From assembly GCA_011369445.1 (NCBI GenBank), contig DRQF01000107.1, positions 1 through 33,208 on the forward strand: a stretch of DNA of 33,208 nucleotides, in the 5' to 3' direction. Position numbers and translations under genes: made by a program. The notes under the pieces were generated by a model. The model was given only the letters and a program-made list of their open reading frames with translations, was not told the origin of the DNA and searched no databases. Of this stretch, positions 1-33,208 are shown piece by piece (within the stretch, counting starts at the first letter, position 1; each line of letters begins with the position of its first letter). Source of the stretch: Planctomycetota bacterium. Lineage in GTDB: Bacteria > Planctomycetota > GCA-002687715 > DRQF01.

Positions 1-110
1 AGTGAGGAGGTTTCTAATGCCTTCTGGCGTGAAGACCCGATCGGGTGCTTCAACTCGAAATAGACAAGGCGTCGATCCCATCCCCACCAATGACAAGGAG
101 GAGAGGATTC

Positions 111-284
111 ATGAACCTCGTGGGCAACACAGGGCCCAACACGCCGGTTCGGGTCACCTGCACGATCCGATCCGCGGTCCTTCCGCCTGCTCCGGTCGGA
201 TTGGATCCGGTGGTCCCTTCGGGAAACCCGGTGGCGCCAAGCAACATCGTGCTGGGATTGAGGCGCAACGATGTCGTGCTTTGA
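111..284 (+). CDS. Possible small ORF (57 aa) upstream of and overlapping the FG-GAP gene
   Basis: The ATG at 111 follows a strong purine-rich ribosome site (AAGGAGGAGAGGA, 95-107), better than that of most genes here. The 57-residue product (MNLVGNTGPNTP... ending RRNDVVL) is rich in Pro, Val and Asn, has no signal peptide or membrane segment, and matches no family I know. Its stop at 282-284 overlaps the ATG of the next gene at 271, a layout typical of translational coupling. The downstream gene has only a weak ribosome site of its own, so the small ORF may serve mainly to load ribosomes. The frame also extends upstream to a GTG at 45, so it could instead be the tail of a longer or decayed protein. 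Real translation is uncertain. Confidence 0.35.
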   Translation: MNLVGNTGPNTPVRVTCTIRSAVLPPAPVGLDPVVPSGNPVAPSNIVLGLRRNDVVL

Positions 285-2166
285 AACACCCCGTGTTCGG
301 CGCGGCCTTGAGGCGCTCCTTCTCCTGTTGGCTGCGATGGGCTGGAGGCCCGCGACCTCTCAGGTCCCCGTTCCCACACCCGCCGCACCGCCCCTGGCGT
401 TCTTGAGTCAAGTGAACGGACCGTGGTCAGGCAGTGGGGCTGTCGGGTACGACCTCGTCACCATCGGGGACATCGACGGCGATGGGAAGGACGACCTCAT
501 CGCCACCGCCCCCGGCACCACGCTCGGATCAAGCGGATTGACGGGGCTTTCAGAGGTCCGTCTATTGAGTCAGTCAGGACTCCAAACATTGTACTCCTTT
601 CATGGCCCCGGAACTGGCTACACGGCCGCCGCCTCCGTCGCCAGGATCTCCGACATTGACCTCGATGGGAATTCTGACTTCGCAACAATGGAAGCCATGC
701 CAAATCCGAGCGGGCTCGGGTTCGTTTGGGCCGTCAACGCCCGATCATCTGCCACTGGCAACGTCGAGTACTCGTTTCCAGCCTACAGCTCTTGGTCTCG
801 CCCCGGCGTGCCTTTGTCCGACCTCGATGGTGACGGGGTCGGCGAATTCATCGTGAGCAACTTCGAGTACAACTTGCTTGGCCGTGTCGCCGTCCATAGC
901 GGGGCGACCGGCGCGCTTCTCTTCCAGATGACGGGTTCCGCGATAGGGGAGCAGTTCGGTCGCGGCGTTTGGCCAGTTGGCGATGTCAACGGGGATGGGC
1001 TCGATGACTTGGCAATATCCCTGAATGCATTGATTCCCCAAACGCCCTTCGTTGGGAAGCTCCGCATTTTTAGTGTCACCCCTACCGGCTTTCAACTCCT
1101 CTACTCCTTTCAGTCGCTCCCCCAGAATCAACTCCACGCCCGGGGACTGGGCGACGTGGACGGAGACGGGGTCTCTGACGTCGTGCTCGTCGAGAGTGGA
1201 TCCCCCACGGGGCTGAGCCCGTTCGCGACAGGCCCGGGCAGCCTGAGCATCGTTTCCGGCGCCACGGGCAACATCCTTTGGCAACGAACCCCTCCCGAGG
1301 GGCTTTGGGTTTTCGGCCACACTCTCATCGGGTCGAACAACCCCTACGCCAACGGAGGTGTCCTCGCCGCCCTGCCCGACGTCGACGGCGACGGCGTGCG
1401 GGATTTCGCGGTGACGGGGCGCGTCGACCCGAACTTCGCTCAGTCTCAAAGCTACGATCAGCACGTCGTGATGGTGTTCTCGGGCCACGACGGGACCTTG
1501 CTCTTCAAGGCCCAGGAGAATGCTCCCAGCAACTTCGGCGCGGCCCTGGCGGGCGGTGACTTCGACGGGGACGGGCTCGGCGACCTCGCCGTGGGCGCTC
1601 CCGACGCCTTCATCTTCGCCGGCTTCGTGCGGGTCTACCGAAGCCAAACCCTGATGGAGCCCGCGGTGGCTCGAGGAACGGCTCTGGACGTGGCGGGCGA
1701 CCCCCAGGACATCCTCTTCGTGGCGCCCCAGGGGCAAGGTCCCACCAGCGGCGGGCCGGCCCGGAGCGTGGTGCTCCCCGCGGGAACTCCTACTCAGGTG
1801 TGGTTGGCAAGGCCGCCCATGGCGCCGTTGACCCCGCTTCCCCACGCCATCTTCGGCGTCGTTCGCTCCGGCGGAAACTTCGGCGTCTTCGGCCTGCCCT
1901 TCGGCGCGGGCGCGCTGTGCTTCACGCCGGAAGTGTTCGATCCCTTCGGCGACCCCCACCTCTTCACGCTGACCAACACCTTCGGTGGATTCCCGGCCTT
2001 GCTCCCCGCGAACCACGCCTACCTGGGCGCCTTCGGAAGCCCCGTGGCCCTCATGGGACCGATCCCGTTCCCGATCACTTTCTGGCTCCAGGGCATCGTC
2101 GCGGATCCCACGCGACCCTTCCCGGGGCTTGCCGTCACCAACGCCCTGCGCGTTGTCGTCCGATGA
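271..2166 (+). CDS. Secreted FG-GAP repeat protein, seven-bladed beta-propeller
   Basis: The 631-residue protein begins with a signal-peptide-like stretch (two Arg, then a Leu-rich run LLLLLAAMG, ending near ATSQ, about residue 31), so it should be exported. Seven FG-GAP/VCBS calcium loops of the form D-x-D-G-D-G-x-x-D occur near residues 67, 128, 184, 238, 295, 370 and 430, which fits one closed seven-bladed integrin-like propeller. Residues about 465-631 form a separate C-terminal beta module (ALDVAGDP... AVTNALRVVV) that recurs at the ends of planctomycete secreted proteins. Binding partner and role are unknown; adhesion or surface structure is the usual guess. The start at 271 overlaps a small upstream ORF, and the stop is followed closely by the next secreted-protein gene, suggesting one transcript. 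Confidence 0.85.
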   Translation: MSCFETPRVRRGLEALLLLLAAMGWRPATSQVPVPTPAAPPLAFLSQVNGPWSGSGAVGYDLVTIGDIDGDGKDDLIATAPGTTLGSSGLTGLSEVRLLSQSGLQTLYSFHGPGTGYTAAASVARISDIDLDGNSDFATMEAMPNPSGLGFVWAVNARSSATGNVEYSFPAYSSWSRPGVPLSDLDGDGVGEFIVSNFEYNLLGRVAVHSGATGALLFQMTGSAIGEQFGRGVWPVGDVNGDGLDDLAISLNALIPQTPFVGKLRIFSVTPTGFQLLYSFQSLPQNQLHARGLGDVDGDGVSDVVLVESGSPTGLSPFATGPGSLSIVSGATGNILWQRTPPEGLWVFGHTLIGSNNPYANGGVLAALPDVDGDGVRDFAVTGRVDPNFAQSQSYDQHVVMVFSGHDGTLLFKAQENAPSNFGAALAGGDFDGDGLGDLAVGAPDAFIFAGFVRVYRSQTLMEPAVARGTALDVAGDPQDILFVAPQGQGPTSGGPARSVVLPAGTPTQVWLARPPMAPLTPLPHAIFGVVRSGGNFGVFGLPFGAGALCFTPEVFDPFGDPHLFTLTNTFGGFPALLPANHAYLGAFGSPVALMGPIPFPITFWLQGIVADPTRPFPGLAVTNALRVVVR

Positions 2167-2180
2167 GAGGAGGCCATCCC

Positions 2181-3662
2181 ATGCGTCGCCTGCAGCCGCT
2201 CTTTCTTCTCGCCGCCCTCGCCTTGCCGCTCGCAGCCCAGAACCAGACTCCCCGTCTCTATGGAACGGAAGTCTTCGTCACGATGAATCAGGAGCAGGCC
2301 GCCCTCCCCTGGACCACCGACTGGGACAACTTCATCCTGGTCGGTCCGAACGACGACATTGAAGTCATCGACTTCAACCATGGTCAAACGGGCACCACCA
2401 GCCCGCCGCCCTTCGCCTTCAACATCGGCGTAGGCGCCTTCGGCAATCTCTACGAGCACGGCAGCTACATCTATGAGCCCTTCTGGTTCACCCAGGCCAC
2501 CGGCAACGTGGGGGGATTCATCCACCCCACCATCGACCCCTTCTCGCCCAACGGCCCGGCCTTCAGCGACGATTGGTTCGAGAGAACCTCCGGGCTCCAG
2601 CCCCTGCAGCGGCAAGGTCTCCGGATCACGAGAGCGGACGGCCGCCCTTTTTGGCTGAAGTCCATGGAGTATCGGGACGCCCACTCGGACTTTGAGTTCG
2701 GCCTCGAATTGCAGACCTACCTCTCCTTCGCGAATTACGCGTCCTTCATTCCCGTACCCAACCTGTCCACCTGGACCCCCATCACCTTTCAGCCCCTTCC
2801 TCCCGACATGCGTCGCATGAATCTCGGGCCGGGGTCGGACGCGACCCTGGTGTTCGACGTCGCCCAAGGAACGGTGAGCGCCCAGGGCGTGATCTCATCG
2901 TGGCTGACGGGTAACGGTGGGCTGATGGACACGCCCACCCTCGATCCCCTGATCGGAGGGACCTTCCTCTTCAGCGCCGACTACACGGGAACGGATTTGA
3001 CGGATCTTACGGACGTGGTCTTCACGAACGTGGCGATCACGCTTCAAACGCCGGGCGGACCGAGTCTTTCTCTCTCCACCGCTTTGCCCCTCCGCGAAGA
3101 AGAGTACCGTCTTGTCGGGACTCCCGCGGCCTTCCCCGAAAGCTTCCCCGTCTTCAAGGCCGCCTCCGGCGGAACCGTGACGGGAAGCCCAGGGGGCTCG
3201 CCGGCTTTGCAGTCGCTGGAGATTCGGCTCCCCCTCGAGCCCCTTGCCCTCGTCATGGCCGTGGGCCCCTCAGGCCCCAGAATTCTCGAGATCCGCAAGG
3301 ACTACCACTTCGTGCCCCATCCCCAGTTTCTCATGGCCCCGACGCCCCAAGGCGGACTCGCCTACGGCATCGTAGGGCTGCCGCCCGGCGAGGAGATCTT
3401 CAGCATCTTCGACGTGAATCCCCCTCAACCCCTTGGCACGGGTCCCGTCGCCGGCATCAACTTCGGGCCGGCCCAGTATTCCCAGGTCCTGCAGCCCGTG
3501 GGGACCGACCCCTTTCACGTGACGGCGGACGGACATGGCACATATTTCTTCGGCCTTCCCAGCTTGGGGGCCTTGGCCGGATTGACCTTGGATCTGTTGC
3601 TGGTGGAGCAGCCGGACGCCCAGACGTTTTGGGTGTCCCCTCCGGTCCGCGTCACGCTTTGA
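2181..3662 (+). CDS. Secreted beta-rich protein of unknown function
   Basis: The protein has 493 residues. The ATG at 2181 is chosen because GAGAGGAGG lies just upstream (2165-2173) and it begins a clean signal peptide (MRRLQPLFLLAALALPLAAQ, probable cleavage after Ala-Ala-Gln). An ATG at 2163 overlapping the previous stop is possible but would precede that ribosome site. The mature part is rich in Gly, Pro, Phe and Thr with no catalytic motif I can recognise. Residues about 30-260 carry many aromatic residues (LYGTEVFVTMNQ, YIYEPFWFTQATG), and the last third (YGIVGLPPG..., FFGLPSLGALAG) resembles the C-terminal beta module of other secreted proteins in this window. It lies 14 bp after the FG-GAP gene and is probably co-transcribed with it. 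Function unknown. Confidence 0.75.
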   Translation: MRRLQPLFLLAALALPLAAQNQTPRLYGTEVFVTMNQEQAALPWTTDWDNFILVGPNDDIEVIDFNHGQTGTTSPPPFAFNIGVGAFGNLYEHGSYIYEPFWFTQATGNVGGFIHPTIDPFSPNGPAFSDDWFERTSGLQPLQRQGLRITRADGRPFWLKSMEYRDAHSDFEFGLELQTYLSFANYASFIPVPNLSTWTPITFQPLPPDMRRMNLGPGSDATLVFDVAQGTVSAQGVISSWLTGNGGLMDTPTLDPLIGGTFLFSADYTGTDLTDLTDVVFTNVAITLQTPGGPSLSLSTALPLREEEYRLVGTPAAFPESFPVFKAASGGTVTGSPGGSPALQSLEIRLPLEPLALVMAVGPSGPRILEIRKDYHFVPHPQFLMAPTPQGGLAYGIVGLPPGEEIFSIFDVNPPQPLGTGPVAGINFGPAQYSQVLQPVGTDPFHVTADGHGTYFFGLPSLGALAGLTLDLLLVEQPDAQTFWVSPPVRVTL

Positions 3663-3686
3663 GAATGCCGTGGATGCGCAGCGTTG

Positions 3687-3708
3687 CCGCGGCACGCGCG
3701 TGCCACGG
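3687..3708. terminator. Palindromic hairpin 24 bp after the stop, likely transcription end
   Basis: A perfect 14-bp palindrome GGCACGCGCGTGCC (3691-3704) is extended by three more pairs after one mismatch (3687-3708). It lies just downstream of the secreted-protein stop at 3662. There is no T-run, so classical intrinsic termination is uncertain; it may protect the 3-prime end of the mRNA. Confidence 0.4.
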
Positions 3709-3787
3709 TGAATGATCGCCGGTGGAGCGGGGGCGGCGGGGAGGCGTGGGAGGATGGTGCGACCCCAAAACGAAAACCGGTGCAATC

Positions 3788-3980
3788 AAGAGGACGACGG
3801 GGACGTCGTCAATCCAGAAGAGGGGGCGGGGTCGGCAAGAGGACGACGGAGACGCCGTCAACCCAGAAGAGGGGGCGGGGTCGGCAAGAGGACGACGGAG
3901 ACGTCGTCAACCCAGAAGATGGAGCGGGGCCGGCAAGAGGACGACGGGGACCTCGTCAATCCAGAAGATGGGGCGGGGCG
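3788..3980. repeat. Four 49-bp tandem repeats, each with a GNRA-capped inverted repeat
   Basis: Units start at 3788, 3837, 3886 and 3935, exactly 49 bp apart, beginning AAGAGGACGACGG. The copies differ at only a few bases; the last is incomplete and runs up to the pyrD stop at 3981. In each copy GACGACG and CGTCGTC can pair over a four-base loop GGGA or GAGA, both GNRA tetraloops on the plus strand. Copies 1 and 3 have perfect 7-bp stems; copies 2 and 4 each carry one mismatch. The period is not a multiple of three, so all three frames stay open without this being evidence of coding. The array fills most of the 318-bp convergent gap 3663-3980, which holds no gene. There are no unique spacers, so it is not a CRISPR array. 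Confidence 0.85.
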
Positions 3981-5015
3981 TCACCGGGCCAGAGTGCGGA
4001 TGAGGGAGGGGCCCTCGTAGATGAAACCGGTGAAAATCTCAATGAGGTCGGCCCCCGCCTCGCGCATGCGGTGGGCTTTCTCAGGGCTGTCGATGCCGCC
4101 CACGCCGATGATGGGGACGCGGCCCTCCAGCTTCTCCGCAAACCAGCGCACTTGTTCGAGGGCGATGGGGAAAAGAGGCGCGCCCGAAAGACCGCCGCGC
4201 TCCCCCGTCACGGCCGCCGAAGCCTTCAAGGCATCCGGCCTCCGCGTCGTCGTGTTCGTGAGGACGAGTCCGTCAAGTAAACCTGACTGCGCAGCTTCCA
4301 CGATCACCGCCCGCTCCCGCTCATCAACGTCGGGTGACACCTTTAGGATCAACGGCTTGAAGCGCGCACTCTGTTCCCGCGCCAACCGATCTCTGAGAGC
4401 GCCCAGCCCGCCGAGCAGACGAGCCATGGCTTCCTCTCCCCCGAAGTCCCTAAGCTCCGGCGATGCCGGGCAGGATATGTTCACCGTGAACCCGCTGACG
4501 TGCGGAAAGAGAACCCTGAGCGTCTTCTCATAGTCCTCCGCCATCTCGTCCAAGGAACCCTCGAGATCCGCCGTCTTCACGATGTTGGCGAACACGGGAA
4601 CGCGCGGTCGAAGATCCGCCAACCGACGCGCCGTCTCCTCCGCCCCCGCGTTGGGAAGTCCCATCCGATTGATGAGCCCCCGATCCTCCGGAAGACGAAA
4701 GATCCGCGGCCGCGGGTTTCCGGGTCGGGCCTCCGAAGAGATGGCTCCCACTTCGAGAAAACCGAACCCCAGCCGCTCGAGAGCGGGAACGACGCGCGCC
4801 TCCTTGTCGAACCCGGCGGCGAGGCCCACCCGGTTGCGAAAGGTCATGCCCCAAAGCTCCACCGGATCGGCGGGAACCCGCTTCTCGAAGAGAAGCGAGA
4901 GCAGCGGTCCCAGGGGAGGCCGCCCCGCCCACCGAAGCGCCGTCAACGCCAGATGATGGGCCCTCTCCGGGTCCATGCGAAACAAAAGCGGGCGAATGAG
5001 CGAGCGGTACAGCAT
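3981..5015 (-). CDS. pyrD: Dihydroorotate dehydrogenase, class 2 (quinone-dependent), with Cys at the catalytic position
   Basis: This enzyme oxidises dihydroorotate to orotate in pyrimidine synthesis and passes electrons to membrane quinone through FMN. The 344 residues match class 2 length and layout: an N-terminal membrane-contact region (MLYRSLIRPLLFRMDPERAH), the FMN start NRVGLAAGFDKEA, the orotate loop GLINRMGLPNAG, the motif LTNTTTRRP, the GGLSGAPL loop and the phosphate site IIGVGGIDSPEKA. The catalytic-base motif reads VNISCPASPELR. Where E. coli PyrD has Ser175 in NISSPN, this protein has Cys182, as class 1 enzymes do, and the following conserved Asn is Ala. It stands alone on the minus strand, divergent from the glycosyltransferase gene across 78 bp. 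The ribosome site is weak. Identity is firm; the catalytic consequence is an open point. Confidence 0.93.
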   Translation of the reverse strand: MLYRSLIRPLLFRMDPERAHHLALTALRWAGRPPLGPLLSLLFEKRVPADPVELWGMTFRNRVGLAAGFDKEARVVPALERLGFGFLEVGAISSEARPGNPRPRIFRLPEDRGLINRMGLPNAGAEETARRLADLRPRVPVFANIVKTADLEGSLDEMAEDYEKTLRVLFPHVSGFTVNISCPASPELRDFGGEEAMARLLGGLGALRDRLAREQSARFKPLILKVSPDVDERERAVIVEAAQSGLLDGLVLTNTTTRRPDALKASAAVTGERGGLSGAPLFPIALEQVRWFAEKLEGRVPIIGVGGIDSPEKAHRMREAGADLIEIFTGFIYEGPSLIRTLAR

Positions 5016-5093
5016 GGTGCGGGATCATAACCGGGCGCACCCCCGCGAACCCGTGGGAGATTCCTCCAGATAGAGCGGGGGACCGGTCGATGA

Positions 5094-6800
5094 ATGAACA
5101 TGCAATCCGTGGCGAACATCGACGTTGAGATGGAAGGCGGGTCAGCGGCACGGCTCAGGCAGAACCTGGAGGTTCTGGGAGGCGTCCAGCCCGACCTGGC
5201 CGCGCGACTGGGCCAAGCCGGATTCCATGAAAATCTTCAAGTCCGCGAGGACGAGAAGGGCACGCGAAGGGTCGGGCGGCCTTTCCGCAGGCGATGGCTC
5301 GCCATTGAGGAGACCGAGGAGGAACTCTCCCGGCCGGCTCCCTTCGTCCAGAGGCAAGGAGGGGCCGGATGGTTCCTCTTGGGGTTGGGGACAGGCGAGC
5401 GGGCGCGCGCCCTGCTCAGCGAGCTCCCCGATGACGAGACGCTCACGGTGTGGGAGCCCGACCCTGCCCTGATGTTGCTGGCTCTCTCCCGCTGGAACGT
5501 CTCGGGAGAACTCATGGCGGGAAGGCTCCGCCTGCTTCTGGGCTCCGACCTGGTCGGCCAGGGCCCCCACAATCCCGCACGCTGGATTCACCATCCCAAG
5601 CTCGCGCCCACATGGCCTTGGGTCGTCCGCCTCGTCGCCGAGGAGCCCCAAAGGGATCGCCCTCTCGTCGCCATCATGGAAGGCGAACTGCTGGTGGAAG
5701 ACCTCTCCTTGGCGCTCCACGGGCAGGGGCGCCCCGTCTACCACGTGGACGCCACCGTTCTCACTCGGGATCAGATCGCCGACGAACTGGGAAGGCTCGC
5801 CCCCGAGCGCATCCTCTCCATCAACTTCCAGCCGGAACTGGCGCACATCGCCGGAGAGTTGGAAATCCCCTACGTCCCCTGGGAGATCGATCCCTCAGCC
5901 TCCACGATTCCCGTGATCGCTGCCGATTCCCCAGCCGCACAATGGACACGGATACGCACGTGGCGACGCCGCCGGGTCACCGAGCTCGCCAACCGGGGAT
6001 GGCCGCGGGCCAAGTGGCTGCCGCTCGCGGTGAGCCCGCGTCACCGGCAGAGCGCACCAAGCCCCAGGGAAGACCTCCGCGACCACGTCATCTTCGTGGG
6101 CTCCTGCATGGCATCGCAGGGGCGGGTGCTCTGGGCGATGCTTGAGGACGCCGTCGCCTCCGACTGGGGCCGGGCCTCCGCCTGGCGCGCCTTCGGGGCC
6201 GCCGTCACCGAACTCGAATCCCGCATCCTGGACGCTCCCACGGTTTTCGATCCTCTGGCCGTTCTAGACGCCCTGCGCAAGCAGTTCGAGTTGCCCGAGG
6301 CCGTCCCCACGCCCCACGGCGAAGCCCTGGTGGCGATCCTGGCCGGGGAGCGCTTGGCCAGCGCCAAGCGGATCGGCGTGCTCCGGGCTCTTGGCGAATT
6401 CGAACTTGCCGTCTTCGGCGAGGAGGACTGGGCGCAGGTCTTGCCGGCGGGCGCCTACCGGGGTTGGGCCGGACACGGTTCAGCCCTGAACGCCATCTAC
6501 TCCGCCCCCGGCATCCACATCGACGTGAACCGGATCTACCAGCCGGACATCGTCACGCTCCGCACCTTCGAGATCACGGCCTGCGGAGGGTTCCTCGTCG
6601 CCGAGGAAACGGATGAGATCCACGAACTTTTCGACGTGGGACGGGAGTTGGCGACGTGGAAGACCACGGGGCAGCTCATCGAGCGAGTTCGAGAGGCGCT
6701 GGAGAATCCGGAACTCCGCCGCGCAGTCGGCGACGCGGGCAAGCACCGGCTTCTCCGCGATCACACCGTGGAGAGGCGGCTTCAATCCCTCATGGACTGA
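5094..6800 (+). CDS. CgeB-like glycosyltransferase
   Basis: The protein has 568 residues. Residues about 85-135 hold a Gly-rich nucleotide-fold motif (FLLGLGTGERARALL, then VWEPDP) like the N-terminal region that precedes many CgeB/DUF3880 glycosyltransferases. The middle (about 180-400) shows a Rossmann-like half (RILSINFQPEL, VIFVGSCMA). The C-terminal part (about 455-568) has the family-1 pattern INAIYSAPGIHIDVNRIYQP, then RTFEITACGGFLVAEETDEIHELF and a final helix, matching the Glyco_trans_1_2 domain that binds the nucleotide sugar. There is no signal peptide, so it should act in the cytoplasm on surface glycan or protein. The acceptor is unknown. The ATG at 5094 has no good ribosome site. 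It converges with the small minus-strand gene at 6812. Confidence 0.8.
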   Translation: MNMQSVANIDVEMEGGSAARLRQNLEVLGGVQPDLAARLGQAGFHENLQVREDEKGTRRVGRPFRRRWLAIEETEEELSRPAPFVQRQGGAGWFLLGLGTGERARALLSELPDDETLTVWEPDPALMLLALSRWNVSGELMAGRLRLLLGSDLVGQGPHNPARWIHHPKLAPTWPWVVRLVAEEPQRDRPLVAIMEGELLVEDLSLALHGQGRPVYHVDATVLTRDQIADELGRLAPERILSINFQPELAHIAGELEIPYVPWEIDPSASTIPVIAADSPAAQWTRIRTWRRRRVTELANRGWPRAKWLPLAVSPRHRQSAPSPREDLRDHVIFVGSCMASQGRVLWAMLEDAVASDWGRASAWRAFGAAVTELESRILDAPTVFDPLAVLDALRKQFELPEAVPTPHGEALVAILAGERLASAKRIGVLRALGEFELAVFGEEDWAQVLPAGAYRGWAGHGSALNAIYSAPGIHIDVNRIYQPDIVTLRTFEITACGGFLVAEETDEIHELFDVGRELATWKTTGQLIERVREALENPELRRAVGDAGKHRLLRDHTVERRLQSLMD

Positions 6801-6811
6801 GCGCCCTGGAT

Positions 6812-7168
6812 TCAGAGGAGTTCTTGGAGATCGGGGTGACGCGGAAGGGCCTGCAGCAGTTCTTCCCCGTAACGCTGCATGAGTTGGGCCTTGCGGCTTT
6901 CCAACAGCTCGATCCTCCGGCGCCGCCGGCGGCGTTCCCTCTCGAAGACCCGGCGGTCCTCGATCTGGATGAAGGCCTGGTCGGTGGCCTCGAAGGCGGC
7001 GACGAAAACCAGCAGAGAACGGGTACGCGCCTGGATGCGACTCTCCAGGTCGAAAAGCTCGCCGGCCACGCGAGACGCATGGTCCAGCAACGGACGAATG
7101 CGACGAGCGAGGCCGGCCTCGGCAAGAGTTTCCACGATCTCGGGGGCGATCTTGGTGCTGCGGCTCAT
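6812..7168 (-). CDS. Small charged helical protein, unknown function
   Basis: The product has 118 residues, is almost wholly alpha-helical in appearance and contains a run of Arg (about residues 80-89, ERERRRRRRR), with alternating hydrophobic residues before it that suggest a coiled coil. It has no signal peptide. On the minus strand GGAGAAGG lies about 11 bases before the ATG, which supports translation. Its 3-prime end comes within 11 bp of the glycosyltransferase stop, so the two genes converge. It is transcribed divergently from the MoxR ATPase gene across 135 bp. I do not recognise the family. Confidence 0.55.
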   Translation of the reverse strand: MSRSTKIAPEIVETLAEAGLARRIRPLLDHASRVAGELFDLESRIQARTRSLLVFVAAFEATDQAFIQIEDRRVFERERRRRRRRIELLESRKAQLMQRYGEELLQALPRHPDLQELL

Positions 7169-7303
7169 GGTCGTGTATGTCCTTCTCCGACTCGTTCGGG
7201 CATCATTCCTATCGGCAGCATGACCGGCATGAATGAAGTCCCAGGGTGCGGAGCGTGAAATCGTCGGTCGGTCTCGTCATGATGGGGTTTGAAGGGAGTC
7301 GCC

Positions 7304-8359
7304 ATGAGCCAAGAGACCGCAGCCCTCGTCCGGGACGCCTACCAGTCCATCACGCAACGTCTCTCGCGCCGCATCGTGGGCATGGAGGACGTCACGCGCC
7401 TTCTGATCACATCGGTGTTCGCGGACGGGCACGCCCTGTTGGTCGGCGTGCCGGGCCTCGCGAAGACCCTCCTCGTCTCCAGCATGGCGGAGCTCCTGGA
7501 TCTCAGCTTCAGTCGCATCCAATTCACACCGGACCTCATGCCCAGCGACATCACGGGCGCCGAGGTCATCGTGGAGGACAAGACGACGGGCGAACGGCGG
7601 TTCGAATTCCTGAAGGGCCCGTTGTTCTCCCACGTCATCCTGGCCGACGAGATCAATCGCACGCCCCCGAAAACCCAGGCCGCCCTCATGGAAGCCATGG
7701 AAGAGCATCAGGTGAGTTCACTGGGGCGCCGCTTCGAGCTGGAAGAACCCTTCTTCGTTCTCGCCACGCAAAACCCCATCGAGCAGGAGGGCACCTACCC
7801 CTTGCCCGCGGCCCAACTGGATCGTTTCCTCTTCGAGATCAACGTCGACTACCCCGCCGAGAAGGAAGAAGAGCAGATCGTTCGCCAAACGACGCGGCCC
7901 CACGACGACACGCTCGAACCGGTTCTCGCAAAGGACGCCGTGCTTGAGATCATCGGCGCCGTGCGCAGCCTTCCCGTCCCCGAGGACATCGCCCGATACG
8001 CCACGACCCTGGCTCGGCGGTCACGCCCCGATGAGGACGGCGCGCCTGAAGTCGTGACCAAGTATGTCTCGTTCGGCGCGGGGCCCCGTGCCGCCCAGGC
8101 CCTCGTCACGGGCGCGAAAGTGCTGGCCATGATGCGTGGCGAAACGCGCCCCACGCACGCCGACGTGCGCACCCTCACGGGCCCCGTCCTCCGGCATCGC
8201 ATCGTCTTGAATTTCCTGGCGGCGGCGGACGGCGTTCCCGTCGAGGAGATCATCCAGGGTATCACGGCCTCCGTGCAGGCGCCCGACTTCCATCCGGAGC
8301 CCGCGACGACGAAGAGGAAAAAGGGCCTCTTCTCCTTCTTCGCCAAGAACGCCAAGTGA
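7304..8359 (+). CDS. MoxR-family AAA+ ATPase
   Basis: MoxR ATPases act as chaperones that activate or assemble other proteins, often together with von Willebrand A-domain partners. The 351-residue protein has Walker A GVPGLAKT (48-55), Walker B VILADE (111-116) followed by INRTPPKTQAALMEAMEE, which is very typical of MoxR, sensor 1 LATQNP (about 153-158) and the segment EGTYPLPAAQLDRFLF. The ATG at 7304 is preferred over an in-frame GTG at 7289 because GAAGGGA lies at 7291-7297. The usual neighbours (DUF58 and VWA genes) are absent. Instead its TGA overlaps the GTG start of a MATE transporter gene by four bases, implying one operon with coupled translation. Confidence 0.93.
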   Translation: MSQETAALVRDAYQSITQRLSRRIVGMEDVTRLLITSVFADGHALLVGVPGLAKTLLVSSMAELLDLSFSRIQFTPDLMPSDITGAEVIVEDKTTGERRFEFLKGPLFSHVILADEINRTPPKTQAALMEAMEEHQVSSLGRRFELEEPFFVLATQNPIEQEGTYPLPAAQLDRFLFEINVDYPAEKEEEQIVRQTTRPHDDTLEPVLAKDAVLEIIGAVRSLPVPEDIARYATTLARRSRPDEDGAPEVVTKYVSFGAGPRAAQALVTGAKVLAMMRGETRPTHADVRTLTGPVLRHRIVLNFLAAADGVPVEEIIQGITASVQAPDFHPEPATTKRKKGLFSFFAKNAK

Positions 8360-9696
8360 GCGACCGCACAGCCCTGCGGAAGCAGCTTTGGGCCATGGCC
8401 ATGCCGCTCATGGCCAGCAATCTGTCCCAGACGATGATCTCGATGGTGGACACCCTCATGGTGGGGCACCTGCCGGAGTCCGAACCCTTAGCCGCCATGG
8501 GGCTCTCTCGCGTCATCTTCCTGGTCGTCTTTCTCGTCATCAGCTCCCCCTTCATGGGCATCCAGGCCCTCACGGCCCGACGCCTCGGTGAAGGCAAGCC
8601 CGATGATGCTGGGCGCGTCCTTCTGAACGGCCTCGCCATGGCGGGCCTCATCGGCCTCGTGGCGGGGGGGCTGGGGCTCCTCCTCGCCGAGCCCGTGGTC
8701 TTCGCCCTCTCCGATGACACGAAGGTCGCAAGCCTGGCCGCCCGCTACCTCGTCATCCGTTGGGGCGGCGCCGTCGTCGTGACCCTCCTGTGGGCGTTCA
8801 AGGGGTTCCTCTACGGACGCGGGGAGACCGGTTTCGACATGCGGGTGACCCTCGTCGTCAACCTCCTCAACGTCGGGCTGAACGTCGTGTTCATCTGGGG
8901 CGCCTTCGGCATTCCCGCCATGGGCATGCCGGGAGCAGCCCTAGCGAGCGTCCTCGCCACGACGATCGGCTTGACCCTCATGGCCCGGCGCGTGTTCAGC
9001 GCCCGGTATCGCAAGGTCGCTCTTCCTCGGGGCGGCCCCTTCTGGAACATGCGGGACGTGGCGGGGATCATCCGTCTCTCCGCGCCGCGAGCCGTGCAGG
9101 CCGTGGCCTTTGGCGCCTCGATCTTCTTTTTCGAGCGGGTGGAGGCATCGACCGGGCCGGTGGGTCTCGCCGCCTCCACCGTGATCTGGAGTTTCTTCGG
9201 GGCCTCGGTCTTGGTCGCCATCGCTCTCGGCGCTTCCGCCGCCACGATGGCCGGCCATGCGCTGGGTGCGGGCAACCCCCAGCGCGCGGAGGCGGCGGCG
9301 GAGGAGGCCATCCGGCAGGGCGTGATGTTGACGACGGGAATCGCGGTTCTCGTGGTCGCCTTCCCTCGAGCGATCCTTTCCCTCTTCACCGATGACCCCG
9401 CGGTGATCGAAGCGGGCACGGCGCCGCTGCGGCTCGTGAGCACGTTCATGTTCGTGGACTGCGTGGGCATCATCCTCGGCCGCGTGCTGTCGGCGGCGGG
9501 TTGCGCCATCTACGTGATGCTGGCGGAAATCGTCGTCTCCTTCGGCTGCATGCTGCCCGGCGCCTGGCTCATGAGCCACCTTTTCCCCGGCAACCTTCTC
9601 GCCATGTGGTCCGCCTGGGTCATCTACATCTGTTGCTGGCACGGCGCGATGATGGCGAAATTCGTCCGCGGCGGCTGGAAGCACATCCGCATCTGA
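8356..9696 (+). CDS. MATE-family multidrug/metabolite efflux transporter (NorM/DinF-like)
   Basis: This 446-residue integral membrane protein exports organic cations or other small molecules using a Na or H gradient. It starts with GTG at 8356 inside the GTGA overlap with the MoxR stop. About twelve hydrophobic segments are visible, in two halves typical of MATE proteins. The first half begins WAMAMPLMASNLSQTMISMVDTLMVGHL, containing the family hallmark of polar residues in helix 1. Later come GMPGAALASVLATTIGL, ALGASAATMAGHALGAGNPQRAE and a C-terminal pair of helices. Substrate cannot be told. The stop lies 3 bp from the stop of a second, oppositely oriented MATE gene. Confidence 0.92.
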   Translation: MSDRTALRKQLWAMAMPLMASNLSQTMISMVDTLMVGHLPESEPLAAMGLSRVIFLVVFLVISSPFMGIQALTARRLGEGKPDDAGRVLLNGLAMAGLIGLVAGGLGLLLAEPVVFALSDDTKVASLAARYLVIRWGGAVVVTLLWAFKGFLYGRGETGFDMRVTLVVNLLNVGLNVVFIWGAFGIPAMGMPGAALASVLATTIGLTLMARRVFSARYRKVALPRGGPFWNMRDVAGIIRLSAPRAVQAVAFGASIFFFERVEASTGPVGLAASTVIWSFFGASVLVAIALGASAATMAGHALGAGNPQRAEAAAEEAIRQGVMLTTGIAVLVVAFPRAILSLFTDDPAVIEAGTAPLRLVSTFMFVDCVGIILGRVLSAAGCAIYVMLAEIVVSFGCMLPGAWLMSHLFPGNLLAMWSAWVIYICCWHGAMMAKFVRGGWKHIRI

Positions 9697-9699
9697 CCC

Positions 9700-11076
9700 C
9701 TACTCCTCCCCCGCGATGGATGCCAGCATCCCCCGGCCCCGCGCGATCCAGCGGTCCCGACTGAAACTCCAGGCCATGAGGGCGCCCTTCACCGTGGTGG
9801 TGATCGTCACGGACCAAAAGACCCCCTCCGCGCCCCAACCCAGCCCATCGCAAAGCCACCACGCCAGCGGCAAGCGGGCCAGGGTGAACACGGAGATGAT
9901 CCACATGGGCGGCAAGGTGTCGCCCGCCCCTCCGAAGGCTTCGTAAAGAACGATCTCCACCGCGAGCGGCACCTGGCTCAAGGCCACGATGACGAGATAG
10001 GTGCGGCCGTAGCCGTGGAGGACCTCCTGTCCCGGCGCGAAGAACTGAAGGAGGGGTTCGCGGAAAAAGACGAAGACTCCGCTCGCCATGAGCGCCAGCG
10101 CCGATCCCAAACCGACGGCCAGCCAAGCTCCCCGTCGCGCACGCATGGGATGCCCGGCCCCGAGATTCTGACCGACCCAGGCCGCCGCCACCGTGGCCAC
10201 ACCCACCAACGACGCCCAGGAGATGGACTCGATCTTCTGGCCGATGGCGAAGGCGCCGAGCGCTTCGTCGCCGAAGGGTGCCAGGAAACTCGCAAGCCCG
10301 AGAAAAGTCAGGCAGTAGAGCAGGCCCCCTCCCGCGGCGGGCGCGCCGATCTTGAGAAAGCGGACGTACTCCGAGCGCAGCAGCATCCGACCCCAGGGGC
10401 GAAAAGAAACGTGGCCTCGGCGGACGAGCAAAAGGAGCCCCGCGAGCACCGCCGCCATGCGGCACGCCACGGTGGCCCACGCGGCCCCCACGACGCCGTG
10501 CCCGGCCACGGGGCCCCATCCCAGAACGAGGAGGGGATCGAGGGCGAGATTCAAAAGGAGCGCGCCGGCCAGGAGAAAGACGGGGCTCTTGGTGTCCCCC
10601 CGGGCCCGAAAGACGGCGTCCACGGTTCCGAACCCGAAGATGGACAGCGCGCCTCCCAGCAACACGCCCAGGTAGTCCCGAGAAAGTTGTGCGGCACCAG
10701 GCTCGACCCGGGTCCATGCCACCACCAGGTCCCTGAGGGGAAGCCCCACCACGAGGGCCACCCCCCAAAGCAGAACCGCGAAAACAAAACCACGGGCGGC
10801 GGCGCGCCGCGCGCGGTCCTCCATCCCCGCCCCCACGGACTGGGAAACGACCGCAAGCACCGCGGTGACCACCATGTGTTCGAGGGAAAAAAGACACCAC
10901 AGGCCGTAGGTGCCCACGGCGAGGGCCGCCAGCTCCGGGCCGGGCTGGGCCAAGCGCCCCACCCAGAAAGCGTCCACGACTTCGAAGAGGGCAAAGAGGA
11001 TCTGCAGGCCCACGGCGCCCGGTAAGAGCGCCCGCATGTGTGCGCCGAATCGTCCCTGAGTGAGATCCCTTTCCAT
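9700..11076 (-). CDS. MATE-family efflux transporter, second copy, tail to tail with the first
   Basis: The product has 458 residues and about twelve membrane segments. Family signs are the first helix (GAVGLQILFALFEVVDAFWVGRLAQPG), the loop SQSVGAGMEDRARRAA and the second-half start KIGAPAAGGGLLYCLTFLGLASFLAPFGDEALGAFAIGQKI, followed by AAAWVGQNLGAGHPMRARRG. The ATG at 11076 (MERDLTQGRFGAH) is chosen because it places a normal short cytoplasmic tail before helix 1; an in-frame upstream start at 11109 would add 11 residues. No good ribosome site is visible for either. It is clearly diverged from the 8356 transporter, so this is not a recent duplication. Substrate unknown. Confidence 0.9.
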   Translation of the reverse strand: MERDLTQGRFGAHMRALLPGAVGLQILFALFEVVDAFWVGRLAQPGPELAALAVGTYGLWCLFSLEHMVVTAVLAVVSQSVGAGMEDRARRAAARGFVFAVLLWGVALVVGLPLRDLVVAWTRVEPGAAQLSRDYLGVLLGGALSIFGFGTVDAVFRARGDTKSPVFLLAGALLLNLALDPLLVLGWGPVAGHGVVGAAWATVACRMAAVLAGLLLLVRRGHVSFRPWGRMLLRSEYVRFLKIGAPAAGGGLLYCLTFLGLASFLAPFGDEALGAFAIGQKIESISWASLVGVATVAAAWVGQNLGAGHPMRARRGAWLAVGLGSALALMASGVFVFFREPLLQFFAPGQEVLHGYGRTYLVIVALSQVPLAVEIVLYEAFGGAGDTLPPMWIISVFTLARLPLAWWLCDGLGWGAEGVFWSVTITTTVKGALMAWSFSRDRWIARGRGMLASIAGEE

Positions 11077-11141
11077 GGGGGAGGCTATCCGTCCGCAAGC
11101 GCACGGCAAGACGCCGGGTTCGGTCCGAATGGGCCCTCCGC

Positions 11142-11169
11142 TTGATCTTCACCCTGCACCGCATATATT
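11142..11169 (+). promoter_or_regulatory. Sigma70-type promoter for tRNA-Pro
   Basis: TTGATC (11142-11147) and TATATT (11164-11169) are separated by 16 bp. The -10 matches the consensus at five of six bases and the -35 at four of six. Transcription would begin near 11176, giving a leader of about 60 nt before the tRNA. Housekeeping-type promoter by inspection only. Confidence 0.55.
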
Positions 11170-11237
11170 CATCGGACCGATGGAGGTGCGATCGACCCAA
11201 CCCCCGCATCCCCTTCGGCGGAGTTCGACTCCAAACC

Positions 11238-11312
<75 letters not shown>

Positions 11313-11320
11313 CTGCGGCT

Positions 11321-11363
11321 AAGGGCCTGTCACGACGCAAGTTATGACAGGCCCTTGGTTTTT
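11321..11363 (+). terminator. Rho-independent terminator of tRNA-Pro
   Basis: A perfect 12-bp stem AAGGGCCTGTCA (11321-11332) pairs with TGACAGGCCCTT (11345-11356) over a 12-nt loop and is followed by GGTTTTT. This is the clearest intrinsic terminator in the window. Confidence 0.9.
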
Positions 11364-11440
11364 GTACAGCCCCCCTCCATTCCGCCCTGAACACACTTTG
11401 AACACAGATCCCCGTTCCATCTGACCCACTGTCCGTGGTG

Positions 11441-11514
11441 GTCGGGTCGGCCAGGGGGATTGCTCCCCCCGGCCCTCCACAGATCCGGACGTGCGCAATT
11501 GACGCATCCGGCTG
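11441..11514 (-). mobile_element. Group II intron 3-prime end (domains V and VI), RT-less relic
   Basis: Read on the minus strand, 11513-11481 gives AGCCGGATGCG, a short loop, then CGCACGTCCGG and ATCT. This matches the domain V pattern of bacterial group II introns: AGC triad, paired CCGG arms, ACG bulge region. It is followed directly by a long hairpin (GGCC-GGGGG ... CCCCC-TGGCC, 11474-11449) and CCGACCCGAC, which looks like domain VI and the 3-prime splice end near 11441. No reverse transcriptase or maturase coding sequence exists upstream: only about 235 bp separate domain V from the next gene. A GTGCG, the usual 5-prime intron end, occurs on the minus strand at 11740-11736, which would define a 300-nt element, but domain I cannot be confirmed. 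The base of the domain V helix shows mismatches, so it may be dead. The surrounding gap 11364-11748 holds no gene. Confidence 0.6.
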
Positions 11515-11569
11515 CTACCGGGCACGAAACGTGACCCCCCTCCCGCCGGCTGGGAAGCCGGTGGAGGGT

Positions 11570-11601
11570 GCCGGGGGCAGGGCATATGCCCTGCCCCCGG
11601 C
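11570..11601. repeat. Perfect 32-bp palindrome
   Basis: GCCGGGGGCAGGGCAT (11570-11585) is followed at once by its exact reverse complement (11586-11601). Just before it, CCGGCT and AGCCGG (11545-11560) form a GGGA-capped hairpin with a further set of outer pairs. Both lie between the intron domain V and the next gene, where intron domain IV would be, so they may be the shortened domain IV of the element. They could equally be protein-binding or transcription-end structures. Confidence 0.85.
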
Positions 11602-11748
11602 GCGGAAAGTCACCTGGTTTCCGGACGTCTACCCCCCTGGTATTCTCCGGGTCTCTGAAACCTGTAATCTGGAGGAAATCGGAGGTGATCTCCCCCCCGG
11701 TCTCATTGTGGTTCACCGAATCGGGTCTATAGGAACGCACCGAATTTC

Positions 11749-13035
11749 ATGAAATGCACGCTCATACATTTCCTCCTATTCCTCCTCTTACCCAAAACTG
11801 GACTCGCACAAACTGCCGAGGAGTCTCTGTTCGAGGCTACTTTTCGGCAGTCGATCAAAATCCCGGCAAGGAAACAGACGAAACGAAAGCGGACGTTCCT
11901 GCTTAGTTACATCACTGTCCGAAGCGACAAAAGCGTATTTGTCGAACGGCGGGTCTATCTCGTTCACCCAATTCTGATTTGGAAGCGGCCAGTCCTTGCG
12001 GAGATCTACCTATATCGGGTTGACGACCTGGAAGATAAATGCCAAGCGACGATTGGACCACTCATATATGGATCGTTTGCGCCCAGGGCTCCGCTTCTTC
12101 CAAAGGAATTCAGGATCGAAAGGGATGCTGCCCGATTGACGCATCACTTGGGTGACGGCGCTGAGATCGATGTGATGCTCACACGATTGAGAAAGCCGGA
12201 TGGAGGACTGGTCGTCAAGGCGCGCCAAGTAGGCAAGTCAAGGTTGACGACCATGAAGACGGACCAGCGGCCATGGTCGTGTGGGCGATGGAGGCAGATG
12301 TACTCGATTGGCCCGATGGGGCGCCTGTCGAGCTACTCGGGTGCGCTGGAAGTCCATGACAGCTACGCGGTCGCCTTTTCCCAATTCGATCTGAGGCGAA
12401 AAGGTCGCCCGCGTTCACTTGACGGCCGTTTGGCTAAGGCGCGTTGGGAGGAACTTTGGCGATTCGCGACGGACGAGGTGCGCGTGTCGGAATTGAAGTA
12501 CCAGGAGAAGGAAGTTCACGACTTCTTGAGAGTGAAAGAGTCGGAAGAGGCTCAGAATGCCAGGAGAGAGCGCGATACTCAGGCGCGGATCAAGAGAATC
12601 CTCGGAAAGAAGTTCCCGATTGCTGGCCTGACGAAGATCAGCGACGGCAAGGCGTTTACGCTCCCAGCCTCCGGATGTGTCGCCGTACTGTGGTCCATCA
12701 AGTGTCCGGCCTGTCACAAGGAGCTGCGGTGGTTGACTGAGCAAGAGAGGAGTGATCATGGGAGACCGGGGGTGACGATCGTCGCTATCAATGCAATCGA
12801 TGCGATTCCCAAAACGAGGGAGCACGTGAATGCCCTCGGTTGGTCGTTCCCGGTGCTCAGTGGGAAGAAGGATATCTTCCAGTTTCTCGGCTTGGAATCC
12901 GTCCCGATCACAGTATGGATCCGGGCCGACGGAAGCGTCGGAGACTGTGTGCTCGGATATCGGAGGGGACGGGTGAAGTCGCTGATGAGAAAGGCTAGCG
13001 AGGCAGCCCACGTGACGCATGAGGAGGTGAAATGA
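11749..13035 (+). CDS. Secreted protein with C-terminal thioredoxin-like (TlpA-type) domain
   Basis: The 428-residue protein starts with a good signal peptide (MKCTLIHFLLFLLLPKTGLA, cleavage near Ala-Gln, residue 21). Residues about 25-270 are basic, of unknown fold and end in a charged helical stretch. Residues about 285-428 look like a TlpA/AhpC-type thioredoxin fold: PIAGLTKISDGKAFTL, then VAVLWSIKCPACHKELRWL with the redox pair Cys319-Pro-Ala-Cys322, and the cis-proline loop SVPI (Pro386) before a final strand and helix. It probably exchanges disulfides outside the cytoplasm. No good ribosome site lies before the ATG. The DNA is visibly AT-richer, with more Lys, Ile and AGG/ATA-type codons than its neighbours. 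Together with the tRNA and intron relic upstream this suggests recent acquisition. Confidence 0.75.
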   Translation: MKCTLIHFLLFLLLPKTGLAQTAEESLFEATFRQSIKIPARKQTKRKRTFLLSYITVRSDKSVFVERRVYLVHPILIWKRPVLAEIYLYRVDDLEDKCQATIGPLIYGSFAPRAPLLPKEFRIERDAARLTHHLGDGAEIDVMLTRLRKPDGGLVVKARQVGKSRLTTMKTDQRPWSCGRWRQMYSIGPMGRLSSYSGALEVHDSYAVAFSQFDLRRKGRPRSLDGRLAKARWEELWRFATDEVRVSELKYQEKEVHDFLRVKESEEAQNARRERDTQARIKRILGKKFPIAGLTKISDGKAFTLPASGCVAVLWSIKCPACHKELRWLTEQERSDHGRPGVTIVAINAIDAIPKTREHVNALGWSFPVLSGKKDIFQFLGLESVPITVWIRADGSVGDCVLGYRRGRVKSLMRKASEAAHVTHEEVK

Positions 13036-13068
13036 GGGTCTCCTCCACATTTTGTGGAGGAGAGCCTC
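13034..13068 (+). terminator. Strong stem-loop overlapping the stop of the thioredoxin-like gene
   Basis: TCTCCTCCACA (13039-13049) pairs perfectly with TGTGGAGGAGA (13053-13063) over a TTT loop. Four more pairs (GAGG/CCTC, 13034-13037 with 13065-13068) extend it after one mismatch. The stem starts at the TGA stop codon. No T-run follows, so it may stop transcription only weakly or protect the 3-prime end. Confidence 0.55.
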
Positions 13069-13168
13069 AAAGGGCAGGGCAATCTGGGACGATGGCGCCG
13101 AGGTTTGGGTTTCCAAGGGGGATCCCAATAACTTCGATGGGAACACCTGGACCCTTGACCTCATCTGA
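13064..13168 (+). pseudogene. Possible gene fragment (C-terminal remnant)
   Basis: The frame ending at the TGA 13166-13168 reads protein-like text, AIWDDGAEVWVSKGDPNNF followed by DGNTWTLDLI, with acidic residues and Trp placed as in a soluble beta domain. No start codon or ribosome site precedes it, and the preceding frame runs through the stem-loop. I suspect the tail of a lost gene, in line with other signs of rearrangement between the tRNA and 13220. Chance coding-like sequence is a real alternative. Confidence 0.2.
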
Positions 13169-13219
13169 GCTTCGGATCCTGCGTCCTCCGAGATACTCTT
13201 GGACTTGTGGAGAGCACCC

Positions 13220-15595
13220 GTGAATCGAGCCAGGCGCCCTTTTCTCGTCGTTATGACTTGGATGGGAGTCGCGGGCGTGTTGGGCCTCGCCGTGTGGTTC
13301 GCCGTCGCCGGGCAGGATGAGGATGTTTCCGAATTGCAGTCGCGAGCCCCTTCACCGGGGCTCGCTCCCGTTCATCGCGCTGATGCGTCGACGGAACGAG
13401 ACAATCCACCCCGTGTCACGAAGTTGACCGCGTGTCGGGTTCGCATCCGGTCGGCCGCTCCGCGGGCCCGAACCGTCGCGGGGCGACTCGTTTCCCTCGC
13501 GGATAAGAAGGGCCTCACTCTCGGCAGCGTGCTCGTCGAGAAGGAAGGGGCGCCCGCAGTCTTCGAACTCGCCGTGGACGCGGGGTCGCTGCTTGTCTTC
13601 GAAACCCCCGGATTTCTCCCGCAGTCCATCGAAGTCCCCCCCGCTGACGACCAAGACATGACGGATCTCGGTCAAGTCATCCTTGAACCAGAACCGAACC
13701 TCATCATCTCGTTCGACGCGCCGCTCCCCATCGCCGAAGCCCGCTTGGAGGTTCACCGACCCTGGGAACAGTTCAAGCCTGCGCCGTCGTTTTTTGGTCG
13801 CCAGCCGCTCCGTCAGGGAGAGCGGGGGCCCTGGAGCTTCGCCGTTCCCTCGGAGACGGAGTGCAGGATCACGCTCACTCCTCTCGCCGACCCCCGTTCC
13901 GAGACGTTGAACTGGGACTGGAAGGTGTCTCCGCTGGAGCCGGACGAAATCCGATCCATCGAGCTGAATCTTGAACGCGGGGCCTCACGCATCGCCCTGA
14001 AAGGGATTCCTTCACCGCTGCAAGCGGGGCAAACATTGGCGATCAACGCGGTCGACGGGACGCAACCGTTCTTCCACCACATGCGAACCGACGCGACTGT
14101 GCGAAGCAACCGGGAGGGATGGGCACGGGTCGAACCCTCACCCGGCCTGAATACGGTCCACCTCGTCGTCAGCGGCGGCCGTTCCGTCCCGTGTCGGACC
14201 ACTCGGGGCGCACTCCAGTTTCCGCTCGAAGAAGGAATGACGACCGAGATCCGCCCCACCGAGCCCCTCGTTCGCATTCGTGTTCTGCACCAAGACGCGG
14301 ACGGTCGACGTCATCCCTACAGGCGTGCCGCCGTCGGGTTCAGTCACATGCCAACCACGCTCGTCGAATGCCAAGACGGATGGCTGCTGGCGCGAAAGGA
14401 GGATTTCGATCATGCGACAAGCCTCATCGTTCGGGCCGGCAGCACGGGGAAGGTGTCGGAGGTGGACCGGACGTCGATCGAGGAACTCGGCGACGACGCC
14501 TACGCCGTGACTTTGGGGCTCGCCGTGGACGTCTTCATCACTCCGGACACCTCGAAGCTCCGTGAGACATTGCCGGCAGAATCCATCCGCGTCGCTCTCG
14601 TCCCTTCGTCGAGCGCTGTCGTCGGTGGGGATCGACGCAGGAATGCCTTCACGTCCTTCGATGTCGAAAGCGGGGCGTGGCGCTTCCCTGCTGTCACTCC
14701 AGGCAGCTATGACGTCCGAGCTTGGGTGGACCGACTTCCCGATTCGGTGGAGAGCGAGCTTCTTGCCCGCTGGGGTGCGAGCCCCCGGTTCGTCATGAAG
14801 TCGCTGGGATCGATCACGGTGGGCGCGAGGCCGGCCGAGCAGCACATCGCCGTCGCTCTTCCATCCTTCGTGCCCAGGATTCTGCACGTCGTCAACTGGA
14901 TGGAACGACCTAACGGGCTGGGTCTCCGCGACCTCTTCATCGACGGAAACCCCTGCTTTCTCGACGAGAGCGGAGAGATGCAGAGCAAGATCACTCGAGC
15001 GTGGGATCCCATCCAACAGGTTTCCATCTCGCGATTCGAAGGCCCGCTGATCCCTTCCCGCTACTGGCATGTCGCGAAGCGTTCGGACGGATCCCTGGAA
15101 CTCCGTATCGACTGGGACGCGTGGCCCATGATGAACATCCGACTGCGTGAGCCCCTGGACGATGTCAGGATCGTGCCGATTCCGACTCCCGTGACGACGA
15201 CATCGTATCAGTCCGCGGCCGCGGGGGGCCTCCGATTCAGACAGAACGGCGACATCCTCTTTCTTCCGCTCGCGGCGTATGTTCGCCCCCTTTGGGCCGT
15301 CCTCCTTGCATTCGATGTGGACGGCCGCCACCACGTGGTGTTTCTCGATCCCCAATCGCCGGCGGGCCCCATCGATCTCTCATCTCGGGGTCGTCTGCGG
15401 GACGTCGTGATTCCCTCCAACTGGCGCGACGGGGCGGTCGACGTCCTCGCTCGGTTTCGAAGAGGGAAGAAGACCATCCTCGTCCCCCTGGGAACCCTCG
15501 CAGCTGGGGATTCCCGCCTCTGGCTGGACGACAGAGCGGACGCCGTGTTAGGTCGCCAAGAGGGAAAACTCACCGTCCTTCCGTTCCGCGACTGA
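13220..15595 (+). CDS. Membrane-anchored protein with repeated beta-sandwich domains
   Basis: The GTG at 13220 is chosen since TGGAGAG lies 5 bases before it; an in-frame TTG at 13199 would add seven residues. The 791-residue product has one N-terminal membrane segment (RRPFLVVMTWMGVAGVLGLAVWFAVAG, about residues 6-32), then a Pro/Ser-rich linker and a long outside part. The rest looks like successive immunoglobulin-like or carboxypeptidase-regulatory-like beta domains. Recurring features are LTLGSVLVEKEG, FETPGFLPQSIEV, NREGWARVEPSPGLNTVHLVVSGG and WRFPAVTPGSYDVRAWVD, the last being the typical end of such a domain. No catalytic motif is seen. The overall build resembles the 918-residue protein at 22982-25738. 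It is probably a periplasmic or surface structural protein; function unknown. Confidence 0.7.
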   Translation: MNRARRPFLVVMTWMGVAGVLGLAVWFAVAGQDEDVSELQSRAPSPGLAPVHRADASTERDNPPRVTKLTACRVRIRSAAPRARTVAGRLVSLADKKGLTLGSVLVEKEGAPAVFELAVDAGSLLVFETPGFLPQSIEVPPADDQDMTDLGQVILEPEPNLIISFDAPLPIAEARLEVHRPWEQFKPAPSFFGRQPLRQGERGPWSFAVPSETECRITLTPLADPRSETLNWDWKVSPLEPDEIRSIELNLERGASRIALKGIPSPLQAGQTLAINAVDGTQPFFHHMRTDATVRSNREGWARVEPSPGLNTVHLVVSGGRSVPCRTTRGALQFPLEEGMTTEIRPTEPLVRIRVLHQDADGRRHPYRRAAVGFSHMPTTLVECQDGWLLARKEDFDHATSLIVRAGSTGKVSEVDRTSIEELGDDAYAVTLGLAVDVFITPDTSKLRETLPAESIRVALVPSSSAVVGGDRRRNAFTSFDVESGAWRFPAVTPGSYDVRAWVDRLPDSVESELLARWGASPRFVMKSLGSITVGARPAEQHIAVALPSFVPRILHVVNWMERPNGLGLRDLFIDGNPCFLDESGEMQSKITRAWDPIQQVSISRFEGPLIPSRYWHVAKRSDGSLELRIDWDAWPMMNIRLREPLDDVRIVPIPTPVTTTSYQSAAAGGLRFRQNGDILFLPLAAYVRPLWAVLLAFDVDGRHHVVFLDPQSPAGPIDLSSRGRLRDVVIPSNWRDGAVDVLARFRRGKKTILVPLGTLAAGDSRLWLDDRADAVLGRQEGKLTVLPFRD

Positions 15596-15737
15596 GCGCC
15601 GACCACACCTGTGCCGCTCACAGCTCCGTCAAACTTTCCGGAACTCAAAAGCCGGGAATCGGTGGACGCTGAGGGGGTTGCCGGGGTCGATTCTCCGTGA
15701 GAACCTGGTGTGGAGAGATTGAAAGGATAACGGCCTC

Positions 15738-17870
15738 ATGTCGGACGCAGAGCGCTTTGCACCAGGAAGTCTCGCGGCTCTCGTTTTTTGCCTCGCTGAA
15801 CCATTTCTTGGCGCTCAAGGCACCCTGGTCGACGAAACGCCCCATTTCGCCCTCACCGCGCTTGGCAGAATGGGAGCGGTGACAGCCGGCCTCCGCAACG
15901 AGATCGCCGTGGCATGGAAGATGAACGATGACGGGTCGCGGGTCATCGTCGGGTTTCATGGCGGACGCGTCATGCTCTGGGACACGTCGTCATCACCGCC
16001 TGTCCTCCTCCGCAATCTGCTCCTCCGGAATCGCACGGCGACCTGGAAGGGAACGCGCTACCAGCACTGGGTAAACGCTCTCGGCCCCGAGGTCAGCGCG
16101 GTCGGTTTTGCGGGCAAGGTGGCCTTTGCCGTCAATCACTCCGGTGCATTCCGTACATTCGATGAAGCGACGGGTAACGACGGCGTGACCTGGGATGTCC
16201 CGACCGCAGTGACGGCGGCCAGTCTAGGCAACGGTGGCGCCACGGTGGCGCTCGGCACGCCCATGGGCGGCATCATGACCTACGCGCTTGGGGACTCGGG
16301 TCCCACGCTCTTGAAGACCATTCGTCCGGAGGACTCGAAGGAACACCCCATCGGCGTCCTTGTCATCCACGACGCCGACGATTCCCTCTACTCCTGCATG
16401 CAGGACTACGTACCCTCCCACGACGTCGCAAACGGAGGCGAGATCGAGAATGGAGGGCCAACCCTCTGGACACTCTCCACCGGGGTGAGGAGGTATAGGT
16501 TCGGTCGTCCACGGGGAACCGTCGAATTGCTGCGAGGTGGACCGGGGAGTGAAGCGATCCTCGCCGCGGGAGGTTGCAGACAATTCGCCCAGGTGGACCT
16601 CGCCACGGGAACGGTGAGTGACTACGCAGGCGAAGCACTCGGCATGTTCACATCCGTGATGAACCGCGACGCCCCGGGGGGTGGTTGCCTCGTGTCCGGC
16701 GTAGGCGGACACATCGCGATCCATCGCCTTCCCCCAGCAAGCGGGATCTTCTCCCGCTTCACCCTCAGGGCGTTCCGCGAGAACTTGATCGGCCCCGCCG
16801 CCGCCGGCGGCGCCTTCAAGTTCGCGATGATCGGACTGAATGGGGGTGTCTTCGTCTACGGCGTTCAACCCCGATCGGGCGCCCCCATCGTGAAACCGAT
16901 GAAGGTCAAGCTTGGACGCCACTTCGATACAACACTGACGGTCACGCGCAAGCTCATCGGGCACAGCAATCCCGTGGTCGAGGTGCGAACCTCCGACGAC
17001 GGCGCGTACGTCGCCACCCGTGACAGCAACGGGGTCATCCTCCTTTGGACGCGGGCGGCCGACGGGAAATTCTCTGCGCAGGTCATGCCGGTGCGCGGAA
17101 CGACCTCATACGGAGACGAGCCGGCAATCCTGGACTTCTGGGGCAGGACGCTGCATGTGCTCGGAGGGGATGCAAAGCTGTATCTGTTTTCCCTCCCCCA
17201 CGACGACCAGGACGATGGCAACACGGTCGTTCCCTTGCTTGACGGCAAGCCAACTCGCCTCATCACCTTCCGACGCGTGGCCTCGTCGGTGGGCATCGTC
17301 TCCGCGCCTTCGGGAAAGCTCTACAAGATAGAACTCCCGTCGGGGAACCTCTCCTCCGAAATCGCCGGGCCGGAACAACGCGCACTCAACGGTCCCTTCG
17401 GAGAGCTCGTGGGCGACCCTGCGTGCGGACGCCTCGTCGCGATCCCTCTACGAAAGCACTCGCGAGGAAAGAAATTCGTCGTCCTCGACACGAAGAGTTT
17501 TTCCTTGCTGGGAGAATTCGGGGGCTTCACAACGACCACCCGCCTGGCGGTGTGCGGCGACAAGGCCTTTCTCTCGGATCGAGACTCAATCCGCGTCGTG
17601 TCCCATCTTTTCTCCGATCCCACGGTGACGGCCCGCGAACCGGGGATCGAGAGCCCGGCCTTGGTGGCGCTGTCCGACGACGTCGTGCTGGGCTTTTCCA
17701 AGATCGGCTTTCTCAGACTCGCCAAGGATGTGGGATCAAAGCGCATTCGGACGACGCCCATCTTCTGGTCCGCTGGGTCCGTCAGGTCATGCTGCCGCGC
17801 AAACTCGGCACCTTATGTCTTCTTCGGAACGTCCACCGGCAAAGTCATCGAGCTCACGGTCACGCGATGA
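15738..17870 (+). CDS. WD40-like beta-propeller protein, probably exported
   Basis: The protein has 710 residues. The N-terminus contains a hydrophobic stretch ending in Ala-Gln (SLAALVFCLAEPFLGAQG, residues about 11-28) like other export signals here, although the preceding MSDAERFAPG is acidic, unusual for a signal peptide. The body shows loose WD-type repeats: WKMNDDGSRVIVGFHGGRVMLWD (about 55-77), VTAASLGNGGATVALGTPMGG (about 158-178) and GHSNPVVEVRTSDDGAYVATRDSNGVILLW (about 408-437), the clearest one. The other blades are degenerate. Propellers like this are protein-binding platforms; no enzyme motif is seen. AAAGGA stands about 11 bases before the ATG. It follows the beta-sandwich gene by 142 bp in the same direction and converges with the FG-GAP gene at 17905. 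Confidence 0.7.
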   Translation: MSDAERFAPGSLAALVFCLAEPFLGAQGTLVDETPHFALTALGRMGAVTAGLRNEIAVAWKMNDDGSRVIVGFHGGRVMLWDTSSSPPVLLRNLLLRNRTATWKGTRYQHWVNALGPEVSAVGFAGKVAFAVNHSGAFRTFDEATGNDGVTWDVPTAVTAASLGNGGATVALGTPMGGIMTYALGDSGPTLLKTIRPEDSKEHPIGVLVIHDADDSLYSCMQDYVPSHDVANGGEIENGGPTLWTLSTGVRRYRFGRPRGTVELLRGGPGSEAILAAGGCRQFAQVDLATGTVSDYAGEALGMFTSVMNRDAPGGGCLVSGVGGHIAIHRLPPASGIFSRFTLRAFRENLIGPAAAGGAFKFAMIGLNGGVFVYGVQPRSGAPIVKPMKVKLGRHFDTTLTVTRKLIGHSNPVVEVRTSDDGAYVATRDSNGVILLWTRAADGKFSAQVMPVRGTTSYGDEPAILDFWGRTLHVLGGDAKLYLFSLPHDDQDDGNTVVPLLDGKPTRLITFRRVASSVGIVSAPSGKLYKIELPSGNLSSEIAGPEQRALNGPFGELVGDPACGRLVAIPLRKHSRGKKFVVLDTKSFSLLGEFGGFTTTTRLAVCGDKAFLSDRDSIRVVSHLFSDPTVTAREPGIESPALVALSDDVVLGFSKIGFLRLAKDVGSKRIRTTPIFWSAGSVRSCCRANSAPYVFFGTSTGKVIELTVTR

Positions 17871-17904
17871 GCCGGCCTCATTGCCCGCCCCGTTTTCATG
17901 AAGC

Positions 17905-19527
17905 TCAGGGCACGAAGAGAAGGGCGAGCCCGTTGGAGGCGAAGACGCCCTGGGGCGCCGTGGCGTTGGCCTCGAAGAATTGGAGGTAGAACATCTGGCC
18001 AGCGAGAAGTGGCTGGCGAAGATCCAAAGAGAACACGAGTTGGCCTTGGAGGTCATACGTCGCGGGGAAAACGAGGAACGCCCCGGGCGTCGCGTCCACC
18101 AAGAGAAGGACGCCGCCAACGGACATCATCGCAGGCGCCACGGAAAGCAAGGCTCCACCCTGGGAGCCCGCCCCCGCTCCCGTGACAAGACCAAAACCCG
18201 CAGCGGCCCCCTGGGGCCCCGCCCCCGGGACAAAGGCAAGGTCCAACACGTTCGCGGGCGCCGCGGCCACGCCATAGGGCACGGCGCCCCCCAGCGACTT
18301 CAACTCGGCCGTGCCCAGGAAGCTCACCGGGTTGACCGAGACGGCGAGAAACTCGGAAAAGCCGTCGCCGTCCACGTCATCCGCGAGATGCACGACCCCG
18401 TTGAAAGAAGCAAGCGGGGTGGCTGTACCCTGCCCCGAATAGAGGAGATAATCGACCGCCAGATCGTTGACGCCGTCGCCATTCACGTCCCTGCCCCCGT
18501 CGAGCCTCAAGCCGTTGGAAGGCACCGCGATTGAAAACAGAAGCGAACCATCGAAGCCTGAGTGAGCTTCCACGGTCGCGGTCGCCGCCGAGGGGAAACC
18601 CAGCACCGTGAAGAGGACATCACCAAAGCCGTCCTGATTCAAGTCCCCCGCTCCAGCCACGGTTCGGCCGTAAGGGACGCCGGCTGTGGGAGACGTGAAC
18701 GTGTGGAGGGTCGACCCGTCGAAACCCGAAAACACCTTGACCACCCCCGACGCCGTGGGGGGAGCCATGAAGGGGATGACGACATCGTTGCCGACGAGCA
18801 CATCTCCGAAGCCGTCCCCGTTCACGTCGCCCGCTGGGGCGATGGCCGCACCGAACCGAAGATCCGGCATGACGCCGGCATGGCTGAAGAGAAGCACACC
18901 CGAGATTCCTGAATAGACATAGACCTCACCGGAGAGAGAACCACCCGTCGCCGCCAGAATGTCGCCCACGGCGAAGTCCGGCGTTCCGTCGAGGTCCACA
19001 TCCCCCACTCCCGCAACCGCCGCGCCGAAGGCATTCATGCTCGGGCTTTGGTTTGGGGTTTGCAGAGCGTAGAGCACGCTGCCGTCGAAGCCGGAGAAAA
19101 CCGTCGCTTGACCGGTCGTCGATGGGAACGGTGCGCCCACCACGCCGCCGACGCTGCCGACGATGACGTCGTCGAAGCCGTCGCCGTTCACGTCGCCCAC
19201 GCCGTCGACGGATTTGCCGAGGCCCTGGGCGGGCATTCCCGTCCATTGATGAATAAGGCTGCCGTCCTTCCCGGAAAGGACACGGGCCACACCTTGGAAA
19301 CTCAGTGTCCCGGGCACCGAGGTTCCAGCCGCCGGTTCTCCGAAGATCACATCAGGAATCCCGTCCCCATTCACGTCACCGGCGTCGGCGGCGATGACCC
19401 CGAAGTCGATGGTGCTGCCCGTGGCAGTCCAGCGCGTCGCCACCTGCTGTCCCATGGTGGAGAGGCCGAATAAGAGTACCGTGAAAAGAACACTCCCCGC
19501 TCTTGGCAACATGAGTCCCCGCGTCAT
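17905..19527 (-). CDS. Secreted FG-GAP repeat protein, seven-bladed beta-propeller
   Basis: The 540-residue product starts with a signal peptide (RAGSVLFTVLLFGLSTMGQQ, cleavage near residue 27). Seven calcium-loop motifs follow: AGDVNGDGIPD, VGDVNGDGFDD, VGDVDLDGTPD, AGDVNGDGFGD, AGDLNQDGFGD, GRDVNGDGVND and a diverged DDVDGDGFSE, giving one seven-bladed propeller over about residues 30-400. The C-terminal part holds VLLLVDATPGAFLV, LDLRQPLLAGQMFYLQFFEA and APQGVFASNGLAL. This segment is closely matched at the end of the protein at 21323-22930, so the two are paralogs. GGGGAGA about 8 bases upstream supports the start at 19527. Ligand and role are unknown; a surface or extracellular location is inferred. 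Confidence 0.87.
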   Translation of the reverse strand: MTRGLMLPRAGSVLFTVLLFGLSTMGQQVATRWTATGSTIDFGVIAADAGDVNGDGIPDVIFGEPAAGTSVPGTLSFQGVARVLSGKDGSLIHQWTGMPAQGLGKSVDGVGDVNGDGFDDVIVGSVGGVVGAPFPSTTGQATVFSGFDGSVLYALQTPNQSPSMNAFGAAVAGVGDVDLDGTPDFAVGDILAATGGSLSGEVYVYSGISGVLLFSHAGVMPDLRFGAAIAPAGDVNGDGFGDVLVGNDVVIPFMAPPTASGVVKVFSGFDGSTLHTFTSPTAGVPYGRTVAGAGDLNQDGFGDVLFTVLGFPSAATATVEAHSGFDGSLLFSIAVPSNGLRLDGGRDVNGDGVNDLAVDYLLYSGQGTATPLASFNGVVHLADDVDGDGFSEFLAVSVNPVSFLGTAELKSLGGAVPYGVAAAPANVLDLAFVPGAGPQGAAAGFGLVTGAGAGSQGGALLSVAPAMMSVGGVLLLVDATPGAFLVFPATYDLQGQLVFSLDLRQPLLAGQMFYLQFFEANATAPQGVFASNGLALLFVP

Positions 19528-19696
19528 GATGATTCTCCCCCGAATGAGTCGTTGAGAAGCTGCACTCCCATCAACCCAGCAGGCTAGAGATTCGATGGAC
19601 CCAGGTCAAGGCAAATGGGATTCACGCATTTGGTAGCGACCAGACGGCCGGTTCAGCGAGGAGGAGGCGACCCCGACACCTGAAGATCGACCTCGG

Positions 19697-21034
19697 TCAA
19701 TTCGGCGGGAAAGCGCTGTTGACGGTGAGGATGTCCAGATCGCGGACGGAACTGTACGGGACGAAGCCGGCCGCGGGAGCGTGGATCGTGTAGAAGTCGT
19801 TGATGAGGCTCGGAACCGTCAGATACTCGATGTTCAGCACGGGCAGCCCGAAACCCACAAATTGCGAGAGAAGGCCCAGCCTGTAGGTGTCGGGGTTATA
19901 CGGATTGTTCTCGTCTGCTCCCCCCGTGTAGAACACATCTTCGACGCCGATGGCGTCAATCGTCCGGAAGTAGCGATCCTTCATGAGCGCGGCCATGGCC
20001 TGCGGCGTGGATGGATCGCCGGGCTGCAGCGTGTCGGCGGGATAGAATCCATCGGTGATGATGGTCGAGCCGTTCTGAGGAACGACCAGGAAATCCGGGC
20101 GTCCCCGGACCACGCGAGCATGATGGGCGATCTCGAGCACGAATTGGACCATCTCGCGGGCCGCATCCCGCCGCAGATCCACGCCGCCTTCCTCCGACGG
20201 GCCGAAAAACTCGAAAGCATCGATGATGTCCAGATAGACCCCGTCGAACCCCTGGTCGATGATGCGGTCCAGATACGACTGCCCGATGATAGGGTTGCCG
20301 TGAATGATGACGTCCTTCCACGCCGGGTCCCAGTACTTGACCTTGAAGTTACCCGCCCACTGGGGGTTCGCCTGAGCCACGAGCGTGGGATCGATGAGAG
20401 GCCAATACCAGCGGTAGTCCTCCGCCTCGCCGATGGACATGTAGGCCAAACGAATCCGCTGGGGCTCCGAGGGCGATTGCAGCGCCCCCACTTCGGCGGC
20501 GGTGAACTGTGTCGTTCCGTCCGAGGAGAAGTCCGTGATCGAAAGATCGAAAGCAGTGCTCGCGATTGGAGAAAGAGAAAGGTTCGATCCTCCCGGCCCC
20601 TGAAGCTGGTAGCAGTAGTCGTCCACCTGAGCCATCGGCAACGGCAGACCGACGGTCACCTGGTAGCCCTGGGACAGAGAGACCTGCGCGGAGGGACTGA
20701 CGCCGACGATCTGCACGAATGTCGTGAGCCCCACGAGTCCGGACAGGTTGGGAATCACCTGCTCGAGGACGACCGGACCGGCGCCCGCAACGCCCAACGG
20801 AATGATCTGGAGATTCGGACCGAGATCGAGATCGAAGACGTATCCTCCAAAGCTGTTGGGCCCACCGCCCGAGTCCGCGAGTAGGACGAGATTCGTCCCG
20901 AAAGGAGCGGTGACCTCCAGCCGAAGGGTGGCTCCGATGACCGGTTTTCCCGCGAACAGAACGGAAGGCGGCGCTTGCGCAACCATAGTCGCCGAGAAGA
21001 ACAGCACCGCCATGAGACTGGAAAACCTGGTCAT
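19697..21034 (-). CDS. Secreted GH114-type (TM1410/MJ1477 family) putative glycoside hydrolase
   Basis: The protein has 445 residues. The third of three nearby ATGs (21034) is preferred because GGTGGAG lies seven bases before it and it starts the signal peptide MTRFSSLMAVLFFSATMVAQ. Residues about 25-135 form a beta module (GKPVIGATLRLEV, TTFVQIVGVSPSAQVSLSQ) of the kind found at the C-termini of other secreted proteins here, but placed at the N-terminus. Residues about 140-445 match the TIM-barrel family of endo-alpha-1,4-polygalactosaminidase relatives: LAYMSIGEAEDYRWYW, WDPAWKDVIIHGNPII, GFDGVYLDIIDAFEFF with likely active-site Asp residues, and FLVVPQNGSTI. It probably cuts an extracellular amino-sugar polymer; the true substrate is unknown. 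It lies between two paralogous FG-GAP genes. Confidence 0.82.
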   Translation of the reverse strand: MTRFSSLMAVLFFSATMVAQAPPSVLFAGKPVIGATLRLEVTAPFGTNLVLLADSGGGPNSFGGYVFDLDLGPNLQIIPLGVAGAGPVVLEQVIPNLSGLVGLTTFVQIVGVSPSAQVSLSQGYQVTVGLPLPMAQVDDYCYQLQGPGGSNLSLSPIASTAFDLSITDFSSDGTTQFTAAEVGALQSPSEPQRIRLAYMSIGEAEDYRWYWPLIDPTLVAQANPQWAGNFKVKYWDPAWKDVIIHGNPIIGQSYLDRIIDQGFDGVYLDIIDAFEFFGPSEEGGVDLRRDAAREMVQFVLEIAHHARVVRGRPDFLVVPQNGSTIITDGFYPADTLQPGDPSTPQAMAALMKDRYFRTIDAIGVEDVFYTGGADENNPYNPDTYRLGLLSQFVGFGLPVLNIEYLTVPSLINDFYTIHAPAAGFVPYSSVRDLDILTVNSAFPPN

Positions 21035-21234
21035 GATCATCTCCACCATCTGGAACGGCTCCAGGAGATCATAGAGAGTTCATTCAGAAGCTTTCCGCGC
21101 GCTCTGGCACGAGGCGGTGCGGGCCCATTCCTTCGTCTTCATCGCGAACGCCTTTGAGTCAAGGGCAAAAAGAAAAGACGAGCACAACATGAAGAGCACG
21201 ACGAGACCGTCGGGTCACCTAGCAGCACTCAGAA

Positions 21235-21262
21235 TTGACAGTCGACATGACATCGCTAGAGT
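21235..21262 (+). promoter_or_regulatory. Sigma70-type promoter for the FG-GAP gene at 21323
   Basis: A consensus TTGACA (21235-21240) is spaced 16 bp from TAGAGT (21257-21262), which matches the -10 consensus at four of six bases. Transcription would start near 21269, about 54 nt before the ATG. It lies in the 288-bp divergent gap 21035-21322, in which I see no other feature. Confidence 0.5.
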
Positions 21263-21322
21263 ACAGATTGCGCCTCACAAGATGAGAGATTGTGTCCCCC
21301 ATACTCGAGAAAGGAGATCTGC

Positions 21323-22930
21323 ATGATATCTTCGCATTCCCCGCTGCGTCTTATCCCCATGGTCACCGTCTTCATCGTCCTCTCGCTTCTCGCCAGTGCC
21401 CTTCCCGCCCAGAATCTGGCGCACCTCCCGAATCGCTGGACCCACGCAGGCACGACCCCTTTGCTCGGCGCGTCGATGGCGAGTGTGGGCGATCTGGATG
21501 GCGACGGAATCGGGGACTTTGCCGTAGGGGTCCCGGACGCTTGGCCCCAGAACATATTCTTGACCCTTGGGATGTCCTCCGATGGAGAAGTTCGGCTCAT
21601 CTCAGGCGCTGACGGCACCCTCATGCATTACAACCGGGGAACGATTTTCTCGAGACTTGGAATCGATGTGGTCGGAATGGGTGACCTGAACGGCGATGGA
21701 GTTCCCGATGTGGTCGCCACCGGCTATTACGCGGGAGCGACGACATTCGTGGCCATTCGGCGGGCCATCTCCGGTGCGACGGGTGCAACCCTGTACACGA
21801 TCTCGGACCTTCCGCTGTGGTCGAGCTTTCTCTACGGCAGCCTTATCGGAGACAACGTCGACAACATCGGGGACATCGATGGCGATGGAATCTCCGATTT
21901 CGTCGTTTCGGATCAGACGGCCGCTGTCCCCGTAGGATATGGTGCCGTCCATGTCTATTCGGGCGTCGATGGCGACCTCATTGCGAGCTATCCGAACACG
22001 ACACCGAACTACCGCCGGGGCGTGACCGCGGCCTCCGCGGGGGATGTGAATGGGGACGGATTCCAGGACATCATGACGACCGAAGATCCGAATCCTGGCC
22101 CGGCTCGAGTCGCCATATTGTCAGCACTCGACGGTTCGGTCCTCCACACCCTTACCGGTCAACCCGGAGAAACGTTCGGGAAGAGTGTGGCCAGTGCCGG
22201 CGACGTGAATGGGGATGGGTTCGACGATTTCCTCATCGGTTCATCCTCCCCGTCGTCGAGCCATGTCGACCTCTACTCGGGACTCACAGGGGCTCTGTTG
22301 TTCTCGAGGTCCTTGCCGCCAGGACGCGCCGACACGCTGTCGGTTGGAGGTGACGTCAACGGCGACGGTCAGCCGGACTTGGCTATCGACGGGACAATCT
22401 ACTCCGGAATCACGGGACCCGAGATCACCCAGACTCCGTACGGGAGTCTACTCCTCGTCCCCGATCAGGACGGCGACGGCTTCAGTGAACTCCTTGGTCG
22501 AACGATCTCGGCAAGCGCGAGTTCGGTGACCCTCTTTTCTCAAGGTGGGGCCATCCCCTACGGGGTGGGTGTTGGCGCCAATCAGACGCTCTCCCTCACA
22601 TTCCTTCCCGGAACGGGGCCCTCGGGGCCGGCAGCCGGACTGGACCAAACCACCGGGGCCGATCCCTTCAGCGTGGGCGTGATCGTGCTGTCGGCGGGCG
22701 AAGGCTTCACCCAGAGCATGGGGGTCACGGTTCTCGTGGACTCCACACCCGGGCAGTATCTCTACAGCATTTTCAACTACGACGCCCAGGGAACGAAAGC
22801 GTTCCCCTTGGACCTGAGACAGCCAGTCGTGGCGGGGCTCGTGGCCTATCTCCAATACTTCGAGCTCAATGGGAATGCACCCCAAGGCGTCTATGCGTCC
22901 AACGGGCTGGCCTTCCGGTTCACTCTCTGA
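21323..22930 (+). CDS. Secreted FG-GAP repeat protein, paralog of the 17905-19527 protein
   Basis: The ATG at 21323 follows an excellent ribosome site (GAAAGGAG, six bases of spacing), so the in-frame upstream start at 21290 is rejected. The 535-residue product has a signal peptide ending ALPAQ (about residue 30). Seven FG-GAP loops follow: VGDLDGDGIGD, MGDLNGDGVPD, IGDIDGDGISD, AGDVNGDGFQD, AGDVNGDGFDD, GGDVNGDGQPD and VPDQDGDGFSE. The C-terminal module (VTVLVDSTPGQYLYS, LDLRQPVVAGLVAYLQYFE, NAPQGVYASNGLAF) matches that of the minus-strand paralog almost motif for motif. The pair flanks the GH114 gene in opposite orientation, which suggests an old inverted duplication. Role unknown; presumably a surface-exposed or released binding protein. 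Confidence 0.88.
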   Translation: MISSHSPLRLIPMVTVFIVLSLLASALPAQNLAHLPNRWTHAGTTPLLGASMASVGDLDGDGIGDFAVGVPDAWPQNIFLTLGMSSDGEVRLISGADGTLMHYNRGTIFSRLGIDVVGMGDLNGDGVPDVVATGYYAGATTFVAIRRAISGATGATLYTISDLPLWSSFLYGSLIGDNVDNIGDIDGDGISDFVVSDQTAAVPVGYGAVHVYSGVDGDLIASYPNTTPNYRRGVTAASAGDVNGDGFQDIMTTEDPNPGPARVAILSALDGSVLHTLTGQPGETFGKSVASAGDVNGDGFDDFLIGSSSPSSSHVDLYSGLTGALLFSRSLPPGRADTLSVGGDVNGDGQPDLAIDGTIYSGITGPEITQTPYGSLLLVPDQDGDGFSELLGRTISASASSVTLFSQGGAIPYGVGVGANQTLSLTFLPGTGPSGPAAGLDQTTGADPFSVGVIVLSAGEGFTQSMGVTVLVDSTPGQYLYSIFNYDAQGTKAFPLDLRQPVVAGLVAYLQYFELNGNAPQGVYASNGLAFRFTL

Positions 22931-22938
22931 TGGGCGTC

Positions 22939-22978
22939 GGGGCGGGGGCCGCGCCATCCCGCGGCGAGGCCCCGCTCC
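22939..22978. terminator. Bidirectional GC-rich hairpin between convergent genes
   Basis: GCCGCG and CGCGGC (22948-22953 with 22960-22965) form an inner stem over CCATCC. After a four-base bulge, nine further pairs (one G-T) join 22939-22947 with 22970-22978. It fills the 51-bp gap between two converging stops and can fold on either strand. There is no T-run, so the mode of termination is uncertain. Confidence 0.45.
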
Positions 22979-22981
22979 CCC

Positions 22982-25738
22982 TTAGTTCTCCCGAGCCATC
23001 GTCACGACGAGCCCGCTCGCGCCGGCGGGGGCCGTGATCTGCTTCTTCTGAGCGCCCATGGCCGTGGCGGTCACCGTGTGCAGACCCGGAGCGAGTCCCT
23101 TGATGTCGAAGGAGCCGACGTAGGCCCAGTCCATGGTGGAGAAGAAGTTGCCGTTCTGCCGTCCTTGAGGATCGGTGACGAAGAGGAAATTCGGGCCGAG
23201 CGGTCCTCCGTCGGAAGCGATCACGTTCCCCTGAATGTGCAGCCCCGGGGTCGTGGGCGCCACGAGGGTGACGGTGGCGTTTTGACCAGGCGTCAGAGTG
23301 ATCACCTCCGAAAACACGCAGACGTCCTCCGTCCAGGCCGTCCGGACGATGTGATTCCCCGGCTCCAGGTGAGGGACGACGAAATGACCCGTCTCGTCCG
23401 TCGAGACCCACCCTGCAATGATGGAGCGATGGGGCGCATCCAGATACTCCACACCGACCTTCACGCCGCTCTTGCCCACACCGTTTTGGTCGACGACCTG
23501 ACCCGTGATCGTGGCCGTCAGCGGCGGGAAGGTCACGTTGAAGGCCTGGGTCGGCGCCCCCGTCGCCGTGACCTCGCGGACATGTTGGGCAGACTGGTCG
23601 GAGACGCTCTTGATGATGGACAGCGCGTACGGACGGGGCGCCAGATGAGGGATCGTGTAGTGCCCCGAGGCGTCCGTGTGGTAGAGGAACATGGTGGAGT
23701 AGTCCTGGTCGCCGGAGTGCAACCACAAACTGGTGTTGGCCACTGGTGAGCCGTCCGCGTAGAGGATCTGACCCTGCAGTTGAGTGAGCCCCGGAAGATC
23801 GGTGGTCACCGTATGCGTCGTCTCAGTGTCCACCGTCACAGGCTTCGGGTCGAGCCTGTAGGACGGAACATGGAGGAAGTAGTTCCCATTCGCCACGTCG
23901 AAGGCGGCCATCCCCTCGGCATCCGTGACCGCCTGGAAACGGTAGTCGCCCAGGCTCGCCTGAGCCGCTTGCGCCGCGGCCAGCGTGGGGGCGATCTTCT
24001 TCCAGAGAAACACCGTCACCCCCGAGGGGGCGGGCTGCCCGTTCACCCGGAGCTTGAATCGAACGCCCTCGGGTTCCAAACGCCCCTCCCAGTACGCCCC
24101 TTCCTCACTTCCCGCCAGCATCGGAGAGAGCCCTTCCTTGTAGCCCTCCTTCGTCGCCCGCAACGTGAACTGAGGCAGGCCGATCCCCAGTATCTCGTAC
24201 TCGCCCTCCGCATTCGTCGTCGCCGTGAGGCCCGCCCGCTCAACGACGGCAACGAGGGCTCCCTCGATGGGCTCATCCGTCTCGTCATCGAGAATGCGCC
24301 CCGTGACGTTGAAATCACCGGGCTGCAGGACCACTTCCACGTAGGTCGGCCCCTCCTCGAGGAGGGTGATCTGCTGGTGGTAAGGCGACACGCCGGACGC
24401 CGTCACCGCGAGTTGCACCCCTTCGGTCGCCAGGCCACTGAACGAGAATAGCCCGTCCGCGGAGGTGGTCATTCCCTGCTGCTCGCCCGTATCGGTCGTG
24501 ACGGCAACGGACGCCCCGGCCAGCGGCGATCTCTCGCCGTCAATCTCGAGGAGCACGACGCCGTTCAACTCCTTGCCCCCGAAAAGAGGCACCTGACCGA
24601 TGTCGACGTCCTTCTCCTCCGCAAGGGTCACGGTGATCGTGCGCGGCGCATACCCGTCGGCGGAGAAAACCAGGTTCTGCGGTTCGGGGCTCACGTCCCG
24701 CGCGACGCGGAAGACGCCTTGGGGATCGAAGACCTGATCCGCGTCGACCCGAAACTGGGTTACCGGATCGGACGAATTGCCTCGGGTGACGAAACCCGTA
24801 ACAAAGACCGTCTTCGCATCTTCGAGGACAATCTCTACGTTCGTCGTGCCGGCAAACACGGCGTCCTTGTGGCCGCTCTTGTAGCCTCGCTTCGAGGCGA
24901 TGAGCATGTTCTGAGTGTCCTTTCGAACGCCCACCGAGAATGTGCCGTCCGATCGCGTCAAGGTCGAGGAGACGAAGGGGATGGCGCCCTCCGTGAAGTG
25001 CTGCGCCGAGACGGCGGCGCCCACGACCCACCCGCCCCGCCTGTCCACCACAGTACCCGTGATCACGGCGCTCGGCTTCTCTAGCACCGCTTCCACATAG
25101 GTCCGCTCTCCGCCCGTCACGGGGATCGCCCCCAGAAACTGGGGAAGATAGTCGTCGTGATCAACGACGAGAAGATGTGGAGAAGGCTTCACGTCCCGGA
25201 AGCGCGCCACGCCGTCGAATCCCGTCCGACGTTCCAGAACGTCGGGTGAGAAGGCGCCCCGCACATGGAACTTCAAGTTCTCGGGCTTCGAGGTGTCGAG
25301 GGTCACACGAGCGCCTCGCACCACGTGATTCTCGTCATTGGACACGAGGACGAACACCGAGCCACGATCGGGACGCTTGTCCCGAACCTCCTCGAAAACG
25401 TCGCCGCTCGCGCTCAGGCCGAGCTTCCGGAGGCGTTCGATGAAGTCCTTGCGGGTCATGACCCGAATGGAGCCCCGAATGGTCGGCGTGGCCGCCTCGC
25501 CCGCCCCCTCACTCTTGGACGTCGCACCCTCGGGAGAAAGCGCCGCCTCGTCGCCGCCCTCTCTTGCCTTGCCGAGAGGGACATCGTCCGCAACGCGCCG
25601 CGGAGCCTGCGCAGCCACGGCAACATCCGAGCCATCCAGCGAGGCGAACTCCTCATCGTCGCGCGCCCCGAACCAGACGACGAAAGCGAGCAGCCCAATA
25701 CCAAGGGCGACCATGGCCGTGATGCCAACGCGTCTCAT
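22982..25738 (-). CDS. Membrane-anchored protein with multiple carboxypeptidase-regulatory-like domains
   Basis: The ATG at 25738 is preferred over 25759 because GAGGAGAG lies eight bases before it. The 918-residue product has one N-terminal membrane segment (VGITAMVALGIGLLAFVVWFG, about 4-24), an Ala/Glu-rich linker and then roughly eight beta-sandwich repeats. Typical units are VITGTVVDRRGGWVVGAAV with LTRSDGTFSVGV, FNVTGRILDDETDEPIEGAL with TNAEGEYEILGI, LQGQILYADGSPVANTSLW with TDASGHYTIPHL, and ITGQVVDQNGVGKSGVKV with TDETGHFVVPHLEPG. This matches the CarboxypepD_reg-like fold, here without any peptidase domain. Such arrays serve as rigid spacers or binding modules outside the cell. The substrate or partner is unknown. 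It shares its build with the 13220-15595 protein. Confidence 0.83.
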   Translation of the reverse strand: MRRVGITAMVALGIGLLAFVVWFGARDDEEFASLDGSDVAVAAQAPRRVADDVPLGKAREGGDEAALSPEGATSKSEGAGEAATPTIRGSIRVMTRKDFIERLRKLGLSASGDVFEEVRDKRPDRGSVFVLVSNDENHVVRGARVTLDTSKPENLKFHVRGAFSPDVLERRTGFDGVARFRDVKPSPHLLVVDHDDYLPQFLGAIPVTGGERTYVEAVLEKPSAVITGTVVDRRGGWVVGAAVSAQHFTEGAIPFVSSTLTRSDGTFSVGVRKDTQNMLIASKRGYKSGHKDAVFAGTTNVEIVLEDAKTVFVTGFVTRGNSSDPVTQFRVDADQVFDPQGVFRVARDVSPEPQNLVFSADGYAPRTITVTLAEEKDVDIGQVPLFGGKELNGVVLLEIDGERSPLAGASVAVTTDTGEQQGMTTSADGLFSFSGLATEGVQLAVTASGVSPYHQQITLLEEGPTYVEVVLQPGDFNVTGRILDDETDEPIEGALVAVVERAGLTATTNAEGEYEILGIGLPQFTLRATKEGYKEGLSPMLAGSEEGAYWEGRLEPEGVRFKLRVNGQPAPSGVTVFLWKKIAPTLAAAQAAQASLGDYRFQAVTDAEGMAAFDVANGNYFLHVPSYRLDPKPVTVDTETTHTVTTDLPGLTQLQGQILYADGSPVANTSLWLHSGDQDYSTMFLYHTDASGHYTIPHLAPRPYALSIIKSVSDQSAQHVREVTATGAPTQAFNVTFPPLTATITGQVVDQNGVGKSGVKVGVEYLDAPHRSIIAGWVSTDETGHFVVPHLEPGNHIVRTAWTEDVCVFSEVITLTPGQNATVTLVAPTTPGLHIQGNVIASDGGPLGPNFLFVTDPQGRQNGNFFSTMDWAYVGSFDIKGLAPGLHTVTATAMGAQKKQITAPAGASGLVVTMAREN

Positions 25739-25856
25739 GCAGTGACTCTCCTCAAACACTCACCCCGGGCTGTCCCCGCGGAGTCTCCATCCTATCGCCC
25801 GGGAGCCCCGCTGCCCTGTGGAAACCGGAAACTCCCTGTTCAATCCGCGGGTCGAC

Positions 25857-26945
25857 TCATGGTGATCGCGGGACGGCCCCTACGCCGGGGCCGCCCGGCA
25901 AGACGATTCTGCCCTTTTCGAATCGCATCCCTTCGAACGGGTCGTTGGCGAGGAGGGCGGCGCCGTCGAGATCCGCCAGGTCCACGAGGGGCGCCAAGTG
26001 CGCTGCCGCGGTGATGCCGAGGCTGGACTGGACCATGCACCCCAGCATGACGCGCCGACCGCGTGCGCGGGCCCAGCGGATCATGGCGAGGGCGGGGACG
26101 ATCCCTCCGCATTTCATGAGCTTCACGTTGATTCCTCCGACTTCGGCAGGCAGGTGGTCGAGGTCCGCCAAGTCGAGAGAATCCTCGTCGGCGAGGATCG
26201 GGAGGGGAGACTGCCGGGCGACCTCGGCCATCCCCGCGCGTTCCCCCCGGGGAAGAGGTTGTTCGATGGCTTCGACGCCGAGATCGGCCAAGCGCGTGGC
26301 CAATTCTCGGGCGCTCGCGACCGACCACCCCCCGTTCGCGTCGACCAGAAGTCGCCCGGAGTGGACGGAGCGGATGGCCTTCACGATCTTGAGATCGCTT
26401 GCCCCATCGCCCCGTCCGAGTTTGACCTTGAGAACGCAAAACCCCGCGGCGACAGCCTCCCGAGCCCGCTCGACCATCGCCTCGACGTCGTCGAGGGCGA
26501 CCGTAAACGAAGCTGGTGCCGGTGCGCCGGACACCCCCAAGAGATCCCGCAGGCTCAGCGACAGCCGACACGCCAACAGGTCATGAAGCGCCGTGGAGAG
26601 AGCGCATCGCGCAGCCGCGGAGCCGGGAAGAGCCGCTGCGATGTGGGCATCGAGGGCGGCCAATGGGGAGGCGGAGCGATCGACCGGCGCCCCCGCCGCC
26701 TCTCCGAGGGCGTTCTCGACCGCGTCCTTCCGCGAAGCCAGGAACGCAGCCACGCGATCGAGCTCTCCTCGAAGAGTCTCCGGCGTCTCGCCCATGTAGT
26801 GCAGGGGCGTCGCCTCGCCCCGTCCCACGGTCCCCTCCCGATCCCTCACTTCGATGGAGAACGACCGGCGCTCGTGACTCGTCCCCGTTGACAGGCCAAA
26901 CGGGTGGGCGAGAATCAGGCGGTGTTCCGTGATCCGTGCTTTCAT
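25857..26945 (-). CDS. Dipeptide epimerase, L-Ala-D/L-Glu epimerase-like (enolase superfamily)
   Basis: The 362-residue protein shows the muconate-lactonizing subgroup of the enolase superfamily. Seen are the capping-domain start, the KxK pair Lys173/Lys175 (LKVKLG), metal ligands Asp202 (VDANGG), Glu228 (IEQPLP) and Asp253 (ADED), the opposite-face base Lys275 (NVKLMKCGG), the GCMVQSS turn and a D-x-D pair (Asp325/Asp327 in ADLDGAALL) that is a hallmark of dipeptide epimerases. Such enzymes interconvert L-Ala-D-Glu and L-Ala-L-Glu when murein peptides are recycled. It is divergent from the NlpC/P60 gene across only 44 bp, a pairing that supports this role. A related activity such as o-succinylbenzoate synthase or another dipeptide specificity is possible but the D-x-D motif argues against it. 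Confidence 0.85.
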   Translation of the reverse strand: MKARITEHRLILAHPFGLSTGTSHERRSFSIEVRDREGTVGRGEATPLHYMGETPETLRGELDRVAAFLASRKDAVENALGEAAGAPVDRSASPLAALDAHIAAALPGSAAARCALSTALHDLLACRLSLSLRDLLGVSGAPAPASFTVALDDVEAMVERAREAVAAGFCVLKVKLGRGDGASDLKIVKAIRSVHSGRLLVDANGGWSVASARELATRLADLGVEAIEQPLPRGERAGMAEVARQSPLPILADEDSLDLADLDHLPAEVGGINVKLMKCGGIVPALAMIRWARARGRRVMLGCMVQSSLGITAAAHLAPLVDLADLDGAALLANDPFEGMRFEKGRIVLPGGPGVGAVPRSP

Positions 26946-26989
26946 GTCGACCTCGGCTGAAGGGACTCGGACGCGCCGGCAAGGAGTCC

Positions 26990-27907
26990 ATGACGGTTAT
27001 TCACGCGACGAATCCCGAACCGCTGACACTCTTCACGAAAGCGGAACTCGCCACGATCTATGATCGCGAGGAGATTCTACGCGAACGGGAGCTGGGGAAC
27101 CCGCCCCGTGGGCGCGTCGATGACTGGATCGCCAAGGTCTTACCCGCGAGGAGCGACCTCGAGGTCCGCCCGGCACCCCACGGGATGGTGGAAGTCACGC
27201 AGAGCGCTTACCGGCCTTTCTACAAGAAGGAGCTCTACGCCCTCGGCGAAGCTGTCGAGCCGATACCCGACCCGTCCCCGACGGCAGCTCCCCCCTCTCC
27301 CCCGCCGGTCAACGAAGTCCTCGCCGCCCTCTTGTCCCTCGAAGGGACGCGCTACCTCTACGGGGGCAGCGCGCCTTCGGGCAGCGACATCCACGCCGAA
27401 GCGCTGATCGCTCGCGGCCTCATGCGGAGGGAAGACCTTGCCGATCCGGATCTGGGGATGATCATGCGGTCCGCCGGCATCGACTGTTCGGGACTTTTCA
27501 ATCTCAGCACCCGGTACGCCTTCTTCGGGGACAGCCGCCACGTCTACGAAGCCTTCGGCGCGTCCACGCGCCACCTCGAAGGCCTGGCGGCGACGGAACC
27601 CGAAGCGATGAGCAAGGCCCTCGAGCCCTTGGATCTCATCGTCTATCGCGGACACGTCATCGTCGCCTTGGGCGACGGACGGGTCATTCAGGCCGTGGGG
27701 GACGGAACGAATGCCCGCACCTTCGCCCTCGAGACGGGTTTTGATGGCCCGCCCGACGAGAAGTACGACCGGGTCGTCATCGACGACGCAGAACCAATCC
27801 TTCGCGCCCTCGTCCACCGACAGGGCCGCACCTTCTCCGCGGACTGGCGCTTCGACGACGCCCACTTCATGATCGTCGCCTACGAGGGCCTCGCGGCCAC
27901 TCGTTAG
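26990..27907 (+). CDS. NlpC/P60-family cysteine peptidase
   Basis: The ATG at 26990 is preceded by CAAGGAG with five bases of spacing. The 305-residue protein has no evident signal peptide. Residues 1-90 are a mixed N-terminal domain with a Pro-rich linker (about 91-107). The catalytic domain then shows YLYGGSAPSGSD (122-133), the nucleophile motif GIDCSG with Cys166, and GHVIVALGDG with the likely general base His222. Between the first motif and the Cys there is a longer insert than usual (about 30 residues, IHAEALIARGLMRREDL). Family members cut gamma-D-Glu to diamino-acid bonds in murein peptides. The divergent neighbour is a probable Ala-Glu epimerase, so together they could release and convert L-Ala-D-Glu, as the YkfB/YkfC pair does. 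Confidence 0.85.
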   Translation: MTVIHATNPEPLTLFTKAELATIYDREEILRERELGNPPRGRVDDWIAKVLPARSDLEVRPAPHGMVEVTQSAYRPFYKKELYALGEAVEPIPDPSPTAAPPSPPPVNEVLAALLSLEGTRYLYGGSAPSGSDIHAEALIARGLMRREDLADPDLGMIMRSAGIDCSGLFNLSTRYAFFGDSRHVYEAFGASTRHLEGLAATEPEAMSKALEPLDLIVYRGHVIVALGDGRVIQAVGDGTNARTFALETGFDGPPDEKYDRVVIDDAEPILRALVHRQGRTFSADWRFDDAHFMIVAYEGLAATR

Positions 27908-27949
27908 GTGTGTTCAGCAGCCGGAATGGGGCTCCAGGTGCGGTAGGGT

Positions 27950-28612
27950 TCAGGGCTCGTCGAAGAAGTCGAGTTTGTCGACGGGCATCACGATGGACGT
28001 GACGATGTTCTTGGCATGAGCGGTGATGCGCTTCAGATGACGCCAAGCAAGCGCGGCGCTGACAGCCTCCGCGCCGCCCTGGGACGGATCGCGTACCAAC
28101 TCGGCGACGTGCTTGTCACAGGTGTCTTCGATGGCGTCCGTCTCGTGCAGGATCTGGGTGGCGCCTTCCTCGTCTTGCGATGTGTAGACGGTGACCAGAT
28201 GTCCGAGAAGTCGCGAGACATCGTCCTTGACCTTCATCAGCTCCTTCCCCATGGAACCCGTCGGGTCGAGAGGCCGAGTGAGGGCCAGATCGAAAATGTT
28301 CTTGCAGTAGTCTCCGATCCGCTCCGCATCCTTCGAAATGCTCATGAGGACCAGACAAGTCGGAAAGTCCTGAGCGCCTCGGACCGAGGCGTGAACGAGG
28401 ATCTCCCTACGAATCTTCTGCTCCGCGAGATTGATCTTTCGGTCGGTCTCGAAGAGGTCATTGCGCACTGACTCGACGGCCATCCCGGTCAACAAGGCGT
28501 TAGCGGCCAGATCGAACATATGCCGCCCATCGACGATCATCTTGGTGAAGTGTTCGAAGGTGGGCTTGAGCGTGTTGCCGTCCGAGACGAGTTTTTTCAG
28601 CCATTCGTACAT
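27950..28612 (-). CDS. PhoU-domain protein
   Basis: The 220-residue all-helical protein carries PhoU-type repeats. The best-matching part is residues about 35-110, with LFETDRKINLAEQKIRREIL and LVLMSISKDAERIGDYCKNIFDLAL, containing the E-R-I-G-D-x-x-x-N-I signature thought to bind metal ions. The second helical set ends WRHLKRITAHAKNIVTSIVMPV. PhoU proteins hold phosphate uptake or signalling in check. The gene starts seven bases after the Na/phosphate cotransporter gene on the same strand, so they form an operon. It most likely regulates that transporter and not a Pst ABC system, none of which is present here. Confidence 0.9.
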   Translation of the reverse strand: MYEWLKKLVSDGNTLKPTFEHFTKMIVDGRHMFDLAANALLTGMAVESVRNDLFETDRKINLAEQKIRREILVHASVRGAQDFPTCLVLMSISKDAERIGDYCKNIFDLALTRPLDPTGSMGKELMKVKDDVSRLLGHLVTVYTSQDEEGATQILHETDAIEDTCDKHVAELVRDPSQGGAEAVSAALAWRHLKRITAHAKNIVTSIVMPVDKLDFFDEP

Positions 28613-28619
28613 CGTGCGT

Positions 28620-29753
28620 CTACCTGAAGATCAGATTGCCAACCAGGGGTATGATAACGAAGAATCCCACGACGTAGAAAACGGCGTAGAATCGATTGCG
28701 GACCGCCAGCTCTGCGAGCTTCTCGGCAAGACGAATGGGAATTCGCCGGACTGCGGGAACGGGGTAAATGAGCGCCGTCGACCCGAGGTTGAAGAGCAGG
28801 TGCACGAGGGCGATGGTCAGTCCGTTGACCCCCGTCGTGAGGGCCGCCAGCAGAGCCGTCACGGTCGTACCGATGTTGGCGCCCAGGGTCACCGGAAATC
28901 CGTTTTCGAGCTTGAGAATCCCCGCCGCGAAGAGAGGAATCATGAGTGAAGTCGTGATGCTCGACGACTGCACGGAGACGGTCAGAGCGATCCCGATCAC
29001 GATCCCCAAAAGACCGCTCTTCTCGAGAACGCGATTCAATGACCGTTCCATCCTCGCCATCATGAGCAGCTTCATGATCTTCGTGATGAGGATCAGGGCG
29101 AAGACGAGGGCCACCAAGGCCAGAACGAGCATGACGACGCCGCCCCAGGTGCTTCCCAGATCGAGGGTGTCCGTGCAGAAATGCTTGAGCATCTTGGCGG
29201 CGGGCTTCGTGATCGCCTTGACGGGGCTCGTGAATTTTCCGCCACTCCCGTCGGTGTAGATGTTGCCAGCGAGATACGTCGCCGACTTCCGCAGCACGCC
29301 GGTCGCCATCTCCAGCGGCATGAAAACCGCGACGGCCATGATGTTGAAGAAGTCGTGCATCGTGGAGCCCGCGAAGGCGCGCCTGAACTCGGCGTCCTGC
29401 CGCACGTGGCCAAGTGACACGAGGGTGTTGGTGATCGTCGTCCCGATGTTGCACCCCATGATGGCGAACACGGCCACTTCGAGGGGAAGCTGCCCAGCGC
29501 CCACCGCGGACACCACGAGCGATGTGGTCATGGAGCTGGACTGGACGAGAACCGTCGCCAGGATACCCACGCTCAGCCCGGCGAACGGTGTCACGAGGCC
29601 GGAGAAAAGACCTTCAGCGTGGGCGCTGCCCATGAGCTTGAAGGCCGTTCCCATGACCTGGATGGAAAGAAGGAAGACGTAGAGAAGGCCGAGGAGCAAC
29701 CCGACACGAATCATCGTTGCACGCCGACCGGACGGCCTTGGCACCGTACTCAC
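28620..29753 (-). CDS. Na/phosphate cotransporter (NptA/PF02690 family)
   Basis: This 377-residue inner-membrane carrier takes up phosphate with sodium. The protein has the two inverted repeats of the family, each with its QSSS motif: LVQSSSMTTSL (QSSS at 71-74) and VQSSSITTSLM (262-265). Each is followed by an NIGTT loop (MGCNIGTTITNT at about 99-110 and GANIGTTVTALL at about 291-302). Between the repeats a region of about 55 residues (GVLRKSATYLAGNIYTDG...) probably lies outside the membrane. About eight or nine membrane segments are visible. The length fits the shorter bacterial form that lacks a fused PhoU domain; the PhoU function is supplied by the next gene. It is divergent from the CBS gene across 173 bp. 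Confidence 0.92.
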   Translation of the reverse strand: MSTVPRPSGRRATMIRVGLLLGLLYVFLLSIQVMGTAFKLMGSAHAEGLFSGLVTPFAGLSVGILATVLVQSSSMTTSLVVSAVGAGQLPLEVAVFAIMGCNIGTTITNTLVSLGHVRQDAEFRRAFAGSTMHDFFNIMAVAVFMPLEMATGVLRKSATYLAGNIYTDGSGGKFTSPVKAITKPAAKMLKHFCTDTLDLGSTWGGVVMLVLALVALVFALILITKIMKLLMMARMERSLNRVLEKSGLLGIVIGIALTVSVQSSSITTSLMIPLFAAGILKLENGFPVTLGANIGTTVTALLAALTTGVNGLTIALVHLLFNLGSTALIYPVPAVRRIPIRLAEKLAELAVRNRFYAVFYVVGFFVIIPLVGNLIFR

Positions 29754-29926
29754 GTGAAGAACTCCCTGGGTGATGGCCCCCCGCGATCAGGGGTCTGACG
29801 GGTTCTTGTATGCAGAAGCCCGGCGCGCGTCCAGCCCCCCGCAAATCAGCCGCTTCTGGAGCCCCGTGGGGTCCGCGGCGAGATTTCTCCCCACGTCACT
29901 TCCAATCTGTGGCAAAATGGGTAGCT

Positions 29927-30361
29927 ATGAAGATCCGCACGATTCTTGAAAGCAAGGGGCGCAGGGTGCGCTGCATCGCCCCCGACGCCAGCGTCATGGA
30001 CGCCATCACCATGATGGCGGACAACGATATAGGCTCCCTCATGGTGACGGACGGCGACGACATCGTCGGCATCGTCTCGGAGCGGGATTGCCTGAAACAG
30101 CTCGCTCGGTCCCCCGACACAGTGAATGACCACCCCGTTTTGGCGATCACGACCCGAGACATCGTCGTCGCCGGCGATGATGACAATTTGGCCTACGTCA
30201 TGGAGGCCATGGTCAAGAAGGGATGCCGCCATGTCCCCGTCATCCACGACGGCGAATTGGCCGGGATGATCTCGATCCGTGACGTCGTCCGCGCTCAACT
30301 CGACGAGACTCACCAGGAGCTGAAGTTCCTCCGGGAGTACATCCAGGGCGGAGGCGCCTGA
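29927..30361 (+). CDS. Protein of two CBS domains
   Basis: The 144-residue protein is nearly all CBS pair. The first domain (about 3-62) has VMDAITMMADNDIGSLMVTDGDDIVGIVSERDCLK and the second (about 73-132) has LAYVMEAMVKKGCRHVPVIHDGELAGMISIRDVV, each with the typical strand-helix ending. Bateman modules bind adenine nucleotides and sense energy state, usually to control a partner protein. No effector domain is attached. The ATG at 29927 is chosen because the preceding in-frame part (from 29810) is Arg/Pro-rich and unlike the family; the ribosome site is poor. It converges with the DUF3179 gene, leaving 17 bp. Confidence 0.9.
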   Translation: MKIRTILESKGRRVRCIAPDASVMDAITMMADNDIGSLMVTDGDDIVGIVSERDCLKQLARSPDTVNDHPVLAITTRDIVVAGDDDNLAYVMEAMVKKGCRHVPVIHDGELAGMISIRDVVRAQLDETHQELKFLREYIQGGGA

Positions 30362-30378
30362 GCTTCCCCTGGCCGATC

Positions 30379-31440
30379 TTAGCGAACGACGCGACCCGAA
30401 GGGTGAGCGTCCTTCCAGAAGTCCAGGACAGCCGGCATGGCGTTGAGTCGAGCAAGCACAGCTCCCTGCGGCTTACCCACCTCTTTTCCCGTCAAGGGGT
30501 CGAACTTCCGTCCGGATGATGCATCCACGAGAAGCCCCTCCTTCATGGCGAAGTGAAGCGGCTTTCCTTCGATCCGCGCGTCGTAGACGACAGCCGAAGA
30601 GTACTTGGGAATCCAGACGAACACCGGCGCCAGGTGCTTCATGGGAGGCTGCACGGCGCCCTGGCCACGCATGGCCTCATACGAGACCGCGACGGCGTCG
30701 CCCCCGGACTCCACGGCAAGTCCCAGGGCGTCGCCATATCGATTCTTACCCTTCACCAGGGTCTTGGTGGTGAAATGCCACCCCTTCGACCGGACGGGCG
30801 GCAGATCCAGGACGTCGGTATTCGGGTGGAGCGCTTTCCACATCGAGAAGGACACGAACAGCGAAGGCATCACGTCGAGCGCGAGGCCCTTTTTCTTGGC
30901 CGGCCCATAGAGGGCCTTTCCTGTCATCTGCGACCAAAGAGAGTCGGTCTCGGGATCCCACATCACGAGGTTGAAGTCGAGAAGCCTTCCCGAGACTCCC
31001 AATCGGATGGCCTTCCCCTTGACGCTGCGAGCGTACACGACGCTCGTGAAGGTCAGAGGTCACCAGCTCGCCGCAAACAGAGACGCGCCGGCCTTGGCAT
31101 TGACGATTTCGCGATGGGGGCCACCCAACATCTTTACGGGGAACGCCACGGCCTTGCCGTCGACGACGCACCCGATGACGAGCTCGTCATCGCCCACGGG
31201 ATTGTGGAGTCGCGAAGGAACCGAATAGGGGACCCTCTCGAGGGGCATGAGACGCACATCGACGACTTCATCCCCGGGTGCTTCCTTCCCCCATGGCGCC
31301 GGACGCTTGCGCTGATCCCAGTCATCAACCCCCTGCATGTCAGGCTTCTGTTCTTGGGCGCGCAGGGCACCCAGACAGAGGATCGCGGCAAGAAGTCGCG
31401 GAAGGGCCCGACCTGCAGCGGCGCGAACGTGAGAATGCAT
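30379..31440 (-). CDS. DUF3179 protein, candidate selenoprotein with in-frame TGA at residue 127
   Basis: The ATG at 31440 has GAGGAG nine bases upstream and begins a signal peptide ending ALRAQ. The frame reads LVIGCVVDGKAVAFPVKML and REIVNAKAGASLFAASW, meets TGA at 31062-31060, then continues in the same frame with PLTFTSVVYARSVKGK, GVSGRLLDFNLVMWDPETDS and LWSQMTGKALYGP. This is one DUF3179 domain. The family has Cys-Pro-Leu where this gene has TGA-Pro-Leu, so the TGA sits on a conserved Cys. A SECIS-like stem-loop follows at the right distance. With Sec the protein would be 353 residues. The last part (KYSSAVVYDARIEGKPLHF to FWKDAHPSGRVV) looks like a diverged second copy of the motif region, without the Cys. 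DUF3179 has no known biochemical role. The alternatives are a nonsense mutation or a sequencing error; split genes are unlikely because the cut falls inside the domain core. Confidence 0.75.
31028..31062 (-). promoter_or_regulatory. Candidate bacterial SECIS element with its UGA codon
   Basis: On the minus strand the UGA (31062-31060) is followed by 13 nt and then CGAGCGT (31046-31040), the loop CGTGT (31039-31035) and ACGCTCG (31034-31028), a perfect 7-bp stem with a 5-nt loop. The loop starts 21 nt after the UGA and its second base is G. The published pattern for bacterial SECIS elements (apical loop about 16-37 nt from the UGA, short loop with a G in its first two bases) is met. The base after UGA is C, a poor termination context. 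This is inferred from shape only. Confidence 0.5.
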
Positions 31441-31518
31441 GTCCTTGACTCCTCGGAAGCTCGTCTCGTCCCAACCATCCCAACGAACTGCATCATAGCA
31501 TCCGGGACGTCCGGCATC

Positions 31519-31581
31519 TTGACATGACCAAGGACTTGGCTAATCTCCAGGAACCCGCCGGGAAAAACGCCCGGCTTCTTT
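31519..31581 (+). promoter_or_regulatory. Promoter-like hexamers and leader hairpin before the VCBS gene
   Basis: A consensus TTGACA (31519-31524) is spaced 16 bp from a weak -10, TAATCT (31541-31546). Directly after the expected start site, GCCGGG (31557-31562) pairs with CCCGGC (31570-31575) over AAAAACG, followed by TTCTTT. The hairpin thus sits at the very 5-prime end of the leader, about 48 nt before the ATG at 31624. It could stabilise the mRNA or act as a weak attenuator. The 183-bp divergent gap 31441-31623 shows nothing else. Confidence 0.35.
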
Positions 31582-31623
31582 GCTCATCGCCATCTCAACT
31601 CGCAATCCAACGAGGCCATCCTC

Positions 31624-33156
31624 ATGTCCAGACACGTTGCAGTCTTCTGCTTGCTCGCCCTGTGCGCGAGCGTTTCTGCCCAAACGATCAACTACGCTCC
31701 CCCCATCCTACTCTCCGCGGCCGGCAATACGGTCGATGTGTCGACGGCGGATCTGAATAACGACGGTTTGCTCGACATCGTCTCGTCCGACCTTGCCGGC
31801 AACGTCGTCAGCGTCTTCCTCGCCACATCCGCAACGTCCTTCGCCCCGGCCGTGAACTACACTTCGAATTCGCCCGTCGCTCTCGATCTCGGCGACGCCG
31901 ACGGGGACGGCGATATCGACGTTCTCGTCGCGGATTTCGACGGCAACGCCGTCCATCTTCTGAACAACGATGGCAGCGGCGTGCTCTCCGTCGCGGCGAC
32001 CGTCGCGGTGGGAATCGGCCCTGGCAAGGTTCGCCTCGCCGACCTGGACGGCGACGATGACCTCGATGCACTGACGACGAACGGAACGAGCGGGACGATC
32101 AGCGTGCTCACCAACGACGGCACCGGCGTCTTGACCGTGGCGTTCAGTCTGACAGCCGGCATCTTTCCCGCGGACGTCGACGCCCTCGATGCGAACGCGG
32201 ACGGCCTCGTCGACATCGTCTGCACGCTCTCCGGCTCGGACAGCATCCTCGTCTTCAACGCCCTCTCCCCGCTCAACTTCGCGGCGCCGACATCCTATTC
32301 CGTGGGGACGTTTCCAAGAGGCGTCGATCACGGCGACTTCGACTCGGACGGCGATCTCGATCTGTGCGTAGCGAACCAATTCTCCAATACGGTCAGCGTC
32401 CTCTACAACGACGGGACGGGGAATTACCCCATGTCGATCTCGGTTGCCGTGGGCAACGGGCCGATCGACCTCGTCGTCGCCGACCTCGAACACCGTTTCG
32501 GCAACGACATTGCCGTCCTCCACTACAACGCCGGAACGATCGAGCTGCACCGCAACGACGGTTTCGGTGGGTTCCTCCCCGCCGGCACCCTGGTCGCCGG
32601 CGTTTTCCCGACGGGACTCGCCGCAACCGACTTCGACGGGGACGACAACATCGATTTCGTCGTGGCGAACAACGTTTCGCCCGACCTCTCACTTTTTGTC
32701 CACCAGGGGTCCGATGTCCTCTATCCGGGCACGGGCGACGACCTCATCCTCGGGTTCGGCGTCAACGGCGCGCCCATGACCGGTACGGGCACCTATCTCA
32801 TCGACGCCCACGCGGGAGACTCCCTCACCCTCTCGCTGTCGTCCCCAGGCGGGACGTATGACCTGCTTCCCTTGATCATTGCAGGTCAGCTCCACTACCG
32901 GGGTTTCCCGCCTCCCAACGTGATGCCGGGCATTTGGCTGAACCAATTCACGTTCGGCGCCCAGTTCCTCGTGAACGGATTGGCCCCGGTCAACGGATTC
33001 CTCCAGATCCTGACGCCGGGCGGTTCCGTCTACTCTTTCGCGATCCCGGCTGGATTCGAGGGCCTCGACTTCATGGTTCAGGGGATCATGCTCAGCAGCT
33101 TGAGCAGCAACGGCATCGCCGCGTTCACGGAAGGGCACGTTCTCCGCTTCCTTTGA
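31624..33156 (+). CDS. Secreted VCBS/FG-GAP repeat protein, seven repeats
   Basis: The 510-residue protein has a clear signal peptide (MSRHVAVFCLLALCASVSAQ, cleavage after Ser-Ala or Ala-Gln). Seven repeats follow at about 45-50 residue spacing: TADLNNDGLLD, LGDADGDGDID, LADLDGDDDLD, ALDANADGLVD, HGDFDSDGDLD, a degenerate VADLEHRFGND and ATDFDGDDNID. Each is followed by a V-x-V-L/F strand and an N-D-G-x-G turn (LLNNDGSGVL, VLTNDGTGVL, LYNDGTGNYP, HRNDGFGGFL), the VCBS subtype and not the classical FG-GAP form of the other three proteins. Residues about 355-510 form a C-terminal beta module ending EGHVLRFL. GAGG lies about nine bases before the ATG. It presumably forms a seven-bladed extracellular propeller; partner unknown. 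Confidence 0.87.
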   Translation: MSRHVAVFCLLALCASVSAQTINYAPPILLSAAGNTVDVSTADLNNDGLLDIVSSDLAGNVVSVFLATSATSFAPAVNYTSNSPVALDLGDADGDGDIDVLVADFDGNAVHLLNNDGSGVLSVAATVAVGIGPGKVRLADLDGDDDLDALTTNGTSGTISVLTNDGTGVLTVAFSLTAGIFPADVDALDANADGLVDIVCTLSGSDSILVFNALSPLNFAAPTSYSVGTFPRGVDHGDFDSDGDLDLCVANQFSNTVSVLYNDGTGNYPMSISVAVGNGPIDLVVADLEHRFGNDIAVLHYNAGTIELHRNDGFGGFLPAGTLVAGVFPTGLAATDFDGDDNIDFVVANNVSPDLSLFVHQGSDVLYPGTGDDLILGFGVNGAPMTGTGTYLIDAHAGDSLTLSLSSPGGTYDLLPLIIAGQLHYRGFPPPNVMPGIWLNQFTFGAQFLVNGLAPVNGFLQILTPGGSVYSFAIPAGFEGLDFMVQGIMLSSLSSNGIAAFTEGHVLRFL

Positions 33157-33208
33157 ACGAAAGGCCGCGAGGCGTTCATCAACGCAATCGTTCCAGATTG
33201 GCGGGGCC

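What the first reader, a model, noticed from the sequence alone, without database searches (positions are those of the whole stretch)
11441..11740. RT-less group II intron relic, possibly a very short 300-nt element
Domain V and VI sequences are recognisable on the minus strand, ending CCGACCCGAC at 11441. A GTGCG intron-start motif lies at 11740-11736, nine bases from the next gene start. Between them sit a GNRA hairpin and a 32-bp palindrome but no open reading frame for a reverse transcriptase. It is either a heavily deleted intron or a minimal form mobilised in trans.
Basis: partly seen in the sequence, partly recalled or inferred. Interest (0 to 1): 0.55.

Follow-up and report, generated by a model that had tools for sequence, protein, structure and literature searches.

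The report
Tail scrap of a dead intron
This is a broken-off 72-base tail of an ordinary bacterial group II intron, sitting against a scrap of an insertion sequence; it is most likely an inert fossil, not a miniature mobile intron.

Summary
Rfam Intron_gpII matches below its cut-off (26.2 bits); a model built here from 14 related 3' ends, window excluded, matches 11440-11514 at 77.3 bits. Full-length relatives are about 2 kb, begin GTGCGCC and encode LtrA.

The 300-nt element is not real. Against a profile of seven full-length relatives the window matches only the last ~90 of 2054 positions. A domain I model finds nothing in the window and only chance (E 6.5) in the genome. GTGCG occurs about once per kb here.

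Next to domain V, 11513-11581 is the outer end of an IS21-family insertion sequence: the tip recurs six more times in the genome and in a relative precedes istA and istB. It abuts domain V inside its first strand.

So this is a 5'-truncated, presumably non-splicing relic beside an IS scrap. Such tails are common: 5 of 15 domain V loci examined had no reverse transcriptase upstream. Ordinary.

The parts
11441..11512 (-). Surviving 3' tail of a group II intron (72 nt): domain V minus its first one or two bases, linker and domain VI; last intron base is 11441
   Evidence: R1 model 77.3 bits, E 1.1e-13; RF00029 26.2 bits; full-length-intron profile matches only its last ~90 positions here, E 2.6e-16; relatives end at or near the same base
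11460..11463 (-). GCAA (GNRA) loop at the tip of domain VI
   Evidence: minimum-free-energy fold
11513..11581 (+). Outer end (tip TGCTACCGG...) of an IS21-family insertion sequence, without transposase genes; first 38 bp shared with the C102 copy, 69 bp with the C269 copy
   Evidence: pattern found 7 times in the genome and 0 times for the reversed control; 83% over 69 bp and 95% over 38 bp; in G292 a matching tip precedes istA and istB
11570..11601 (.). Perfect 32-bp palindrome, overlapping and continuing past the IS end
11582..11748 (.). Intergenic DNA of no recognised origin upstream of the gene at 11749; contains the chance GTGCG at 11740-11736 (-)
   Evidence: no match to full-length intron profile, 5' profile or domain I model

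Best explanation
A dead 3' fragment of a normal LtrA-encoding group II intron. About 72 nt survive (domain V nearly complete, plus domain VI) and everything upstream (domains I-IV and the reverse transcriptase gene) is gone. The break coincides with the outer end of an IS21-family insertion sequence that is itself only a scrap. Most likely (inferred) an IS21 copy jumped into an intron just inside domain V, and later deletions removed the IS interior and the rest of the intron. Without domain I, its exon-binding sites, a 5' splice site and an intron-encoded protein, it should be unable to splice or move. Shown: identity of the 3' tail, no detectable domain I, identity of the IS end, their junction. 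Inferred: order of events and lack of function. The confidence given is for 'truncated 3' relic beside an IS21 end'; the IS-insertion history alone I put at about 0.6.
For: R1, built without the window, finds 11440-11514 (77.3 bits) and nothing else credible in the genome; 14 of the model's 25 pairs show compensatory change among relatives. Relatives with the same kind of 3' end carry ltrA directly upstream, and multi-copy G179 introns fix the ends at GTGCGCC... and ...CCTACCCCGAT. The profile of seven full-length introns matches the window only at positions 1953-2042 of 2054. Domain I model R2 matches 9 of the 10 RT-bearing loci (5 of them its training rows), none of the 5 RT-less loci except one chance-level match (E 8.1), not the window, and the whole genome only at E 6.5. 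IS21 tip; the bases outside the tip are unrelated between most copies.
Against: RF00029 stays below its curated cut-off. No second IS end or target duplication was identified, so an IS insertion as the cutting event is not proven. The domain V/VI fold is well kept: only 2 of 25 pairs are marked non-standard in the alignment to R1, a little better than expected of an old fossil. No relative offered a comparable empty site (outside this genome only the tRNA matched).
Confidence: 0.94

Rival explanations
1. A true minimal 300-nt group II intron running 11740 to 11441, spliced and mobilised in trans by another intron's reverse transcriptase.
For: Intact-looking domain V/VI and a GTGCG upstream; the 300 nt fold strongly, z -6.1, but that includes the 32-bp palindrome and domain VI.
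Against: No similarity of 11518-11740 to intron 5' regions; an IS21 end occupies the place next to domain V; single copy; no intact group II RT found in the assembly; GTGCG is expected by chance.
Confidence: 0.02
2. A 5'-truncated copy made directly by incomplete reverse transcription of an intron, or cut by an ordinary deletion, which happened to end beside an IS21 end; no IS insertion into the intron.
For: Only the 3' end survives, as 5' truncation would give; 5 of 15 domain V loci examined show no RT upstream.
Against: The break falls exactly on the IS tip, inside the first strand of domain V, which an IS insertion explains more simply.
Confidence: 0.3
3. One half of a split or circularly permuted group II ribozyme (domains V-VI first, domain I elsewhere).
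For: Such permuted introns exist in bacteria (PMC8637638, abstract seen).
Against: No domain I of this family in the window on either strand and only E 6.5 in the genome. The assembly is about 90% complete, and a permuted class with a different domain I would be missed.
Confidence: 0.02
4. The tail has been kept as a small structured RNA, e.g. a 3' end or regulatory hairpin.
For: Fold largely intact.
Against: No conserved copy at this site in relatives was found; no direct evidence of expression is available.
Confidence: 0.03

Closest known systems
Bacterial group II introns with LtrA-type protein (relatives in G115, G179, Halomonas sp. PA16-9 plasmids)
   Same: Domain V/VI sequence and fold, and 3' end
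   Different: Relatives are about 2 kb with domain I and an RT gene; here only 72 nt remain
Truncated group II intron copies (described as the majority of bacterial copies in PMC4028801, passages seen; remnant FRE652 in PMC5894124, passages seen)
   Same: Leftover of an intron
   Different: The published pathway stresses loss of the 3' end; here the 3' end is what is left
IS21-family insertion sequences
   Same: Terminal TGTTACCGGTCA...GTGACCCCC motif as in front of istA/istB in G292
   Different: No transposase genes at this site

Membership tests
Group II intron (as origin of the fragment) | Domain V with AGC triad and 2-nt bulge, followed by domain VI with an unpaired A near the 3' end | tested here: met
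   the triad, bulge and branch A are read from the sequence, their names recalled; the A of the triad may belong to the IS tip
Group II intron (as origin of the fragment) | 3' end in AY, shared with relatives | tested here: met
   ends CCCGAC at 11441 as many relatives do
Functional group II intron | Domain I with exon-binding sites and a GTGYG 5' end in family context | tested here: not met
   GTGCG present but in non-family context
Functional group II intron | Encoded or trans-acting LtrA protein | tested here: not met
   none at site; in the assembly a broken ltrA on C269 and a defence-type RT on C16; assembly 89.93% complete
Functional group II intron | Splicing in vivo | not testable with these tools
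   needs RT-PCR
IS21-family end | Terminal repeat beginning TG, found outside istA/istB | tested here: met
IS21-family (complete element) | istA and istB genes between two ends | tested here: not met
   no such gene seen beside the tip among the open frames; the protein at 11749-13035 has no Pfam match at 1e-3
Circularly permuted group II ribozyme | Domains V-VI followed downstream by domain I | tested here: inconclusive
   no domain I of this family in the window; a different class would be missed

The most novel reading that the evidence does not exclude
The nearly intact domain V/VI has been retained as a functional structured RNA, or serves as the 3' half of a trans-acting ribozyme whose domain I is of an unrecognised class or lies in the missing tenth of the genome.
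Probability: 0.03. Interest if true: 0.6.

Novelty: new member of a known kind. Interest (0 to 1): 0.08.

Why it matters
Little on its own. It shows how a chance GTGCG plus a real domain V can suggest a miniature intron, and that leftover intron 3' tails should be checked for adjoining IS ends before being called mini-introns.

Tried and rejected
Mini-intron 11740-11441: rejected. Circularly permuted or split intron: no domain I of this family in the window, only E 6.5 in the genome. Other full-length copies in the same genome: none; the DNA search found only IS-tip, palindrome and chance matches besides itself. Other Rfam families: only tRNA passes its cut-off in the window; the miRNA and sRNA matches are below cut-off and look like the GC-rich hairpins. 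Empty-site comparison in relatives: only the tRNA matched outside the own genome. Exact IS-tip pattern in genome contigs: 0 matches. Papers on group II intron plus IS21 plus fragment: listing only, nothing opened. Intron class was not settled: the relative's protein is nearest to group II RT structures such as 7uim, 5hhl and GsI-IIC, which does not fix a class.

Full report
What was claimed. A 300-nt RT-less group II intron on the minus strand, from GTGCG at 11740 to CCGACCCGAC at 11441.

The 3' end is real. Rfam RF00029 aligns end to end with 11441-11516 at 26.2 bits, below the curated 40; it is also the best of five RF00029 matches in the genome, none over the cut-off. PMC8919778 (passages seen) used a threshold of 24 bits for this model. 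A DNA search with 11401-11760 gave matches in 24 of 199 genomes including the own one and in 17 of 72,556 plasmid records. The strong ones outside the own genome lie between query 235 and 326, that is, domains V and VI, and many stop at query 320, which is 11441. Several lie beside annotated ltrA genes. I aligned 14 such ends without the window; 14 of 25 predicted pairs show compensatory change. The model R1 then found the window at 77.3 bits, one credible place in the own genome, and matches in 60 of 199 genomes including the own one.

The 5' end is not real. I examined 15 loci: 10 with RT sequence and 5 (L050, L052, L053, L060, L061) without RT signal at E 1e-3 in the roughly 2-3.5 kb fetched upstream. 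These 15 are not all the loci found; I fetched longer stretches only where the contig reached far enough upstream. Intact introns start GTGCGCC and a short hairpin; the three near-identical G179 copies diverge outside these ends. Here the sequence reads GTGCGTTCCTATAG. A profile of seven full-length introns matches the window once credibly, 11517-11426, at profile positions 1953-2042 of 2054 (E 2.6e-16), and a 5' profile gives nothing better than E 0.62, elsewhere in the window. On the claimed 300 nt alone the 5' profile reports no match. A model of a conserved 95-nt block that I take for part of domain I (R2, five sequences) finds 9 of the 10 RT-bearing loci (five were its training rows; L051, a more distant intron, is missed), none of the 5 RT-less ones except L060 at E 8.1, nothing in the window, and in the genome only E 6.5. 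GTGCG occurs 33 times on the minus strand.

What lies between. 11513-11581 matches contigs C269 (83% over 69 bp) and C102 (95% over 38 bp). A pattern of this tip, two mismatches allowed, occurs seven times in the genome and never in reversed control form; 4 of 392 genomes of the phylum have it, the own one included. In G292 the tip, with its internal repeat, stands in front of an open frame with rve and Mu-transposase C-terminal domains followed by an IstB (PF01695, E 2e-50). In the other two genomes with the tip, G008 and G258, no istA or istB was apparent among the open frames listed. In the own genome the C91 tip stands beside a shortened istB remnant. So I read this as the outer end of an IS21-family element. 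The sequences outside the tip differ among most copies (C146 and C91 share theirs), which fixes the tip at 11513. Domain V of relatives reads GAGCCGG; here it reads CAGCCGG, with CA belonging to the IS tip. The 32-bp palindrome at 11570-11601 overlaps the inner part of the IS piece. 11582-11748 has no identified origin.

Could it act? The genome's group II-type reverse transcriptase gene on C269 is in fragments (L017 2702-3314); the other RT, on C16, matches defence-type RT models. Splicing needs domain I and a 5' splice site (general knowledge of group II introns), which are missing. I conclude that it is inert; this is inference, not an assay.

Comparison with print. PMC4028801 (passages) says most bacterial group II intron copies are truncated and that GUGYG and AY are too short to define boundaries. 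PMC5894124 (passages) and PMC4496777 (abstract and opening of the introduction seen) describe intron decay by fragmentation with loss of the 3' end and persistence of remnants. Here the surviving part is the 3' end, which the 5 RT-less loci of the 15 also show. This is ordinary.

Noticed in passing
G000 C107:11513, C102:16068, C146:800, C269:1101, C19:61, C91:1850, C172:2701: Seven IS21-type tips in one genome; C107 and C269 share about 70 bp, C107 and C102 38 bp, C91 keeps a shortened istB; no complete istB was found.
   Followed up: partly
L017 2702-3314 (C269): Fragmented ltrA-type reverse transcriptase gene, about 1.6 kb from an IS21 tip.
   Followed up: partly
L015 1360-2343 (C16): Uninterrupted 327-aa reverse transcriptase best matching PADLOC defence RT models (RT_X, E 3.6e-66).
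   Followed up: partly
window 11570-11601: Perfect 32-bp palindrome without spacer, not palindromic in the C269 copy of the IS end; may have arisen by inverted duplication.
   Followed up: partly
window 11744-11755: 12-bp palindrome ATTTCATGAAAT over the start codon of the gene at 11749.
   Followed up: no
window 11749-13035: 428-aa protein with a signal-like start and a thioredoxin-like CPAC motif by eye, but no Pfam match at 1e-3.
   Followed up: partly
window 13033-13069: 17-nt inverted repeat (94%, 3-nt loop) at the end of that gene, terminator-like.
   Followed up: no

Follow-up and report, generated by a model that had tools for sequence, protein, structure and literature searches.

How is a gene to be read when a single TGA codon breaks a frame that is otherwise continuous? 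Such a frame lies on the minus strand of the DNA analysed here (the window, 33,208 nucleotides from a Planctomycetota MAG that is 89.9% complete), and the preliminary description, made from the letters alone, had taken it for the gene of a DUF3179 protein in which selenocysteine (Sec) stands at a conserved Cys. The two features on which the question turns are as follows:

30379..31440, minus strand: predicted selenoprotein coding sequence, DUF3179, from ATG to TAA, 353 amino acids including Sec127
31060..31062, minus strand: in-frame UGA predicted to be read as selenocysteine (Sec127), from an aligned column of 177 homologs

The TGA at 31062-31060 is the sole break in the frame from 31440 to 30379, and besides it neither a frameshift nor a further stop was found there, as had been described. 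The homology to DUF3179 noticed on both sides of the codon was also confirmed: the Pfam profile (PF11376) matches straight across it, over residues 81-342, with 134.9 bits (gathering cut-off 27), and the open reading frame downstream of the TGA reaches 86.7 bits on its own. The codon had been placed at the Cys of the CPL motif of the family, and the alignment agrees, the Sec127 column of the 177 homologs containing U in 129, Cys in 32 and another residue in 16. The motif of the window protein is UPLT, in which Thr replaces the second Cys of the family motif CPLC, and therefore the site is not of the two-Cys type; the whole protein has only Cys22, Cys91 and Sec127.

Is the source organism equipped to insert Sec? 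The preliminary description had proposed a search for selA, selB, selC (tRNA-Sec) and selD, and all four were found in the source genome: selA with 521 bits, selB with 364 bits, selD with 371 bits and tRNA-Sec with 67.1 bits (gathering score 47), the last also being called by ARAGORN as tRNA-SeC with the anticodon tca. Contig C111 groups selA, selD and tRNA-Sec. No TGA was found inside selA or selB of this genome, and selD has one. The latter (L019, genome G000, contig C111) lies in frame near the start of the gene, in the context CASGGGU. Known Sec-containing SelD likewise has Sec near the start, and SelD of the source genome is probably a selenoprotein itself.

In the proposed mechanism, SelB carrying Sec-tRNA(Sec) would bind a hairpin located 14-32 nt past the UGA at 31062-31060, and Sec would be inserted at residue 127, a step supported by sequence and comparison. 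The hairpin is the following:

31028..31046, minus strand: bSECIS-type hairpin, stem CGAGCGU/ACGCUCG, loop CGUGU (31039-31035), from energy, shuffles and covariation

A bSECIS has a G among the first two bases of the loop and its loop 16-37 nt after the UGA, and both are found here. Every detail of the stem-loop described earlier was reproduced: a stem of 7 bp, with 5 bases in its loop, begins about 14 nt past the UGA, the loop starts 21 nt after it with G as its second base, and the base right after the UGA is C. The hairpin has an energy of -10.3 kcal/mol, and codon shuffles gave an equally good one in 0 of 60 cases. Because no shuffle matches it and because it recurs in relatives with compensatory changes, the hairpin is more than a chance fold.

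The comparison with relatives bears this out. For the strongest bSECIS-type hairpin of each gene, the median energy is -10.9 kcal/mol among 62 TGA genes and only -5.4 among 48 homologs without the TGA (p 7e-7), and z-scores against codon shuffles also differ between these two groups (p 1e-9). The loops in TGA genes are mostly CGUGU, GUC or AGUUUC. Among 60 distinct sequences selected by Pfam, the seven stem pairs are 79.5% paired, and two-sided compensatory changes, counted without regard to shared descent, number 78, where shuffles give 29.8 +/- 6.0 and never more than 43; when the stem partner is slid, at most 40 are seen, compared with the 78 in the true register. In a second set, from named genomes, pairing is 92% and two-sided changes number 81 versus 23.4, figures in which some stem bases are forced by the W-U-P-L search pattern, and therefore the unforced Pfam-selected set is the main test of covariation. 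Shared descent is a weak objection to these counts because the sequences are spread over phyla.

Do relatives carry the codon as well? DUF3179 occurs in 114 of 292 genomes of the phylum, 45 of the 114 having copies with one in-frame TGA, and about 60 copies fetched from Planctomycetota have TGA at the Sec127 column. Named genomes scanned with a DNA pattern for W-U-P-L yielded matches on at least 117 contigs across about 15 phyla, including Poribacteria, Planctomycetota, Acidobacteriota, Zixibacteria, Chloroflexota, deltaproteobacterial groups, Eisenbacteria, Nitrospinota and others, and in all of the 80 matches listed the frame is open both before and after the TGA. The question whether relatives share the codon is thus answered for well over 100 genomes, at the same column. 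Decay, which had been expected to leave TGA-bearing relatives with extra stops and without the stem-loop, is not the picture obtained, as these 80 are open on both sides and the hairpin covaries. The occurrence of selA follows that of the codon: 43 of the 45 genomes with TGA copies have it, compared with 37 of the 69 whose copies all lack the TGA (Fisher p 6e-7). In two TGA-bearing genomes, G085 and G059, both drafts, selA was not detected; G059 has two TGA-bearing DUF3179 genes (L092 and L094), and an incomplete draft or another explanation may account for it.

The closest relatives, with 40-44% identity, retain UPLTFTG, and the nearest one found in a named genome is 44% identical to the window protein; the TGA is kept in the nearest relatives L203 and L205/L108. 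In a tree of 177 sequences, made by a fast method with the Sec column left out and having many weak branches, the window protein groups with L203 and L108 with a support of 100, all of them UPLTFTG, and on the same tree Sec/Cys exchange needs about 12 changes. A single-protein scan of the genome contigs (query P0001) found no relative. With the Sec machinery, the same-column TGA in relatives, the covariation of the SECIS and the co-occurrence with selA, the selenoprotein gene first proposed from the letters is strongly supported, and we consider it very probable that this is a functional selenoprotein gene whose product is an exported DUF3179 protein belonging to the UPLT subgroup.

The residues around the codon vary within the family. 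The +3 residue in TGA forms is mostly Cys, and Ala, Thr, Val, Glu, Leu and Ser also occur, so that Sec in this family is often found without a partner Cys at +3. Cys twins with CPLA are present in genomes without detected selA (L052, L054, L055 and L056). Because the Sec column is occupied by His, Ser, Asn, Asp or Ala in some homologs, the residue is not always needed in the DUF3179 family. Asn, His or Ala takes the place of Sec/Cys in L026, L030, L034, L035, L121, L123 and L126, several of whose genomes have selA, and these copies possibly form a subgroup with different chemistry.

What kind of protein would the gene produce? Three regions were delimited:

31357..31440, minus strand: probable signal peptide, residues 1-28, LPRLLAAILCLGALRA then QEQ, from a hydrophobic stretch and a helix at 12-28 in the model
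30796..31197, minus strand: first of the two homologous halves of the DUF3179 domain, residues 82-215, with Sec127, E111, N114, D162 and W169, from hhalign and a conservation table
30382..30747, minus strand: second half of the domain, residues 232-353, without Cys or Sec, from hhalign

The window protein is apparently exported. Aligned by hhalign, half 1 matches half 2 with a probability of 99.9 (E 9e-32), WUPL of half 1 being set opposite WIPK of half 2. Profile alignment and structure prediction show the domain to be an internal duplication in which Sec/Cys is kept in the first half only. In the AlphaFold2 model (mean pLDDT 91.6), the protein consists of one beta-rich domain present twice in tandem, with the reactive residue between two strands, in the first copy only. 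The conserved positions near Sec are H110, E111, N114, D115, W126, P128, L129, D162 and W169; the window clade has Arg instead of H110, the window protein has Ala at D115, and the nearest relatives lack its C91.

A search of the PDB by sequence gave no useful match and no solved relative, and NCBIfam gave no match to the window protein. The top Foldseek matches of the model in the PDB are Rieske-type [2Fe-2S] ferredoxins (probability 1.00, target TM about 0.5-0.59), with a best E of only 0.018, and against a Rieske profile half 2 gives a weak match of 54% and half 1 one of 2%. Unlike these ferredoxins, the window protein lacks the cluster ligands CxH...CxxH. The predicted fold thus weakly resembles that of Rieske ferredoxins, a likeness to be taken as a lead only. 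A viral fold library gave one significant match, to an uncharacterized protein, which is uninformative.

What might Sec127 do? The preliminary description had suggested a redox- or metal-active residue, which is a reasonable proposal. There is about an even chance that, outside the cytoplasm, its selenol catalyses a thiol/selenol redox reaction, as against metal binding or another use. Because the window protein has no Cys at +3, another source would have to supply the resolving thiol. The main competitor, which also takes the gene for a selenoprotein, has Sec127 bind a metal or metalloid instead of catalysing thiol exchange. It draws on the His, Asn, Asp or Ser that replaces Sec in some relatives, on the HExxND conserved nearby and on a few named-genome loci that lie near NAD(P)-disulfide reductase, TVP38-type or arsenite-methyltransferase-like genes (identified by eye); such neighbours, however, occur at fewer than 10 of 80 loci, and the Arg of the window clade falls on the conserved His (residue 110), so that we hold metal binding to be possible and the less likely of the two. 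No widely conserved gene neighbour of DUF3179 was found, the neighbourhoods being lineage-specific (Poribacteria) or sparse, and the reductase-like and arsenite-methyltransferase-like neighbours are too sparse to decide between redox and metal. We tentatively suggest that DUF3179 is related to the Rieske fold, having been duplicated and lacking the cluster, and that its Sec (or Cys), often alone, would serve as the reactive centre of an enzyme that is exported and is used in about 15 phyla, Sec and Cys having been exchanged repeatedly.

It is very unlikely that the locus is instead a pseudogene or the product of a sequencing error, in which TGC or TGT has turned into TGA in a gene that no longer works, or that a 219-residue downstream frame starting at GTG 31038 is the real gene. 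One substitution would be sufficient, the window gene is known from a single MAG, and the score of the downstream frame alone was given above; against this stand the same-column TGA of so many genomes, a hairpin preserved by compensatory changes, a frame without any other stop or frameshift, and the loss of the front of the first domain half that a start at GTG 31038 would bring. Reassignment of TGA to one of the standard amino acids, for example Trp, for which only the open frame speaks, has a negligible chance, as the neighbouring CBS-domain gene (29810-30361) ends normally on TGA (GGC GCC TGA), the homologous residue is Cys and not Trp, the Sec machinery of the source genome is complete, and its selA and selB are free of internal TGA.

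The selenoprotein reading of the family is not new, as had been supposed: the claim of novelty fails because DUF3179 (pfam11376) is tabulated in two reviews as a predicted selenoprotein family with the motif UxxC/T (PMC9312934, 2022; PMC13188914, 2026), both papers crediting the prediction to Zhang & Gladyshev 2007. The window protein shares the Pfam domain and has Sec at the first Cys of CPLC, in the listed UxxT form, whereas UxxA, UxxV, UxxE and UxxL, which occur in relatives of the window gene, are outside the published motif. The window gene is a well-supported additional member of this predicted family and not a new type. Covariation, co-occurrence with selA and wide taxonomic spread are added here as comparative evidence for the family, in which genes are prone to being annotated as truncated, and the analysis provides a fold lead and cultured organisms for testing the function of an uncharacterised selenoprotein, homologs being present in Geothermobacter hydrogeniphilus HR-1 (L149) and Sulfidibacter corallicola M133 (L207).

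Several other features of the window were observed. FG-GAP repeat proteins are encoded at 17905-19527 and 31624-33156 (Pfam) and at 271-2166 and 21290-22930 (by eye). A repetitive stretch at 3684-4280 has EDDGDVVNPEEGAG-like repeats in overlapping open reading frames, and beside it lies a dihydroorotate dehydrogenase-looking gene (3981-5015, minus strand). At 27950-29753, on the minus strand, a gene for a PhoU-domain protein adjoins one for a Na+/Pi-cotransporter (Pfam), a probable phosphate uptake pair.
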